A DNA stretch of 64,000 nt, taken from Halanaerobium saccharolyticum subsp. saccharolyticum DSM 6643 (GTDB lineage Bacteria > Bacillota > Halanaerobiia > Halanaerobiales > Halanaerobiaceae). The position numbers were made by a program, and so were the translations under genes. The notes under the pieces are model-generated. The model had not been told where the DNA came from, made no database searches, and saw only the letters and a list, made by a program, of their open reading frames with translations. Shown one piece after another: positions 1-64,000 of the stretch (position 1 is the first letter of the stretch; each line of letters starts with the position of its first letter). The stretch spans positions 186,001 through 250,000 of the forward strand of contig NZ_CAUI01000023.1 in the NCBI RefSeq assembly GCF_000350165.1, in the 5' to 3' direction.

Positions 1-527
1 ATTGATTCTGGAAGTTCATCTAAATCTAAAGCAGACCTGCTGTCTAAAATGCCATCTAAATCTGCACCTGAAATTGGCAAAGTTGACGCTTCTGAGCCTG
101 TAGCAATAATAATATTTTCCGCTTCAAGTTCAATCACTTTATCATCTTTTTGAATTTTAAGTGTTTTTTGATCAACGAAAGAAGCTTTACCCTCTATTTG
201 TTCAATTCCTTCCCTTTCTAATAGATGCTCAATTCCTCTAACTAATCTATTAACTATTTTGTCTTTTCTTTTAACTACAGCCGGAAAATCAACTTCTACT
301 TTTTCAACATTAATGCCAAAATCTCTAGCATTCTGAATATCAGAAAAAACTTCAGCAGAGCGAACAAATGCTTTTGTTGGTATACAGCCCCAATTCAAGC
401 AGGTTCCACCAAGTAGTTCTTTTTCAATTAAAACTGTATCTAAACCAAGTTGACCTGCTCTTAAAGCCGCCACATATCCTCCAGGTCCACTTCCGATAAC
501 TGCTAATTCACATTTTTTATCTGACAC
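1..527 (-). CDS. lpdA: Dihydrolipoamide dehydrogenase, N-terminal part (3' end outside window)
   Basis: Reading the minus strand from a GTG at 527 gives about 175 residues before the window ends, so the C-terminal NAD, central and interface domains are not visible. An AGGAG lies 8 nt before the GTG. The product starts with a Rossmann FAD motif (VIGSGPGGYVAALRA) and the redox-active disulfide motif GGTCLNWGCIPTKAF, the hallmark of lipoamide dehydrogenases (E3), and has the IIIATGSEAS strand of the FAD domain. E3 reoxidises dihydrolipoyl groups of 2-oxoacid dehydrogenase or glycine cleavage complexes with NAD+. The partner complex is not in the window, so the physiological role is open; a related pyridine nucleotide-disulfide oxidoreductase cannot be excluded without the C-terminus. 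Confidence 0.85.
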   Translation of the reverse strand, partial: MSDKKCELAVIGSGPGGYVAALRAGQLGLDTVLIEKELLGGTCLNWGCIPTKAFVRSAEVFSDIQNARDFGINVEKVEVDFPAVVKRKDKIVNRLVRGIEHLLEREGIEQIEGKASFVDQKTLKIQKDDKVIELEAENIIIATGSEASTLPISGADLDGILDSRSALDLDELPES

Positions 528-617
528 TTTATCAACTCCTTAAGTCACTATTTTATAAATTTACAAAGGTAAAATTTAAAAATCGAATCTAAAAATCCAA
601 ACAAATTAATATAAACC

Positions 618-1820
618 TCAATTATTTTGATAAATATATTCTCTGGTCAGAGGTAGTTCAGTATTTTTTCCTTTTGAAAAAAGAATTTGATGAACTGAAG
701 TTGAAGCATAGCGAAATGTAAAAACAGCCCCCAATAAAAATGTTCTCCACATTCTATAAAAGTGCTCATCAAATTTATCTTTTACCTCTTGACTTACCTT
801 CTCATAATTATCCAGCCATCTTTCTGCTGTCAGAGAATAGTGGTACCCTATATCTTCGGCATCTAAAAGATGAAAATTATGTTCCGGCAGTTCCCAGACT
901 ATTTCTCTAAATGATGGTATATAGCCCCAAGGAAAAATATATTTTTGCAGCCAAGGATGGGTTGGTTGTTCTTTTAAATGAGTAATCGAATGCAGTAGTG
1001 ATAAACCCCTATTTTTTAATAATTTATCAATGACTTCAAAATAGATTGGAATATTTTCTTTACCTACATGTTCAAACATTCCTACACTTATTATTTTATC
1101 GAAATGCTCATTTTCTTCAGCTAAATTTCTATAATCCTGTCTTCTAATTTCAATTTTATCTGCAAGTCCAGATTGAGCAGCGCGTTTTTTAGCTTCTATT
1201 TCTTGTTCCTTACTCAAAGTAATTCCCATAACTTCAACATCATATTTTTCTGCTGCTCTTAAAGCAAGTGACCCCCAACCACAACCAATATCAAGCAGTC
1301 TTTCCCCTGCTTTTAAATCTAATTTTGCTAAAACATGATCAATTTTCTGTAGCTGTGCTTTTTTTAGTTCATCATCTTCACTTTTAAAATAGGCACAAGA
1401 ATAAGTCATTGTATCATCCTGCCAGAGTTTAAAAAAATCATTCCCGATGTCATAATGATCTCTAACTCCCTCTTCCTCTTCAGCTGGGGAATCAGACTTT
1501 TGAAAATCCAAAACTTTATCGATTTTATGTTTTTCAATTTCCTCTTTAAGCCCAAAAACATTCTGACCAGCTGTCTCAATTAGCTTTTTTATATCTCCCT
1601 CAAAATTGACTTTGCCTTCCATATAAGCTTCAGCCATTTTCAGTTGAGGACTTTTTCTAATCTCATTTAAACTTAATTTTTCCAAAAAGATAAGTTTAAA
1701 AGCAGTTTTTGATTTTAATTCTGAATTAAAAACCTTAGTTTCTCCATCCCAGTATTCTATTTCAAACTTCTGACCATCAACTCTTTTAAAAACCGCATTC
1801 AAAATTTTCTTTGTTAGCAT
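618..1820 (-). CDS. cfa: Cyclopropane-fatty-acyl-phospholipid synthase
   Basis: SAM-dependent methyltransferase that adds a methylene bridge to unsaturated acyl chains of membrane phospholipids. About 400 residues, the usual length. The C-terminal two thirds carry the SAM-binding motif LLDIGCGWGSLALRA (about residue 175), the conserved YDIGNDFFKLW and YSCAYF segments before it, and FEHVGKENIPIYF after it, in the order seen in Cfa proteins; the first about 120 residues form the usual N-terminal lipid-binding part. The frame opens at a GTG at 1835, but a G-rich Shine-Dalgarno (GGGGGG) lies 6 nt before the ATG at 1820, so that start is chosen. Membrane remodelling under stress is the usual role. 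It stands alone between lpdA and the patatin gene. Confidence 0.92.
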   Translation of the reverse strand: MLTKKILNAVFKRVDGQKFEIEYWDGETKVFNSELKSKTAFKLIFLEKLSLNEIRKSPQLKMAEAYMEGKVNFEGDIKKLIETAGQNVFGLKEEIEKHKIDKVLDFQKSDSPAEEEEGVRDHYDIGNDFFKLWQDDTMTYSCAYFKSEDDELKKAQLQKIDHVLAKLDLKAGERLLDIGCGWGSLALRAAEKYDVEVMGITLSKEQEIEAKKRAAQSGLADKIEIRRQDYRNLAEENEHFDKIISVGMFEHVGKENIPIYFEVIDKLLKNRGLSLLHSITHLKEQPTHPWLQKYIFPWGYIPSFREIVWELPEHNFHLLDAEDIGYHYSLTAERWLDNYEKVSQEVKDKFDEHFYRMWRTFLLGAVFTFRYASTSVHQILFSKGKNTELPLTREYIYQNN

Positions 1821-1957
1821 TATTAACCCCCCCACTTTTGATTTAATAATTATTTTTAAATTATAATAATATCTTCAAAAATTAGATGTTAAAATATGCT
1901 CTATTAAAAATTAATTATAATGTTTTGCAGTCTTAAATAAATCTTAAATCTTGAAGT

Positions 1958-2707
1958 TTAAATTTCTATCTCTAAATTTTTACAGTAATTATAACCCAAA
2001 TCAAAAAGTTCCTGGCTGTATTTAGTGTTTAAAATATTGTATTTTTCAACTCCAGTTGGCTCAATATAAATATCAGCTTTTGCCTTCAATTCTGCAGCAT
2101 TTACTGCTGTTTTCAGCTGAAAAGTTCGGATAGCAATATCAGTTATATTTTCTAATTTTTCATCAAGATTCACAGGCATAACATTAACAGCTATCAACTT
2201 ATCACATTTATCGAGTAGAGGATTTACCGGCAAATTTTCAAACAAACCCCCATCAACATATAGCTCTCCATTAATTTCAACAGGAGAAAACAATACTGGA
2301 ATTGAAGAAGAAGCCTGAATAATTTTTATTAAATCACCCTGATTAAAATATTCCATCTTCGCTTTTTCTATATTTGCTACTCCAACATAGAAAGGAATTT
2401 TTAACTCTTCAAAAGTTTTAATCCCAAGTGATTTTGCTAAGTTTTCAGTCATATTTTCTAAAGTAAAAATCCCCTTTTTAGGTAAACTTAGTTTAGCAAA
2501 ATCGAAAAAATCACTCTCATTAATTAATTCCATTACTTCTGCAGGCTTTTTACCAGCAGCAATAAAAGATCCAACAATCGCACCAGCACTAACCCCAGCT
2601 AATATGTCTGGTTCAATCCCCTTTTCTGCTAAAGCTTTGAGCACACCTAAATGAGCAAAACCTTTAACTCCACCCCCGGAAAGTGCAATGCCTATTTTCG
2701 AAGTCAT
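1958..2707 (-). CDS. Patatin-like phospholipase (RssA/NTE type)
   Basis: Predicted serine lipid acyl hydrolase of 249 residues. The three patatin hallmarks are in order: oxyanion-hole glycines in LSGGGVKGFAHLGVL (residues 9-23), the nucleophile elbow GVSAGAIVG with Ser40, and the catalytic Asp in DGGLFENLP near residue 150. This is the Ser-Asp dyad of the bacterial RssA/YchK group. It has no signal peptide, so it is probably cytosolic or peripheral on the inner membrane. The start ATG follows GGGTGG by a normal spacing. Its place downstream of an ABC transporter and upstream of cfa, on the same strand, may hint at membrane lipid turnover, but the gaps (about 130 bp) do not prove an operon. 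Substrate unknown. Confidence 0.88.
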   Translation of the reverse strand: MTSKIGIALSGGGVKGFAHLGVLKALAEKGIEPDILAGVSAGAIVGSFIAAGKKPAEVMELINESDFFDFAKLSLPKKGIFTLENMTENLAKSLGIKTFEELKIPFYVGVANIEKAKMEYFNQGDLIKIIQASSSIPVLFSPVEINGELYVDGGLFENLPVNPLLDKCDKLIAVNVMPVNLDEKLENITDIAIRTFQLKTAVNAAELKAKADIYIEPTGVEKYNILNTKYSQELFDLGYNYCKNLEIEI

Positions 2708-2837
2708 ATAACCACCCTTTTCTTATTATTACATCAGAAAATAAAATATTTAATTGATTATAATTTTTAATATTTATCAAAAATCTACTCGAGAAAACCC
2801 AACTAAAGCTCTTAATTTAGGTGGAGAGGTTCACAAA

Positions 2838-3608
2838 TTAAAATATTTTTTTAATTTCTTCGCCTGCATCTTCTAAATCTGAAACTAAATCACTAAAAAT
2901 CTCCATAATATTTTCTAATTGCTGATATAATTCAGGATCAGAAATTTTCCTCTTCTCCCTTGGCTGTTTAACCTTAATTTCTTTTATAATACCTGAATTT
3001 TCGGCTGCCATAATATATATTCTATCAGCAAGCAAAAGAGCTTCTTCAGGATCATGGGTTATCAAAAATAAAGTGATTTCAGTTTCAGCCTGAATCAAAG
3101 TAATTAATTTTCTTAAGTTCATTATAGTTTTCATATCTAAAGACTTAAATGGCTCATCTAAAAATATTAAATCAGGCTTGACTGCAAAGGCTCTGATCAA
3201 TTCTAATCTCTGCTGCATACCTCCAGATAATTCATGAGGATAAGCTGTCTTAAATTTTTCAAGTCCTGATAATCTAAAAAGTAAATCTCTCAATTTGTTT
3301 TCAGACTCTAAGCCATAATTTTTTTGTACAAAAATCAAGTTTTCTTCGGCACTTTTCCAGGGCAAAAGCCTTGGTGATTGAAATACATAAGCAAAACGCG
3401 GATTATTATTTTTTATTATATGACCAGAATCTGCCTCCGCTAAGCCAGATGCTATCCTAAAAAGAGTTGTCTTGCCACTACCTGAAGGGCCAAGCAAACA
3501 ACAAATTTCTCCCTGATTAATTTTAAGATTCAAATCTTTAAGTACATTTAAATCCTGAAATGACTTAGTGATATTTTTTAACTCCAATATTGGCTGATCT
3601 TCATTCAT
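2838..3608 (-). CDS. ABC transporter ATP-binding protein, nitrate/sulfonate/taurine type (SsuB-like)
   Basis: ATPase of a type I importer. It has Walker A GPSGSGKTT, Q-loop YVFQSPRLLPW, signature LSGGMQQR, Walker B LIFLDEPF and the switch His in LITHDPEEA, in the order and spacing of SsuB/TauB proteins; about 256 residues. The ATG at 3608 is preceded by AGGTGG, 6 nt upstream, and is preferred to an earlier in-frame start. This start lies inside the end of the permease gene (ATGAATGA, 8-nt overlap), so the two are probably translationally coupled. Last gene of the binding protein-permease-ATPase unit. The C-terminal 40 residues (rich in D and E) extend beyond the core fold. Substrate cannot be read from the ATPase. 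Confidence 0.93.
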   Translation of the reverse strand: MNEDQPILELKNITKSFQDLNVLKDLNLKINQGEICCLLGPSGSGKTTLFRIASGLAEADSGHIIKNNNPRFAYVFQSPRLLPWKSAEENLIFVQKNYGLESENKLRDLLFRLSGLEKFKTAYPHELSGGMQQRLELIRAFAVKPDLIFLDEPFKSLDMKTIMNLRKLITLIQAETEITLFLITHDPEEALLLADRIYIMAAENSGIIKEIKVKQPREKRKISDPELYQQLENIMEIFSDLVSDLEDAGEEIKKIF

Positions 3609-4353
3609 TTTTCCACCTACTGACATACTTTTTTAGCTTTTCCAATAAATAATACTCTACAAATAGCATAAATAAAACTAAAATTATAGTCCAGGCAAAA
3701 AGTCGATCAGTTGCCATCATCGAATTAGCACGACTAAGCTGATAGCCAATCCCACTTGACGAAGCTATAAATTCTGCAAAAACAGATGATTTCCAGGCAA
3801 AGGCAAAAGCTATACTTAAAGCGGAGACTAAAGCTGGTAATAAAGAAGGAAAATAGATTTCTTTTAAAATTCTATATTTAGAAGTAGAATAAGCCTGAGC
3901 CATTTCCACTAGTTCAGTATTCATATCTTCTAAGCCCTGAAAAATATTAACAAAAATCACAGGCATTGAAACAATAAATATTAAAAATATTGGTGTTAAA
4001 TCATCTGCTACTCCAAACCAGACAACAGCCAGAGAAACCCAAACTACCGGTGGAGTAGCCTGGATAATTGTTATTAATGGTCTAAAAGTTTTCTGCAACA
4101 ATTTAAAACGATTTAAAAATAATGCCAAAATAATTCCTGCAATTACAGCCAGTCCATAAGCAATTACGGTGCGCTTTAAAGTGATAAAAAAACTTTCAAC
4201 TAAAATACCTGACAATGCTATTTCTTTAAGGGCCAGATAACTTTCTCCAATTGAGGGAAGGATGAGGCTGTTTAAACCGGCCGCACTCCTTTCCCAAATT
4301 AGAAAAATCACCACTAATAAAACCCAAAATGGTTTAATAATAAAATTCTTCAT
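3601..4353 (-). CDS. ABC transporter permease, nitrate/sulfonate/taurine type (SsuC-like)
   Basis: Inner-membrane permease of 250 residues with about six hydrophobic helices and the cytoplasmic EAA loop (ELVEMAQAYSTSKYRILKEI, about residues 147-166) that contacts the ATPase. The FAWKSSVFAEF segment after it is typical of the BPD_transp_1 SsuC/TauC family. Its start overlaps the end of the binding-protein gene by 20 nt and its end overlaps the ATPase gene by 8 nt, so all three genes are one translation-coupled operon. It works with the partner proteins as an importer; the solute is decided by the binding protein. Confidence 0.93.
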   Translation of the reverse strand: MKNFIIKPFWVLLVVIFLIWERSAAGLNSLILPSIGESYLALKEIALSGILVESFFITLKRTVIAYGLAVIAGIILALFLNRFKLLQKTFRPLITIIQATPPVVWVSLAVVWFGVADDLTPIFLIFIVSMPVIFVNIFQGLEDMNTELVEMAQAYSTSKYRILKEIYFPSLLPALVSALSIAFAFAWKSSVFAEFIASSSGIGYQLSRANSMMATDRLFAWTIILVLFMLFVEYYLLEKLKKYVSRWKNE

Positions 4354-5284
4354 CTGGTAAACTTCCGCCTAATAATTCTGGATACATCTTTAGCATTTCT
4401 CCAAAATAAAGCTCAGTTAACTTTCTGCTTTCAGCGTCTGGATAAATATTTAAATTAACTCTATTCATAGACTGTTTAAGAACCGGGGCTGGCATCTCAA
4501 AATGTTTTGATGCAAGTTCAGCAGCCGCCTCAGGATTATTATTAACCCAGTCAACCCCCTGTTTATAATAGGCATTGATAATGTCCGTAAATTGAGGATT
4601 TTTTTCACTAAACTCTCCATTGACAAAAAGAGCAACAAATGGAATTCGATTATCTCCATGAATCTTAGCCCACTCTTCCTGCAGATCCATCGATAATACT
4701 GCATTTTCTCCCTTAGCAAGACTCACTGTTACTAATGGCTCTGGCAAAATAACAGCATCAAGTTCTTCTGCCATAAATAACTGAGCTCCTCCTGGTAAAG
4801 CCCTATAAACTAGGTTTAAATCTTTTTCAGGATCAAGACCATTTTTCTCAGCTAAATAACGAGCTAAAAAGTCAAGTGGACCTCCTTGAAGTGGAATTGC
4901 TAAATCTCGACCCTTTAGATCATTCCAATTTTCTGCTTTAAACCCATTTGTTAGCAGGTAATCAATTCCCCAGATATTTACATTAAGCATTTTAAGATTT
5001 ACACCACGGTTATAAGCATTAGCTCCAACATTACTGCCTGTTATTAAAAAATCAATATCATTTTGGGCCAGCAGCGAAATCCCTCTTTGATGATCAGAAG
5101 ATAAATTAATATTAAGTTCTAATGCAGCTGGCAGCTCAATCTTTTCCTGCATCCATAAAAAGGGCAGAGCCCCAGGTACTGTTGGCGTCTGCACGTTAAT
5201 CTCTTTTGCAGCGGCTGGTAAAACTGCTAAAACTATTAAACTTACTATTAAAATTAATGTTAAAAATTTCTTTTTCTTTAACAT
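4334..5284 (-). CDS. ABC transporter substrate-binding protein, NMT1/SsuA family
   Basis: Periplasmic binding protein of 316 residues. The N-terminus is a clear Sec signal peptide (MLKKKKFLTLILIV, hydrophobic core, VLPAAA then K), without a lipobox cysteine, so the mature protein is soluble in the periplasm, consistent with a diderm cell. The body has the fold order of NMT1/THI5-like proteins (QGGPLDFLARYLAEKNGL for the hinge region, LFMAEELDAVILPEPL for lobe two). Family members bind sulfonates, nitrate, taurine, pyrimidine precursors and others; I cannot tell which. First gene of the transporter operon, with a GGGAGG ribosome site and an unusual structured leader upstream. Confidence 0.88.
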   Translation of the reverse strand: MLKKKKFLTLILIVSLIVLAVLPAAAKEINVQTPTVPGALPFLWMQEKIELPAALELNINLSSDHQRGISLLAQNDIDFLITGSNVGANAYNRGVNLKMLNVNIWGIDYLLTNGFKAENWNDLKGRDLAIPLQGGPLDFLARYLAEKNGLDPEKDLNLVYRALPGGAQLFMAEELDAVILPEPLVTVSLAKGENAVLSMDLQEEWAKIHGDNRIPFVALFVNGEFSEKNPQFTDIINAYYKQGVDWVNNNPEAAAELASKHFEMPAPVLKQSMNRVNLNIYPDAESRKLTELYFGEMLKMYPELLGGSLPDEEFYY

Positions 5285-5312
5285 AAATTATTCCTCCCTT
5301 TCTGTACAAACA

Positions 5313-5394
5313 CCGTGAAACTGGCGATTTTTATATTTTTTTGTCTAAAATATCCCATCTTAAACCAATTAAGACATAAATTGGAGGTTCACGG
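5313..5394 (-). promoter_or_regulatory. Possible structured RNA leader of the ABC transporter operon
   Basis: Between sufB and the binding-protein gene, the transcript would hold a long-range inverted repeat: GTTCACGG (plus strand 5387-5394) against CCGTGAAAC (5313-5321), pairing with one bulge. It encloses a second small hairpin, AATTGG (5379-5384) with CCAATT (5365-5370). No T-run follows either stem, so this does not look like a terminator, and the ribosome site lies just downstream. I compared it by eye with TPP, guanidine (ykkC) and molybdenum-cofactor riboswitch cores and saw no convincing match. It may be a protein operator or a new leader class. Confidence 0.35.
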
Positions 5395-5404
5395 TTCTTG
5401 TACC

Positions 5405-6343
5405 TTAATCATTTAATAAACCCTGGATAATTACCTCTGAAGCCTCTTCTTCATCAAGTCCACGAGCCATTAATGTCTGCAGTTGAGTACTGTCAACACT
5501 ACCAATTGCTGCTTCATGTGTTACTTTAGCTCCAGGGTGACGAACATCTACAATCGGAACTGCTCTTGCTATAGCCTGGTCTTTTATAATTTCTGTACAA
5601 TCAACATGACCCATCGCATCTGCGGCATCTGCTGTCAGTTCATTATAAATTTCTGCCTCTGCTTGATCTTTTAAAGCTATTTTCGAATCTAATATTCCCC
5701 GAGCAGATTCTCCATTTAAATGTGCTGCCTCTCTAATTTTTACTAGATCATCTTTTTGACCACTTATTCGGGCCAGCATTTCTACAGTTGCATGTTCAGC
5801 AATTTCTGCCTCATAATCAAAATCAATTTTACCAACTCGACCTTTGAGTAGATCAAATTTTGTAACCAACTTCCCGTGAGCTTCAACATTAATATCTGAT
5901 TTAGCAATTACTTCTACCCCACCATTTTCACCGTGAAAATGGTGCTCTTTATAAATATAGCTACCGCCTTCTCCAATATTAATAATTGCATCCATGATAT
6001 GTTGAACTTTAACAGCATTCGGAAAAACACAGTCAGCTACAACTTCTACATGAGCATCTTTTTGAATATCAACATTCATATCTATTATCTGTTTACCTTC
6101 CTTAGGCAAAACTCCAAAACACATATGGACTGGATTTTTAATTTCATAGCCTTCTCTTACAGTAACTTTTACTTTTACTTTATTAGCCTCAACTTTATCA
6201 GCTTCAACTTCTAGTCCTTCAACAGCATGCATTCCAAGAATCTTATCTCTCTCCAAAACAACATGTGCTACCTCACTGTCTGAAAAAATATCATCTCCAC
6301 CGGCCTCTTTATAAGCATCAACCATCATTTTATAATCATTCAT
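5405..6343 (-). CDS. sufB: SufB/SufD-family Fe-S scaffold protein of a minimal SufBC system
   Basis: Scaffold component of Fe-S cluster assembly. At 312 residues it is much shorter than E. coli SufB (about 495) and matches the short single SufB/D protein found with SufC in archaea and anaerobic bacteria. The C-terminal region keeps the key residues: Cys249 in GHVDCTEI, corresponding to the SufB cluster-assembly cysteine, and His276 in VTHEAAIGS, corresponding to the conserved SufD histidine. The middle is the parallel beta-helix of the family. Its ATG shares one base with the sufC stop (TAATG), so the two are translationally coupled. No sufS, sufU, sufE or sufD lies next to it. One protein probably forms a homodimer in place of the SufBD pair (inference). 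Confidence 0.9.
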   Translation of the reverse strand: MNDYKMMVDAYKEAGGDDIFSDSEVAHVVLERDKILGMHAVEGLEVEADKVEANKVKVKVTVREGYEIKNPVHMCFGVLPKEGKQIIDMNVDIQKDAHVEVVADCVFPNAVKVQHIMDAIINIGEGGSYIYKEHHFHGENGGVEVIAKSDINVEAHGKLVTKFDLLKGRVGKIDFDYEAEIAEHATVEMLARISGQKDDLVKIREAAHLNGESARGILDSKIALKDQAEAEIYNELTADAADAMGHVDCTEIIKDQAIARAVPIVDVRHPGAKVTHEAAIGSVDSTQLQTLMARGLDEEEASEVIIQGLLND

Positions 6344-7092
6344 TAACTAGCCACCTCCGTATCGCATTCTTCTTCCTTAGCACAAGGGTAACAGAAAGAT
6401 TTAAAGTATTCACTAATATCTGATGGATTACCCTGGCGAATAATTTCTCCCTCACAAATTAAAGCTGCTCGATCAGCATATTTAAGCATTTCTTCTGAAT
6501 GAGTAATCAGTAAGATTCCACTACCTGAATCTTTAAAATGATTTATCATATCAGCTATATTATTTAAGGCAACTACATCTACACCAGAATCCGGCTCATC
6601 TAATATTATTAATTCTGGGTGCATTAAAATTAAAGATGCCAGTTCAATTCTCTTTCTTTCTCCTCCACTTAAACTCTTATCTACAAAACGATTAAGATAC
6701 TGATAAGGGTTAATCGCTACTTTATTTAAAGCATCTCTTAATTTTTCTTCTGTAACTTCTTCACCTTTACTTTTTAACCCCAGAGCTAGAAATTCTCTAA
6801 CTGTTACTCCTTGATAACGAGCAGGCTCCTGCCAGGCTAAAGTTATTCCTTTTTTTGCTCTTTCGTTAATCTTTAAATCATTAAATTTTTCACCCTTAAA
6901 AATCATTTCCCCTTTTTGAGGATGATAATTATTAATTCCCATCAAAGTATAAGCTAGAGTTGATTTACCACAACCATTTGGTCCAATTAGTGCAAATACT
7001 TCTCCTTTTTCTAAAGAAAATTCTATTCCATTTAATATTTCTGCATCCTCAATTTTTAAATGCAGGTCCTTAACTTCTAATAATTTAGACAT
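6343..7092 (-). CDS. sufC: SufC-type ATPase of a minimal SufBC system
   Basis: Soluble ABC ATPase that drives conformational changes in the SufB/D scaffold. 249 residues with Walker A GPNGCGKST, the SufC-type signature LSGGERKRIE, Walker B LIILDEPDSGVD and switch His in LLITHSEEM. The Glu-rich ERKRIE stretch and the EPDSGVD motif distinguish SufC from transporters. An AGGAGG lies 7 nt before the ATG. The C-terminus carries CYPCAKEEEC, a small cluster of three cysteines that is not part of the basic ABC fold; it might bind metal (inference). Transcribed first, directly followed by sufB. Confidence 0.93.
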   Translation of the reverse strand: MSKLLEVKDLHLKIEDAEILNGIEFSLEKGEVFALIGPNGCGKSTLAYTLMGINNYHPQKGEMIFKGEKFNDLKINERAKKGITLAWQEPARYQGVTVREFLALGLKSKGEEVTEEKLRDALNKVAINPYQYLNRFVDKSLSGGERKRIELASLILMHPELIILDEPDSGVDVVALNNIADMINHFKDSGSGILLITHSEEMLKYADRAALICEGEIIRQGNPSDISEYFKSFCYPCAKEEECDTEVAS

Positions 7093-7122
7093 TATATTTC
7101 CTCCTGTAAATTTTAATTTTAT

Positions 7123-8346
7123 TTACTCCATACCAAGAAATTCGTTAATCTTATCTGCATGATAACCTGGAACAATCAAATGATGATTTCCAATACTATC
7201 ATTTAAAAAATAGTCTGAGCTCTGTGGTAAAGATATTTTAAGTTGAGTTCTACATGCATTAGCAGAATCTAAATTCTCTATAATTTCTCCTTCTGCTACA
7301 AAATACTGTTCTAAACCGGCCCCACCAATTTTAAAAATAGTGACTGGCCCCTTTTCTAATATTCCCTGGATTCCAACTCCTATACCTGTTTCATAATGAG
7401 AACGTATAATATATTCTTCACTAATGTCAGTTGCAACAGTGCAGTGGGCAAATAAGATTTCATCATTTTTCTTATCTATTGCAGCTGGATTAGCCATAAA
7501 AGGCATAACTCCTGTTAATTGATAAGCCAAAAACATCGTAAAAGCTGCTGGAAGATCTCCTTCACACCCAGCTACTAGACCCTCATTATTGAGAAGAGAT
7601 AATGCAAGACAACCTGTAGTATCAAGCTTCTTTACAATGTCAAAACAGCGAATAGTAATCACATCTAAATCATTTTTTGTAATTACCTCTTTTAAAGCTA
7701 GATAAATTTTTGAAGCTTCTACTAAATCAGCTTCATTACTTTCTACAATTTTTGCAGCATTTTCCAAAAAATCAGCTGCAATTCTCTTTGCTTTCGCAGA
7801 ATCCACATTTTCTAGAGCTTGATAAAGTTGTTCAAGCTCTATATCTACAAATTCACTTCCCCAGTGATGAGCTGCATGCTCATAATCAACCTGGCTGCCA
7901 ATTAACCAATCAGAAGGTTTACCAATAATTCCAAAACGGGCGTCTGCTATCTCATCTCGCACTTTTTTATATGCTGCCAATTCTTCAATTTCTATTATCA
8001 AATCTTCCATTTCACCGTGCAGTATTTTTCCAGAAATATCTTCAGCATTTAAAAAACTTAGAATTTCTAAAGCAGCTGGTAAAGAATTATGCAGTTCTGT
8101 TGCCAGCAAATAAACAGGTTGAGGCAGATATTCTACATTTTCAGCAAAAATATCTTCTGAGCCCCCAGATTTAATGAAATTAATTGTCATGTCATACTCA
8201 CTAAAATCTGTAAACGGAATCTCATCAGCTGAAATTTGCTCTAGTTCAAATTTTTGTTCTAAAATTTTAATTTTTGGTTTTAAAGTTTTATTAATTCTTT
8301 GTTCATTATGTGTTTCAGACAAAATTGAAACCAATGCTATTTTCAT
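7123..8346 (-). CDS. L-fucose/L-arabinose isomerase-family protein
   Basis: 407-residue protein related to FucI/AraA ketol isomerases. Seen features: an N-terminal Rossmann-like lobe, RFGIIGKPSDWLIG near residue 137, the VAGCEGDLPAAFTMFL segment near residue 260 where the family keeps an acidic Mn-binding residue, the FAHCTVATD strand, and the C-terminal GNHHLIVPGYH with paired histidines. It is shorter than FucI (about 590) and belongs to the broad group usually annotated only as fucose-isomerase-like. It could isomerise a sugar or act on a related polyol; no sugar transporter or kinase adjoins it to name the substrate. It precedes sufC by 30 bp on the same strand, so it may share a transcript, but a functional link to Fe-S assembly is not obvious. 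Confidence 0.75.
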   Translation of the reverse strand: MKIALVSILSETHNEQRINKTLKPKIKILEQKFELEQISADEIPFTDFSEYDMTINFIKSGGSEDIFAENVEYLPQPVYLLATELHNSLPAALEILSFLNAEDISGKILHGEMEDLIIEIEELAAYKKVRDEIADARFGIIGKPSDWLIGSQVDYEHAAHHWGSEFVDIELEQLYQALENVDSAKAKRIAADFLENAAKIVESNEADLVEASKIYLALKEVITKNDLDVITIRCFDIVKKLDTTGCLALSLLNNEGLVAGCEGDLPAAFTMFLAYQLTGVMPFMANPAAIDKKNDEILFAHCTVATDISEEYIIRSHYETGIGVGIQGILEKGPVTIFKIGGAGLEQYFVAEGEIIENLDSANACRTQLKISLPQSSDYFLNDSIGNHHLIVPGYHADKINEFLGME

Positions 8347-8491
8347 TATATAACCTCCATATTATATCACAATCTACTTTGCTTATTTCTAACTATATTT
8401 TCTCTATATCTATTATATTTAATCTATTACTTATTAGCAAACAAAAGTGTAATTTTTCTTTTTTGTGATAATTTTATCAATCAAAACAAGT

Positions 8492-8515
8492 AAAAGACCG
8501 TCGATTAAGACGGCC
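8492..8515 (-). terminator. Rho-independent terminator after glgA
   Basis: On the minus strand GGCCGTC pairs with GACGGTC around a TTAATCG-type loop and is followed by TTTT. It lies 35 bp past the glgA stop codon and separates glgA from the fucose-isomerase-like gene. Confidence 0.75.
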
Positions 8516-8549
8516 TAATCACTTATTGAAATTTAAAATAAATTAACTT

Positions 8550-10280
8550 TTAAAGAGTTAGCATCTTTGATATTTTTTGATATTTTTTCTTGCCAATTCC
8601 TTTAACCTTAGTTAAATCTGATTTTTTAGTAAAATCACCATTTTGATCTCTATAATCTATTATTCTTTCGGCATAAGCATTACCAATCCCTGGTAATTCA
8701 GACAGTTCTGAAGTTGAAGCCTGATTAATATTTATCTTATCAGCTGCCACAGCTGTCTCATCCTTTGTTTCAGGTTGATAAATTTTTATCTGAACTTCTG
8801 ATTCATCACCTTGCTGCAGAAGTTTCTGTTCTGGACTTCCAGTTAATTCGTGATAAAGCTCAGAATATTTTTTAGCCGAGTTGTGCCAGCTGTAATCAAG
8901 ATTCATTACTCGATTTACAATCTTATTCCAGATACCCTTTTTATAATAGAAAGAAACAGCTCTCTCAATTGTATGCAGCATATCATGCGCATTATAATTA
9001 CTGAAGCTAAATCCAGTCCCTTCACCGGTTTCTTCATTATAAGCAACTACAGTATCATTTAAACCACCAGTTTCTCTAACAACTGGAATTGTACCATACC
9101 GAAAACTGATTAGCTGACTTAAACCACATGGTTCAAAACGGGAAGGCATTAAGAACATATCACTTCCTGCATAAATTTGATCTGCTAATTGAGCATCATA
9201 TTTAATATTTACCGAAAGACTATCTGGATATTCATGCTGTTTAGCCTTTAAAAATTCTTCATATTCCCTTTGGCCCGTACCTAAAATTAAAAACTGTGCT
9301 CCTGTAGCCATAATATCATCAAAAACTGCTTTAACAAGATCCAACCCTTTCTGTTCAACCATTCTAGAAATAAAACCAATCAATGGTTTATCAGCATCAA
9401 CTTCTAAACCTAGTTTTTGCTGAATGTGAACTTTATTTGCAATTTTTTTATCAATTTCACCCTTTGAAAAACTTACTGGGAGATTTTCATTTGTCTCTGG
9501 ATCAAACTTTTCATAGCTGATACCATTTAAAATACCGCTTAAATCATCAGCTCTTAATCTTAGAGCATAGTCTAAACCTTCTCCAAAATATGAAGTCTGA
9601 ATTTCATTTGCATAACTTTCACTAACTGTTGTCACATGATCAGCATACATTATTCCAGATTTCATATAATTAAGTAATCCATTATGTCTAATATTTCCAC
9701 TTTCCCAATGATGTGGAGCTACACCTAAAACATCACCTGCTGCATGTCCTGCAAATTGTCCCTGATAGCGAAGGTTATGAATAGTAAATACAGTTTTAAT
9801 ATCTTGATAATAACTCTGCTGACGATAACGATCTGCAAAAAGCAGGGGTAGTGGACCTGTCTGCCAATCATTTGCGTGAATAACATCTGGCTTAAAACCA
9901 ATAACAGGCAGCATATCTAATACAGCCTGAGAAAAGAACGCAAACTGTTCATGTTTATCTTCATTTTCATAAATTGAATCACGATCAAAATAATGTTTAT
10001 TATCTATAAAATAAACTGTAACTCCGTCTTCTTCTAATTTGTTTACTCCTAAATATGTATCTCTCCAAGCTAACTTTGTCCTAAAATGACAGACTGATTC
10101 CATTCTTTGCTGATATTTTTCCGGAATCTGTTTGTATTGTGGAATCACTAACCTTACATCATGACCCTCTTCGATTAGTGCTTGTGGTAAAGAGCCTGCA
10201 ACATCAGCTAAGCCCCCAGTTTTAATAAATGGGTCCGCCTCAGAAGCTACAAATAAAATTTTCTTTTTTTCTTTTTTCAT
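8550..10280 (-). CDS. glgA: Glycogen synthase (ADP-glucose type) with C-terminal helix-hairpin-helix domain
   Basis: GT5 glycogen synthase that extends alpha-1,4-glucan from ADP-glucose in the cytosol. Residues 1-485 are a complete GlgA: the ADP-glucose-binding KTGGLADVAGSLPQAL near residue 20, HANDWQTGPLP, and the C-terminal PSRFEPCGLSQL and VRETGGLNDTV loops. The family normally ends near residue 480. Here a 30-residue polar linker leads to residues 513-576, a ComEA-like double helix-hairpin-helix: ININQASTSELSELPGIG, RIIDYRDQNGDF, then VKGIGKKKYQKI. This fold binds DNA in known proteins and is unexpected on a glycogen enzyme. The reading frame is continuous and the AGGAGG-ATG start is clean. 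It is transcribed divergently from glgB-C-D, with a 268-bp AT-rich gap that must hold both promoters. Confidence 0.93.
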   Translation of the reverse strand: MKKEKKKILFVASEADPFIKTGGLADVAGSLPQALIEEGHDVRLVIPQYKQIPEKYQQRMESVCHFRTKLAWRDTYLGVNKLEEDGVTVYFIDNKHYFDRDSIYENEDKHEQFAFFSQAVLDMLPVIGFKPDVIHANDWQTGPLPLLFADRYRQQSYYQDIKTVFTIHNLRYQGQFAGHAAGDVLGVAPHHWESGNIRHNGLLNYMKSGIMYADHVTTVSESYANEIQTSYFGEGLDYALRLRADDLSGILNGISYEKFDPETNENLPVSFSKGEIDKKIANKVHIQQKLGLEVDADKPLIGFISRMVEQKGLDLVKAVFDDIMATGAQFLILGTGQREYEEFLKAKQHEYPDSLSVNIKYDAQLADQIYAGSDMFLMPSRFEPCGLSQLISFRYGTIPVVRETGGLNDTVVAYNEETGEGTGFSFSNYNAHDMLHTIERAVSFYYKKGIWNKIVNRVMNLDYSWHNSAKKYSELYHELTGSPEQKLLQQGDESEVQIKIYQPETKDETAVAADKININQASTSELSELPGIGNAYAERIIDYRDQNGDFTKKSDLTKVKGIGKKKYQKISKMLTL

Positions 10281-10548
10281 GGAGCCACCTCCTAAAATGT
10301 ACGTTTAAACTCTATCTTATGTCTACTAATTTACAAAATCAACTAAATTCTTATAACTTATAAGTTTAGTTTATTAAAAGTAGAGTCTAATGTCAACTAA
10401 TTCTAATTTTCTGATTTAAATCTCTTAAAAACTAATAGCATGATTAATTAAAGGAAAATTAATATAAATAGAGAATAAATAAAATACAACAGCAAAATTT
10501 AAGATTTTTTAAAATATATTTTTATATTAAGATTTAGGGGGGAGTTTA

Positions 10549-12462
10549 ATGCCAAAAAATAATTATCCTGATGACTATGATCGCTATCTTTTTCATCAAG
10601 GAAGACATTACGAAAGCTATAATTTTCTAGGAGCACATTTAACTACAGAAAAAGGTAAAAAAGGAGTGCGTTTTACACTTTGGGCTCCAAATGCTGAAGA
10701 AATAAGTGTTATTGGTGATTTTAATGACTGGAATAAAAATCAACATCCAATGCAGAAAATTAAAGACTCCGGAATCTGGACTGCGTTTATTGAAGGCGCA
10801 GAAAATAAGATGCACTATAAATATTGGATTAGAGGCTACAGGGGTGTAATTAGAGTTAAAGCAGATCCCTATGCCCGCAGACAGGAAAAGGCCCCAAAAA
10901 CTGCTTCGCAAATTTATAAAACAGAAAAATATGATTGGAATGATAAAAAATGGCTTAAAAAAAGAAAGAATTCTAATCATCTTAGAGAGCCATTAAGCTT
11001 TTATGAAATGCATCTTGGTTCTTGGAAACAAGATGATGGAGAATTGATGAATTACAGAGAAATCGCTGATGAACTTGTCCCTTATATTAATAAGATGGGT
11101 TTTACTCATGTTGAACTAATGCCCTTAACTGAATACCCATTTCCTGGTTCATGGGGTTATCAGACTACAGGCTTTTTTGCCTTAACCTCTAGATATGGTA
11201 CTCCCGAGGATTTTATGTATTTTGTAGATAAACTCCATCAAAATGATATTGGAGTAATTATGGACTGGGTACCAAGTCATTTTTGCAAGGACGACCACGG
11301 GCTAAGAATGTTTGACGGCTCACATTTATATGAAAGTTCTGATCCCAGACGAGCAGAAAATATTCAGTGGGATACATTAAATTTTGATTTTGCTCAGAAT
11401 GAAGTCTGGAGTTTTTTAATTTCTAGTGCAAATTACTGGCTCGAAAAATTTCATATTGATGGTTTAAGGGTAGATGCCGTCAGCAATATGCTTTATCTAA
11501 ATTATGAAAAAGAAGATGGGCAGTGGGCAGCAAATGAATATGGTGGTTTTGAGAATTTAGAAGCAATAGAATTTATTAAAGAATTAAATACTGAAATGTT
11601 TGAGCGCTATCCAGGACTTCTAATGATTGCAGAAGAATCTAGTGCCTGGCCCTTGGTTACAGCACCTGTTCATGAAGGTGGTTTAGGTTTTAATTTCAAA
11701 TGGAATATGGGCTGGATGAATGATACTCTAGATTATATGGAAAGCGATCCTGTTTATAGAAAATGGGAACACAATAAACTCACATTTTCCAGTATGTACA
11801 GCCAGAGTGAAAATTATGTGCTGCCATTATCACATGACGAAGTTGTACACGGTAAAAAATCACTTGTTGATAAAATGCCCGGAGATTACTGGCGCAAATT
11901 TGCTAATTTAAGACTTCTTTTCACTTATATGTATGCCCACCCCGGCAAAAAACTGATCTTTATGGGGGGCGAATTCGGCCAGTTTATTGAATGGAATTAT
12001 AAGCAAAGTTTAGATTGGCTCTTACTTGATTATGATAAACATAAGCTAACTCAAGATTTCATGCAGGAATTAAATCAAGTCTATCTAAAAGAAAAGGCTC
12101 TTTGGGAACTGGATCATGAGGATCAGGGCTTCCGCTGGATCGAGGCAGATGATAATGAGCAAAGTGTTATTAGTTTCATTAGAAGTTCTGAAAATGGAAG
12201 TCAGCGATTAGTAATTCTCTTAAACTTTACACCTATTCCTAGAGATGATTATCGAATTGGAGTTCCAGGGCCTGGTGTCTATGAACTTCTGTTAAATAGT
12301 GATCAAAAAGTATTTGGTGGCTCAAATTATGAAACTGCAGCTAGAGTTAAGGCAGAAGAAAAAGCTTACCATGGTTTTGATTATTCTATAAGTATTAATA
12401 TACCACCACTTGCCGGTATCTATTTAAAATATAAGCCAGCAAAAAGTAATAAAAAAAAGTAG
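10549..12462 (+). CDS. glgB: 1,4-alpha-glucan branching enzyme
   Basis: GH13 enzyme that makes alpha-1,6 branches in glycogen. 637 residues: N-terminal CBM48 domain (about residues 30-120, with VRFTLWAPNAEEISVIGDF), catalytic barrel with region I DWVPSHF, nucleophile Asp in DGLRVDAVSNML, acid Glu in MIAEESSAWP, region IV LSHDEVVHGK, and a C-terminal beta domain. These match bacterial GlgB, not isoamylase. The start follows a GGGGGGAG ribosome site. First gene of a glgB-glgC-glgD unit (gaps 83 and 40 bp) opposite glgA. Confidence 0.96.
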   Translation: MPKNNYPDDYDRYLFHQGRHYESYNFLGAHLTTEKGKKGVRFTLWAPNAEEISVIGDFNDWNKNQHPMQKIKDSGIWTAFIEGAENKMHYKYWIRGYRGVIRVKADPYARRQEKAPKTASQIYKTEKYDWNDKKWLKKRKNSNHLREPLSFYEMHLGSWKQDDGELMNYREIADELVPYINKMGFTHVELMPLTEYPFPGSWGYQTTGFFALTSRYGTPEDFMYFVDKLHQNDIGVIMDWVPSHFCKDDHGLRMFDGSHLYESSDPRRAENIQWDTLNFDFAQNEVWSFLISSANYWLEKFHIDGLRVDAVSNMLYLNYEKEDGQWAANEYGGFENLEAIEFIKELNTEMFERYPGLLMIAEESSAWPLVTAPVHEGGLGFNFKWNMGWMNDTLDYMESDPVYRKWEHNKLTFSSMYSQSENYVLPLSHDEVVHGKKSLVDKMPGDYWRKFANLRLLFTYMYAHPGKKLIFMGGEFGQFIEWNYKQSLDWLLLDYDKHKLTQDFMQELNQVYLKEKALWELDHEDQGFRWIEADDNEQSVISFIRSSENGSQRLVILLNFTPIPRDDYRIGVPGPGVYELLLNSDQKVFGGSNYETAARVKAEEKAYHGFDYSISINIPPLAGIYLKYKPAKSNKKK

Positions 12463-12545
12463 AAAATGAATAAGCAATGTAAAATTCAGATTTAAATGAT
12501 GATATATCTCAACATCACTAAAAATATTATATGGGAGGTAAGAAG

Positions 12546-13727
12546 ATGCCTAGAGAAGAAATGCTAGCCATGTTGCTTGCTGGAGGTAAGGGGACAAGGT
12601 TGGGAGTTTTAACTAAAAATATTGCTAAACCTGCTGTTCCTTTTGGAGCAGAATATAGACTAATTGATTTTCCACTCAGCAACTGTACAAATTCAGGCAT
12701 TAATACTGTAGGAGTTTTAACTCAGTATAAACCACTAATTTTAAATAGTTATATTGGCAGCGGCAGCTCCTGGGATCTTGATCGTCATAATGGAGGTGTA
12801 ACAGTACTTCCTCCTTATGTTAAAGAAGGTGGTGGTTCCTGGTATAAAGGTACTGCAGATGCAATTTATCAAAATATAGAGTTTATAGATATTTATGACC
12901 CAGAATATGTACTGGTTTTATCCGGTGACCATATTTATAAAATGGATTATGCTGAAATGCTAAACTATCACAAAGAAAAAAAGGCAGATATTACAATTGG
13001 AGTACTGGAAGTCCCCTGGGAAGAAACACATCGTTTTGGGATTATGAACACTAATCCAGAGCAAAAAATAATCGAATTCCAAGAAAAACCTGAGAATGCC
13101 AAAAATAATTTAGCTTCAATGGGCATCTATATTTTCAGCTGGGAATATCTAAAAAAATATTTAATCGCAGAAGCAGAAGCAAACAATGATTCTGCTGGAG
13201 ACTTCGGCCATGATATTATCCCAAAAATGATGGCAGATGAATTATCTTTTTATGCCTACACTTTTAAAGATTACTGGAAGGATGTTGGAACTGTTGAAAG
13301 TTATTGGCAGGCCCATATGGATCTGTTAGGCGAAAATCCTGAACTAGATTTACAGGATCGAAACTGGATTATTTACAGTGTAAATCCTAATCGTCCCCCA
13401 CAGTATCTATCAGAAGATGCAGTAGTGGATAATTCTATGATTAATAAAGGCACACAAATTATGGGTACTGTTAAAAACTCTGTTCTATTCTTCGGAGTTA
13501 AAATTGCCAAAGATGCAGTAGTTGAAAACTCAGTCATCTTGCCAAATACTAGGATTAACGTTGGCGCTAAAATAAAAAATTCTATTGTAGGCAGAAATGT
13601 AATAATTGAAAAAAATTCTGAAATAGGAATTGAAAATGAAACTGAAGATCTAAAAATCACTGTAATTGGTGATGATGAAGTAATACCAGAAGCTTCAAAA
13701 ATCAAAGCAGGAATGGTGGTGGGATAA
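12546..13727 (+). CDS. glgC: Glucose-1-phosphate adenylyltransferase, catalytic subunit
   Basis: Makes ADP-glucose from ATP and glucose-1-phosphate, the committed step of glycogen synthesis. 393 residues: nucleotidyltransferase N-terminus with [30 protein letters not shown], the [12 protein letters not shown] loop and [10 protein letters not shown], then a left-handed beta-helix tail ([20 protein letters not shown]). The frame opens 15 bases earlier, but GGGAGG lies 7 nt before the ATG at 12546, so that start is used. The active-site motifs are intact here, unlike in glgD. Confidence 0.95.
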
Positions 13728-13767
13728 TATGATGATGACACCTATTTATAAAAAGGGCGGAACAAAT

Positions 13768-14883
13768 ATGAATAATGTAATGGCAATTATTAATAATGCT
13801 CTGGATGAGTCCTTTTTAGATAAACTAACAAGCCACCGCTCTTTAGCTTCTGTTCCATTTGGAGCCCGCTATAGATTGATTGACTTCCCTTTATCTAATC
13901 TTGTTAACTCAGGGGTCACTAATGTTGGGCTGCTGCTTCAAACCAAATATCGATCTTTAATGGATCATATTGGTTTCGGTAAAGCCTGGGATTTAGATCG
14001 TAAAAGAAATGGTCTTTTTATTTTACCACCTGCTCACATTTATCAAGCAAATAGAGCCTATAAGGGAGACCTGCAGAACTTTGCTAGTAATATTGATTAT
14101 ATTAAAAGAAGTAATCAAGAATATGTTATTGTTGGTAGTCCAAATATAGTTGCTAATATTGATTATAGGGACGCCTTTAAATATCATGTGGAAAATCAAA
14201 ATGATATCACAATAATTTATAGAGAATTAGACGTATTTAGAAGAGATACAACTTATACTGTTGTTAATACTGATGATAATGACCGAATAATTGATATGAA
14301 GGTAAATCCTAAAAAAAATTATTATAAAAAGATTTCTTTACAAAGATATATTATGAAAAAAGATCTGCTTTTAGATATAATTGACGAATGTATTTCCAAA
14401 GGAGAATGGGATTTTGTAAAAAATGCGATTATTGGTAATCTAAATAATTTAAAAGTTTATGGTTATCCTTTCCATTCCTATGCATCTGTAATTAATTCGA
14501 TTAATGGTTATTATAAAAGCAATTTAGAGCTCTTAAAACCAAATGTCTGGCAGGATTTGTTTTTGAAAAATGGTCCTATTTATACTAAACCAAAAGATGA
14601 ATCACCAACTGCTTACAAAAATGGAGTAAATGCTAAAAATATTTTAGCTGCCAACGGCTGCTCAATTAAAGGTGAAGTTAAAAATAGCATACTTTTTAGA
14701 GGAGTAAAAGTGCATCCTGGAGCTACAATAAAAAATTCAATTATTATGCAGAAATCTATTATTGGAAAAAATGCTTATTTAGAAAATGTAATCTTAGATA
14801 AAGGGGTTCAAATCACTGCTGGTAAATCTCTCAAAGGAGATATTAATTTGCCAATGATTATTGCCAAAAATACATTAGTTTAA
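13768..14883 (+). CDS. glgD: GlgD, regulatory subunit of ADP-glucose pyrophosphorylase
   Basis: 371-residue GlgC paralogue that pairs with GlgC in Firmicutes. It keeps the [21 protein letters not shown] segment and the C-terminal beta-helix (IKNSIIMQKSIIGKNAYL) but has lost the N-terminal GGxGTRL nucleotide loop (MNNVMAIINNALDES instead), so it should be non-catalytic and regulatory. The frame is open from 13729 and an upstream ATG is possible, but GGGCGG precedes the ATG at 13768 and the family starts here. Known GlgCD complexes are more active than GlgC alone; that is family knowledge, not visible in the sequence. Confidence 0.92.
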   Translation: MNNVMAIINNALDESFLDKLTSHRSLASVPFGARYRLIDFPLSNLVNSGVTNVGLLLQTKYRSLMDHIGFGKAWDLDRKRNGLFILPPAHIYQANRAYKGDLQNFASNIDYIKRSNQEYVIVGSPNIVANIDYRDAFKYHVENQNDITIIYRELDVFRRDTTYTVVNTDDNDRIIDMKVNPKKNYYKKISLQRYIMKKDLLLDIIDECISKGEWDFVKNAIIGNLNNLKVYGYPFHSYASVINSINGYYKSNLELLKPNVWQDLFLKNGPIYTKPKDESPTAYKNGVNAKNILAANGCSIKGEVKNSILFRGVKVHPGATIKNSIIMQKSIIGKNAYLENVILDKGVQITAGKSLKGDINLPMIIAKNTLV

Positions 14884-14929
14884 TTGATTCTCCTCGGGCA
14901 AACTCAGGAAATTTGCGAGCAAACTTTTA

Positions 14930-14963
14930 AAAAGGCATGTGGATTTAACCCCACATGCCTTTT
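14930..14963. terminator. Bidirectional terminator between glgD and the AGCS symporter gene
   Basis: Perfect 13-bp inverted repeat AAAAGGCATGTGG / CCACATGCCTTTT with an 8-nt loop. A- and T-runs flank both arms, so it can stop glgBCD (plus strand) and the convergent symporter gene (minus strand). Confidence 0.9.
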
Positions 14964-15006
14964 ACTAATAATATTTAATATTTTTTAAGTTAAATATTTA
15001 TTTGCT

Positions 15007-16374
15007 TTAAGCAGCTTTATCATCTTTTAATTCTAATAAATACTTGTCTTTTTCTTTAACAACTGCTCCAGCTAATACCACTAATGCAATTAAGTTTGGT
15101 GCTGCCATTAAACCATTTAAAGTGTCAGCCAAAAGCCAAATTGGCTCTAGCGCCCCAATTGCACCTACAAAAAGTAAGATTACAAAAACAATACGGTATG
15201 GTTTAATAATCTTTTTACCAAATAAATATTTCCAACTTTCTTCACCATAAAAACTCCAGGTCAGCATTGTAGTATATGCAAAAATAATTATACTAATGTT
15301 TATTATATAACCACCTGGTCCAGATAAACCTCTAGTAAAACCCTCGGCTGCTAAAACGGCTCCAGTTTCTCCAGTACCTAAGGCTCCAGTTAGAAGAACT
15401 ACTAAAGCTGTAATCGTACCAACAACAATAGTATCAATAAAAACCTCCCAAATACCCCACATTCCTTGACGAGTTGGCTTGTTTTTAGCCTGGGCATGAA
15501 CTATAGAAGCTGCTCCCAGACCTGCTTCATTTGAAAAAACACCGCGCGCTATACCAAAACGTACTGCCATCCGAACAGAAGCACCAGCAAAACCGCCAAA
15601 AGCTGAAGCTGGGTTGAAGGCATTACTCATAATACTTGCAAAAACAGCTGGTATTTCAGAATAATTTGTTATAATTATAAATGCTCCACCAATGAAATAA
15701 AAAGCTGCCATCAAAGGAACTAATTTTTCTGCGACCTTCCCTATTCTTTTAATTCCTCCAAGAATAACTAATCCGACTAAAAATGATACTACTAAACCTG
15801 TTATCCAGCTAGGTACAGCAAATCCATCTTCTGCTGCATGTGCTAAAGTATTTGACTGCACCATATTTCCGATACCAAAAGCTGCAATTCCAGCAAAAAA
15901 TGCATATAAAGAAGCCAACCATTTCCAATTGCCCCCCATACCATTTTCTATATAATACATTACTCCACCACTATACTCATCTTCTCCTGTTTTTTCTCTA
16001 AACTTAACACCCAACTGTGCTTCTGCAAATTTAGTAGCCATTCCGACCAGGGCAGAAATCCACATCCAGAAAACAGCTCCCGGGCCACCTAAGGATAATG
16101 CGGTACTAACACCAGCAATATTTCCAACTCCCAATGTAGCTGCCATAGCCGAACTAATAGCCTGAAAAGATGATAAAACTCCTTCTTCATTCTCAACATC
16201 TTTATTAAAATAACGACCAAAACTTTTATCCCATGAAAGTTTAAAATGCCTAAACTGCAAAAAATTTAGTCTAATTGTTAAATAAAGACCTGTTCCAACC
16301 AGCAAAAAAAGGAAGGGAGGTCCCCAGACAATTGAATTCACTGCACTATTAACTGATAAAAATAATTCTAACAT
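15007..16374 (-). CDS. Sodium:alanine/glycine symporter (AGCS family)
   Basis: Inner-membrane transporter, 455 residues with about 10-11 hydrophobic segments. The AGCS signature is clear: AAMAATLGVGNIAGVSTAL near residue 75, GPGAVFWMWISALVGMATKFAE following, and GIARGVFSNEAGLGAASIVHA in the second half. The family carries alanine, glycine or related amino acids with Na+. It faces glgD across a shared terminator and lies downstream of lacI. No regulatory site was recognised. The exact amino acid is not predictable here. Confidence 0.93.
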   Translation of the reverse strand: MLELFLSVNSAVNSIVWGPPFLFLLVGTGLYLTIRLNFLQFRHFKLSWDKSFGRYFNKDVENEEGVLSSFQAISSAMAATLGVGNIAGVSTALSLGGPGAVFWMWISALVGMATKFAEAQLGVKFREKTGEDEYSGGVMYYIENGMGGNWKWLASLYAFFAGIAAFGIGNMVQSNTLAHAAEDGFAVPSWITGLVVSFLVGLVILGGIKRIGKVAEKLVPLMAAFYFIGGAFIIITNYSEIPAVFASIMSNAFNPASAFGGFAGASVRMAVRFGIARGVFSNEAGLGAASIVHAQAKNKPTRQGMWGIWEVFIDTIVVGTITALVVLLTGALGTGETGAVLAAEGFTRGLSGPGGYIINISIIIFAYTTMLTWSFYGEESWKYLFGKKIIKPYRIVFVILLFVGAIGALEPIWLLADTLNGLMAAPNLIALVVLAGAVVKEKDKYLLELKDDKAA

Positions 16375-16473
16375 AGATCTCCTCCTCTAATTAATTTATT
16401 TTAATTATAAAAATTATATCACAAATTTAATAGATTTAAACCATTATCCATGTATACATTGTTTTTTGTTAAA

Positions 16474-17448
16474 TTATGTCGATTCTCTTTTTATCAATTC
16501 TACATTTAAAACAGTTCTTCTATCAATATTTTCTCCAGCTATTAATTTTAATAATAACTGAACAGACTTTTGAGCAATATTTTCTGCTGACTGTCTGATT
16601 GTAGTTATTTCTGGGCTGTATAATTGGGCAAGCTCAATATCATCATAACCAATAACTTTTAAATTTTCAGGAACGTTAATCATGCTTTTTTGAGCTACTT
16701 TAATCACGGCTGCTGCAATTAAGTCACTGCTGGCAAATATACCGTCTATTGCCTTATTTTTTTTGAAAACATTGACTGCCAGCTGCTGATATTGATCCCT
16801 ATTAAAACTATCTAACTGACACTGAAAATTTTTAACTGTTAATCCAGCTTCTGCAGCTCTCTCTTTAAAAGCATAATAACGCTGATTAGAAAGCAGATTT
16901 AATTTTAAACTTCCACCGATATAAGCTAATTTTTTTGCTCCCTGCTCTAAAAGGTGTTCTGCTGCTAATTTACCACCTTGATCATTGTCAGAACAAATAT
17001 AAGGTAATCCTTCAATTTTTCGATCAAAACTCAAGATTGGCAGATCAACTTTTATTTCAGCAGCAATATCAAGAGTATGACTTGCCAGAAAAATCCCATC
17101 TACCTGCTGTGCTCTCAGCATATTAATATATTCTTTTTCTTTTTTCGCATTCATCTGCGAATTACAGAGCATCACTTTATAATCATTTTGATAAGCGTAT
17201 TCTTCTAAATAAGATAAAAGACTGCTAAAAAATGGGTGATGAACCACCGGTAAGATAACACCTAAAATATTAGATTTTTTCTTTGCAAGTGACCTGGCAA
17301 CAGCATTGGGTCGATAATTCAACTCATCCATTACCTGATATACTTTGTTTCTGGTTTTTTCTGAAATATAGCCTCGATCATTAATTACTCGAGAAACTGT
17401 AGTTACTGTAACTCCTGCTTTTTCAGCTACATCTTTTTGAGTAGTCAC
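16474..17448 (-). CDS. LacI-family transcriptional regulator, probably of sucrose genes
   Basis: 324 residues with the LacI N-terminal helix-turn-helix (DVAEKAGVTVTTVSRVIND) and hinge (NYRPNAVARSLAKKKS), then a periplasmic-binding-protein-like effector domain (VDGIFLASH, KVIGYDDIELAQLYSPEI). Translation starts at a GTG 10 nt after AGGAGG. It lies about 105 bp downstream of the sucrose phosphorylase gene on the same strand, and a LacI-type operator (19083-19098) stands upstream of sucP. The most economical reading is a local repressor of the sucrose genes induced by sucrose or a product, but the effector is inferred from position only. Confidence 0.9.
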   Translation of the reverse strand: MTTQKDVAEKAGVTVTTVSRVINDRGYISEKTRNKVYQVMDELNYRPNAVARSLAKKKSNILGVILPVVHHPFFSSLLSYLEEYAYQNDYKVMLCNSQMNAKKEKEYINMLRAQQVDGIFLASHTLDIAAEIKVDLPILSFDRKIEGLPYICSDNDQGGKLAAEHLLEQGAKKLAYIGGSLKLNLLSNQRYYAFKERAAEAGLTVKNFQCQLDSFNRDQYQQLAVNVFKKNKAIDGIFASSDLIAAAVIKVAQKSMINVPENLKVIGYDDIELAQLYSPEITTIRQSAENIAQKSVQLLLKLIAGENIDRRTVLNVELIKREST

Positions 17449-17471
17449 TTTAACTTACCTCCTAAATTTTT

Positions 17472-17519
17472 AAAGCCCCAAAATATATAGTGCTATCTCA
17501 ACTTTAATTAAGGGGCTTA
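17472..17519 (-). terminator. Possible terminator between sucP and lacI
   Basis: On the minus strand AAGCCCC and GGGGCTT form an 7-bp stem closing a loop of about 32 nt, followed by TAAAAATTT. The long loop makes it weaker than the other terminators in the window. It may allow partial read-through from sucP into lacI. Confidence 0.4.
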
Positions 17520-17553
17520 CAATATTTACTACTATTTATTAATATATTTTAGC

Positions 17554-19005
17554 TTATAGAGCTAATGTTTTCATTTCATCTGTTTTTTGATCATAATATC
17601 TAATCTCAAAACTATGCTCACTAAAATCTGCTTTTAGATGCGCTTCGGCAGCTCCATTTTGCCAGCTGATCATCAATTCTTCTGCTTTGGATAAATCATG
17701 AATAGTATAGTTGCCATTAAAAGCAGGGTATGAATTACGAAACTCCATCAATTTAATCAACTGCTGTACAACCGGTCTTTTAAGCTCTTTTTCAATCTCA
17801 TTTTTAGAATAATAATGGCGGTTAATATTTCTTCCGACCTTTGTTTCCTCTAAAAGTTCAATATCATTTTTTCCAGCCAGCAGCCCCATATAATATACCT
17901 GTGGTATACCAGGAGTAAAAAATTGAACTGCTCTTGCCAATAGATAAGAATCATCATCATTACCTAAAGCTGAATAATAACTGCAGTTAATCTGATAAAT
18001 ATCAAGATTATCATAAGCTTCACTGCTGTAGACTTTTTTCACATTAGAACCCTGCTCATAAAGCATTTCTCGAGTTTCTTTTATTTCCTGATCAGTCATT
18101 AAATCCTTAACATCAACAACACCTATACCATCATGAGTATCAAGAGTCGTGTATTGGTTATCAGGACATTTTTTGAGCCAATCTCTAAGCCTTTTAGAAG
18201 TTGAACTGTAAATTGAATGCAGTAAAAGCATGGGCAGTGAAAAATCATAAACTGGATGACCTTTATCTGCAATCTTAAGCTGAATTGAATGATGTTCATG
18301 AATTTCAGGTAAAATTTCCACATTCTTTTCTTTTAAAATGTCTTTACAATAATCTAAAAGTTCCCAGATATCAGGCTCAATAAAAAAACAACTGCTTCCA
18401 GCCTTTTTAATTGCATAAGCAAAGGCATCAAGTCTGATAATTGAAGCTCCCTTATCTGCCAAAAATTCCAGACTTTCTTTGATAAATTCTTTAACTACCT
18501 CTGACTCCATATTTAAATCTAGCTGCTCTTCCGCAAAGGTACACCAGATTTTTTCGCTTGTACCATCCTCAAATTCTACATCAATATAGGGAGCACGAGG
18601 TTTACGCTTATAAATTAAATCTACTTCTTTATCAGTTGGTTCCCCATTATCCCAGAAATCTTTGTAACGAATAAAAAAATCAGAGTACTTTGAATCATCT
18701 TTATGCTGCTTAAAATCCTTAAAATACTCAGACTGCTTTGAAATATGATTCACCATAAAATCAAACATCAAATAATAATTTTCTTTCAAAGCTTCTACAT
18801 CATCCCAGTTTCCAAATTTAGAATCAACTTTTCTATAAGTTAAAGGCGCAAAACCCCTATCTGCTGAAGAAGGGAAAAATGGTAGAATATGGACTCCACC
18901 AACTGCATCTTTAAAATGTTTATCAAGAATTTCTTTTAAATCTTTTAAATTTTGACCCATACTATCGGCATATGTAATTAACATTGTTTTATTCTTTGCT
19001 GTCAA
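17554..19005 (-). CDS. sucP: Sucrose phosphorylase (GH13 subfamily 18)
   Basis: Splits sucrose with phosphate into glucose-1-phosphate and fructose in the cytosol. 483 residues with GH13 motifs: FDFMVNH, nucleophile in IIRLDAFAYAIKK, acid/base in ILPEIHEHH, and LDTHDGIGV. The GRNINRHYY stretch near the C-terminus is characteristic of sucrose phosphorylases. The frame is open upstream to an ATG, but GGGAGGA is spaced 6 nt from a TTG at 19005, so translation likely starts with that TTG (LTAKNKTMLITYAD). A sucrose-6-phosphate phosphorylase specificity cannot be excluded. A LacI operator lies about 80 bp upstream. Products feed the neighbouring kinase and glucan genes. Confidence 0.9.
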   Translation of the reverse strand: MTAKNKTMLITYADSMGQNLKDLKEILDKHFKDAVGGVHILPFFPSSADRGFAPLTYRKVDSKFGNWDDVEALKENYYLMFDFMVNHISKQSEYFKDFKQHKDDSKYSDFFIRYKDFWDNGEPTDKEVDLIYKRKPRAPYIDVEFEDGTSEKIWCTFAEEQLDLNMESEVVKEFIKESLEFLADKGASIIRLDAFAYAIKKAGSSCFFIEPDIWELLDYCKDILKEKNVEILPEIHEHHSIQLKIADKGHPVYDFSLPMLLLHSIYSSTSKRLRDWLKKCPDNQYTTLDTHDGIGVVDVKDLMTDQEIKETREMLYEQGSNVKKVYSSEAYDNLDIYQINCSYYSALGNDDDSYLLARAVQFFTPGIPQVYYMGLLAGKNDIELLEETKVGRNINRHYYSKNEIEKELKRPVVQQLIKLMEFRNSYPAFNGNYTIHDLSKAEELMISWQNGAAEAHLKADFSEHSFEIRYYDQKTDEMKTLAL

Positions 19006-19082
19006 TTTAATTCCTCCCATTTTTCTTTTCAATGTATTGCAAAAATAAATTATAGTCTTATTTTATTATGTTTAGATTTATA

Positions 19083-19098
19083 TGTCAACCGTTTAACA
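19083..19098. promoter_or_regulatory. LacI-type operator upstream of sucP
   Basis: TGTCAACCGTTTAACA is an imperfect 16-bp palindrome with a central CG flanked by AA and TT, the usual form of LacI/GalR-family operators. It sits 78 bp before the sucP start and just after the DUF4914 terminator, where a promoter should be. The lacI gene downstream is the obvious candidate regulator. I saw no second copy in the intergenic regions of the cluster. Confidence 0.6.
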
Positions 19099-19105
19099 TA
19101 TTTTT

Positions 19106-19132
19106 AAAAAAAGAAGAGCTTAAACTCTTCTT
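19106..19132 (-). terminator. Rho-independent terminator after the DUF4914 gene
   Basis: On the minus strand AAGAAGAG, a short loop and CTCTTCTT are followed by a run of T. The stem begins directly at the stop codon of the DUF4914 gene. Confidence 0.85.
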
Positions 19133-21034
19133 TTAGATTTCTCTGATTATAGGTTCTCCTTCTATTAAATCGCTATAAGCTTCTACACTGCCATCATTAA
19201 GTGCAGTTTCAATAATTTTTTTACCAATCGGATTAAGTCCAGGCTCTAAATATTCTTTGATACATTTCTTAAAGAAATCAGAAAGAATTTTACCACCTAT
19301 ATCATAGGCTTTTTGGCCTACTTCTGGCTGACGATGGACCTGCAAAAATTCTCTTTCTATATTCTGGCCTTCTACCAACAATTCCTGCAGTGAATATCCT
19401 AAAAGCGGCATTCTAGCAGGCCTTAACTGATTTTCTGTAAACCAGGCTCCACCTCGTCGAGCTAAATACTCTCTTGTTATCCACTCAGGCATAAATCCAA
19501 CTTTCCAGGCTCCAATATGCTGATTTGGAACTAAAATATACTTAACTTTTGGGGTGTCAATAATCTGATCTAATAATAAATTTGCTTGATCAACCTTTTT
19601 ACCTGTGGCAAAAGGCCAGTAAGATCCTACCCCCTCTGAGCTCATTCCATCACCTGTAATAATACTTGGATTACCATGTCCTCGTGGAGCAACTAACCTC
19701 CACAACCAGGCAAGAGCTGGAGGCAGAACATGAAATAAACCTAAAATTCCATAAGTTGGATTTTCTTTAGTACACGGTGGTACTCTAACTCCAAAACTAC
19801 GTACATCAATTGATAAAGGTTCTTTTAAAACATCGGGTATAATATCTCTAGGAATAGTTACCCTAGGATTAGGACAAGGTTTATCCGGCTCATCCTCTAT
19901 ATGCTCCCAAATTAAAGCTGTACTATTTGGAGCAGCATCAATATTTAAAAATAATAAAGGTTTATCTGGATCTGCCGTAATAGATTCTAAGTTCGGCTCA
20001 GTACCATATTTATTAATATGATCCACTCTAACAAACCAAGAATTTTCAGCATCCATTAAAGTTAGTTTACCATTATTTTTTTGGAGTGAATTGTGACAAA
20101 TTGCCATATCATCAGTCATCGGACGCAGACCACAACCCTGAGGTAAGGTAATATGAAACTTTTCATCTGTCATTAAATTTTTACCAAAAAGTAGACGCCC
20201 ACTTCTTTCTCGATGCATATCTTCTAACATCTCACTTTTACCACCACCACTAGCACCTTCGTGAGAGATATTGACTGTGTTTCCATATGGAGTTACTACT
20301 TGAACAGCTGAGCAGTGCAGAGTTACCCATTCCTCTTTTTCGCCCTGATTGATCAGCATCCCATAAACTCCCTTTTTGGCACTGGGCCCTGGATATAGAT
20401 TATAGGCAAACATCTCATATTTATTATCTAATCTACGGTGGACTACAACTTGTTCTCCACCAAAATGGGTATGGCGAAATGGTGGTGCTATATAAATAAA
20501 TGAAGATGGTTTAAATAACTCATCTCGCTTTCTTGTATCAACTATTCCCTGCAGCAGAGAAAGACCAAAAGCAAAAAAAGCTGCATTTGCCGGTACAACG
20601 GCCATTGCTCTTACTCCCAAACCATTAGGGCCAGTTTCAAAAAAGAATAAAGCTAGTTCTTGTTTCTTTAACCACTCAAAAGTCTCTGAGCGCATATTTT
20701 TCTCAAATTTTTCATCAAAACGATCCTCATATCTTTCTTTATCAGTAGCTTTTTCATCTGCAATCAACATGCAGTTAGGATCACGACGACGCATATAAGG
20801 GTCAGGATAATTAGCAGAAATACCATTACGTACCTTACAAACAACTGCTTCAACTACCTCACCTTTCTCAGGTATCTCATATTTAACTTCCTGACAACCA
20901 TTTTGAGCATCTCTAACAGAAAGCTCAACCAGCTGCTGCTCATTATGCGCAACAGTATATTTAGGGCAGGCCTGAAGTAATTCCTCAACTTCTTCCGGTA
21001 ATTCAACATTTTTTAAATTCTTATCTTTAAGCAT
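19133..21034 (-). CDS. DUF4914-family P-loop protein (PEPCK/HPr-kinase-like nucleotide site), function unknown
   Basis: 633-residue cytosolic protein that I recognise as DUF4914. About residues 259-268 read GASGGGKSEM, a clear Walker A loop preceded by a beta strand (NTVNISHE). The way it is set (strand, glycine-rich loop, KS, then an LEDMH helix) resembles PEP carboxykinase and HPr kinase nucleotide sites rather than ordinary GTPases. Other conserved-looking segments are APPFRHTHFGGEQVVVHRRL (residues 184-203), GDGMSSEGVGSYWPF and VPNQHIGAWKVGFMPEWI in the C-terminal part. The gene stands alone between sucP and pulA with its own terminator. A kinase or carboxykinase-like role in sugar-phosphate metabolism is inference from fold and neighbours. 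No signal peptide or membrane segment. Confidence 0.75.
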   Translation of the reverse strand: MLKDKNLKNVELPEEVEELLQACPKYTVAHNEQQLVELSVRDAQNGCQEVKYEIPEKGEVVEAVVCKVRNGISANYPDPYMRRRDPNCMLIADEKATDKERYEDRFDEKFEKNMRSETFEWLKKQELALFFFETGPNGLGVRAMAVVPANAAFFAFGLSLLQGIVDTRKRDELFKPSSFIYIAPPFRHTHFGGEQVVVHRRLDNKYEMFAYNLYPGPSAKKGVYGMLINQGEKEEWVTLHCSAVQVVTPYGNTVNISHEGASGGGKSEMLEDMHRERSGRLLFGKNLMTDEKFHITLPQGCGLRPMTDDMAICHNSLQKNNGKLTLMDAENSWFVRVDHINKYGTEPNLESITADPDKPLLFLNIDAAPNSTALIWEHIEDEPDKPCPNPRVTIPRDIIPDVLKEPLSIDVRSFGVRVPPCTKENPTYGILGLFHVLPPALAWLWRLVAPRGHGNPSIITGDGMSSEGVGSYWPFATGKKVDQANLLLDQIIDTPKVKYILVPNQHIGAWKVGFMPEWITREYLARRGGAWFTENQLRPARMPLLGYSLQELLVEGQNIEREFLQVHRQPEVGQKAYDIGGKILSDFFKKCIKEYLEPGLNPIGKKIIETALNDGSVEAYSDLIEGEPIIREI

Positions 21035-21133
21035 AAGCTACTCTTTTCTCCCTTCATTATTCTAAATTACAAAAAATTACAACAATTCTGATTAAAATTA
21101 TTCACTACTAAAATACTTATTATTTATTTTACC

Positions 21134-21150
21134 ACAAGCACAGAAAAGCT
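21134..21150 (-). terminator. Short terminator hairpin after pulA
   Basis: AAAAGCT-TGT-AGCTTTT on the minus strand, 7 bp with a 3-nt loop; the 3' arm itself ends in TTTT. It lies 9 bp past the pullulanase stop. Confidence 0.6.
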
Positions 21151-21158
21151 ACAAGCTT

Positions 21159-23078
21159 TTAATAGCCTGTAACTAAATCTGCAGCATAAATCACCATTCC
21201 TGTAATGGGAGGTACTAAAACTTCATTTGAATGGAAAAATCTAATTGGCTCAGTCCCTGCTTCTTTATCATCAACAACTATCGCCCAGGTTCTATTGTCA
21301 GGAAGATAAAATTGTTTCCACTCTTTAGAAGGATTTAATAAAACTAAAATAGTGCTCCAAGAATCTTCATTTGCATTATTAAATATTCCATAACCCACAG
21401 TTCCAAAAGGTGAATCAATAAAATGTAAATTGTCTTTAATATCTGAGCGCTTCTTCATTCTAAATGCAGGGTGATGACTGCGCAGATTAATCAGCCCTTT
21501 TAAATAATTGAAATGATCTCGATAAGTTGTTTTTCGTTCCCACTTCAATTCATTAATCTCAACTCCAGAGTCAAAACTATTTTTATCCCCAAATTTTGTT
21601 CTCAAAAACTCTGTTCCAGCTTGAATGAATGGAACTCCTTGAGAAGTAAATAAAATCATCTGGGCAAGTTTATGCATTTTTTTGCGCTGCTCTTCGTTAG
21701 CTCCGGGACAGGACCGGGCCAATTTATCCCAGAGTGTTAAATTATCATGGGCTTCTACATAATTAATACTTTCTCCAGGCTGAAGAGTAAATCCATATAA
21801 ACGTCGTTCTTCTAATCCAATTGAGCCAATAATGCCTTCATTAATTTCTCTTTCTAAGCCAATTTTGCCCTGTATAAAACCCTTTCCTGTTCCATCGCTA
21901 TCTCCTTTAAGAGCATTTCTATAATTATCATTAAAAACTGAAATTCCAGTTCCTCTTTGATCACCTTTATGAATCTGCTGATATTTCTCCAGCTGTGGTT
22001 CTATTGCTGCCCAGGGCTCTCCATAAACTAAAACTGAAGGATTCTCCTGGCGCAGCTTGTGTTCAGCCAATAACATAGTTTCTCTATCAATAGAAGACAT
22101 TAAATCAAAACGAAAACCATCAATATGGTATTCTTCACTCCAATAAAGAAGAGAATCAACAATATATTTACGCATCATCTCTCTTTCAGTTGCAATTTCA
22201 TTTCCACATCCAGAAGCATTAGCAAATTCTCCATCTTCGGTAAAACGGTAAAAATAATTTGGGAAAATCTTTTGAAATGGTGAATTCTGAGTATGATAGG
22301 TATGATTATAAACCACATCCATAATAACCCCAATTCCATAAGAGTGAAGTGTTTTGACCATCTTTTTAAATTCATAAATTCTGCTTTCATTAGCTGGATT
22401 TGAAGCATAAGAGCCTTCTGGAACCATATAATAGAGAGGATCATAACCCCAGTTATAATCATCTGGATCAGTATCATCAACTGAAGCAAAATCATATACG
22501 GGAAGCAAATGAACATGGGTTATTCCTAATTCTTTAAGGTGGGCAATACCTGTTAACATTCCTTCTTTATTAACACTATGTCTTTCAGTAAAAGCATTGT
22601 ATTTGCCCTTATGTCTAATCCCACTTTCGGGCGATACTGAAAAGTCTTTAACATGAAGCTCATAAATTACAGTATCTACAGGATCTTCAAGCTTAATTTT
22701 TTGGTCACGAGTCCAGCTAGGTGGATATATTTGAGTTGGATCAACTATTAGACCATATTTACTATTTGTTCCCACAGCTTTAGTCCAAGGATCAACAAAT
22801 CTATATTCTTTGCGGGCTAATTTAAGTCTTAATTGATAGTATTTGTTATAATACTCTTCTGGAATTTTAACTTTCCAGGTATCACTTGGTGATGCTTCTA
22901 ATTCTAATTCATCTAACTTCTTAGCCCCTTGATCATCAGCATAAATTTCGATAAAAGCTGACTGAGCCGGAGGCGACCATATTTTATAATTAATTTCATT
23001 TTCAGAAAAAGTTAAACCTAAATCGTTACCTGCATAATATAATTTTGCAGGATTAGTTTTTAAATCTTCTTTAAACAT
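21159..23078 (-). CDS. pulA: Type I pullulanase (glycogen/starch debranching)
   Basis: GH13 enzyme that hydrolyses alpha-1,6 branches. 639 residues without a signal peptide, so it acts inside the cell on glycogen. An N-terminal CBM48-like domain (YKIWSPPAQSAFIEIY) precedes the pullulanase signature YNWGYDPLYY, region I DVVYNHTY, nucleophile DGFRFDLMSSID, acid VYGEPWAA and region IV EAHDNLTLWDK. The frame is open from 23135, but the ATG at 23078 follows GGAG with correct spacing and family proteins begin here (MFKEDLKTNP). It supplies linear glucan for the phosphorylase encoded at 25859-27469. Confidence 0.94.
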   Translation of the reverse strand: MFKEDLKTNPAKLYYAGNDLGLTFSENEINYKIWSPPAQSAFIEIYADDQGAKKLDELELEASPSDTWKVKIPEEYYNKYYQLRLKLARKEYRFVDPWTKAVGTNSKYGLIVDPTQIYPPSWTRDQKIKLEDPVDTVIYELHVKDFSVSPESGIRHKGKYNAFTERHSVNKEGMLTGIAHLKELGITHVHLLPVYDFASVDDTDPDDYNWGYDPLYYMVPEGSYASNPANESRIYEFKKMVKTLHSYGIGVIMDVVYNHTYHTQNSPFQKIFPNYFYRFTEDGEFANASGCGNEIATEREMMRKYIVDSLLYWSEEYHIDGFRFDLMSSIDRETMLLAEHKLRQENPSVLVYGEPWAAIEPQLEKYQQIHKGDQRGTGISVFNDNYRNALKGDSDGTGKGFIQGKIGLEREINEGIIGSIGLEERRLYGFTLQPGESINYVEAHDNLTLWDKLARSCPGANEEQRKKMHKLAQMILFTSQGVPFIQAGTEFLRTKFGDKNSFDSGVEINELKWERKTTYRDHFNYLKGLINLRSHHPAFRMKKRSDIKDNLHFIDSPFGTVGYGIFNNANEDSWSTILVLLNPSKEWKQFYLPDNRTWAIVVDDKEAGTEPIRFFHSNEVLVPPITGMVIYAADLVTGY

Positions 23079-23292
23079 AAAATCATCTCCAATAATAATG
23101 CATTTATGATAATTTTCAAAATTATATTTAAACAACTATTCTTTTACCATCCTATATTATAATTTATTCTTTGTTTTTATGACTATTCCTGCCAAATTAT
23201 TAGATTAATTATTTTAAAAAACAGGTTATTCAATATTTATGTAGAAATAATATTTAAGAGCAGTTTAAATATTATAATGTGAGGTGAGAAGA

Positions 23293-24285
23293 TTGTTAAC
23301 ATTACATGATAGTTTAAAGTTTGAAAAACAAGATTTTGACATAACTGCTTATGGAGAAGTCTTACTAGATATGATATCTAGAGAAGAGGCTCCCCTTAAA
23401 GAATGTGCTAATTTCACCCGCTATTTTGGTGGTTCTCCAGCCAATGTTTTAGTCAATATGCAGCGTCTAGAAAATAAAACAGCATTTATAAGTCGAGTAG
23501 GAAAAGATGAATTTGGTGAATATTTAATTGAAACATTAGAAAATGAAAATATTAATCTTGATTGTATGCAGTATGATCAAGAAGAAGGAACTCCAATTAT
23601 ATTTGTTAACAAAAATAAAGAAACCCCTTCCTGGATAGCCTATCGGGGGGCAGATATTAATTTGCAGATAAGTGAACAAATATATGATAAAATTGATAAT
23701 TCTTCAATCTTTTTTACTGGAAGTTTTATACTATCTAAAAATCCAGCTCGAGCTACAGCAATTAAAGCTATTGATTATGCAGTTAAAAAAAATAAAATTT
23801 TTGCCTTTGATCCAAGTTTTCGAGCAAACCTATGGCCTGAGGGTAATAAAGGTAGTGAAATCATAAGAGGACTTTTAGCCCAATCAGATTTCATTAAACC
23901 TTCTTTAGATGATGCTTATCATCTTTATGGACAGGATCATCCCGAAAATTACCTTAAAAAGTATCACAGTGATGGTGCTAAAATTGTTATTTTGAGTTTA
24001 GGAAAAGATGGTGTTCTGCTTTCAGATGGCAGTACTGAGCCGCTTCATATACCTGTTTTTTCAGAGAAGGTAGTAGATGTAACAGGTGCAGGTGACTCAT
24101 TTTGGTCAGGTTTTTTAACAGGGATTTTAAAAGGACTTCCAATTAATGAAGCAGCAAAACTAGGAAATGCAGTTGCAGCATTTAAAATTCAAGGTGTTGG
24201 TGCCTTATCTTCTGTTCCACCGTTAAGCGAAATTATAGCTTATTATGATATTCAGCCAATTGAAGGAGGTAATTTTAATGAGTGA
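23293..24285 (+). CDS. PfkB-family sugar kinase, probable fructokinase
   Basis: 330-residue ribokinase-fold kinase. Motifs: GEVLLDMI at the N-terminus, GGSPANVLVNMQRL (substrate-binding PfkB signature 1), VDVTGAGDSFWSGF (signature 2 with the catalytic Asp). Closest by eye to fructokinases. It overlaps the sucrose-phosphate synthase start by 8 nt, so the two are coupled: fructose-6-phosphate from this kinase is a substrate of that synthase. Fructose would come from sucrose phosphorylase. Translation likely starts at TTG 23293, 6-7 nt after GAGGTG; an earlier GTG (23284) overlaps the ribosome site. Confidence 0.85.
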   Translation: MLTLHDSLKFEKQDFDITAYGEVLLDMISREEAPLKECANFTRYFGGSPANVLVNMQRLENKTAFISRVGKDEFGEYLIETLENENINLDCMQYDQEEGTPIIFVNKNKETPSWIAYRGADINLQISEQIYDKIDNSSIFFTGSFILSKNPARATAIKAIDYAVKKNKIFAFDPSFRANLWPEGNKGSEIIRGLLAQSDFIKPSLDDAYHLYGQDHPENYLKKYHSDGAKIVILSLGKDGVLLSDGSTEPLHIPVFSEKVVDVTGAGDSFWSGFLTGILKGLPINEAAKLGNAVAAFKIQGVGALSSVPPLSEIIAYYDIQPIEGGNFNE

Positions 24286-25762
24286 AATTAAACATGTAGC
24301 ATTTTTAAATCCACAGGGTAATTTTGATCCCAATGACAGCTACTGGACTGAACATCCTGATTTTGGAGGACAGTTAGTTTATGTTAAGGAAGTTAGTAAG
24401 GCTTTAGCAAAAATGGGGGTAGATGTTGATATAATTACTCGTCAGATCAATGATCCAGAATGGCCAGAATTTAGTGAACTGTATGACAGTTACCCGGATA
24501 CTGATAATTTAAGAATAATTCGTCTTCCTTTTGGTGGGGATAAATTTTTAGCCAAAGAAAAACTATGGCCTCATTTAAAAGAATATGTTGATGCAATTGC
24601 CGAGTTTTATGATGAAGAGGGAGCTTTCCCAGATTTTTTCACTACTCATTATGGAGATGGAGGATTGGCTGGTGTATTGCTAAAAGAAAAAATGGAAACT
24701 CCTTTTTCTTTTACTGGGCATTCCCTTGGTGCACAAAAAATGGATAAATTAAACTTTTCTGAAGAAAATTTTGATCAGTTAATTGATAGATTTAATTTCC
24801 ATAATCGGATAATTGCAGAAAGGTTAACAATGGAATTTGCTAATCAAATTATAGTTAGTACAAGCCAAGAAAGAATGGAACAGTATTCCCACCCTTATTA
24901 CAAAGGTGCTGTAGATGTTGAAAATGATCATAAATTTTCTGTAATTCCACCTGGAGTTAATACTGATGTTTTCGATGGCAGTTATTCTGAAAAAACTGCT
25001 GAAATGATTGAAAACTATTTGAAAAGAGATTTAAATACAAATAGAATTGATAAACCAGCTGTTATCTGTGCTAGTCGTCTAGATCAAAAGAAAAATCATC
25101 TGGCTTTAGTTAAGGCTTTTGCAGGTAATAAAGAATTACAAGATGAAGCAAATCTTGTTATTACACTTAGAGGAATTGAAAATCCATTTGAAGATTACAG
25201 TTCAGCTGCAGGTGAAGAAAAAGAAATTTTAGATAAGATTATGGAAGTTATTGAAAAAAATGATTTAAAAGGTAAAGTATCAATGTTTCCTTTAAACAGT
25301 CAAAAGCAACTAGCAGAATGTTATGGTTATCTAGCTGAAAGGGAATCCGTATTTTCTCTTACTTCTTTTTATGAACCATTTGGACTGGCACCAGTAGAAG
25401 CAATGGCAGCAGGTTTACCTGCAGTTGTAACTAAAAATGGTGGTCAGAGCGAAATAATGGCTGATGATGAGTTTGGAATTCTAATTGATCCTGAAGATCC
25501 AGATGACATCGCTAGAGGACTAAATAAAATAGTTGGTAAAAGTTCAATCTGGAAAAATTATCAGATAAAAGCTAAAGAAAGAGTAGAAAGTAAATATACC
25601 TGGGAACAAACAGCAAAAAGATATCTTAAAGCAATGGAAAAAGGCTTAAGTTTTGAAATACCAGTAATCCACAGTGAAATTCCTGCTTATTATTTCTTGC
25701 CTGATAGTGACAATGAGCATCGGTTATTAGAAAGATTTAAAGAAAAAACCTTTAAAAAATAG
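24278..25762 (+). CDS. sps: Sucrose-phosphate synthase (glycosyltransferase family 4)
   Basis: Transfers glucose from a nucleotide sugar to fructose-6-phosphate. 494 residues, the size of the short bacterial enzyme known structurally from Halothermothrix orenii, which it resembles in the DPNDSYWTEHPDFGGQLVYV opening and PFGLAPVEAMAAGLP near the C-terminus (the E-x7-E donor motif begins in FYEPFG). A strong AAGGAGG precedes the ATG. There is no fused HAD phosphatase domain and no sucrose-phosphate phosphatase gene beside it, so dephosphorylation must be done elsewhere. Coupled to the upstream kinase; the glucan phosphorylase follows after 96 bp. Confidence 0.88.
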   Translation: MSEIKHVAFLNPQGNFDPNDSYWTEHPDFGGQLVYVKEVSKALAKMGVDVDIITRQINDPEWPEFSELYDSYPDTDNLRIIRLPFGGDKFLAKEKLWPHLKEYVDAIAEFYDEEGAFPDFFTTHYGDGGLAGVLLKEKMETPFSFTGHSLGAQKMDKLNFSEENFDQLIDRFNFHNRIIAERLTMEFANQIIVSTSQERMEQYSHPYYKGAVDVENDHKFSVIPPGVNTDVFDGSYSEKTAEMIENYLKRDLNTNRIDKPAVICASRLDQKKNHLALVKAFAGNKELQDEANLVITLRGIENPFEDYSSAAGEEKEILDKIMEVIEKNDLKGKVSMFPLNSQKQLAECYGYLAERESVFSLTSFYEPFGLAPVEAMAAGLPAVVTKNGGQSEIMADDEFGILIDPEDPDDIARGLNKIVGKSSIWKNYQIKAKERVESKYTWEQTAKRYLKAMEKGLSFEIPVIHSEIPAYYFLPDSDNEHRLLERFKEKTFKK

Positions 25763-25858
25763 ACATTTGCTGAAAATTTGATATAATAAATAGATAGTGA
25801 TAACTATTATTGGAAATTAAACGATGAATTTTTATTAATATTGAGGAGTGATTTGTTA

Positions 25859-27469
25859 ATGAACAACAATAAGCCACATACAGCTTATTTCTGCATGGAG
25901 TATGGATTAGATGAAAATATGCGTATTTATGCAGGTGGATTAGGTATTTTAGCAGGAGATATTTTAAAAGCGGCAAAAGAATTTTCTTATCCTGTAACAG
26001 GAATTGGACTTTTATGGCGCAAAGGTTACTCAAAACAGGTAATTAATGAGGCTGGTAGACCTGAAGACCAACATCCTGTAAATAATGAAATTTATGAACA
26101 CGCAGAAGATACTGGGGAAACAGTTTCCGTAACGATCAGAGATCAAGAAGTTACACTGAAGATTTGGAAATTAGATAAGTTTGACAATGCAACTTTGTAT
26201 CTATTAGATGCAAATCTTCCTGAAAACAGAAAGTACCAAACAATTACTGATGGTCTCTATGACGGTTTTAATGAAAAAAGAATTGCTCAAGAAATAGCTC
26301 TGGGTATTGGTGGAGTTAAAGCTATTCGCAAACTTGGTCTTAACATTGATATTTATCATTTCAATGAAGGTCATGCTGCTTTAGCTGGAACTGAACTAAT
26401 TAGAGAAAAAATAGAAACAGGAATGGACTTCCATACAGCTTGGGATACAGTTAAAGATGAGATTGTCTTTACAACTCATACCCCTGTTAAAGAAGGAAAT
26501 GAATCTCACAGCTTAGACAGCCTCAAAAAAATGAGTGCTTTCAATACTTTAACTAGAAAACAAATGAAAGAAATAGGTGACAGCCCATTTAGTATGACTG
26601 TTGCAGGTTTACGTCTTTCAAGAATGTCTAATGGTGTTGCTAAATTACACGGCCAGACTTCCCGAGAAATGTGGAAGAATGTTGCTGGTAAATCACCTAT
26701 TATCTCAATCACTAATGGTGTTCACAGAGGCACCTGGGTTGATGATAGAATTATAGAAAATATGGGCGATACAGAAGCAGTTTACAAAACACACCAGACA
26801 ATGAAACAGGAACTGGTTGATTTTATTAAAGAAAGAAATGGCGCAAAACTTGACCCAAATAAATTAATTATTGGATTTGCAAGAAGAGCTACTGCTTATA
26901 AGCGTCCCAATCTGATCTTTAAAAAATCTGATCTTATTGATCCATATTTAGAATCAGGGGATATTCAGATAGTATTCTCTGGTAAAGCTCATCCAACTGA
27001 TGATAATGGAAAAGAAATTGTAGCGAATTTAGTTAAAAAAGCAAAAGAATTTCCAAATAGTGTAGTTTTTCTAGAAGATTACAATATGGAAATAGCTCGT
27101 TATATGACTCGCGGTGTTGATATCTGGTTAAACAATCCCCGCAAACCACTTGAAGCCAGTGGTACTTCAGGTATGAAAGCTGCTATGAATGGTGGTTTAA
27201 ACCTAAGTATTCTTGATGGCTGGTGGGTTGAAGGTTGTGAACATGGAATTAATGGTTGGCAGTTTGGAGATGGCTATGTAGGTGAAGGTCAAGATGAAAG
27301 TGATCTTTACGCACTTTACAGAGTCTTATTAAATGAAGTTGTCCCTACTTTCTACGGTAACAAAGATCGCTGGAAAGATATGATGACAGAAAGTATTGCT
27401 ACAACTTATGAAAGATTCTCAGCCAAAAAAATGCTAGAAAGATATTACTCCGAAATGTATAATAAATAA
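25859..27469 (+). CDS. glgP: Short alpha-glucan phosphorylase (GT35)
   Basis: Releases glucose-1-phosphate from linear alpha-glucan with phosphate, using pyridoxal phosphate. 536 residues, shorter than E. coli GlgP (about 815), as in the Thermotoga-like and actinobacterial short forms. Motifs: YFCMEYGLDENMRIYAGGLG, YHFNEGHAAL, FTTHTPVKEGNE, RATAYKRPNLIF, and EASGTSGMKAAMNG with the PLP lysine near the C-terminus, followed by LDGWWVEGC. The frame is open from a TTG at 25841, but GAGGAG is correctly placed for ATG 25859. Ends the pfkB-sps-glgP unit before a strong terminator. Confidence 0.93.
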   Translation: MNNNKPHTAYFCMEYGLDENMRIYAGGLGILAGDILKAAKEFSYPVTGIGLLWRKGYSKQVINEAGRPEDQHPVNNEIYEHAEDTGETVSVTIRDQEVTLKIWKLDKFDNATLYLLDANLPENRKYQTITDGLYDGFNEKRIAQEIALGIGGVKAIRKLGLNIDIYHFNEGHAALAGTELIREKIETGMDFHTAWDTVKDEIVFTTHTPVKEGNESHSLDSLKKMSAFNTLTRKQMKEIGDSPFSMTVAGLRLSRMSNGVAKLHGQTSREMWKNVAGKSPIISITNGVHRGTWVDDRIIENMGDTEAVYKTHQTMKQELVDFIKERNGAKLDPNKLIIGFARRATAYKRPNLIFKKSDLIDPYLESGDIQIVFSGKAHPTDDNGKEIVANLVKKAKEFPNSVVFLEDYNMEIARYMTRGVDIWLNNPRKPLEASGTSGMKAAMNGGLNLSILDGWWVEGCEHGINGWQFGDGYVGEGQDESDLYALYRVLLNEVVPTFYGNKDRWKDMMTESIATTYERFSAKKMLERYYSEMYNK

Positions 27470-27516
27470 ATAATAAAAAGAATTGACCATAACCTTCACG
27501 ACGACTACAGCTAGAT

Positions 27517-27581
27517 AAAATTAAGGCCTACCTGAACTCCACTACTTTCAGTGGAACAACGGGTAGGCTTTTCTTAATTTT
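27517..27581. terminator. Compound bidirectional terminator between glgP and the DJ-1 gene
   Basis: AAAATTAAG-GCCTACC pairs with GGTAGGC and CTTAATTTT across a nested hairpin TCCACT-ACTTTC-AGTGGA. Both flanks are A/T-rich, so it can serve glgP on the plus strand and the DJ-1/PfpI gene on the minus strand. Confidence 0.85.
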
Positions 27582-27611
27582 ATTTGCTTTTATTTTTCCA
27601 AAACTAGATTA

Positions 27612-28163
27612 CTAATTATTTTTAACTAACATTGATTTTTCAAGCTCATCTTTAGTTTCTTTATCTAACAAATATTCAACCAATGTCATCGCAAACTCCA
27701 TAGCAACCCCGGGACCTCTACCTGTAATTAGATTACCGTCAATCACAACTCTATCCTCCTGATAATTGCAGGATGTCATATCTTTATCAAAACCAGGATA
27801 ACTAGTTGCATTTTTACCATCTAAAATACCTGCTGCCTCTAGTACAATTGGCGCTGCACAAATTGCTGCACATAATTTATTATCTTCATTTAGTTTCTTG
27901 ATAATATTACGCAATTGATTACTATCCCTTAAATTAGCAGCCCCGGGCATTCCACCTGGTAAAACAACTGCATCAAAATCTTCAGCATTTACATCAGATA
28001 TTTCTATATCAGTTTCAATCTTAATCTCATGATCTCCCTCTATCTCTCTGCTCCCAATACCAGCAGTTAAAACATCAAGTCCAGCACGTCGAAGAACATC
28101 AATATTTGTTACTGCCTCAATTTCTTCAAACCCTTTTGCTAAAGGAATTAATATTTTTTTCAT
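27612..28163 (-). CDS. DJ-1/PfpI-family protein (YajL/ThiJ-like)
   Basis: 183-residue DJ-1 superfamily protein. The nucleophile elbow AAICAAPIVLEAAGIL holds the conserved Cys near residue 100, and the conserved Glu is in the N-terminal FEEIEAVTNIDVLRRAG. GRGPGVAMEFA near the C-terminus matches YajL/DJ-1. Proposed roles in this group include glyoxalase and protein or nucleotide deglycase activity and oxidative-stress protection; the sequence does not decide. It follows mscS by 13 bp and is last in a five-gene minus-strand run. Confidence 0.88.
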   Translation of the reverse strand: MKKILIPLAKGFEEIEAVTNIDVLRRAGLDVLTAGIGSREIEGDHEIKIETDIEISDVNAEDFDAVVLPGGMPGAANLRDSNQLRNIIKKLNEDNKLCAAICAAPIVLEAAGILDGKNATSYPGFDKDMTSCNYQEDRVVIDGNLITGRGPGVAMEFAMTLVEYLLDKETKDELEKSMLVKNN

Positions 28164-28176
28164 AAATTAACCTCCT

Positions 28177-29523
28177 TTAATTCTCTTCTGATTCTTCTTT
28201 TACTTTCTTTGTTTTTGATTTAGCATCATTTAAATATTTATTTAAATCATCTGGTAATGATTTTAAATGATAATCTCGCTGAGGAAATGGAATTTCTATT
28301 TCATTTTCTTTAAAATGATCCCACACAGAAAGCAAAACTTTACTGCGGATATTTTGAATTCCATTTCGAGGATCACTAATCCAAAATCTTATTTCAAAAT
28401 TTACTGAGCTATCGCCAAAATCTGTTAAAAGTACATTTGGCTCAGGATCAGTTAAAATTCTATCTTTTTCTTCTATTGCTTTCATCATTAACTTTTGAAC
28501 TAATCTTAGATCACTATTATAAGCTACACCTACTTTTGCATCTACTCTGACAAGCTCATCACTATAAGACCAATTAATCACCTCTTTAGTTATAAAGTCT
28601 TCATTTGGAATTAAAAACTCTTTGCCAGAACGTGTTACTACAGAAACAAAACGAGTATCTAATTTTTTTACCCAGCCATAAACATCTCCAATTTCTACTA
28701 CATCACCAGGTTTAATTGATTTATCAGCCAGAATAATAATTCCACTAATAAAATTAGAGACAATTTTTTGCAGACCAAAACCTAAGCCAACACCAACAGC
28801 ACCACCAAGGAATGCAAAAGCACTTAAATCAACTCCAACTGCACTTAAAGTAAATAAAATTGCTGAAGTAAAAATTAAAAATTTAGCCATTTTAGTTAAT
28901 AATACCTTTACAGATGGTGTTAAATCATCGCTTTTATCTATTCTACTTGTTACAATCCGGCTTAACTTACCTGCAAGCCAGAATAAAACACTAAAAATAA
29001 TTACTATCTTTATAATTAATAATAATGAAATTCTTAAATTGCCGCTGTTAAACGCTAAACTATCTAAAAAATTTATAGTTTCCTGATAAATATTTAGAAT
29101 TCTTAAAGCAGTAACTAACCAGATTAAAGCTGATAAAAAACGGAACATCCTATTTCGCGGAAAAAATAAAGTTATAGCCTTTACTATCAACCAGGCAGAA
29201 ACTAAATTACCAAAAATACTTATTATTACAACAGGCAAATCAAAAGAAACTGCAGCAACATAATAAATGCCAACTAAAATCATTAAAATTAAAGGATATA
29301 ATAGTTGATCTATTATTCTAATCCTTTTTCTCTCTCTTAAAGCATCTATCTTAGTAAGTAGTTCATCAACCTGTTTATATAAAATTTTTTTTAAAAAATA
29401 AGAAGCAATAACTAATAATAAAAATAGTATTAATTCAATCAAATTAGACCAAACTAAAAGATTGTTTTGAATTTTTTCTATCAGAATTTCTAGATAATTT
29501 TCTAGTTTTATACCCTCAAACAT
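28177..29523 (-). CDS. MscS-family mechanosensitive channel
   Basis: 448-residue inner-membrane channel that should open on hypo-osmotic shock, useful for a salt-adapted cell. Several N-terminal hydrophobic segments are followed by the pore-lining TM3 equivalent (FAFLGGAVGVGLGFGLQ) and the beta domain IKPGDVVEIGDVYGWVKKL, then the C-terminal alpha-beta domain. Larger than E. coli MscS (286) because of about three extra N-terminal helices. The ATG at 29523 is preceded by AGGAGGG; a longer frame from 29553 lacks a ribosome site. Neighbours are the phosphate transporter (upstream) and the DJ-1 gene (downstream). Confidence 0.92.
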   Translation of the reverse strand: MFEGIKLENYLEILIEKIQNNLLVWSNLIELILFLLLVIASYFLKKILYKQVDELLTKIDALRERKRIRIIDQLLYPLILMILVGIYYVAAVSFDLPVVIISIFGNLVSAWLIVKAITLFFPRNRMFRFLSALIWLVTALRILNIYQETINFLDSLAFNSGNLRISLLLIIKIVIIFSVLFWLAGKLSRIVTSRIDKSDDLTPSVKVLLTKMAKFLIFTSAILFTLSAVGVDLSAFAFLGGAVGVGLGFGLQKIVSNFISGIIILADKSIKPGDVVEIGDVYGWVKKLDTRFVSVVTRSGKEFLIPNEDFITKEVINWSYSDELVRVDAKVGVAYNSDLRLVQKLMMKAIEEKDRILTDPEPNVLLTDFGDSSVNFEIRFWISDPRNGIQNIRSKVLLSVWDHFKENEIEIPFPQRDYHLKSLPDDLNKYLNDAKSKTKKVKEESEEN

Positions 29524-29618
29524 TAATTGACCCTCCTCGGAGCAAGTCCACAAAATTTGCTAGTAGACTTTAACTTCTATCAACTTGCACAATAATATTT
29601 AGTGGTTTATTTAAATCA

Positions 29619-30662
29619 TTAAATTACTGTCCTTACAAACACATTTTGCATAAAAAATAATAATATAAATGAAATCAGTGCTGCTGTAATCGGTGTAAGT
29701 ATCCAGCCAACTCCAATTTTACCTAGTAATTTAAAGTTTATGTTTCTACCACCTTTAGCAAGACCAAGTCCTAACACTGCACCAACGACTGCCTGAGAAC
29801 TTGAAACTGGAACTAATGGTAAAGAAGGCAGACCAAGCAGAATTAAAAAGTTTTTTAAAGTAGCAGATGCAAAAACAAAAAGTGTGGTAGAGCTTGCAAG
29901 TACAACTATAAAAGCACCGACAGGCGAAATATCCATAATGCTTGAACCAACGGTCAGCATTACCCTTTTTGAATAAGTAACCACCCCTACAGAAATTGCA
30001 ATAGCTCCAAGTAAAAATAACTGTTGGGAACCACTAAATCTAAATATTCCTAGCTGATAGTCATTTATCTTCATAATTCCTGTAAAAACTCCCATTACAT
30101 TAGCAATATTATTAGCTCCCAATGAATATGCACCAAAAGCTCCAACAATTAAAAGTCCCCATCTTGTATAAAAATCAAGCTGAAGCAGATGCACTTTTGA
30201 ATTATTTAACCATTTTTTAAAAATAAAATATAAAACAATTGCAAAAAAACCTGATAAAATTGGAGAGAATATCCAGGCCCCTACAATTTCTCTTAAGACA
30301 TTTAAATCTGTAGCAAAACCTGAATAAAGATTCCAGCCAATAATCCCACCAACAATTGAATGAGATGTAGAAACAGGTAAACTTAATTTTGTCATCCAAG
30401 AAACTGCAACTGCCGCAGCAAAAGCGACAACAAATGCGGCTGGAAGAGTGCCAACTTGTCCCAATGCACCAAGTGTATGTGAGGCCCCCGCGCCACTGAC
30501 AACAGAACCTAAAATTACAAAAATTGTCATAATCAAAGCCGCAGTAGAAAATTTCACCATCCTGCTTCCGACAGCAGTTCCAAATATATTAGCTGCATCA
30601 TTTGCCCCTAAAGACCAGCCTAAAAATAAACCGCTGGAAAGATAAATAATAATTTCGATCAT
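29619..30662 (-). CDS. pit: Inorganic phosphate transporter, PiT family
   Basis: 347-residue membrane protein with about ten helices and the duplicated PiT signatures: WSLGANDAANIFGTAVGSRM at the N-terminus and YSLGANNIANVMGVF in the second half, plus SLPVSTSHSIVGGIIG and PVSSSQAVVGAVLG. Low-affinity phosphate uptake with cation. It starts 25 bp after the DUF47 gene, the usual pairing in bacteria. Confidence 0.94.
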   Translation of the reverse strand: MIEIIIYLSSGLFLGWSLGANDAANIFGTAVGSRMVKFSTAALIMTIFVILGSVVSGAGASHTLGALGQVGTLPAAFVVAFAAAVAVSWMTKLSLPVSTSHSIVGGIIGWNLYSGFATDLNVLREIVGAWIFSPILSGFFAIVLYFIFKKWLNNSKVHLLQLDFYTRWGLLIVGAFGAYSLGANNIANVMGVFTGIMKINDYQLGIFRFSGSQQLFLLGAIAISVGVVTYSKRVMLTVGSSIMDISPVGAFIVVLASSTTLFVFASATLKNFLILLGLPSLPLVPVSSSQAVVGAVLGLGLAKGGRNINFKLLGKIGVGWILTPITAALISFILLFFMQNVFVRTVI

Positions 30663-30687
30663 TTCTTACACCACCATCTACTATTTA

Positions 30688-31344
30688 TTAGATTCTTCTT
30701 TTGATAGCCGCCACAGAAACATCTTCGCTAACAGTTTCAGCCTGGTCAGACAAAGCAGCAATTTCTTCAATAAAATATCTTAATTGTATTTTATGAGCTA
30801 TATCAATTTTTTCAAATTGATCAGAAAATATTTTTCTTTTTAACCTCTCTTCATTTTTATCTGCCTGATGTTCAAAAAAATGAACTTTATTGACATAATC
30901 ATTAACCTGAGAAATTTCTTCGAAAAAAGCTCTAATAGCTTTAACAAGCATGTCCACAGCTTCAGTACTATTTTCAACTAATTCTAAAAAATCATTTTCT
31001 AATTCATCAGGAATAATAGGTTGTTCTATAGAAATCTCGAAAATAACTTCCTTGGCTAAATCAGTAATAGTATCAATTTCCTCAATAATTGTTAATACAT
31101 CTGCCCTTGATTCAGGAATCAACATATATTTATAAAGCTTATATTTAATATCCTTTTGATGGTCATCAGCATCATTTTCTATCTCTTTAATATCATTTAA
31201 AGATTCTTCAAAGAGGGCAAAGTTTTTCTTAATATATCTATTTAAATCTCTTTTAAAAGTTAGAGAACCTCTATTGACAAGATCAAGATATTCAGTGATT
31301 TTTATTTCCAACTCTTTTGAACGGCCAAACAACATATGAGGCAT
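30688..31344 (-). CDS. DUF47/PhoU-like accessory protein of the phosphate transporter
   Basis: 218-residue all-helical cytosolic protein of the DUF47 (Pit accessory, PhoU-like) family. It begins MPHMLFGRSKELE and carries acidic metal-binding PhoU-type stretches such as IEEIDTITDLAKE and HFFEHQADKNEERLKR. The ATG at 31344 is 8 nt after AAGGAG and is preferred to a GTG that overlaps that site. Members bind and restrain PiT transporters. It sits between the HAD hydrolase (5 bp) and pit (25 bp). Confidence 0.9.
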   Translation of the reverse strand: MPHMLFGRSKELEIKITEYLDLVNRGSLTFKRDLNRYIKKNFALFEESLNDIKEIENDADDHQKDIKYKLYKYMLIPESRADVLTIIEEIDTITDLAKEVIFEISIEQPIIPDELENDFLELVENSTEAVDMLVKAIRAFFEEISQVNDYVNKVHFFEHQADKNEERLKRKIFSDQFEKIDIAHKIQLRYFIEEIAALSDQAETVSEDVSVAAIKRRI

Positions 31345-31349
31345 CAACT

Positions 31350-31952
31350 TCACTCCTTAAGATATAATTTTAATTCTTCTTTTAAACTTGCTGCATCTTT
31401 AAAATGAATAACTCTTATTCCTTTATTAATAGCCGCTGCTATGTTTTTTTGGGAGTCATCTATAAATAAAGTTGTTCCAGCTTCTAAATTAAATTTATTC
31501 AACAGATGCTCATATATCTCGGGATCTGGTTTAATCATTCCTATATCCGCTGAAATAACTTTTCCATCAAAATAATCAAAAAAATTATACTTATTACTTA
31601 CATAAGTAAATGCTTTTTCATGAAAATTTGATAAAATATAAAGATTGTAATTCTTTGCAGCAAGAGATTCTAAAATTTCTAAACTTTCCTTTTTTAATGT
31701 TAATATTTTTTCCCAATCGGTCATTACATCAGCAATCTCCCCCCGCAAATCTGGATTTCGCTGCTGCCAAATTTCTACAGCCTCTTCCTGACTAATGGTT
31801 CCTCGATCAAGCATCAGCCATTCATCTGTTTTGAAAATTTCTGATTTCAACTGCTCTTTCACTTTACCCTGATAACCTAAAGCTTCTAAATATCTTTCAG
31901 GATCAAAATCTAACAATACATTACCTAAATCAAAAACAATATTTTTTATCAA
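31350..31952 (-). CDS. HAD-superfamily hydrolase (subfamily IA)
   Basis: 200-residue phosphatase with HAD motif I DLGNVLLDFD (nucleophile Asp), motif II LYILSNF, the lysine and motif IV in IGMIKPDPEIYEHLL and FIDDSQKNIAAA, plus a helical C1 cap. The DLGNV form is typical of YihX-like sugar phosphatases; alpha-glucose-1-phosphatase is one possibility. Translation starts at TTG, 6-7 nt after GAGGTG. First gene of the run HAD-DUF47-pit-mscS-DJ-1; cleaving a phosphomonoester next to a phosphate transporter is plausible but unproven. It is far from sps, so a role as sucrose-phosphate phosphatase is only a guess. Confidence 0.88.
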   Translation of the reverse strand: MIKNIVFDLGNVLLDFDPERYLEALGYQGKVKEQLKSEIFKTDEWLMLDRGTISQEEAVEIWQQRNPDLRGEIADVMTDWEKILTLKKESLEILESLAAKNYNLYILSNFHEKAFTYVSNKYNFFDYFDGKVISADIGMIKPDPEIYEHLLNKFNLEAGTTLFIDDSQKNIAAAINKGIRVIHFKDAASLKEELKLYLKE

Positions 31953-32065
31953 AATTTACACCTCATTAAATAAATTCTATATTTTTCTAATGTAAATATA
32001 TTTAATCTTCTTAATATAATATTCTAGCTTAATCAAAGTTCTCCTGTTTATTTTAATTTAAAAAT

Positions 32066-32094
32066 AAAAAACCCGACACAAAATGGTCGGATTT
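32066..32094 (-). terminator. Terminator after the Q-rich hypothetical gene
   Basis: Minus strand AAATCCGAC / GTCGGGTTT (one G-T pair) with an 8-nt loop, followed by TTTTTATTTTT; 50 bp past the stop of the 192-residue protein. Confidence 0.85.
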
Positions 32095-32144
32095 TAAAAT
32101 GAATTTATATAAGTTAATCTTAATTTTTTATAATAAATTATATA

Positions 32145-32723
32145 CTATTCTATTTCTGATTTCATTTTTTCAATTAATTTATTGAAACGCTTGTTGTAGC
32201 CTTCTTGAAACTCAGATACTTTTTGAGCTAATTGTTGTTTCATCTGAGCATTCATTCCTCTTTGACCATCAGCATTTCCATTTTGGGAAGCAGCTAATGG
32301 GTTTTGCCCTTGACCCTGTGCCTGCTCTAAATGTTGTTTAACCTGTTCATCAAGTTGTTTTTTCTGAGTTTGATACTGCTGCTGCAGACTTTGGGCTTGA
32401 GTAAACTGTTTTTCAAAAAACGAAGAATTTTCACTGTCTTTTAATGATTCAACAGCAACAACTGCTTCTTTTCTTCTTTCTATTTGCTCAGAAGAATTAC
32501 GAAGTCCTATTGATTCTATCAACATCATCTGTGCTTCTTTTAAATAGGACTCTTTTTTTTCTTCTAATTCATGCCATAAAGCTTCGGCATCCATTTTCCC
32601 TTTAAAAAACGGTGCCATTATTTTCTTCAGTTCTTCCCTAATTTCTAAAGAATTCACATCACTATCATTTGCTCCATAAACTTCATCTGCTCTCTCCATA
32701 GCTTTTTCATAAGCACTTTTCAT
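32145..32723 (-). CDS. Hypothetical glutamine-rich coiled-coil protein
   Basis: 192 residues, not recognised. Predicted to be helical and cytosolic with no signal or membrane segment. Residues 1-90 are charged (many E, K, A); residues 105-175 are rich in glutamine (QAQSLQQQYQTQKKQ, QAQGQGQN), with a short low-complexity break, and the end is a basic amphipathic helix. It follows its partner gene by 5 bp and has a GGGAGG ribosome site, so the two are one operon ended by a terminator. A structural or scaffold role with the upstream protein is possible, but I have no family for it. Confidence 0.7.
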   Translation of the reverse strand: MKSAYEKAMERADEVYGANDSDVNSLEIREELKKIMAPFFKGKMDAEALWHELEEKKESYLKEAQMMLIESIGLRNSSEQIERRKEAVVAVESLKDSENSSFFEKQFTQAQSLQQQYQTQKKQLDEQVKQHLEQAQGQGQNPLAASQNGNADGQRGMNAQMKQQLAQKVSEFQEGYNKRFNKLIEKMKSEIE

Positions 32724-32728
32724 AATTA

Positions 32729-33466
32729 TCAGTCCTCCCTAAACAGATCAAAAAATCTATCTTGATATGCATTAAAAACTCCCCAGCGATCAAGTTCCTT
32801 TTTTAACTTAGAAGGATCTTCATCACCATTTTTAACCATTTCAAACATTTTTTCGATCTCTTCACTGGCTGCAATTGGCAGTCCTTCGAGATTTCTGGTT
32901 ATTACTGAATATCCTTTATCATCAGTACTTAAAAACCCTTTTTCCTCATAATCAGGAAGTTGAGACTTATAGGCGCTTTTTAAGACTAAACTCTGAATAA
33001 ATTTCATTAAAGAAACATCCCAGAGCTCATCTACTCCTTTAATTATAACTGTTAAATTTTCGTCATTTTCATCAATTTCTTCTTTTATTTCAGCTTCTGC
33101 AGCTTCGATTTCTTTGCTAATAGTAAAAGTGCTAATTGATTGTTTGCGATAGTTCATTTTATAAAGCAAACCTGCTAAATCAGGATTATCACGCGCAATC
33201 ATCTGCATAGCTTTTTTTGCTTCACCACTAAAACCACTCATATTCATCATATAATTCGGAGTTAGAAGTTTAGGTTTCTCCCAAGTTATCTTACCTTCTC
33301 TCACCTTAGTTTCTGGACCTTCATCAGGAAATTCATCCAAATAATATGGCTTGCTGATTACATAGTAGTGAAGAGTTGTAGCATGGTCAGTAGAAATTAA
33401 ATCATCTGGTTCAAGTAATATTTCTGTATTTTCCAGTACTTTTTTAATTTTCTGCTTATCTTTCAT
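32729..33466 (-). CDS. Hypothetical acidic protein
   Basis: 245 residues, not recognised. Mixed alpha/beta, acidic, no signal peptide or membrane helix. Notable segments are LHYYVISKPYYLDEFPDEGP near residue 40, a Met-rich LLTPNYMMNMSGF and the C-terminal WGVFNAYQDRFFDLFRED. An AGAGGAGG ribosome site fixes the ATG at 33466. It is co-transcribed with the Q-rich protein (5 bp gap). Intact reading frame and normal codon use for the region argue for a real gene. Confidence 0.7.
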   Translation of the reverse strand: MKDKQKIKKVLENTEILLEPDDLISTDHATTLHYYVISKPYYLDEFPDEGPETKVREGKITWEKPKLLTPNYMMNMSGFSGEAKKAMQMIARDNPDLAGLLYKMNYRKQSISTFTISKEIEAAEAEIKEEIDENDENLTVIIKGVDELWDVSLMKFIQSLVLKSAYKSQLPDYEEKGFLSTDDKGYSVITRNLEGLPIAASEEIEKMFEMVKNGDEDPSKLKKELDRWGVFNAYQDRFFDLFRED

Positions 33467-33599
33467 TTTAACTCCTCCTCTCAAGCCTAAAATGGAGTTT
33501 TCTAACTATAACCTATATATTATATTATACATTAAGAGCAGGAGCTAAGTCAAAAGCACATATAAGTTGTTTTTTAAAATATTCGCAGCAGACAACTAA

Positions 33600-33636
33600 A
33601 AACACTGAAGCTAAAATTAATTAACAACAGTGTCTT
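33600..33636 (-). terminator. Possible terminator after the ECF S component gene
   Basis: ACACTG and CAGTGT pair around a loop of about 20 nt on the minus strand, followed by TTTTTAG. The stem starts within or just past the gene end, so it is only a moderate candidate. Confidence 0.5.
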
Positions 33637-33640
33637 TATT

Positions 33641-34162
33641 TTAATTGTTTTGTTGGAAATTTATTAAAGCTTTACCGATGATCAATGAGAATACTGCTGC
33701 TACAATAATTTCTGGAATACCATTTGTCACTGCTACAGCTAATGCAGCACTCAAAGGTAAATATCCTCTGATTACAGCTAAAGTTAAAACTCCTGCTGTA
33801 TTAACAATAGTACCTACTGCACCTGCCAAAATCAAAGAAGTACTCTGATTAAAATTCTTTGTCGAACGATAGGCATAATAAGCTGCAATCCCAATAAAAA
33901 GCCGAGGTAAAACAGCAATAATTGGATCAGCAAAAATCGGATTAGTTGCTCTAATAAAGCTAAAAACTCCAAAAATCAAACCGATTAATAATCCAACTAT
34001 CGGGCCTTCAATAATACCTCCTAAAATAGCAGGAAGATGCATTATTGTTGCATGTCCCGCTGCACTTGGCCAGGGAATAAGCCCTAATCCAGTAGCACCT
34101 AAAATAATAGAAATAGCTCCCAACATACCAGCAATTACAATTTGTCTTGTTTTGAGTTTTAT
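33641..34162 (-). CDS. ECF transporter S component (vitamin or cofactor uptake), apparent ATA start
   Basis: Small hydrophobic substrate-binding membrane subunit for energy-coupling-factor transport; 173 residues and about five to six helices. PSAAGHATIMHLPAILGG and GPIVGLLIGLIFGVFSF are typical of the generic ECF S family. The energising EcfA/EcfT genes are not in the window, so it probably shares them. Start: GGGAGG lies 8 nt before an ATA codon (34162), giving KLKTRQIVIAGMLGAIS, a normal S-component N-terminus. The first ATG in frame is 36 nt further in (34126), and no ATG, GTG or TTG occurs between the in-frame upstream TAG and the ATA. Substrate unknown; the structured leader may report it. 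Confidence 0.8.
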   Translation of the reverse strand: MKLKTRQIVIAGMLGAISIILGATGLGLIPWPSAAGHATIMHLPAILGGIIEGPIVGLLIGLIFGVFSFIRATNPIFADPIIAVLPRLFIGIAAYYAYRSTKNFNQSTSLILAGAVGTIVNTAGVLTLAVIRGYLPLSAALAVAVTNGIPEIIVAAVFSLIIGKALINFQQNN

Positions 34163-34181
34163 TTTCTTTTCCTCCCATCCC

Positions 34182-34264
34182 AGTCCGTCGATCCAGGTGG
34201 ACTAAACTTATTTTATTTAACAGTTTTAATCTGGGTACAGTTCTCATAAATGAGTTACCGTCCC
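34182..34264 (-). promoter_or_regulatory. Structured leader RNA of the ECF S component gene
   Basis: The 5' region folds by eye into two hairpins. The first (34233-34264) pairs GGGACGGT with ACTGTACCC and contains an inner stem CTCAT / ATGAG. The second (34182-34203) pairs AGTCC with GGACT and ends 5 nt before the GGGAGG ribosome site, so it could control ribosome access. S-component genes for vitamins and cofactors are often under riboswitches. No known class core was recognised by eye. Confidence 0.45.
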
Positions 34265-34393
34265 TGCTGTTATAGATATATTATAATAATTATCAGCTGT
34301 AATAACAAGTGATTTAATAATTTTTTCTTAAATTATCTATAATTTAAACTATTTATTGCTCTATAGTTAATTTTAATCATTTGACTTACTCTT

Positions 34394-36295
34394 TTATCTT
34401 TTTTCTGTCAACTTCTTTAAGTAATTAATAATTACCTCATCTACTTCCATAGCTCTAAAGTGTTCAATTAAATTATCTTCTTTAAAATAGCGAAGCAGTC
34501 TAACTAAATAACTCATCACCTTATTTTTTTTGCTTTCTCTTAAAAGCTGGCGGTGAAAGAGTTCTGTTCCCATTTCATAATAGTTAAGTTTTAAAGCTGC
34601 AATTAATCTATAGAAATCAAGATACTCATCGTCTAAATATTTACCATGTGGAATTTCGGTTAAAATTGGTGCTGGATCTGCAAATCTTAGCATGGTTTCA
34701 TAATAAGCAACCGTATCAAAATAACTTTCTACAACAGCTTCTTTTACCTGCTGTAACAAATCTTCTTCCTGCTTAGATTCAAGCTCTGATTGATATTTTA
34801 AAAGTCTTAATTTGGCATAGCTTAAAGCAGGTGTATCTATCTCAGAGGTCTCAACTTCATCAATAACATCTTTTAATTCTTGAGTTGTTATGTCTCTGCC
34901 TTTATCATAAATTGTTTCTTCTCCATCAAGAGCAGCCAAACTAATAAAAAGTTTATTATTATATATATCTTTCTTTTGGAGCTGATCTATTAAACCAAGT
35001 TCAACTAACTCTAATAACTCATTTAAAAGACTCTTTTGATAATTTCTAGCTTCTTCATTTTCAATCAACATCATTAAACTTGCTAATAAATTGTCATCAT
35101 CATCCAGCAGCTTCGCAAAATCACCAACAAAATTAGCTAAATCTTGATCTTCCCCATGATCAACTAAATATCTTAAGTAATCAGCAGCTACCTGCCAGTT
35201 GTGAAAATGACCATCTTTTCTGCTCTTTTCAATAGTAAAGGCAGTTTTTATTTTTTCTTCAGCTTCTTTTAAATTACCTTGTTTATAATCTGCAAGGAAT
35301 AAAAGTCTTAAAAAATCAGGATTTTTCAGATGCTCAGATTCTAATTCTTCGGCAAAATCAGCAAAATCTGAATATAATTCTGCTGCCAGATAACGGGCTA
35401 GAATATCAAGAGCCATCTGAGAATTTTTAGGTGGCAAGTTTTTGATCTGATTTAACAATTCTCTACCCTCAGACTGGGCTGAACTCATTTTTAGATTATC
35501 TAATTGTTGAAAAACATTAAAAATTTCTGCTGCCTGAGATAATGCCTCTTTTTTCTTCAGCTTCTTATTTTCAGCAAAATTAAATCTTTCCTTAATAAAA
35601 TCATCCAGGAATGAAATTACTCGCATATGTTTATATTCTTTTAATTGCTCATAGTATTTTTCAAAAAGACTGAGAGCGCTTACTACATCATCTAAATCCA
35701 TTAGAGTTTCCAAACGAAAAACAATTAACTGTAAATTTTCTGAATCAATCTGCATTGCACGATCAATAATATCATTAACTCTTTGGAAATTTTCACCTTT
35801 TTTATAGACTTCAGCTAAAGCTATTAAAAGAGGAATGCTTTCGCCTTTTTCTGCCAAAGCTTTACGAACAAGTGCTTCAGCTTCTTCAATTTCTTCTTGA
35901 TCCAACATAATATTTACTAAAGGTGAGATAAATGCCTCATCTAGATCTATTCCCATTAACTGCCAAGCATGCTTTAAATGTCTTCCTGCTTCTTGATAGT
36001 CATTATTCTGCAGTGAATACACGATTAGTGGCAGTAAAAATCTATGTTCAAGAGGATAATTTTTTACAGCCTCCTTCAATAGACTTATCACTTCATCTTC
36101 ACTTTCTGCATTTTTAACTGCATCAAAGTATTCTTCGATACTTTTATCTGGATTATTACGGGCACAACATTTCTTAAATTTTTTCCCACTGCCACAAGGA
36201 CAGGAATCATTTCGACCTATACTGTAAGAGCGAACTGTATCTTTTTCTCTTCTTTTTTCAATATTTTCCTTGAGACCTTTTAGTCTTTTATTCAT
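34394..36295 (-). CDS. SEC-C metal-binding and TPR-repeat protein
   Basis: 633-residue cytosolic protein. Residues 30-46 hold a complete SEC-C zinc motif, CPCGSGKKFKKCC, the kind found at the C-terminus of SecA; here it is near the N-terminus. The rest is helical, with TPR-like repeats through residues 60-400 (LEHRFLLPLIVYSLQNNDYQEAGRHL, EAEALVRKALAEKGESIPLL) and a long acidic helical tail. It probably mediates protein-protein contact; the partner is unknown. It stands alone between argD and the ECF gene. The product length is larger than most SEC-C/TPR proteins. Confidence 0.8.
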   Translation of the reverse strand: MNKRLKGLKENIEKRREKDTVRSYSIGRNDSCPCGSGKKFKKCCARNNPDKSIEEYFDAVKNAESEDEVISLLKEAVKNYPLEHRFLLPLIVYSLQNNDYQEAGRHLKHAWQLMGIDLDEAFISPLVNIMLDQEEIEEAEALVRKALAEKGESIPLLIALAEVYKKGENFQRVNDIIDRAMQIDSENLQLIVFRLETLMDLDDVVSALSLFEKYYEQLKEYKHMRVISFLDDFIKERFNFAENKKLKKKEALSQAAEIFNVFQQLDNLKMSSAQSEGRELLNQIKNLPPKNSQMALDILARYLAAELYSDFADFAEELESEHLKNPDFLRLLFLADYKQGNLKEAEEKIKTAFTIEKSRKDGHFHNWQVAADYLRYLVDHGEDQDLANFVGDFAKLLDDDDNLLASLMMLIENEEARNYQKSLLNELLELVELGLIDQLQKKDIYNNKLFISLAALDGEETIYDKGRDITTQELKDVIDEVETSEIDTPALSYAKLRLLKYQSELESKQEEDLLQQVKEAVVESYFDTVAYYETMLRFADPAPILTEIPHGKYLDDEYLDFYRLIAALKLNYYEMGTELFHRQLLRESKKNKVMSYLVRLLRYFKEDNLIEHFRAMEVDEVIINYLKKLTEKR

Positions 36296-36340
36296 TTTTT
36301 AACCAACCTTTCTTGATAATTATAAAATTTTCACAATAAT

Positions 36341-36377
36341 AAAGCTCCATCAAGCTAAAAAAGCTTTTGGAGCTCAA
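36341..36377 (-). terminator. Terminator after argD
   Basis: AGCTCCA and TGGAGCT pair on the minus strand, with an inner AAGC/GCTT stem, then TTTATTATTG. It lies about 90 bp past argD and before the SEC-C gene. Confidence 0.65.
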
Positions 36378-36464
36378 TTATTTTCTATTTAAATTTTATT
36401 TTCATCTCTTTTAATTATAGCAGAATAAATACATTATTTAAAGTTAAATTAAAGTTGTTTCAGG

Positions 36465-37661
36465 CTATTTTTCGGTAATGATTTGATTAATATTTTTAAT
36501 TAATAAATCTATATCTTCTTTTTCTACTACTAAAGGCGGTAAAAAACGTAAAGTATGTTCTTTAACTGCATTAACTAAAAATCCACGCTCAAAAAGCTGA
36601 TTTGTAACTTTTTTGGCCGATAAACTCTCTCCAAGCTCTAAAGCCAGCATTAAGCCTATACCTCTTGTTTCAATTAAGTTATCATTTTCTGCCACCATCT
36701 TATCCAGCTTTAATCTTAGATAATTACCTTTTTCTTTTACAGAAGCTAAAAAATTATTTTCCAGCATAATATCCATTACTTCAGAGGCTGCTCTAGTTGC
36801 CAATGGGTTACCACCAAAAGTTGTTCCATGGTCACCTGCTTCAAAAGCTGCTGCAACCTCTTCTTTGGCCATGAAAGCCCCGATTGGAACTCCGCCACCT
36901 AAGGCTTTAGCAAGGGTAATTATATCTGCCTCAACTCCATAATTTTGATAAGCAAACAGCTCTCCTGTTCTCCCCATTCCACACTGAACTTCATCGAAGA
37001 TTAAAAGGATATCATTTTGATCACAAAGTTTACGCACACCTTCTAAATATTTTTTTTCTGCAGGATAAATTCCGCCTTCTCCTTGAATTGGCTCTAACAA
37101 TATAGCGCCTGTTCTATCTGTAACCGCTTCTTTTAAGGCTTCTAAATCATTAAAAGGTACTGTATAAAACCCTTCGGGAAGGGGCACAAAAGGCTCCTTA
37201 TACTTATTCTGACCGGTTGCTGTTACAGTTGTCATTGTTCTCCCATGGAATGATTTATCTGCTGAAATAGTTTCAAATTTGTTACTTCCTTTTTTCTTAA
37301 AATATTTTCGGGCCAGCTTTAAAGCACCCTCATTGGCTTCTGAACCACTATTAGCAAAAAACACACGATCATAACAAGAATTCTTACATAATTTCTTTTC
37401 AAGCTCAGCCTGTGGTTCTATGTAATATAAGTTAGAACAGTGAATTATTTTATCAATTTGATCTTTAAGAGCTTCTTTAAAACGCTGATTACTGTATCCT
37501 AAAGCATTGACTCCAATTCCTGCTAAAAAATCACGGTATATTTTACCATCTTTGCTGTGTAATTTTATTCCTTCAGCCTTCTCAACATAAAGTGGATATC
37601 TACCACTGTAAACATTCATAAAATGTTTTTGATCCATTTCAACTATTTCTTCTATTTCCAT
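36465..37661 (-). CDS. argD: Acetylornithine aminotransferase
   Basis: Class III PLP aminotransferase that converts N-acetylglutamate semialdehyde to N-acetylornithine. 398 residues with FANSGSEANEGALKLAR, FHGRTMTTVTATGQ, ILLEPIQGEGGI, LLIFDEVQCGMGRTG and the PLP lysine in TLAKALGGGVPIGAF. Third gene of argC-argB-argD; a spaced GGGAG ribosome site precedes the ATG. An ornithine or other omega-aminotransferase is less likely given the operon. Confidence 0.94.
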   Translation of the reverse strand: MEIEEIVEMDQKHFMNVYSGRYPLYVEKAEGIKLHSKDGKIYRDFLAGIGVNALGYSNQRFKEALKDQIDKIIHCSNLYYIEPQAELEKKLCKNSCYDRVFFANSGSEANEGALKLARKYFKKKGSNKFETISADKSFHGRTMTTVTATGQNKYKEPFVPLPEGFYTVPFNDLEALKEAVTDRTGAILLEPIQGEGGIYPAEKKYLEGVRKLCDQNDILLIFDEVQCGMGRTGELFAYQNYGVEADIITLAKALGGGVPIGAFMAKEEVAAAFEAGDHGTTFGGNPLATRAASEVMDIMLENNFLASVKEKGNYLRLKLDKMVAENDNLIETRGIGLMLALELGESLSAKKVTNQLFERGFLVNAVKEHTLRFLPPLVVEKEDIDLLIKNINQIITEK

Positions 37662-37726
37662 CTTATCTCTACTCCCTTCTTAGATGTGGAAATCATTTTA
37701 AAATCAAATTTGAATTTCAAATTAAT

Positions 37727-38596
37727 CTAGTCTTTAAGTATCATCGTCCCTACTCCCTGATCAGTAAAAATTTCTAATAAAAGTGGATGAGCCACCAGAC
37801 CATTTAAAATATGAGTTCTAATAACCCCTCTTTCTACTGCCTGCATACAACCTTCAACCTTTGGCAGCATTCCTCCCTGGATTTTACCATCAGCAATCCA
37901 TTCTTTAATTTCTTTAAATCTTAGTTGTGAGACCCTACTGCTGGCATCCTTAGCATCATAACGAATCCCATCAACATCAGTCAAATAAATTAGTTTTTCT
38001 GCCTTTAAAGATGCAGCCAACTCTCCTGCAACACTATCAGCATTAATGTTTAACGTTTCTCCCTGAGCATTAACTCCAACAGGTGCAATTACTGGAATAT
38101 ATCCATCTTCAATTAATTTTTCTACTAACTCAGGATTAATCTGTTCAACCTCTCCTACAAAACCTAAATCTTTTTTAGGATCATTAAAATTCTTCTTTTT
38201 TGCCGTAATTAAACCACCATCTTTGCCAGAAATACCAACTGCCTTAGCCTGCATTTTATTCATCAAAGCAACTATCTCTTTATTAATCTGAGCTGAAAGC
38301 ACCATTTCCACAATTTCCATTGTTTCTTTATCTGTAACCCTAAGTCCATCAATAAAATTTGCTTTAATATTTAAGCGATTAAGTGTTTTGTTAATTGCTG
38401 GTCCCCCACCATGAACGACTACCGGGTTAATCCCTACATATTTAAGTAGTGTGATGTCTTCTATCAATTTTTCTTTTAGTTCATCATCAGCCATAATACT
38501 GCCGCCATATTTAATAACAAAAGTTTTACCAAAAAAGTCTTTAAAATAAGGTAAAGCTTCAATTAAAACATTTGCCTTTTCTATTAATTTTTCTAT
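37727..38596 (-). CDS. argB: Acetylglutamate kinase, apparent ATA start codon
   Basis: Phosphorylates N-acetylglutamate in arginine synthesis. From ATA 38596 the product is 289 residues, the family's normal length, starting EKLIEKANVLIEALPYF and TFVIKYGGSIM, the ArgB ATP-binding lysine motif. It continues with VVHGGGPAINKTL, NADSVAGELAASL and GGMLPKVEGC. The first ATG in frame (38494) would delete the KYGGS motif. Upstream, the frame has an in-frame TAA and no ATG, GTG or TTG before the ATA. AAGGAGG sits exactly 8 nt before this ATA. So initiation at ATA (or an error in the sequence there) must be assumed. The gene lies between argC and argD on one strand. Confidence 0.92.
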   Translation of the reverse strand: MEKLIEKANVLIEALPYFKDFFGKTFVIKYGGSIMADDELKEKLIEDITLLKYVGINPVVVHGGGPAINKTLNRLNIKANFIDGLRVTDKETMEIVEMVLSAQINKEIVALMNKMQAKAVGISGKDGGLITAKKKNFNDPKKDLGFVGEVEQINPELVEKLIEDGYIPVIAPVGVNAQGETLNINADSVAGELAASLKAEKLIYLTDVDGIRYDAKDASSRVSQLRFKEIKEWIADGKIQGGMLPKVEGCMQAVERGVIRTHILNGLVAHPLLLEIFTDQGVGTMILKD

Positions 38597-38651
38597 TTTA
38601 ATCTCCTCCTTGCTGCTCTCTACTAACTCTAAAAATTAATAGCTTTTATTT

Positions 38652-39764
38652 TTAAGGGAATAAGGCTGTTGATTTAAGTCCTATATTTTCAGCAAAACCA
38701 AAAATTAGATTCATATTCTGTACAGCCTGTCCAGCTGCTCCTTTGAGCATGTTATCAATAACTGAAACAATAATGATTTTGTTTGTGCGCTGATCATATT
38801 TAAAACCAATCTGAGCAAAGTTTGATCCTGCAATATTTTTAATTTCTGGCAGTTTATCAGCAAGCACCTGTACAAATTCTTCCTGATTATATGCCTGTTG
38901 GTATATTTCTAAAATCTCTGCCGCTGAACTAGCCTCCTTTAAATCGAGATAAATAGTAGCTAAAATCCCTCTTTTAATTGGAACTAAATGAGGAGTAAAT
39001 AACACCTCGACCCTGTTTTTTTCTTTTTCTAAATTACTACTATCAACTGTTACTTTAGAATCATAAATTTTATTTTCAGTATAAGAACCTTTTAAATACT
39101 GATTTAAAATATATTCAATTTCTGAACCATGGCGGTGAACACCAGGACTATAAGCTTTCATTGAATTATGAGTTTCAGTAAATAATAAATTTTCCTTTAA
39201 ACTGCGCCCGGCACCACTAACTCCTGATTTAGCGTCAATAATAATCGAATAAGGATCTGCTTTTTTAAAGTTAATTAATGGTAATAAGGCAAGCAGTGAT
39301 GCAGTTACATAACAACCTGGGTTAGCAACCAAATTTGCATTTTTTATTTTAGATCGATTTAACTCCACCAGTCCATAGACTGCTTCTTTAACTAGTTCAG
39401 GATGCCGATGTTCAAATCCATACCATTCTTCGTAAATATCTACATCTTGATAACGAAAATCACCACTTAAATCGATAATTTTTGGACCCTTACCATAAAG
39501 CTCAGCTACAATATCCTGTGAAACTCCATGTGGTAGGGCTGTAAAAATTAAATCACTTGCTTCAGCTTTAAAATCTTTCAGTGCAATTAATTTTTGATCA
39601 TTCAATTTTGAACCTCTAAATTGAGGATAAATATCAATTAATAGCTGACCAGCACTACTTTTAGAAACCAAATCCTTAATTTCGACCTCTGGATGCTCAT
39701 GTAAAAGACGCATCAATTCAACCCCAACATAACCAGTGGCACCAATTATTGAAACATTTATCAT
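38652..39764 (-). CDS. argC: N-acetyl-gamma-glutamyl-phosphate reductase
   Basis: NADPH-dependent reductase, the third step of arginine synthesis. 370 residues: Rossmann IIGATGYVGVELMRLL at the N-terminus, the catalytic Cys in LVANPGCYVTASLLAL, and SGAGRSLKE, HRHGSEIEYIL and PHLVPIKRGILATIY. First gene of the argCBD unit. The ATG follows GAAGGAG with good spacing. No argJ or argA lies beside it; acetylation of glutamate is encoded elsewhere. Confidence 0.95.
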   Translation of the reverse strand: MINVSIIGATGYVGVELMRLLHEHPEVEIKDLVSKSSAGQLLIDIYPQFRGSKLNDQKLIALKDFKAEASDLIFTALPHGVSQDIVAELYGKGPKIIDLSGDFRYQDVDIYEEWYGFEHRHPELVKEAVYGLVELNRSKIKNANLVANPGCYVTASLLALLPLINFKKADPYSIIIDAKSGVSGAGRSLKENLLFTETHNSMKAYSPGVHRHGSEIEYILNQYLKGSYTENKIYDSKVTVDSSNLEKEKNRVEVLFTPHLVPIKRGILATIYLDLKEASSAAEILEIYQQAYNQEEFVQVLADKLPEIKNIAGSNFAQIGFKYDQRTNKIIIVSVIDNMLKGAAGQAVQNMNLIFGFAENIGLKSTALFP

Positions 39765-39981
39765 CTACTCACTCCTTCATACTTAACCTTCTATAAAAAT
39801 TTATAAGTTTTAAATATATTAAATTATATCTTTTGCTTATTTTACCGCATTAAAGTATTTGAATCAAGTTATTTAACTAATTAAAAATAAATAAAGATTA
39901 ATTTGATGTTAAATGATTAATATATTCTAAAACCGAAGTCCCTTATAATTATTTTAAATAGGAATGAAAAGGGGTGAGTTC

Positions 39982-40797
39982 ATGAAAAAATTTAAACTTA
40001 AAAATGGAAATGAAATACCTGCTTTAGGATTGGGTACTTCTGGCTTAAGAGGAGACCAATGTACTGAGGTAGTCAAAAAAGCTCTCAAGCTCGGTTATCG
40101 TCATCTAGATACTGCTGATATGTATGGAAATCATCAGGCTATTGCTAAAGCCATAAATGAATCCGATGTTAAGCGTGATCAGCTTTTCATTACTTCTAAA
40201 ATTCAGAGTGAAGATTTAGAAGCTGAGCAACTCAAAAAAACTGCAGACCGTCTTTTAACTGAATTAGATATCAAATATTTTGATTTACTATTAATTCACT
40301 GGCCCAGTCCCGAAGTACCAATTGAAGAATCTTTAAAAGCAATGAAAGACTTAAAAGAAGAGGGAAAAGCAATAAATATTGGAGTTAGCAACTTTACAAT
40401 CCCACTTTTAAAAGAAGCTTTAGAATTTTACCCTGATTTAATTACTGTTAATCAGGTAGAATTTCATCCAACACTTTATCAAAAGGACCTTTTAGATTTT
40501 GCTTTTAAAAATGATATTATACTTACTGCTTATAGTCCATTAGCCCAGGGAGAAGTATTTGAAAATAGCGTCTTAAAGTCTCTCGGCGAAAAATATGATA
40601 AAACTCCAGCTCAACTGGCTTTGAGATGGCTGGTTGAAAAAAATATTGTAGCTATTCCAAAAGCAAGTTCTGAAGCTCATCTTAAAAATAATTTAGCAAT
40701 ATTTGACTGGGATTTCCCAATTGATGCAGCCAGAGAAATGGAACTTTTAGATCAAAATAATAGACTGATTGATCCAGGTTATCCAAATTTTGAATAA
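39982..40797 (+). CDS. Aldo/keto reductase
   Basis: NAD(P)H-dependent carbonyl reductase, 271 residues. The catalytic tetrad is intact: Asp and Tyr in YRHLDTADMYGN, Lys in ITSKI, His in LLLIHWPSPEV; the cofactor-binding end has IPKASSEAHLKNN. Belongs to the AKR5-like bacterial group used for 2,5-diketogluconate and methylglyoxal-type substrates; the true substrate is not determinable. The start ATG follows GGGG and GAG; an earlier in-frame start exists. Monocistronic and divergent from argC. Confidence 0.93.
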   Translation: MKKFKLKNGNEIPALGLGTSGLRGDQCTEVVKKALKLGYRHLDTADMYGNHQAIAKAINESDVKRDQLFITSKIQSEDLEAEQLKKTADRLLTELDIKYFDLLLIHWPSPEVPIEESLKAMKDLKEEGKAINIGVSNFTIPLLKEALEFYPDLITVNQVEFHPTLYQKDLLDFAFKNDIILTAYSPLAQGEVFENSVLKSLGEKYDKTPAQLALRWLVEKNIVAIPKASSEAHLKNNLAIFDWDFPIDAAREMELLDQNNRLIDPGYPNFE

Positions 40798-40812
40798 AAT
40801 TTTAGCATACTC

Positions 40813-40845
40813 AAAAAGGTCTCCTTAAAATAGGAGACCTTTTTT
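40813..40845. terminator. Bidirectional terminator between the aldo-keto reductase and RND genes
   Basis: Perfect 13-bp arms AAAAAGGTCTCCT / AGGAGACCTTTTT with a short AT-rich loop; serves both convergent units. Confidence 0.93.
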
Positions 40846-40895
40846 AATGAGCTATAAGTTAAAACTCTGCTGTAATTTTTAGGTAAAGAGCAGTA

Positions 40896-43800
40896 TTAGC
40901 TATATATTTTTCTCTTTAAATCTTCAAATAAACTATAAACCACCGGGACAAAGATTAAAAGTAACATGGTTGAAGAAAATAGACCTCCCATTACTACCTT
41001 AGCCAGTGGTGAATACTGTTCTGTACCAACTGCTAATTCTAGAGCAAGTGGTGTCATACCGGCGAGAGTAGAAAATGTTGTCATTAAAATTGGCCTAAAT
41101 CTCAATCTGGCACCTTCTAAAATTGCTGCTTTAGTTTCCTTCCCTTCTTTTTCTGCTTCAATCACAAAATCAATTAAATGAATCGCATCATTAACAGCAA
41201 TACCGGAAAGTAAAATTAAGCCCATCATAGCCGGCATAGAAAGATAAGTGTTTGTTAAAACTAAAGCTGCCACCACACCCACAAGCTCAAGTGGTAGAGA
41301 AATCATAATTGTTATTGGATGAATTAATGATTTAAACTGAGATACCAACAGCAGATAAATAAAGGCTATCGCAAAAACTAAGGCGGCAGCCAGTCTAGTT
41401 AGAGCATCATTCATATCATCCTGCTGACCTGTAATCTCAGCTGTATATCCACTTGGCAGTGGATACTGCCCAATTATAGATTGAATATCCTGATTAACCT
41501 TGCTTAAAGCCCTATCTTTACTAAATCCTAGAATATCAAGGTTATACTGCATATCTTCTCTACTAATTAAATTAGGCCCTTCACTAACTTTAATTTCTGC
41601 AACTTCTCTTAAAGGAATATTTCCAACTCCTGAACTGATTATTACTAAATTTTCTAAATCATTTTTATTAAACATCTGCTCATCTTTATATTTAACTAAG
41701 ATATTCAGATCATCCTGACCGGCAAGATTAAATTCTTCTGTTGCATCCAGACCTTCAACTGAAGCTGAAATCTGCTGAGAAATTTCTTTAGTGCTTAAAC
41801 CCAGCTCAGCTGCTCTTTCACGATTTATTTTAAGATGATATTCAGGGCTGTCAAGCGACCAACGCAGGTTAATATTAACTGCTCCCGGCACCTTTTTAAC
41901 TTTTTCTGCCAGGCCTTCAGCAAAGTCATATAAGATTTCCGGGTCTTTTCCACTTAACCTGATTACTAGGGGGGCCTGAGTTGTGGACACGGATGTTGCT
42001 CCTGCCTCTTCTACTACATAGGCTTTAATACCCGGAACTTTAGCTATTTCACTTCTTAGTTCATCCTGTATTTCCCAAATTGATCGCTTGCGGCTGTTTC
42101 GATCCTCGTAGCTTAGAGACATAAAGGCCTGCTGAACTCCATTTGCACCTGTTGTTGCCTGAGTACTCGCTCCCGGCTCAAAACCAAGCTGAGTTGAATA
42201 AATTAATAATTCAGGTACATCTCTTACAATTTTTTCAACTTTTTTTGCTACTTCTTCAGTTTTAGCAAGTGATGATCCAGCCTCTGTTTCTATCGAAATA
42301 TAACTCTGACCGCTATCCATAACTGGTGTCATCTCAGATCCAATTAAAGGAATCAAACTTAAGGTCACTATTAAAATCACCACAGCAGTTGTAATTACAA
42401 TTGCTCTGTTATTTAAAGATTTTTCCAGCAGCTTAAGATAATATTCTCTAGAACTATCTAATAATTTAGTAAATAGAGCTACTATCTTTTTAAAGACTAT
42501 AAATATTTTCAGAGATCTTTTATTCTCTTCCGCCTTTAAAACAAGTGATAGAACAAGTGGAACAATTGTAAAAGAACTGATAACCGAACCTGTCCAGGCA
42601 AATAACAGAGTCATCGAAAGTGGTCTAAACATCTGCTGCACAAAACCACCAATAAACATCACTGGTACTAGAACAATCATGGAAGTTGTAGTTCCAGCTA
42701 TGACAGCCAGCATTATTTCATTTGTTCCCTCAACTGCTGCCTTAAAAGCTGATTTTCCCAAATTCTCAAAGTGGCGGGTTACATTTTCAATTACAACTAT
42801 TGAATTATCAACCAGCATTCCAATTGAGAGAATAAGGCCGGTCATTGTAACAGTATTTAAGCTTAAATCAAAGGCCTTCATTAAAGCCAGGGTTAAGACA
42901 AAAGTTGTTGGGATAGAAATTGAAACTGCCAGTGTACTGCGCCAATTTTCTAAGAATAAAAAGATTACTATAATTGTTAAGATAATTCCAATAAAAAGTG
43001 TGCTTGCCATATTATTAATAGCCAGCTTAACAAATTCTGACTGATCTTCTGTGATCTTGAAATTCAAATCTTGATATTCATTTTCAAGCTCAGCTATAGT
43101 TTCTTTGGCATTATCAACTACCTGAACAGTATTTGCGTCCTGCTGTTTTAAAATATTTAAAGCTACAGTTTCTTGACCTTCAACTCTAAATTTACTCCTT
43201 ACTTCAGCAAAACTATCTTTAACATCTGCTAAGTCCTTTAAATAAATTTTACCCTGGGAAGTTGAACTTATAATCAAATTTTTAATTTCTTCTAAATTTT
43301 CATATTCTCCTACTGTCCTCAGTAAATATTCCTGTTCATTTGTTGTTAATCTACCTCCAGGAAAGTTAATATTCTCCTGATCCAATCTTTTAGTTAACAG
43401 CGAAATTGGTATATTATAGGCTGCCAGAGCATCGCGATCAACATTTATCTGAATTTCTCTTTCCTTACCACCATAGACATCTACACTTGCTACTCCACTA
43501 ACCAGCTGCAGTCTATTTTTTAGCTGATTATCTGCTAAAGTTCTCAGTTCTGTATCACTACGGGGTCCAGTTACTGCCAGGGTCAAGATAGGTCGGTCAG
43601 ATTTTGAAAATTTCTGCACCTGAGGTTCTTCTATATCCTGCGGCAGTTCATTTCTGATTTTACTAACTATATTCTGGACATCTACTGCTGCAGTATTAAT
43701 ATCTTTATCATAGTCAAACTCAACACTAACTAAAGATACTCCCTCCATTGCATCAGAACTGATACTTTCGACCCCTTCTATACTTCCAAGTTCTTCTTCT

Positions 43801-44000
43801 AAGGGTTCATTTATCTGTTCAGCAATATCAGAAGCGCTTACTCCGCTATATTGAGTCTGAATACTGACTACAACCGGCTCTGTATCAGGATTTAGCTGAA
43901 TATTTAAAGTTATAAGTGCTGCTAAACCCAGGAGTACAACTGCAAAAACTGCAGCGATTGTTGTATACTTTTTTTTAACTGCAAAATCTACTAGTGTCAT
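40896..44000 (-). CDS. RND-family multidrug efflux transporter (HAE1/AcrB type)
   Basis: Proton-driven inner-membrane pump that exports drugs, bile acids or lipids through a tripartite complex. 1034 residues, full length, with the two repeats of one helix, a large periplasmic loop and five helices. TM4 carries GMLVDNSIVVIENV, the proton-relay region (AcrB has DD here; the second Asp is Asn in this protein), and the paired region in the second half is ILLSGIAVNDAIHLIDF. Starts 2 bp after the adaptor gene. Operon order: tolC-like A, tolC-like B, adaptor, pump. Confidence 0.95.
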   Translation of the reverse strand: MTLVDFAVKKKYTTIAAVFAVVLLGLAALITLNIQLNPDTEPVVVSIQTQYSGVSASDIAEQINEPLEEELGSIEGVESISSDAMEGVSLVSVEFDYDKDINTAAVDVQNIVSKIRNELPQDIEEPQVQKFSKSDRPILTLAVTGPRSDTELRTLADNQLKNRLQLVSGVASVDVYGGKEREIQINVDRDALAAYNIPISLLTKRLDQENINFPGGRLTTNEQEYLLRTVGEYENLEEIKNLIISSTSQGKIYLKDLADVKDSFAEVRSKFRVEGQETVALNILKQQDANTVQVVDNAKETIAELENEYQDLNFKITEDQSEFVKLAINNMASTLFIGIILTIIVIFLFLENWRSTLAVSISIPTTFVLTLALMKAFDLSLNTVTMTGLILSIGMLVDNSIVVIENVTRHFENLGKSAFKAAVEGTNEIMLAVIAGTTTSMIVLVPVMFIGGFVQQMFRPLSMTLLFAWTGSVISSFTIVPLVLSLVLKAEENKRSLKIFIVFKKIVALFTKLLDSSREYYLKLLEKSLNNRAIVITTAVVILIVTLSLIPLIGSEMTPVMDSGQSYISIETEAGSSLAKTEEVAKKVEKIVRDVPELLIYSTQLGFEPGASTQATTGANGVQQAFMSLSYEDRNSRKRSIWEIQDELRSEIAKVPGIKAYVVEEAGATSVSTTQAPLVIRLSGKDPEILYDFAEGLAEKVKKVPGAVNINLRWSLDSPEYHLKINRERAAELGLSTKEISQQISASVEGLDATEEFNLAGQDDLNILVKYKDEQMFNKNDLENLVIISSGVGNIPLREVAEIKVSEGPNLISREDMQYNLDILGFSKDRALSKVNQDIQSIIGQYPLPSGYTAEITGQQDDMNDALTRLAAALVFAIAFIYLLLVSQFKSLIHPITIMISLPLELVGVVAALVLTNTYLSMPAMMGLILLSGIAVNDAIHLIDFVIEAEKEGKETKAAILEGARLRFRPILMTTFSTLAGMTPLALELAVGTEQYSPLAKVVMGGLFSSTMLLLIFVPVVYSLFEDLKRKIYS

Positions 44001-44002
44001 AA

Positions 44003-45286
44003 TTAATCATCTCCATTTTCCTGCTCAGATAAATAGACCTTAGTCTTATCCTGCAGATCATTGAGATTAGTCACTGCTATCTGATCCCCTTCAGAAAGAA
44101 AAGAGGTGACAACAGTCTGATAACCATTAGTGGCTGCTGTTTCAATTTTTTGTCTCACTGCTCTACCGTCTTTTATTAAATAAACATGGGGAGCTGCTTG
44201 ATAGTTAAAAATTGCTTTTTCCGGAACAATCAAGACATCGGTTAGCCTTTCCGCTATTAAAGCCACAGAAACAAAGGCGCCATCTTTCAGATTAATTCTA
44301 TCTGTTAGTTCTAAAGTTACTTCAGTAGTTCTACTTTTTGGGTCAGCGATTGAGCCGATCTCAGAAATCGCTGCCTCTACTTCTTTTTGTTCAAGCGCAG
44401 GAGAAGAAATTAAAGCTTTAGTGCCAACTTCTAATTTTCTGAGATCATTCATTCCAACCTGTACTTTTATTTCGACTCTGTCACTTTCTGCTATTTCAAA
44501 AAGAGGTTGACCTGCTGCTTTAACTTCTCCTACTTCTGCAAATTCATTGATAATTTCAGCACTAATTGGAGATCTAATTTCTGTATCCTTAAGTTTTAAT
44601 TGAGCATTTTCGAGCTCATTTTTTACTTTTTTAAGCTTTTCTGCTGCAGCTTCAACATCCAAACCAGCAATTTCTACTGACTTTTCCGTGCTGCCTAGAG
44701 CAGCCTTTACCCTTTCAAGCTGAGCTGCAGCTTTTTGAAACTGAGTTTTAGTCTGCTCAAATTTAGCTTCTGCAATGGCATTTTTTTGAAAAAGTTTTTT
44801 ATCCCGCTCATAATCACTCTGCCACTGAGAATAATTGCTCTCTGCTTCTTTTAAAGCTGCTTTACTCTCGGCTAAATTGTTTCTTGATATTTCTTTAGCT
44901 AATTTAGCTTTTTTTAAAGCAATTTCTGCTTCTCTAACAGCAGTTTCTGCCGAAGCGAAATTATTTTTTAGCTCCTGATCATCAATTTTAGCCAGAAGAT
45001 CTCCTTTTTCTACTTTTTGACCTTCTTTAACATAAATATTTGTTATCTCTCCCCCGATTTGGGCAGAAATTTTTCTTTTACCTGCATATTCTGCAGTACC
45101 ACTGTAGTTATATATTATTTCGAAATCATCTTTCTCAACTTTGGCTGTTTCCACTGCTGCTCCTAGATCCTTCTCTTCAGCTACCTGAGGCTCTCTATTT
45201 TTGAGCTGTCTGATAAAAATTAAAGCTCCTGCACCAATTACTATAATCAGCAGAATAGTTAATCCCATTTTAATTTTTTTATTCAT
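44003..45286 (-). CDS. RND periplasmic adaptor (membrane fusion protein)
   Basis: 427-residue HlyD/AcrA-type adaptor linking the pump to TolC. An N-terminal membrane anchor (MGLTILLIIVIGAGALIFI) is followed by the lipoyl domain halves (GGEITNIYVKEGQKVEKGDLLAKID and IRSPISAEIINEFAEVGEVKAAG) around a long coiled coil rich in A, E and K, then beta-barrel and membrane-proximal domains. Its start overlaps the second tolC gene by 8 nt; the pump follows 2 bp later. Confidence 0.93.
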   Translation of the reverse strand: MNKKIKMGLTILLIIVIGAGALIFIRQLKNREPQVAEEKDLGAAVETAKVEKDDFEIIYNYSGTAEYAGKRKISAQIGGEITNIYVKEGQKVEKGDLLAKIDDQELKNNFASAETAVREAEIALKKAKLAKEISRNNLAESKAALKEAESNYSQWQSDYERDKKLFQKNAIAEAKFEQTKTQFQKAAAQLERVKAALGSTEKSVEIAGLDVEAAAEKLKKVKNELENAQLKLKDTEIRSPISAEIINEFAEVGEVKAAGQPLFEIAESDRVEIKVQVGMNDLRKLEVGTKALISSPALEQKEVEAAISEIGSIADPKSRTTEVTLELTDRINLKDGAFVSVALIAERLTDVLIVPEKAIFNYQAAPHVYLIKDGRAVRQKIETAATNGYQTVVTSFLSEGDQIAVTNLNDLQDKTKVYLSEQENGDD

Positions 45287-46670
45287 TACTCTCTCCTCCC
45301 AGTATCCCGGCTTTAAAGCTTTTATATATATTTTCTACTGCAGCCAGAATTTCTGTTTTCTGCAGCTGAACCTCATATTTTGCTATAGTTAAATCTCTTT
45401 CAGCATCACTTAATAGTCTCTGAGCTGAAATCAGCTCACTTTCAATTACCGCACCTTTTTGATATCTACTTTTTGTGCTCTCATATTCTAACTCAGCTCT
45501 TTTAAAATTTTTAGCAGCTGTTTCAAGACTATTTTTAGTTAATTCTAGTTCTCTTAATAAGCTTAAAAGTTCAATTCTTATTTCTGACTCAAGATTTTCT
45601 AAGTTAATTTCACTTTCCTTGATTCCTGCTTCTGCAGTCTTAATTTCTGCTTTAGTTTGGCCACCATCGGAAAATTCATAGCTTAAAGCTGCTGTAACTT
45701 TCCATTCACTTTCATCCAGCAGCTGCAGCTCTTTTAAAGAAATATATTTCTCGTTCTGGTCTCTTGTATCTGCACTGCCGCTTAAATTAAATTGGTATTT
45801 ACTGTTAAGAGAAGTCGTGATTTTGCCGTCCTCAAAAACATATTCTCCCCTCAGTGAAAAAACAGGATCATCTTCAGCTTTAAGATACTGAATATCTTTC
45901 TTTATTAGATCTGAATTCAACTGCTGAATCTGATAGTCAGTTCTATTTTGATAGGCCAGTTTTAAAAGATCATCTTTTTTAAACTGAAGATCAGCCTGAG
46001 CCTTAATTAAATTATTATCTTTTAAACTCTGCTGAGCTATATCTATACCTGTTACTAAGGCAAATTGATCTCTAGCTTTTATTCTATCATTTTCTATACT
46101 CTGCAATTTTTCTTTGTTTTTAGCTAAATTTATTTCCATTCTTAACAGTTTTGCCTTGGTTATTAAATTATCAGCAAATCTTTTTTCAGCATCCTGATAG
46201 ACAGCCTCTGCTTCTTTTACCGCCTGCTTCTGGTTACTTACTAGCGATTCTATTTTCAAAAGATTATAATACTGTTTAATCACATTCTCTAAAACTTCTT
46301 CTCTTTTTTTATTAAATTCTAATTCTGCAATATAATATTTAAGCTCTGCCTTATCTAATTGAGCTTCTGTACCCGAAGATTCAGCTAGAAATTTACTGTA
46401 CTCAATTGTTGTGAAAATATCTCCGTCATCTGTTAACTCCTCATCCTGCCAAGCAAGCTCTCCCTTCAATGTTGAATTCATTATTGTCTCAGCAGATTCT
46501 TTCTGCATTTCAGCTGCTTTTAATTTTTCTCTAGCCGCTTGGAGAGTATTATTATTTTTTAGAGCAGATTCCAAAACTGTATTTAAATCAATTTCTGCTG
46601 CCGAAACAGTCAAAGATAAAAAGAGGCTCAATACTAATAATAAACTAATCATAATTTTATTAGTTTTCAT
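45279..46670 (-). CDS. TolC-family outer membrane channel (copy B, full length)
   Basis: 463 residues with a signal peptide (MISLLLVLSLFLSLTVSAAE) and the two TolC repeats: long helices with KKDIQYLKAEDDPVFSLRGEY-like strands (about residues 210-300) and a C-terminal helical hairpin. The strand-rich middle (SLRGEYVFEDGKI, WKVTAALSYEFSDGG) marks the outer-membrane barrel. Overlaps copy A by 11 nt and the adaptor by 8 nt. Serves as the exit duct of the RND pump. Outer-membrane location supports a diderm host. Confidence 0.9.
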   Translation of the reverse strand: MKTNKIMISLLLVLSLFLSLTVSAAEIDLNTVLESALKNNNTLQAAREKLKAAEMQKESAETIMNSTLKGELAWQDEELTDDGDIFTTIEYSKFLAESSGTEAQLDKAELKYYIAELEFNKKREEVLENVIKQYYNLLKIESLVSNQKQAVKEAEAVYQDAEKRFADNLITKAKLLRMEINLAKNKEKLQSIENDRIKARDQFALVTGIDIAQQSLKDNNLIKAQADLQFKKDDLLKLAYQNRTDYQIQQLNSDLIKKDIQYLKAEDDPVFSLRGEYVFEDGKITTSLNSKYQFNLSGSADTRDQNEKYISLKELQLLDESEWKVTAALSYEFSDGGQTKAEIKTAEAGIKESEINLENLESEIRIELLSLLRELELTKNSLETAAKNFKRAELEYESTKSRYQKGAVIESELISAQRLLSDAERDLTIAKYEVQLQKTEILAAVENIYKSFKAGILGGESNE

Positions 46671-47733
46671 AATTTAGCGCCTCCTTAAAATCACCTGTGC
46701 TCAAGTATAATTCAGCCAGGCTGAGATAATAATCTATCTGAGCATGTGCATAATTTATTTCACTCTGATAAAGATCAACCTGAGTTTCCAAAAGCTCTGT
46801 TCCAGTGATGTAGTCTTCTTCAAAGTATAACTTTTTAACTCTTAGAGCTTCTTCAAAACTTGCTATTAATTTCTGATAACGCTCAATTTCTGCAATACTA
46901 TCCTGATAATCAAGATATTTATCATTAACATCAAGTTTTATTTTATCTTTAATTAACTCCAGCTGATTTTCAGCATTTTCAAGTTCATTTTTCGCTTCTT
47001 TTTCATCTAAATCGGAGCTGTAATCCTTGGCAGCAAGACGATAGTTTATTTTCTGAAGTTCTTTATTTGCCTCTGCCTCTTTAATTTCAATTCTCTTCTT
47101 TAAAGCAGTTTTAAAAAGTTCTTTTAAGTTTTCTTCTAACTGCCAATTTTTTAATTTATCTTCTTTGAAATTTAGCTGCAGCTGATCTTCAAGTTCCATC
47201 TTTAAGTTCTGTTTTACTTTAAATTCAGCCCTCTTTTTATTATTAACAGCTGCTTTTAGGTTGCTGGCTGCAGTTTTTAATTCAACTTCTGCCTGCATTA
47301 AATCACTTTTAATTAAAATACCCTGTTCATATTTTTCTTCGATATTTTCTAGTTCCTTTTCTAAAATCTTTTGATACTTCTGATGAATAACTATAGAGTT
47401 TTTTGCTTTATAATAGTTAAAAAAATCGTTAATTAAATTTGTAGTTACCTGGTCTTTAGTAATTTCTAAGTTTCTTGCTGCTATTTCAAGCTCTGTTTTA
47501 GCTTTTTCTAAAAGAAGTGGTGAAGGACGTACTTCCTGTTCTGCTTTTTCTTTTACTAAAGCAATTTCTTTAGCTTCTAAATTCATCTCAGCTTTTTTAA
47601 CTTCTTCATTTTTAGTTAGAGACTGTGCCAAATATCCCTGCAAATTCAAAGCTGATTCAGCAGCTGAAACAGTTACCGTAATTAATAGAACTGCTGATAT
47701 TATAAAAAATATGGATAAAATCTTTTTGAGCAT
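46660..47733 (-). CDS. TolC-like protein (copy A, short, few barrel strands visible)
   Basis: 357 residues. The ATG at 47733 follows AGGAGGAG, is preferred to an earlier in-frame start, and gives a signal peptide (MLKKILSIFFIISAVLLITV, then SAAE). Almost everything after it is long amphipathic helix in the TolC style (KAEMNLEAKEIALVKEKAEQ, ENIEEKYEQGILIKSDLMQA, YITGTELLETQVDLYQSE). Unlike copy B, no clear run of alternating hydrophobic strand residues is visible, so it may be a periplasmic or partly inserted duct component that pairs with copy B (inference). It is transcribed first, just after the TetR operator at 47752. Confidence 0.8.
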   Translation of the reverse strand: MLKKILSIFFIISAVLLITVTVSAAESALNLQGYLAQSLTKNEEVKKAEMNLEAKEIALVKEKAEQEVRPSPLLLEKAKTELEIAARNLEITKDQVTTNLINDFFNYYKAKNSIVIHQKYQKILEKELENIEEKYEQGILIKSDLMQAEVELKTAASNLKAAVNNKKRAEFKVKQNLKMELEDQLQLNFKEDKLKNWQLEENLKELFKTALKKRIEIKEAEANKELQKINYRLAAKDYSSDLDEKEAKNELENAENQLELIKDKIKLDVNDKYLDYQDSIAEIERYQKLIASFEEALRVKKLYFEEDYITGTELLETQVDLYQSEINYAHAQIDYYLSLAELYLSTGDFKEALNYEN

Positions 47734-47751
47734 TTTAATCTCCTCCTGCAA

Positions 47752-47769
47752 TGAATGAATATTCATTCA
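47752..47769. promoter_or_regulatory. TetR operator in front of the efflux operon
   Basis: TGAATGA-ATAT-TCATTCA, a perfect 18-bp palindrome with a 4-bp centre, 19 bp before the ATG of the first tolC gene. It has the same half-site and spacing as the copies at 48222 and 48886. No clear promoter boxes were identified upstream of it. Confidence 0.85.
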
Positions 47770-47844
47770 GATAATGTGAATAAGATACCAGCTGCTCTCA
47801 CAGCCGGCTTTATCTACTTTATTGATTCTAATTAAAAATTCTTA

Positions 47845-48162
47845 TTATAAAGATGGTGTTTTAACATTTAATACTTCAAATTTTTCGCCTTGATCAGCTT
47901 TTAATTCCATTTCAGTATTTGGAGCACAGGTCACAATTGTTCCTGCTTCGACTACACTTGCTTCGTCACCAATTCTTAAAGTTCCCTTACCTTCTTTAAT
48001 GTAGAAAAATACATCTACAGGCACCTGATGAGCTGGAACGACATCACCTTCAGATAAAATAAGGTTCATAACCTGAGCATTATCATGTTTTAGTACTGCC
48101 TTAGCAATAACACCTCTTTTGTTTTTATTTCCTTCTAACTCACTTAATTTGATAATTTCCAC
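47845..48162 (-). CDS. Small cupin-domain protein
   Basis: Single-domain cupin of 105 residues: strands with HQVPVDVFFYIKEGKGTLRIG (metal-binding first motif, though only one His is present) and VEAGTIVTCAPNTEMEL (second motif). Likely binds a metal or small molecule; the reduced His set leaves enzyme function in doubt. A GTG at 48162 lies 9 nt after AAAGGA; an ATG at 48180 has no ribosome site. The promoter region holds both a TetR operator and a CRP/FNR-type site, so it is doubly controlled. It separates tetR from the efflux operon. Confidence 0.8.
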   Translation of the reverse strand: MEIIKLSELEGNKNKRGVIAKAVLKHDNAQVMNLILSEGDVVPAHQVPVDVFFYIKEGKGTLRIGDEASVVEAGTIVTCAPNTEMELKADQGEKFEVLNVKTPSL

Positions 48163-48221
48163 AAAAATCATTCCTTTCATTTTGATAAATATTTTATTTA
48201 CTATATTATAAATATCTAATA

Positions 48222-48239
48222 TGAATGATTACTCATTCA
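48222..48239. promoter_or_regulatory. TetR operator in front of the cupin gene
   Basis: TGAATGA-TTAC-TCATTCA, an 18-bp palindrome of the set shared with 47752 and 48886. If TATACT (minus strand, plus coordinates 48248-48253) is the -10 box, the operator covers about +2 to +19 and would block initial transcription. Confidence 0.85.
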
Positions 48240-48274
48240 CTAGTTATAGTATAGTACTTTACTTTTTTTAATGC

Positions 48275-48290
48275 CGTGATACAGCTCACA
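48275..48290. promoter_or_regulatory. CRP/FNR-type binding site upstream of the cupin gene
   Basis: On the minus strand TGTGAGCTGTATCACG, of the form TGTGA-N6-TCACG, the same as the sites upstream of the hybrid-cluster fusion and the flavodiiron gene. Its centre is about 41.5 bp before the start predicted from TATACT at 48248-48253, the position of a class II activator site. Confidence 0.65.
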
Positions 48291-48300
48291 CAAATTTAAA

Positions 48301-48870
48301 TTAAATAAAAATATCATTAATTCTGGCTAAAATAAAATCTGGTGCAGACTCTAAAAGCTCAATTTCCGGCTCAGTTAAAGCATATTCAATAATTCCCTGC
48401 ATCGAACCAAAAAAATAGACAGCCATTAAATGAGTATTTATAGCTTTAATTTCTTCTCTTTTAACGCCAATATCAAAAATCATCTCCAACATATCGATCA
48501 TAGAATTCATGTGTTCTTTTATTTTTCCACTTTCTTCTCCTCTAGAAAAATCTTTTTCGCGGACAAGAACTCGACCTAAATGTGGGTTTTTTGCTAAAAG
48601 AGAAAAATGTCTTGTTAAAAATTTATTTAAAAACTCTTTAATTTTTAAATTTTCTTTTTTTAGTTCTGACATATATTCCATTCTTCTCTGCATTTCATTT
48701 TTAAATATATATGATAATACTTCATCTTTGCTGGAAAAATAATTATAGATTGTGCCAACTGCAAGATTTGCTTCATCAGCTATATCCTGCATTCTAGTAT
48801 TAAAAAAACCTTTTTTCGATATAACTTCAACTGCTGCCTTTTTTATTTTATTCCGATTATTTTGGGCCAC
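48301..48870 (-). CDS. TetR/AcrR-family repressor of the efflux operon and cupin
   Basis: 189-residue regulator with an N-terminal TetR helix-turn-helix (RMQDIADEANLAVGTIYNYF, residues about 21-40) and a helical ligand domain. It starts at GTG, 10 nt after AAGGAG. Its own promoter has a perfect TTGACA-17-TATAAT, with the palindrome TGAATGA-N4-TCATTCA directly downstream. The same palindrome stands at 47752 and 48222, so this protein very likely represses itself, the cupin and the tolC-RND operon. The inducer is unknown. Confidence 0.92.
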   Translation of the reverse strand: MAQNNRNKIKKAAVEVISKKGFFNTRMQDIADEANLAVGTIYNYFSSKDEVLSYIFKNEMQRRMEYMSELKKENLKIKEFLNKFLTRHFSLLAKNPHLGRVLVREKDFSRGEESGKIKEHMNSMIDMLEMIFDIGVKREEIKAINTHLMAVYFFGSMQGIIEYALTEPEIELLESAPDFILARINDIFI

Positions 48871-48885
48871 TATAAATCAACTCCT

Positions 48886-48903
48886 TGAATGAATACTCAT
48901 TCA
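48886..48903. promoter_or_regulatory. TetR operator in the tetR promoter (autoregulation)
   Basis: TGAATGA-ATAC-TCATTCA, an 18-bp palindrome starting just past the -10 box of the tetR promoter and ending at its ribosome site, so bound TetR would block start and elongation. Third member of the identical operator set. Confidence 0.9.
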
Positions 48904-48904
48904 T

Positions 48905-48933
48905 ATTATAGCAATATAAAGTATTATTGTCAA
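48905..48933 (-). promoter_or_regulatory. Sigma-70 type promoter of tetR
   Basis: TTGACA (minus strand, 48933-48928), a 17-bp spacer and TATAAT (48910-48905), perfect consensus boxes and spacing. The TetR operator follows at once. Confidence 0.9.
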
Positions 48934-48944
48934 GTTTAATTTAA

Positions 48945-48970
48945 CCTCCCCCAGCCAAAACTGGAGGAGG
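48945..48970 (-). terminator. Probable terminator after the hybrid-cluster fusion gene
   Basis: CCTCCTCCAG and CTGGGGGAGG pair with a 6-nt loop (one G-T pair) 9 bp past the stop codon; the following T-run is interrupted (TTAAATTAAAC), so efficiency is uncertain. Confidence 0.6.
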
Positions 48971-48978
48971 GCTATTTA

Positions 48979-51900
48979 TCAGCTTAAAAATTCTGCCATA
49001 TCTGCTTCAACTTCACCAATAGTAGTTAAGTCAAATTTATTTATAATTGTTTCTGCTACATTTTCTGACAAAAAGGCAGGTAATGTTGGCCCTAATTTAA
49101 TTTTTTTGATTCCCAGACTGAGCAGTGCGAGAAATATAATCACTGCTTTCTGCTCATACCAGGCAATATTATAAGCTATTGGTAAGTCATTCACATCTTC
49201 TACTTCAAATATCTCTGCCAGTTTTTGAGCTATCATAATCAATGAATAGGAGTCATTACACTGACCGGCATCTAAGACACGTGGAATACCATCGATATCT
49301 CCTAAATCAAGTTTATTGTAGCGATATTTTGCACAGCCAGCTGTCAAAATCACAGTATCTTCCGGCAGTTTTTCTGCAAATTCAGTATAATATCTTCTTT
49401 CTTTAAAACGTCCATCACAGCCTGCCATCACAAAGAATTTTTTGATTTTTCCTTTTTCCACAGCCTCTACAATCTTGTCGGCTAACTCAACTACCTGATT
49501 ATGAGCAAAACCACCAATAATCTTACCTGTTTCTATTTCTTCAGGTACCTGAGAATTCTTAGCTGCTTCGATAACAGGACTAAAATCTTTATATCCATTT
49601 TCATCAGCTTCAATATGCATTGATCCGGGATAACCAGTAGAATTAGTTGTAAATATTTTATTCTGATAGCTGGCAGCAGGCCAGGGTGGTACTATACAGT
49701 TGGTTGTAAATAAGATGGGTCCATGGAATGTCTCAAATTCTTCTCGCTGTCTCCACCAGGAATTACCATAATTTCCGATAAAGTGATCATATTTTTTGAA
49801 AGCTGGATAATAATTTGCTGGCAGCATCTCACTATGAGTATAGATATCTACACCACTATCTTTTGTCTGCTCTAAGAGCATTTCCATATCTTTTAAATCA
49901 TGACCACTGATTAAAATTCCTGGTTTATCAGAAACTCCAATTTCTACCTCAGTTATCTCAGGATTTCCATAACTTTCTGTATTTGCCTGATCAAGTAAAG
50001 ACATAGCTTTTAATCCATAGTCACCGGTTGTCATTGTAAGTTCAAATAGTTCATCTACACTAAGTGAATCATCAGTTAATTTCACCAGTGTATCTGCAAT
50101 AAATTTAAAAATATCGGGATCTTGATAACCAAGATTATAAGCATGTTCAGTATAGGCTGCCATTCCTTTTAATCCATAAGTAATCATTTCTCGTAAAGAA
50201 CGGATATCTTTATTTTTTGTTGCCAATACCCCAACCTTTTTAGCTTTTTGTTTTAACTCTTCATCATCAGCTGGTTTCCAAATTGCAGCATCATCAATAT
50301 CACTGCTGAATACAGCCCCAGCTCTTTCTGCTTTTTTACGAATATCTTTTCTAATTGCTAATGCTTTTCCAATTTTATTCATAAATGATTGATTATCAAA
50401 GTTTGCATTGCTGATAGTTGAGAATAAAGAATCAACTATAAAATAATCTGCTTTTTCTGTATCGACTCCTCTTTCTTTGGCCTGTTTTAAATAAATTGCT
50501 ATACCTTTAAGTAAATAAATTAATAGATCCTGAAGATTAGCAGTGCTTTCTTCTTTTCCACAGACTCCTTTTGCAACACAGCCTGTTCCACCTCCTGCTT
50601 CCTGACACTGAAAACAGAACATAGGCATCTGTCTAATTTCATTGACATCCAATCTTTTCGGGACATTATCTTCATCGCGATTTTTTACCTGATCAGTAGG
50701 AATATTTAGTTCTCGACTTAAGATTTCTTTAATTCTGCTTTCACAGAAATTAGCCTGGCATTCACCTGTTTTAGCCCTGGTGCGTCTTTTAACTGCATCT
50801 GTTGTCTTAATTGGAATTGAACGGCTTAATGCATCTAAAATTTCAGCTTCAGTTACATTTTCACAGCGACAGATAATGTTTTTATCTGGATTTTCATGAT
50901 CTATTTCACCACTAAAATCCTCTCCTTTTTCTCTGGCAATTGCTGATCGGTTGGGATTGAAATCTGATTTAGCTTTTAATTCTAATCCGCTTTTTTCTAA
51001 AATATTTATGATTTTTTTCGCAATTGCTGGTGATGATGTTAGTCCTGGAGAGTCGATACCTGCAGCCTGAATAAATCCTTTAACACTGCTTTCTTCAATT
51101 ATAAAATCTCCTCTGGTGCTCTTAGGTCTTAAGCCAGCAAAGGTTCTGAGCATCTTATCTGTGTCAAAATCGGGAATTGATTTTCTGGACTGCTCTATAA
51201 TATAATGAAATTCTTTTAAAGTTGTTCCTACATCCTCTTTTTTATCTATTTCTTCTGCATTTGGACCAATCATAAAATTCCCATGAGTTGTTGTAGTAGC
51301 GACAACCCCTTTTGTTTTCGGATTTGGTGCCTGAAAAATTACTGTATTAACTAAATGACCCTGTTCTTTACTAAAGACAACATATTCGCCCCGCATTGGA
51401 TAAATCTCAAAATCTGCTGCATCAACCATGGCAGCGATTTTATCTGCATAAATACCAGCAGCATTAACAATATATCTAGTCTCAAATTTTTCTTTTTCTG
51501 TTTCGATTTTGAAATATTCTTTCTTTTTTTCGATATTTAATACTTCAGATTCTAACTTTAACTCTACTCCATTATCAACTGCATTTTCCGCTAAAGCTAT
51601 TGTCATCTCAAATGGTGAAGTTACACCAATACTTTTACAATAAAAAGCTGCCTGTGCTTCGTCACTAACATGTGGTTCAATTTCTTTAATTTGATCACCA
51701 TAGATTATTTCAATGTCAGCTTCTGACTGACCAACTTTTAAAGCATTTTCATATAATTTTTCTAAGGTTTTTTCATCTTCATCATCAAAGGCGAGTACAA
51801 CTCCACCAGTTTTTTTATAACCAAAATGTAATTTGTCATTCAAATCCTGATAAAGCTCATTTCCTTTTATGCATAGTTCTCCTTTTAAGGTCCCTACCTT

Positions 51901-52062
51901 GCCAACATAACCACCATGGACAATACCTGTGTTTGCCTTTGATGCACCTGTGGAAACATCTGATTCCTTTTCAACTAAAGCCACCTTAAGATCATACTTT
52001 GAAAGCTCTCTAGCAATTGCTGAACCAACTACTCCAGCCCCTATAATACTGACATCATACAT
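48979..52062 (-). CDS. hcp: Fusion: GlpA/LhgO-like FAD oxidoreductase with BFD [2Fe-2S] domain, plus hybrid cluster protein
   Basis: 1027 residues in one frame. Residues 1-480: FAD-binding [19 protein letters not shown], the DAO/GlpA-type TGIVHGGY loop, and at about 390-455 a BFD-like [2Fe-2S] domain with [11 protein letters not shown] and a C-x4-C pair in [13 protein letters not shown]. Residue 481 onward is a complete hybrid cluster protein (hydroxylamine reductase): [19 protein letters not shown] (C-x2-C-x8-C-x5-C) and a normal C-terminus ([18 protein letters not shown]). HCP reduces NO or hydroxylamine using electrons, normally from a separate reductase (Hcr). Here the flavin/[2Fe-2S] module would be its built-in donor (inference). 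AGGAGG-ATG start; CRP/FNR-type site 60 bp upstream. No stop or frameshift at the junction. Confidence 0.9.
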
Positions 52063-52094
52063 AAAATTAACCTCCTTTAATCCTGAGTAAGTTA

Positions 52095-52100
52095 ATTATA
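52095..52100 (-). promoter_or_regulatory. -10 box of the hybrid-cluster fusion gene
   Basis: TATAAT on the minus strand. There is no good -35, as expected for an activator-dependent promoter; the CRP/FNR-type site is centred 41.5 bp before the deduced start. Confidence 0.65.
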
Positions 52101-52121
52101 TTAAAAATTCTGACATTTAAC

Positions 52122-52137
52122 CGTGATAGATATCACA
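52122..52137. promoter_or_regulatory. CRP/FNR-type site upstream of the hybrid-cluster fusion
   Basis: CGTGATAGATATCACA; its inner 14 bases are a perfect palindrome (GTGATA-GA-TATCAC). Same motif as at 48275 and 55252. Its distance to the -10 box matches class II activation. A redox- or NO-sensing FNR-family regulator (HcpR is the known kind controlling hcp) is the natural candidate but is not encoded in this window. Confidence 0.75.
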
Positions 52138-52152
52138 CATTATATTTTATCT

Positions 52153-52186
52153 AAAAAAATAACTCCTGCTTTTAAACAGGAGTTAT
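52153..52186 (-). terminator. Terminator after the DUF3343 gene
   Basis: ATAACTCCTG / CAGGAGTTAT with an 8-nt loop, then TTTTTTT on the minus strand. A near copy of this hairpin ends the flavodiiron gene (53830-53866). Confidence 0.9.
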
Positions 52187-52240
52187 AAATTATGCAATTA
52201 ATTTTAAAAATTTCATAAAAACAGCAATTTTTAAATAAAT

Positions 52241-52513
52241 TTAATCTCTATTATATATCTTTTTATATTCTTTATTTCCATTATTTTTCTTAAAAGAATA
52301 AATTGCTTCAACCAAGATATTATTTTTATCAAATAATCTTTTCAATACTTCTAGTTCAACTTCTGTGCTTATTGCTGAGCCACAGTCAGAAGAAATCACT
52401 GGTGGCACAGCTGTTGTTCTAAATTTTAATTCATTATTTGATAGTATATTTTTTGCTTTAATTGAATGATGAGTTGACTGAAATAAAATTAATTTTTCTT
52501 TATTTGCTTTCAT
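52241..52513 (-). CDS. DUF3343 protein (putative S/Se carrier)
   Basis: 90 residues that I recognise as DUF3343: QSTHHSIKAKNIL near the start, then the conserved VPPVISSDCGSAI with a single Cys, and IYSF at the end. Members are often found beside cysteine-desulfurase-like enzymes and were proposed to carry sulfur or selenium. It is co-directional with and 75 bp downstream of such an enzyme here. Cytosolic. The lone Cys could form a persulfide (inference). Confidence 0.85.
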   Translation of the reverse strand: MKANKEKLILFQSTHHSIKAKNILSNNELKFRTTAVPPVISSDCGSAISTEVELEVLKRLFDKNNILVEAIYSFKKNNGNKEYKKIYNRD

Positions 52514-52587
52514 CCTATTTTAACTCCTTTTTCATCTTTTTAATTCTTTAATATTAAAGTTAAATCAGAAACTTCTACATTTGCATT

Positions 52588-53727
52588 TTAAATAAGTGTT
52601 TCTATTATATTTAAAAATTCATTAACTTCTGCTTCAGTATTAAAATATCCAGGACTAATTCTTAACATCCCCTGATTATCTGTTCCTAAAAACTTATGTA
52701 ATAAAGGAGCACAGTGCAGGCCGCCTCGAAGCTGAATATCATATTCATTCTGCATTTTAAAGGCAAGCTGATTAGAACTATAACCATCTAGATTAAATGC
52801 TGTAACAGCTGTTCTATTTTCAATATCTTTTTTTCCATAAACTTTTATTTTTGGAAGAGAAGTTAAACCATCAATTATTTCTTTTAATAACTTCATTTCT
52901 TTTTGATGAATATTTTTCAGACCTTGATTTAAAATAAAATCTAATCCAGCTCCTAAACCAACAATCCCAACTGTATTAAGAGTACCGGCTTCCAAATAAT
53001 CAGGCATTATTTCTGGTTGAATAGTTTTTAAAGAATTTATGCCTGTCCCTCCCTCTTTTAAGGGCAATAATGTTTCCATATCTCTAACATAGAGTGCGCC
53101 TATACCTGGAGGTCCAAAAAGAGATTTATGTCCTGGAACTGCCAAAAAATCAATTTTCATTTTATCCACATCAATCGGAATAACTCCCGCACTTTGAGCA
53201 GCATCCACTAAAAATAAAATTTTTTCTGCAACTGCAATTTTTCCTATTTTCTCAAGATTATTAACTGTTCCCAGCACATTAGATGCATGAGAGCTAATTA
53301 TTAATTTAGTATTATCTTTTATTTTATTTTTTAATTCTTTATAATCAATTTCTGCACTTTTTTGATCAAAATCTATGTAATCTACTTCTATTTCTCTTTC
53401 GTTTATTAAACGTTCTAAAGGTCTAATGACAGAGTTATGCTCTACTTTAGAAGCTATAACATGATCACCTTTTTTTAGGACTCCCTTAATTACGGTATTT
53501 AAAGATTCTGTAGCTCCAGAATTAAAAACTAAATGGGCTGAATTTTTTATTGAAAAGAAATCAGCTAACTTTTCTCTTATTTCATAAATTAATTGAACTG
53601 CATCAACTTTCTCCATCGAGCCTGAACGACCAGGATTCATACCTGAATTACGAAAGAAATCATTCGCAGCCTTATAAACTGAATCAGGTTTAGGCCAGGT
53701 TGTAGCAGCATTATTAAAATATATCAT
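52588..53727 (-). CDS. Cysteine desulfurase / selenocysteine lyase-like aminotransferase (class V)
   Basis: 379-residue PLP enzyme related to CsdA/SufS. PLP lysine in FLAVPGHKSLFGPPGIGALY (about residue 200), cofactor loop VDAAQSAGVIPID, and RGGLHCAPLLHKFLG carrying a Cys near residue 345 in a CAP context, which fits the small class V group. Starts MIYFNNAATTWPKP, typical of this subfamily. It is not part of the SufBC locus (5405-7092), but could supply sulfur to it or to DUF3343. AGG ribosome site before the ATG. Confidence 0.88.
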   Translation of the reverse strand: MIYFNNAATTWPKPDSVYKAANDFFRNSGMNPGRSGSMEKVDAVQLIYEIREKLADFFSIKNSAHLVFNSGATESLNTVIKGVLKKGDHVIASKVEHNSVIRPLERLINEREIEVDYIDFDQKSAEIDYKELKNKIKDNTKLIISSHASNVLGTVNNLEKIGKIAVAEKILFLVDAAQSAGVIPIDVDKMKIDFLAVPGHKSLFGPPGIGALYVRDMETLLPLKEGGTGINSLKTIQPEIMPDYLEAGTLNTVGIVGLGAGLDFILNQGLKNIHQKEMKLLKEIIDGLTSLPKIKVYGKKDIENRTAVTAFNLDGYSSNQLAFKMQNEYDIQLRGGLHCAPLLHKFLGTDNQGMLRISPGYFNTEAEVNEFLNIIETLI

Positions 53728-53829
53728 AAAAAAATAACCTCCATTTTTAAAATTAATCTCTATAACATTAATTCTTTTTTTAATTCTAAAACCCTTTATT
53801 TATTTCTGAATGTTAAATTTTGATTCTAT

Positions 53830-53866
53830 AAAAAGAGACTAACCCCTGTTTAAAAACAGGAGTTAG
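53830..53866 (-). terminator. Terminator after the flavodiiron protein gene
   Basis: CTAACTCCTG / CAGGGGTTAG with an 8-nt loop (one G-T pair), followed by TCTCTTTTTA on the minus strand. Similar in sequence to the terminator at 52153. Confidence 0.85.
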
Positions 53867-53929
53867 CAATTGGAGATTATTCAATTTTAATTTTTTTGAT
53901 TACAAGATCGTTATTAATTATATCTTAAT

Positions 53930-55102
53930 TTAGAGTTTTTCCAAATCATTTTTGATTTCCTCTACAAGTCTATCAATTTCTTGATAATCTTCATCAGCAC
54001 CATGACCTTTAGCTACAACCGGATCATATAAATCTACTTTTAGATTGGGCATTAAATCAAGCAGCTTATCAGTCATTCTGCCAGCCCAGCCGTAAGACCC
54101 AATAATTGAAGCATATCTTGTTTTTGGTTTTAAAACATTTGTCAAATAAGCTGCATACACTGCAGAAGGATGGGGGCCGGTTAGAACAGTTGGCGAGCCA
54201 AAGATTACAGTTGAAGCATCAACTAAAGAAATTGCAAGATCACCTAAATCAACATCAGTTAAATCAAAAGGCTTAACCTTGATTCCTTCATCAATTAAAG
54301 AACTGATAAAATATTTAATTAGATCTTTAGTGCTCCCGTGCATTGAAACATAAGGAACTACAACTTCAGGTTTTACCTCATCACTTACCCAATCATTATA
54401 TGAATCTAAAATCATATCAGGATTATCATAAATAGGTCCATGACTTGGAGCTATCATCTCGATCTCATAATCTTCTAATTTAGCTAAATTCTTTTTGATA
54501 ATCTTTCTAAAAGGCATCATAATTTCTGCGTAATATCTTTTAGCGGCTTTTAAAACTTCCTGTTCATCTTCTACATATAAATCACTTGTTGCTAAATGGG
54601 ATCCAAAAAAGTCACAGGGGAATAAGGTGTTTTCTTCCTGCAGATAAGTAGACATAGTTTCTGGCCAGTGAACCCATGGTGTATAAATAAATTCAAGAGT
54701 TTTTTCACCTAAATCTAATGTTTCCCCATCCTCAACTATTCTAATTTGATCTTCTTCAACATCTAGTAAATCTAAAAGCATTGGTTTAGCCTTTGCAGAA
54801 CATAGAACTTCAGCCTCAGGAAACTTTTCTAAAAGCAATGGAATTGTACCTGAATGATCCTGTTCAGCATGATTGGAAATTATATAATCTATTTTTTCTA
54901 CACCGACTTGATCCAAGTTATCTAGAAAATCTTGTTCAAAGTCTGGCTCAACAGTATCAATTATTGCATTCTTTTTTCCACCTTTAATAAAATAAGAGTT
55001 GTAACTTGTACCATCAGGTAGAGGAATCAACTCATCAAATAATTTTCTGTGCCAGTCAATAACTCCAACACTATACACATCTTCTGTAATTTTTCTAAAC
55101 AT
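53930..55102 (-). CDS. Flavodiiron protein (FprA, oxygen/NO reductase)
   Basis: 390-residue A-type flavoprotein: an N-terminal metallo-beta-lactamase domain with diiron ligands in SNHAEQDHSGTIP (H-x-E-x-D-H), the PWVHWPETMSTYL His, FGSHL and PSHGPIYDN, and a C-terminal flavodoxin domain with SMHGSTKDLIKY for FMN. It reduces O2 to water or NO to N2O, protecting anaerobes. AGGAGG-ATG start. Promoter with TTGACA-17-TATAAT and a CRP/FNR-type site about 75 bp upstream, sharing its regulator with the hybrid-cluster fusion. Electron donor (rubredoxin or similar) is not adjacent. Confidence 0.96.
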   Translation of the reverse strand: MFRKITEDVYSVGVIDWHRKLFDELIPLPDGTSYNSYFIKGGKKNAIIDTVEPDFEQDFLDNLDQVGVEKIDYIISNHAEQDHSGTIPLLLEKFPEAEVLCSAKAKPMLLDLLDVEEDQIRIVEDGETLDLGEKTLEFIYTPWVHWPETMSTYLQEENTLFPCDFFGSHLATSDLYVEDEQEVLKAAKRYYAEIMMPFRKIIKKNLAKLEDYEIEMIAPSHGPIYDNPDMILDSYNDWVSDEVKPEVVVPYVSMHGSTKDLIKYFISSLIDEGIKVKPFDLTDVDLGDLAISLVDASTVIFGSPTVLTGPHPSAVYAAYLTNVLKPKTRYASIIGSYGWAGRMTDKLLDLMPNLKVDLYDPVVAKGHGADEDYQEIDRLVEEIKNDLEKL

Positions 55103-55191
55103 TTCAAATTCCTCCTTTTGGAATTTATAATATTTTAAAATTTTGTTTTAAATTAACACTTCTTAAATTTACATTCTCCCTATCTTTATTA

Positions 55192-55220
55192 ATTATATTA
55201 ATCTTGATTTCTTTTGTCAA
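55192..55220 (-). promoter_or_regulatory. Sigma-70 type promoter of the flavodiiron gene
   Basis: TTGACA (55220-55215), a 17-bp spacer and TATAAT (55197-55192) on the minus strand, perfect consensus; predicted start near 55185, about 83 bp before the coding start. Confidence 0.9.
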
Positions 55221-55251
55221 GTTTATAATAACTCAGATTATCTTTTCTTTC

Positions 55252-55267
55252 CGTGACATGTATCACA
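55252..55267. promoter_or_regulatory. CRP/FNR-type site upstream of the flavodiiron gene
   Basis: CGTGACATGTATCACA, of the form CGTGA-N6-TCACA, like 48275 and 52122. Centre about 74 bp before the predicted start, further away than the class II sites but on the same promoter. Confidence 0.65.
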
Positions 55268-55300
55268 CAAAAAAGACCTTTGATGAATTCATCAAAGGTC
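55268..55300 (-). terminator. Terminator of the peptide/HD-GYP unit
   Basis: GACCTTTGATGAA / TTCATCAAAGGTC is a perfect inverted repeat followed by TTTTTT on the minus strand, 20 bp past the last gene of the unit. It separates that unit from the flavodiiron promoter. Confidence 0.92.
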
Positions 55301-55319
55301 ATTAGTGGCTTATTTATAA

Positions 55320-56147
55320 CTATTTATAATTTATATTATCAATTTTTGCTTCATATAAAATATATTTATCAAAATTACTTTCAATTTCTACAATAATTGA
55401 AGCTGGTACTTTAAAATTATTAATATCAATATAATTTTCATAAATAGCTTTCAGTGATACTTTGTCTTCTCCAAACAAAAACTGAGAACTGCTGATAGAA
55501 TTTAAAGTTTTATCTTCATTAAATTCAAATATAAAATCAATACTATTAGAAACTCTGTTTAATTTGACTAATGTCCGATTACCACTCATTACTGCTAAGT
55601 TGATATTACTACTCCCTAAATAATAATATGGAAAATAAACTGCATCAATTATCATCCTACTTTTCAAAAATAATTCAGCCTGATCACCATAAACAGATTT
55701 CTGATCTTTGGCACCCATTTTTTTAAATTCATAAACTCTTTTATCACCAAGTAATACTTCTCTCAATTTATTAAATATAATTTTGTTTTCTTCAATAACC
55801 CATTCACTTACAAACTCGCCAGTTCTTAAATTATAAGCTGACTTCATTTTAAAATCATGCATCTCACCATATTTCTGCTGACGATATTTACCCGAATAAT
55901 TAATTCTAACGTGAGTAGATAAATTTCTGCTATTAGGAATGCTGTATTGGATATACCTTCTCATAGGAGCTGGAATAGAAATACTACTGGGGTTTTTAAT
56001 AGAAAAACTATCACTAAGAGAATATTCTCTCTGCAAAACGCTAATATCTTGCTCATATTGATAATCCGAATACACATTTGCAAAAACTGTATATATAGAA
56101 AATGATATAACAACAAAAATAAGTATAATAAATATTTTTTTGAGCAA
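55320..56147 (-). CDS. Membrane-anchored or exported protein, DUF6544-like, unknown function
   Basis: 275 residues starting at TTG 56147, 8 nt after AAGGGG. One N-terminal hydrophobic segment (IFIILIFVVISFSIYTVFA) would anchor or export it; the rest is beta-rich and soluble. The SIPAPMRRYIQYSIPNSRNL stretch (about residues 60-80) resembles the PAPxRRYxxxxxP motif of a family of unknown function (DUF6544-type); that assignment is by eye and not certain. It is the last gene of the four-gene unit with the small peptide and HD-GYP protein, so an envelope role linked to that signal is likely. Confidence 0.65.
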   Translation of the reverse strand: MLKKIFIILIFVVISFSIYTVFANVYSDYQYEQDISVLQREYSLSDSFSIKNPSSISIPAPMRRYIQYSIPNSRNLSTHVRINYSGKYRQQKYGEMHDFKMKSAYNLRTGEFVSEWVIEENKIIFNKLREVLLGDKRVYEFKKMGAKDQKSVYGDQAELFLKSRMIIDAVYFPYYYLGSSNINLAVMSGNRTLVKLNRVSNSIDFIFEFNEDKTLNSISSSQFLFGEDKVSLKAIYENYIDINNFKVPASIIVEIESNFDKYILYEAKIDNINYK

Positions 56148-56168
56148 GATAATCACCCCTTGTTTATT

Positions 56169-56789
56169 TTAAATAAAATAGCAGATTCGTCTGTTAACTG
56201 CTTTTAGACAAGCTTTAGCTATTGCCAGAGCTATATCATTATTTACATATACAGATCCAACTAATTTTTCCTGCATTAAATTATTATCTAAATTATACAT
56301 CGATAACTGAGCAATTACAAGTTCTTCTTTACCTTTAATTGTAAAAATATCATCCACTACTAGTTTTGCATCAAAATTTAAATATTTATTTAAAACACTT
56401 AAAATTGATCTCCCAATTAATTTTTCAATACTTTCTCCAATTTGAGCTTCAAAACTGTCTTCTGTTCTTTTTTCTCTTATCTTCATCTCTACTTTACAAC
56501 ATGAGCGATTATTTTCTGTGTGAACAGAGATTAATTCTATTCTATCTGTTGAAACATCACTTACATTTTCTTTAAAAGAATCTGCTACCTGAGCAATACT
56601 GATTTTTTTATGATCAATTTTATGATCAGTATGCACCAAACAAATTGTTTCTACATCTCTGACTATTCTTTTGGGATCTCTCTTTTTATCAGCAATAATA
56701 TGTATTTCTTCTATCTTTTCTGAACCAATTAAATTACAGGAAAAAACACCTTCAAGTTCTTGAATAATATCTCTTATCTTTTCATTCAT
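56169..56789 (-). CDS. Hypothetical protein of the HD-GYP unit
   Basis: 206 residues, not recognised. Cytosolic, mixed alpha/beta, perhaps two related halves: TICLVHTDHKIDHKKISIAQV near residue 50 is the most striking stretch and reads like a conserved motif of a family I cannot name. A second strand set (RIELISVHTENNRSCCKVEMKI) leads to a helical part and a C-terminal ALAIAKACLKAVNRR helix. Starts 37 bp after the HD-GYP gene and is 21 bp ahead of the next gene; GGGGAG ribosome site. Probably a partner of the HD-GYP protein. Confidence 0.7.
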   Translation of the reverse strand: MNEKIRDIIQELEGVFSCNLIGSEKIEEIHIIADKKRDPKRIVRDVETICLVHTDHKIDHKKISIAQVADSFKENVSDVSTDRIELISVHTENNRSCCKVEMKIREKRTEDSFEAQIGESIEKLIGRSILSVLNKYLNFDAKLVVDDIFTIKGKEELVIAQLSMYNLDNNLMQEKLVGSVYVNNDIALAIAKACLKAVNRRICYFI

Positions 56790-56826
56790 CTATTTATCTC
56801 TCCCCTTCATAAATTAATTAAGCTTT

Positions 56827-58113
56827 TTAACTATATGATAATTCCATTTCTCTAATTTTTTCTTTACTTTTAAAACTATCATCAAAAAAACCTTTTTTAA
56901 TGAGTTTAATCATTTCTTTTGCTATTTCCGGATCAAATTGTTTGCCAGCACATTTTTCAAACTCTTCTATTATATCTTCTTTAGTCATTGGAGGCTTATA
57001 ACTTCTACCCGTAATCATAACATCGAGCGAATCACAAACCGCCAATATTCTGGCACCAACTGGTATTTTATCTCCTTTAATACCTTCTGGATATCCTCCG
57101 CCATCCCACCTTTCGTGATGATAGAGTATTATATCTAAATCATTATTTAAAATATCAATATCTTTTAAAAGTTCATATCCATATTGGGTGTGTTCTTTGA
57201 TGTCCGAATACTCTTGTTTAGTTAATTTATTGGAGCTTCTTAATATATCATCATCTACATATATCTTACCAATATCATGAATTTTAGCTATACTAATAAT
57301 TCTTTCAGATTTAGCTCGCGATAAGTTCATCTCACCACAAAGATGATAAGTATATTCTGCAACTCGTTCACAATGTCCCTCAGTATAATGATCTTTCGAA
57401 TCAATTACTTTCAGAAAACTCTCAATAATTTGTGTATAAGAATTCATCTGCTGCAGCCTTGAATAAAAGAAATCTTTAATAATGAAGAGCAGAACAATAA
57501 TTAAAAGAAAAAAAACTTTACCAAAATTAATATACGAAGCTAATAATATAAGTCCAATAAAATAAGAGGTAATAAGATTTTTAGAAAGCTCTCTAAAATA
57601 ATTTAATAAAGAAAACTTATTGACATCTTCTCTAGATATATTAATAACTATATAAACTAAAGTATTATTTATTAAAAAATAGATTAATATAGCAGATAAT
57701 ATAGATAACATGGGAAAACTATCCCCATCTAAAATTGGTCTCACTACTCTAAATATTAAAGCGGCAGTGGAAGCTGCCAGAAAAAATACAGACCGATTAA
57801 ACAGAAATTTATACCAAACAAATTTCATGTTTTTAGCAGTATATTCTATAGTACCTATTGCTGCAATTATACCTACCCAAAAAGGGTTTAAAACTACAAA
57901 GGCAGGTATTAAAACAGGTAAGTTCATTGAAGTTGTAATTTCAGTCATTGAATTAAAAAACATACTAAAATTATTTACTAAAATAATTACTATTAATAGA
58001 AAAATGACATTTATTAAATTAAATTCAGAAATATATTTGTAGTTTAATATAATAAAAATGGAAAATGATATTAAATAAACAAAACTCAAGTAAATTTTAA
58101 GTTTTTTATCCAA
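56827..58113 (-). CDS. Membrane HD-GYP domain protein (probable c-di-GMP phosphodiesterase)
   Basis: 428 residues. Residues 1-215 contain about six to seven hydrophobic segments without a recognised sensor domain. From about 230 an HD-GYP domain follows: EGHCERVAEYTYHL, KIHDIGKIYVDD (HD), LYHHERWDGGGYPEGIKG (HHExxxGxGYP) and ILAVCDSLDVMITGRSY. All metal and GYP residues are present, so hydrolysis of c-di-GMP (or a related cyclic dinucleotide) is expected. It starts at TTG, after GAGGAG. It lies just downstream of the peptide gene, and its membrane part could sense that peptide (inference). Confidence 0.9.
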   Translation of the reverse strand: MDKKLKIYLSFVYLISFSIFIILNYKYISEFNLINVIFLLIVIILVNNFSMFFNSMTEITTSMNLPVLIPAFVVLNPFWVGIIAAIGTIEYTAKNMKFVWYKFLFNRSVFFLAASTAALIFRVVRPILDGDSFPMLSILSAILIYFLINNTLVYIVINISREDVNKFSLLNYFRELSKNLITSYFIGLILLASYINFGKVFFLLIIVLLFIIKDFFYSRLQQMNSYTQIIESFLKVIDSKDHYTEGHCERVAEYTYHLCGEMNLSRAKSERIISIAKIHDIGKIYVDDDILRSSNKLTKQEYSDIKEHTQYGYELLKDIDILNNDLDIILYHHERWDGGGYPEGIKGDKIPVGARILAVCDSLDVMITGRSYKPPMTKEDIIEEFEKCAGKQFDPEIAKEMIKLIKKGFFDDSFKSKEKIREMELSYS

Positions 58114-58168
58114 AATTTATCACTCCTCTATTAAAAATAATCTGACAGCAGATTTTCAAAGCCCTATT

Positions 58169-58255
58169 TTACCAATGACTAGAATCTGCTAATGCAGATA
58201 TAGCTGTACCAAAAGTTATTAAAGCTGTTGTAATAGCTATATAAAACTTTTTCAT
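58169..58255 (-). CDS. 28-residue secreted peptide, possible signalling peptide
   Basis: Short gene with AGGGAG 10 nt before the ATG. The product is MKKFYIAITTALITFGTA followed by ISALADSSHW: a basic start (K2, K3), a hydrophobic core, and an AxA-type signal peptidase site (A21-L22-A23). Cleavage there would release the pentapeptide DSSHW. The reading frame stops immediately (TAA). It is the first gene of the four-gene unit, 55 bp ahead of the membrane HD-GYP gene. Such a signal-plus-five-residue gene has no purpose other than export of the tail, or a leader role, so a pheromone-like function is proposed (inference). Confidence 0.65.
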   Translation of the reverse strand: MKKFYIAITTALITFGTAISALADSSHW

Positions 58256-58286
58256 TAAAATTCAGCTCCCTTCGTTATTTGTCTTT

Positions 58287-58350
58287 CTAAGCTCATTTAC
58301 GAAGGTAAGCTAGGCTCATTTTTTTAAGCTAATCTCTCGCTGCTGTCAGA
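58287..58350 (-). promoter_or_regulatory. Leader of the peptide gene with direct repeats and a long-range pairing arm
   Basis: Two copies of CTARGCTCAT (58287-58296 and 58310-58319, 23 bp apart, about two helical turns) precede the peptide gene. TGCTGTCAGA at 58341-58350 is the exact reverse complement of TCTGACAGCA at 58141-58150, so the transcript could close a 10-bp helix round the whole peptide gene. No known riboswitch core was recognised. Confidence 0.4.
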
Positions 58351-58472
58351 TTACTCTTTTAAATAATTCAATATAGTCTTCAAATATCCTTTTTTTTAGG
58401 CAAAAAAACACTTATAATTCCTTTATTAATAAGGTTTACCAGTAATTTTTAGAATATTTTACCACATTAACC

Positions 58473-58504
58473 AAAAAAAGTTCTAAGAAATATTAGAACT
58501 TTTT
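58473..58504 (-). terminator. Terminator after fumC
   Basis: AAAAAGTTCTAA, a 5-nt loop and TTAGAACTTTTTTT on the minus strand; strong stem and T-run, about 45 bp past the stop codon. Confidence 0.9.
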
Positions 58505-58548
58505 ACTTAAATTTATTAGACTTTATAATTTAGCTTTTCAAAATTTAA

Positions 58549-59943
58549 TTAATCTATGTTTGGCTCAGTCATTTTTTTAGGATCAACATAACTCTCAAAT
58601 TCTTTTGCAGTTAAATAGCCAAGTTCAACCGCAGCTTCTTTTAGACTCATCTTTTCTGTAAAAGCTTTTTGAGCAATTTCAGCTGACTTATCATAACCAA
58701 TTACAGGATTTAGAGCTGTAACAAGCATTAGAGAGCTTTCTAAATATTTAGCTATTTGTCCCCTGTCTGCTTCGATACCGCTTAAACAGCGCTTATTATA
58801 AGAAGCTATAGAGTCTCCTAGCAGCTTGATTGACTGTAGTATATTATAAATAATCAAAGGTTTAGCAACATTAAGCTGAAAATTACCACTGCCTCCACCT
58901 ATGTTAACTGCCGTATCATTAGCCATTACTTGTGCTGAAGCTTGAAATAAAGCTTCTGCCTGAGTTGGATTAACCTTTCCAGGCATAATAGAACTTCCGG
59001 GCTCATTTTTAGGAATTTTAATTTCACCAATTCCACAACGAGGTCCGGAGGAAAGCCAGCGGGTATCATTAGCAAGTTTCATTAAAAAAGAAGCCGCTGT
59101 TTTTAAAACCCCGCTTAAATTGACAAAACTGTCATGAGCTGCGATTCCAGCAGATTTATTTTTAGCAGCCACAAAATCTTTATCTGTTTCTAGATTAATA
59201 TATTGTACAATAACTTTGTCAAAATTAGATTTAGTATTTAAACCAGTACCAACTGCCGTTCCACCAATTGGTAGCTTTTTTAAGTATTTTAGACTATCAT
59301 TAATCATCTCAATTATATTGGTTAATTGAGCAGCAAAAGTTTCAAATTCTTGACCTAAAGTAATCGGAGTTGCATCCATAAGATGTGTGCGTCCTACCTT
59401 AACTAATTCTTTATATTGTTTCGATTTTTTCTCTAACTCATTTTTTAGATCAGCCAATATTGGAAGTAAAAAATCTTCCAACTTAATTACTGCAGCCAGA
59501 GCCATAGCAGTTGGAAAAGTGTCATTTGAAGATTGAGACATATTGACATCATCATTAGGATGTACTGGCTTTTTACTTCCTAATTTTTCTCCTGCCAGTT
59601 GTGAAACTTTATTTGCTAAAACTTCATTGACATTCATATTTGTTTGAGTTCCAGAACCTGTCTGCCAGAGAGAAATTGGGAAATGTTGATCAAGCTCTCC
59701 TTTGATAAGTTGATCAGCTGCTTCAAAAATATATTCGCATTTTTCTATATCTATTAATTCTAACTCATGATTCGCCAAAACAGCTGCTTTTTTTAAAATA
59801 CCATAGGCCCTAATTATTTCAATTGGCATTTTTTCTTCACCAATTGGAAAGTTTTCTACTGCTCTGGCAGTTTGAGCACCATATAATTTATCAACTGGAA
59901 CTTTAACTTCTCCAAGACTATCTTTTTCAATTCGGTAATCCAT
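58549..59943 (-). CDS. fumC: Class II fumarate hydratase
   Basis: Reversible hydration of fumarate to malate. 464 residues, iron-free fumarase superfamily: the signature GSSIMPGKVNPTQAE near residue 318 is the fumarase form (aspartase has NPV), and SSNDTFPTAMALA and GRTHLMDATPITLGQEF are also present. AGAGGTG precedes the ATG. It starts 26 bp after the IclR regulator gene on the same strand and may be controlled by it. Its role may be reductive or amino-acid-linked in an anaerobe. Confidence 0.95.
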   Translation of the reverse strand: MDYRIEKDSLGEVKVPVDKLYGAQTARAVENFPIGEEKMPIEIIRAYGILKKAAVLANHELELIDIEKCEYIFEAADQLIKGELDQHFPISLWQTGSGTQTNMNVNEVLANKVSQLAGEKLGSKKPVHPNDDVNMSQSSNDTFPTAMALAAVIKLEDFLLPILADLKNELEKKSKQYKELVKVGRTHLMDATPITLGQEFETFAAQLTNIIEMINDSLKYLKKLPIGGTAVGTGLNTKSNFDKVIVQYINLETDKDFVAAKNKSAGIAAHDSFVNLSGVLKTAASFLMKLANDTRWLSSGPRCGIGEIKIPKNEPGSSIMPGKVNPTQAEALFQASAQVMANDTAVNIGGGSGNFQLNVAKPLIIYNILQSIKLLGDSIASYNKRCLSGIEADRGQIAKYLESSLMLVTALNPVIGYDKSAEIAQKAFTEKMSLKEAAVELGYLTAKEFESYVDPKKMTEPNID

Positions 59944-59969
59944 CTGACACCTCTTTTCTTAAAATTAAT

Positions 59970-60746
59970 TTAACTTATATAACCTAATGATCTAGACATT
60001 TTTTTAGAGTATTGAACTACTAGTTCAGCCAATTCCTCCAATCTTTCTTTTGGCATTCTACTAATTGGAGCTGAAATACTGAAAGAAGCTACTACATCAC
60101 CTCGATGATTGAAAATTGGGCCAGCTATACAACGAATATCTTTCTCTTGTTCCTCATCATCAACTGCATATCCTTGCTTTTTGACTTTCTTTAAATGGGA
60201 TAAAAATTCATCAATATCAGTGATAGTGTTTTTAGTTTTGGCTTCCATACCCTTTTCTTCTAAAATCTCTCTAACTTTATTTTCTGGCATTTGAGCCATG
60301 ATAGTTTTGCCCAGACTAGTAGAATATACTGGCGCCCTCTTACCAACCTGAGAATACATACGAATAGTTGCTGTACTTTCGACTTTATCCAAATAAATTA
60401 TTTCTCCAGCATCAAGTATACCTAGGTGAACTGTTTCTTCAGTTTTTTGCATTAATTCTTCTAAATATGGGCGAACTCTGATTCTGCTGTCAATATCATT
60501 TAAAACACTGGAACTTAGCTCAAATAATTTAATGCCTGCAATATATTTATGACTATCCGCATTTTTTTCTAAATAACCTCTAAATTTTAGAGTATCAAGC
60601 AGACGATAAACAGTACTTTTATGTATATCTAACTCTCGACTAATTTCTGTAACACCCATACCTTTTTCATTTCCAACAATTAATTCCAAAATATCTAGTG
60701 CTCTATCTAAAGATTTTATCAACTGATTTGGTTTTTTAGGAGCCAT
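59970..60746 (-). CDS. IclR-family transcriptional regulator
   Basis: 258 residues: N-terminal winged helix (GVTEISRELDIHKSTVYRLLDTL, residues about 30-52) and the C-terminal effector-binding domain (YSTSLGKTIMAQ, RCIAGPIFNHRGDVVASFSIS). The effector is unknown. Being 26 bp upstream of fumC, it may regulate fumC or the mannose/membrane genes upstream. GGG ribosome site before the ATG. Confidence 0.92.
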   Translation of the reverse strand: MAPKKPNQLIKSLDRALDILELIVGNEKGMGVTEISRELDIHKSTVYRLLDTLKFRGYLEKNADSHKYIAGIKLFELSSSVLNDIDSRIRVRPYLEELMQKTEETVHLGILDAGEIIYLDKVESTATIRMYSQVGKRAPVYSTSLGKTIMAQMPENKVREILEEKGMEAKTKNTITDIDEFLSHLKKVKKQGYAVDDEEQEKDIRCIAGPIFNHRGDVVASFSISAPISRMPKERLEELAELVVQYSKKMSRSLGYIS

Positions 60747-60774
60747 TATAAATCCCTTTCTCTATCTATCAATT

Positions 60775-61413
60775 TTATTTTTTAAAAAACTTACTATTTT
60801 TTTCTAAGACTTCAGTTAAATATCTCTGAAAACGTGAAGCTCTTTTGTTTTTTATGTAAAAATAACCGATAGTTGATGTAATAAAGGCACCTATACAGTC
60901 CTCCATTAAATCAAACATTGTGTCTACTAGCCCAGATTTTTGCATATTAAGTCCAAAAATAATATCCATCCAAAATTCAAATATTTCCCAGAAAACTCCA
61001 ATGGTTACGGCAAAAGAAAAGGCAAATACTGCTACAAAAATTGGACTTAAGACCACATCTATATTCTCATTTTTATTTAAAACATAAACCATAACAAAAC
61101 CAATAAAACCCATTCCCATTCCGTAAATCATATGCAGCATGCTGTCCCACCACCAGAAACGATAGTAAAAATCTTGCTGTTCACCAAGATACATTGAAGC
61201 AAAAATAAAGACAACAATTATAAACTGCAGTCCATTTGGAATGTGCAGATAATTTTTATCTGTTAAATAGGCTGGTAAATAAATTAAAATAATTGCCAAT
61301 ACTGCTGTAAATAAGTTAAGCCAGTTTTCAGCAATAAAGTTACCGACTACTGCAGCCAACAGTAAAAATAGAAAAAACCGAGTTATATAAAGTTGTAGCT
61401 TTTCTTGATCCAT
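60775..61413 (-). CDS. Integral membrane protein (DUF2238-like), function unknown
   Basis: 212 residues with about six hydrophobic helices. WWWDSMLHMIYGMGMGF and VFWEIFEFWMDIIFG hold the acidic and His residues, and VDTMFDLMEDCIGAF resembles DUF2238 (YjdF-type) membrane proteins; assignment by eye. It starts 6 bp after manA ends, and is probably coupled to it, since no separate Shine-Dalgarno is visible. ATG 61413 is chosen over a TTG (61419). Role unknown. Confidence 0.7.
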   Translation of the reverse strand: MDQEKLQLYITRFFLFLLLAAVVGNFIAENWLNLFTAVLAIILIYLPAYLTDKNYLHIPNGLQFIIVVFIFASMYLGEQQDFYYRFWWWDSMLHMIYGMGMGFIGFVMVYVLNKNENIDVVLSPIFVAVFAFSFAVTIGVFWEIFEFWMDIIFGLNMQKSGLVDTMFDLMEDCIGAFITSTIGYFYIKNKRASRFQRYLTEVLEKNSKFFKK

Positions 61414-61419
61414 AATCAA

Positions 61420-62397
61420 TTATTCTACTACGGATAAAATTTGACTTTTACTTTTTTCTAAGTCAGGAACATAACTCTTCATTAATTTTAAATTACCCTT
61501 AATTTTATATTCTTCACAGTAAGCTGGAATCAACACACTCTCTGTTTCACTTAATTCTAATTCTTGTTCATCCCAAATAATTTTACCCTGACCTTCTACA
61601 GCTGTTAAAATATAAAACCGATCTTCTTCCCCGCTGGCTTCATATTCAGTTTTAATATTAATAATATCAAGTGCAAATTTATTATTTAAACAATAATAGC
61701 TATAATCATAATCTTCTCCACAGACCTTAAGACCTTTTCTTTTACCAGACTGAAGTTGAAAATCAATCACTTCTAAAGCTTTAGATAACTGAAGTCCTCT
61801 ATCCCTACCATAATCATAAACTCTATATGTTGTATCACTGCTTTGTTGAACTTCAGCCAGCATAATACCTGCTCCTATAGCATGAAGCAGACCCGCCTTA
61901 ATAAAAAACACATCTCCTTTTTCCACCTTTACTTTATGTACATATTGATTAATTTGATCATTTTGAACAGCTTTCTTAAATTCACTTTCTGTACAATCTT
62001 CGGTACCAATAATTAAGTATGCATCCTCATCTGCATCTATGACATACCAGGCTTCATTTTTCCCAGACTCTCCCTGGTATTTTTCAGCATATTTGTCGTC
62101 AGGATGAACTTGTATCGAAAGTTGTGCCTGTGCATCTATAAATTTAAGTAATAACGGAAATTCTTCAATTTCAATATCTTTCCCTAAAATTTGTTGTGGA
62201 TACATTTCCGCTAATTCTTTTAAAGTTTTGCCAGCAAGCTTGCCATTTACCGCAACACTCATCTCAGATTCATGAGCAGATATATCCCAACTTTCACCTA
62301 TTTTACCTTCGGGCATATCTTCTCTATAATTTTCAAATTTGCGTCCACCCCAGACTTTTTCTATATATTTATGATCAAATTTTAATGGATAAAACAT
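61420..62397 (-). CDS. manA: Mannose-6-phosphate isomerase, class I
   Basis: Interconverts mannose-6-phosphate and fructose-6-phosphate; zinc enzyme of 325 residues, the short Firmicutes form. Zn-binding stretches are visible: SIQVHPDD near residue 95 and GLLHAIGAGIMLAEVQQSSD, followed by TYRVYDYGR, the active-site Arg region. The C-terminal cupin-like domain ends at SQILSVVE. AGGAGG-ATG start. Located between the FtsA-like gene (68 bp) and the membrane protein. Confidence 0.94.
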   Translation of the reverse strand: MFYPLKFDHKYIEKVWGGRKFENYREDMPEGKIGESWDISAHESEMSVAVNGKLAGKTLKELAEMYPQQILGKDIEIEEFPLLLKFIDAQAQLSIQVHPDDKYAEKYQGESGKNEAWYVIDADEDAYLIIGTEDCTESEFKKAVQNDQINQYVHKVKVEKGDVFFIKAGLLHAIGAGIMLAEVQQSSDTTYRVYDYGRDRGLQLSKALEVIDFQLQSGKRKGLKVCGEDYDYSYYCLNNKFALDIINIKTEYEASGEEDRFYILTAVEGQGKIIWDEQELELSETESVLIPAYCEEYKIKGNLKLMKSYVPDLEKSKSQILSVVE

Positions 62398-62465
62398 AAA
62401 AATTCCTCCTATTGTGTTATTCTAATTTTTAAGCTTCTAGCTCTATTAAACTGGAAAATGAAAAT

Positions 62466-64000
62466 TCATGCATTTAGTTTAACCTTCAATTTATCGTCCT
62501 CTTTTATTTTTGTTGCTAAATCAACACTCTCTCCATTTAATATTAGTTTCATTTTTTCTCGCATAGTTTCTGATATTTCATAATTTATATAATTGAATAC
62601 TCCTTTTATTGTTAATGTTCTTGAAAAAGCCTTAATCTGATCTCCAGCTTGTATTTTATAATTTAAATCTTCTTTTTCTCCATTGATTTTTACTTCCCAA
62701 ATCTGATCTGGCACATTTAACTCACTACCGTTAAAATAAAAACTAATTTCTTTATTACCTTTTTTTTGCAATAAACTTCTTATAGTTAAAAATCCATTTT
62801 GCTGTTCTTCAATTTCCAATTTAATACCGTCTTGTAATGGTTCTTCTAAATTTATCTTTTTTTGTTCAGAGGTAATTAAATAATTAGATTTGCTAATTTC
62901 TTCTTTTTGACCGTTATAAGTATATTCAATGCTTTCATTCTTTAGTTTTTCCGGTTGTAAATCCATAATTTGAGATAATCCATCTTTTATTGTCCTAGGT
63001 ACTTTGTATTCAATTTCAGCACCATCAATTAAATCTTGATCACTATTAACCAACTTTCCATTTTGTGTTATTCTTGTCCCTACCTTATTTTTAGTTCCAT
63101 TAAGATAAATAATATAATTAAATAAATCAGAATCTGGAATCACATCTCTAATTTTAGCTTCAGCATCAACTCCAGGTCTTCCAGGTTTAAAGCTGATTTT
63201 ATCACCATTATTTACTCTTTGCTTTAAACCAACTTTTTTACTATTAAGTAAAATCTCACCTGAAGTTCCCATTTCCCCTTTTATAATTTCAAGTTTGCCA
63301 TTTACAGTAGCTGTAATTCCCATCCCGGGGTGTGGACGAAACTGATCTAATTCAATATCTGCGGCTAACAAAGCATCTGACACTTTGGGTTGAGAAAGAG
63401 TTAATAAATTAATGCGCTCTCCATTGACCTCAACTTCTAAAAATACAGCCTTACTTTTAGTTTCGATAGTTGTTATAGCTATTCCAATTGGTGTTAAAGT
63501 TTGTATAGTATTTACTCCATTTATCTCTCCCTTAATGTTATCTAAATCTTCTCTTTTTCTTATTCCAATTCTATTTTTAATAATATCCATTTTTTTAGAA
63601 AATCTTTCTGTCAAACCAGGAGTTAAACTACCTCCGCCTATAAATATAACTGCTTGTGGCGGACTAGAATTAATTTCTAAAATCTTATCTGCAATAGATT
63701 TACTTAACTGATCCAATTCTTTTTCTATTGTTTTCAGAATTTCTTCTTTACTCAAATCTAAAGTTTCACCTAAAATTGTTTTTACTTCCAATCTGTCATT
63801 TCCATTTAGATTACACTTTAATTTCTCAGCATTATTGTAATCTACCAAAAAATTTTCTGATATAGTTTCAGTAATTTCATCACCCGCTATTGGTACCATT
63901 GCATAACCGGAAATAGATCCATTTTTAGTAATTGCAATATCAGAAGTTCCAGCACCAATATCTACCAAAGCCAAATTAAAATTAATCATTGCTTCAGGTA
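62466..64000 (-). CDS. FtsA/MreB-type ATPase with repeated beta-rich C-terminal region (5' end outside window)
   Basis: The frame is open to the window edge, so the N-terminus is missing; at least 511 residues remain. The start of the visible part is an actin-like ATPase core of the FtsA/PilM group: LALVDIGAGTSDIAI (phosphate loop 2) and VIFIGGGSLTPGLTERF (adenosine motif). From about residue 180 the protein continues for over 300 residues with repeated beta-rich units of the form x-NG-x(4-6)-...-GD-x-hydrophobic (VEVNGERI, ILLNSKKVGL, IYLNGTKNKV, FYFNGSELNV, LILNGESVDL). FtsA itself has no such tail. Probably cytoskeletal or membrane-associated; function uncertain. Confidence 0.8.
   Translation of the reverse strand, partial: PEAMINFNLALVDIGAGTSDIAITKNGSISGYAMVPIAGDEITETISENFLVDYNNAEKLKCNLNGNDRLEVKTILGETLDLSKEEILKTIEKELDQLSKSIADKILEINSSPPQAVIFIGGGSLTPGLTERFSKKMDIIKNRIGIRKREDLDNIKGEINGVNTIQTLTPIGIAITTIETKSKAVFLEVEVNGERINLLTLSQPKVSDALLAADIELDQFRPHPGMGITATVNGKLEIIKGEMGTSGEILLNSKKVGLKQRVNNGDKISFKPGRPGVDAEAKIRDVIPDSDLFNYIIYLNGTKNKVGTRITQNGKLVNSDQDLIDGAEIEYKVPRTIKDGLSQIMDLQPEKLKNESIEYTYNGQKEEISKSNYLITSEQKKINLEEPLQDGIKLEIEEQQNGFLTIRSLLQKKGNKEISFYFNGSELNVPDQIWEVKINGEKEDLNYKIQAGDQIKAFSRTLTIKGVFNYINYEISETMREKMKLILNGESVDLATKIKEDDKLKVKLNA

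Follow-up and report, generated by a model that had tools for sequence, protein, structure and literature searches.

The window analyzed here is a stretch of 64,000 nucleotides from contig NZ_CAUI01000023.1 of Halanaerobium saccharolyticum subsp. saccharolyticum DSM 6643, and all coordinates given without a locus label refer to it. Four ORFs lie on the minus strand exactly where the original prediction had placed them: a 28-aa micropeptide gene (58169..58255; MKKFYIAITTALITFGTAISALADSSHW) encoding a hydrophobic leader (MKK...LA) and the variable tail DSSHW, a membrane HD-GYP gene with a TTG start (56827..58113), the gene of a 206-aa protein (56169..56789), and a DUF6544/DUF6920 gene (55320..56147). 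The predicted strong terminator after the fourth gene was also recovered as an intrinsic terminator on the same strand, with an 11 bp stem followed by T6 (55300-55275). The DUF6544/DUF6920 gene, initially counted as a member of the unit, adjoins it in only three of 64 related loci (L084-L086) and therefore lies outside the conserved core, but it is probably part of the same transcript. The core itself consists of an RNA with the peptide gene, the HD-GYP gene and the gene of the 206-aa protein.

No Pfam or NCBIfam family matched the 206-aa protein above the cut-off, in agreement with its first description as an unknown protein. It represents a family of its own, found at 64 loci in GTDB, for which we use the working name DUF206. 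Its model (pLDDT 91) has two domains, one with the common ferredoxin-like fold and one resembling the regulatory domain of LeuA/CMS (residues 82-203; Z 10.1, 112 residues). An assignment of the N-terminal domain as CDF-C-terminal-like was rejected, as Z 8.9 over 67 residues is near background for such a common fold. DUF206 could be a small-molecule sensor or a binder of the RNA repeats described below.

The micropeptide has a conserved leader and a variable tail

Full-length matches to the 28-residue peptide were found in 22 of 61 relatives (the order plus one further family of the class), and each of them adjoins the HD-GYP/DUF206 pair or sits on a contig fragment of this pair. The peptides of these 22 relatives are 28-29 aa long, start with MKK and mostly end with A-[DE]-[ST]-x-x-W(-x). 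Within Halanaerobium, differences in the ORF amount to 91/29/271 for the three codon positions, the third being the most variable, and pN/pS is 0.16. The 28-aa gene is real and deeply conserved, far beyond chance. Loss of the short gene or its tail next to orthologous HD-GYP genes, or a lack of coding constraint, would have refuted the original prediction; instead, both the gene and its W-bearing tail are kept beside these genes, with coding constraint.

Leader and tail behave very differently. A comparison of 43 distinct actinobacterial peptides showed a leader that is conserved as far as the invariant Ala20; the entropy is 0 at this last leader residue and rises to 3.4 bits at the next position. 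An Ala preceding the tail is nearly invariant across the family. The tail itself comprises 4-6 residues and varies within a pattern: 38 of the 43 actinobacterial peptides have K/R at position 23, and a Trp is found near the end in 41 of 54 peptides but is missing in 13. In genomes with two copies the tails differ, for example AWKM and MARL. Comparison of close pairs gave pN 0.020 and pS 0.289 for the leader and pN 0.496 for the tail; since the latter is about equal to tail pS, the rates by themselves do not distinguish relaxed from diversifying evolution, and positive selection is not claimed. Tail composition and length are constrained despite this high pN. A conserved export leader followed by a variable short C-terminal peptide, as in RRNPP/Phr precursors, is thus found in the micropeptide family. 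Arrest or leader peptides of the TnaC or SecM type were also considered and rejected: these are conserved at the C terminus, which here is the most variable part, though Trp near the end is frequent.

The peptide gene is enclosed by a conserved structured RNA

A conserved structured RNA, absent from the original prediction, surrounds the peptide ORF. All its elements are on the minus strand. The outer stem P1 pairs a 5' arm (58340..58358) with a 3' arm carrying a U-run (58133..58151) over 19 bp and encloses the ORF; it scores 42, compared to 30 for the best shuffle, and the fold has a z of -3.4. Each lineage forms P1 from bases of its own; arms such as AAAAAUAUCUGAUGGCAU, GGCCGGGUA and GGGCCAACGCCGUG are each matched by their complements. 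In an arm-swap test on 59 loci, the loci's own arms reached 36.1, versus 18.5 (sd 3.9) for arms exchanged between divergent loci.

Inside P1, three AGC repeats form invariant columns in our alignment A2. Repeat 1 (UUAGCUUA, 58325..58332) has the pattern AGC.UA and reads AGCGRAGCG elsewhere, repeat 2 (GAGCCUAGC, 58309..58317) overlaps the 5' strand of a hairpin around the Shine-Dalgarno (SD) sequence, and repeat 3 (GAGCUUAG, 58287..58294) lies in the loop of this hairpin and has a UAGCG loop as its counterpart elsewhere. The SD hairpin was obtained both as RNAalifold consensus and in the MFE fold; its 5' strand (AGCUUACCUUCGU, 58299..58311) shows compensatory pairs with the 3' strand (ACGAAGGGAGCU, 58264..58275), which holds the ribosome-binding site of the peptide gene. 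The repeats read AGCUUAG in Halanaerobiales, other phyla have AGCGRAGCG together with the UAGCG hairpin loop, and both forms occur together in MAGs of Halobacteroidaceae. A role of the repeats as TRAP-like NAG sites was considered as a possibility. For the UAGCG loop hairpin, 93.5% pairing and 19 double changes were observed, compared to 70% and 5.9 in shuffles. A search against Rfam gave no match in the leader (E up to 5) or in the peptide gaps of 12 other loci.

Just upstream of the 5' arm of P1 lies a SigH-like promoter (AGGATATTTGAAGACTATATTGAAT, 58366..58390, minus strand) with the motif AGGA..T..TGAAW. Of 22 Halanaerobiales leaders, many of which are close relatives, 14 have this motif at fixed spacing just before the arm, with 0.44 expected from shuffles. 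The genome encodes SigH, detected above the NCBIfam cut-off, and from the motif we infer that a SigH promoter may drive the module.

The arrangement between the peptide and HD-GYP genes bears on two leader-type explanations. Plain translational coupling, put forward originally as an alternative role of the short gene, was rejected because the ORFs do not overlap, the HD-GYP gene has its own ribosome site and a stem arm lies between them. According to the second explanation, an attenuation mechanism, translation of the peptide would just open or close the RNA and thereby set HD-GYP expression, with arrest of the nascent chain or at Trp codons as a possible sensor. It would account for a conserved stem around the ORF whose 3' arm mostly begins within 0-30 nt of the stop codon and in many cases has a U-run at its end, and it also agrees with the SD sequence in a hairpin and the frequent Trp near the end. 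But the C-terminal residues needed for arrest are the most variable part of the peptide, the Trp is not universal, the constraint on a hydrophobic leader would be unneeded, and the covariation of tail and sensor described below would be unexpected. We therefore regard attenuation as rather improbable.

Peptide, RNA, HD-GYP and DUF206 are linked across several phyla

A scan of GTDB with the DUF206 alignment gave the 64 loci in Firmicutes, Actinobacteria and MAGs labelled Atribacteria, Chloroflexi, Armatimonadota and Sumerlaeota. Outside the Halanaerobium type, the order of the genes is DUF206, a gap and HD-GYP, and the gap encodes a peptide of 21-36 aa, for example MKRIVLLLSSLAALVLGGGASLRW and MKKVLMVLTSLLALILASGANFSWL. 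Relatives of the peptide in this size range precede orthologous HD-GYP genes in Halanaerobiales, other Firmicutes, Actinobacteria and MAGs labelled Atribacteria, Armatimonadota and Chloroflexi, and almost every complete DUF206/HD-GYP locus in several phyla has a peptide. In one actinobacterial class, 52 of 248 genomes have both RNA and DUF206, without exception side by side; copy numbers match (two and two) where both copies are readable, and an RNA element away from DUF206 was never found in the 248 genomes. The mismatches are few: one case with DUF206 only has an N-run at the site, and the rest are at contig ends.

This linkage bears on a further explanation, a type I toxin-like or dual-function RNA. 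A small membrane-active peptide would then be encoded by an mRNA that forms a stable fold through 5'-3' pairing. In the hok and aapA1 mRNAs, long-distance 5'-3' pairing and a hidden SD sequence surround a small hydrophobic peptide. The element described here shares the long-distance stem, the sequestered SD and the short hydrophobic peptide, and in its general layout resembles type I toxin mRNAs, for instance Helicobacter pylori aapA1 (PMC6733600, PMC8309996). In contrast to mobile toxin loci, it is single copy and, in several phyla, strictly linked to HD-GYP/DUF206; it also differs in its fixed synteny, its other conserved motifs, its hypervariable tail and in having no known antitoxin. A toxin-like RNA is thus very improbable.

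A number of additional genes were observed around the core. DUF5317 (PF17248) follows HD-GYP in 22 loci outside Halanaerobiales (e.g., L110:7129-7737), which are most of those with enough flank, and is absent from the H. saccharolyticum genome. The DUF5317 search also gave matches in two control genomes, those of Thermotoga maritima and Thermus, so that a related system may exist there. In many actinobacterial loci (L127:7146-8396 and similar), the gene right after HD-GYP encodes another HD-domain protein, which is degenerate. In Candidatus Frackibacter, a second HD-GYP gene of the same type (L092:1192-2484) is located 2.4 kb upstream; neither a peptide nor an RNA element precedes it, and its product is a possible orphan receptor. 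A raiA RNA or an S30AE/Hpf hibernation gene lies just before DUF206 in some Firmicutes and Actinobacteria (L141:3887-4110; L127:4121-4744; L140:3847-4380), which hints at a stationary-phase context; the raiA RNA at L141 is a separate RNA upstream of the peptide element. In one MAG labelled Candidatus Sumerlaeota (L109), the module resembles that of Firmicutes, owing to transfer or mis-binning.

The HD-GYP protein combines a catalytic domain with a membrane sensor

The full set of HD-GYP catalytic motifs noted originally was confirmed: the protein matches Pfam HD_5 above the cut-off (2.3e-32, 112.5 bits) and contains the HD and HHExxDGxGYP motifs (HD...HHERWDGGGYP) in an HD-GYP fold. In the AlphaFold model (pLDDT 88.8), the catalytic domain comprises residues 218-415 (56869..57462, minus strand; Z 25.8 to 4mcw), and its HD/GYP residues are invariant in an alignment of 41 sequences. 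The protein is therefore predicted to be a c-di-GMP phosphodiesterase. For the N-terminal sensor domain (residues 26-201; 57511..58038, minus strand), several independent ECF S-components were among the structural matches; that to 4hzu_S has an rmsd of 3.4 over 159/164 residues and a Z of 12.7, just under the caution level of about 13 for helical bundles. The sensor thus appears, as modeled, to carry a six-helix S-component-like fold.

Hydrophobicity over the family places membrane segments at residues 180-196 and 199-213, and the N terminus and loop L3 are rich in K/R. With the HD-GYP domain inside, hydrophobicity and charge would place L3 and L5 of the sensor in the cytosol, and probably L1 too. 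This would be opposite to the outward orientation of these loops in S-components. The peptide tail, in turn, should point outward, given the MKK/MKR N terminus.

The tail covaries with one side of the sensor

We compared tail similarity with the similarity of protein regions after partialling out overall similarity; the permutations used model phylogeny incompletely. The tail tracks the half of the sensor on the L1/L3/L5 side, with p=0.003 in 38 Actinobacteria and p=0.0005 in 16 Halanaerobiales. For the L1 loop alone, a window picked after a first look but before replication in the second clade, p was 0.0025 in Actinobacteria and 0.017 in Halanaerobiales. A second draw of 398 genomes yielded no new elements, so the covariation was replicated in Halanaerobiales instead. 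No covariation of the tail was found with the HD-GYP domain (p=0.93 in Actinobacteria, 0.27 in Halanaerobiales) or with DUF206 (p=0.96 and 1.0, respectively). Nor does the tail track the other half of the sensor, yet the difference between the two halves is not significant in Actinobacteria (p=0.11). The leader gave no signal with the sensor and a marginal one with DUF206 (p about 0.05 in both clades). Among single columns in Actinobacteria, column 57 in L1 exceeded the family-wise 95% limit (z=5.8; limit 4.33), in a run that left out one outlier row and near-invariant columns. The covariation persists against variability-matched control columns and is weaker without close pairs: after removal of the closest 20% of pairs, p for L1 was 0.09 and 0.11.

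Two findings support the idea, as originally proposed, that a species-specific tail is read by the HD-GYP protein: the tail is hypervariable although the leader before it is conserved, and it covaries with the sensor in two clades. Its simplest form, extracellular reading, loses ground: since the covarying face is predicted to be cytosolic and the tail to point outward, a plain ligand acting from outside is not compatible with this arrangement unless re-uptake is assumed. Three solutions are conceivable: re-import of the tail, an unusual placement of the peptide in the membrane, or an error in our reading of the topology. Going by the predicted topology, Phr-like re-import or a tethered peptide would be as likely as extracellular sensing.

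A tethered peptide would be an uncut membrane subunit, comparable to KdpF, CydX or MgrB, whose transmembrane helix packs on the HD-GYP sensor while its tail touches the sensor of the same cell. With a pN/pS of about 0.1, the leader is far better conserved than is usual for signal peptides, which suits such a subunit as well, and so do the fixed peptide length, the strict gene linkage and the tail-sensor covariation. But it is not obvious why the tail of a subunit should be hypervariable between species, the tail and the covarying face seem to lie on opposite sides of the membrane, and the invariant A preceded by G/S resembles a signal peptidase site. We consider an uncut subunit unlikely.

Discussion

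The explanation that we tentatively prefer, with somewhat less than even confidence, is an RNA-gated, signal-peptide-like micropeptide whose species-specific tail is the ligand or partner of the linked HD-GYP sensor and so controls c-di-GMP. We rank it ahead of the uncut subunit, followed by the attenuation leader and, far behind, the toxin-like RNA. According to the preferred explanation, the module would be expressed as one transcript, from a SigH-type promoter in most Halanaerobium loci, and its 5' part would fold around the micropeptide gene. The outer stem would close over the ORF, the inner hairpin would hold the ribosome-binding site, and the AGC-rich repeats would be displayed to a binder, which by pure inference might be the linked 206-aa protein. 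Opening of the RNA would allow synthesis of the micropeptide and insertion of its conserved hydrophobic part into the membrane. Binding of the hypervariable tail of 4-6 residues by the S-component-like sensor would then alter c-di-GMP hydrolysis. Most likely, the tail would be cut at the conserved Ala and secreted as a species-specific pheromone, perhaps acting via re-uptake.

Several known systems share parts of this design. In Rap-Phr systems, a signal-peptide precursor with a tiny, species-variable C-terminal peptide is encoded beside the receptor gene, and promoters are of the SigH type; the peptide is secreted, processed and taken up again through Opp. Enterococcal pheromone inhibitors such as iCF10 and iAD1 derive from precursors that add little to a signal peptide beyond the active peptide, which is terminal. 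In RpfC/RpfG signalling, the fatty acid DSF acts through a two-component relay on an HD-GYP phosphodiesterase. The general scheme of peptide quorum sensing by Rap-Phr (RRNPP) in Bacillus (PMC4147580) and Rap-Phr divergence (PMC5199041) have been described. Our module resembles Rap-Phr in the short precursor gene beside the receptor gene, the species-specific C-terminal variants and the SigH-like promoter. However, no cytosolic receptor of the TPR type was found beside the peptide gene: the partner is a membrane HD-GYP protein with an S-component-like sensor. Moreover, the precursor has only 21-36 aa in all, lies inside a conserved RNA and reaches Actinobacteria. It has the same layout as the iCF10/iAD1 precursors, but the module differs in receptor, RNA, gene order and taxonomic range. 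With RpfC/RpfG it would have in common a cell-cell signal acting on an HD-GYP phosphodiesterase, whereas here sensor and HD-GYP domain are combined in one protein with an attached peptide gene. The sensor (residues 26-201) apparently shares its fold with ECF S-components but is fused to HD-GYP, has an extra helix on each side and an inverted predicted orientation, and no ECF partner gene is present in the unit. A cyclic peptide system of the Agr type, with an AgrD precursor, AgrB protease and AgrC kinase, was rejected, as the peptide has no NCBIfam match and the conserved neighbors are DUF206, HD-GYP and DUF5317.

We know of no described system in which an RNA-enclosed micropeptide is linked to an HD-GYP protein. 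A literature search on HD-GYP with a peptide signal, leader peptide, S-component or DUF5317 returned nothing relevant, which is weak evidence of novelty. A wider claim, which we put forward with more reserve, is that the module represents a new and widespread class of peptide signalling, in which an RNA-gated precursor, hardly longer than its signal peptide, frees a hypervariable tetra- to hexapeptide for a membrane c-di-GMP phosphodiesterase with an S-component-like sensor, together with a new cis-RNA family. A tail that changes in step with the HD-GYP sensor suggests a previously undescribed peptide signalling system. If true, a peptide-to-c-di-GMP circuit would be contained in one membrane protein, it would be present in several phyla for which cell-cell signals are scarcely known (Halanaerobiales, Coriobacteriia-like Actinobacteria, Atribacteria), and a structured RNA family would be defined by the peptide gene within it. 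Even without a pheromone, a conserved RNA-enclosed micropeptide with a tail that co-evolves with an HD-GYP sensor would be an unexplained and testable unit.
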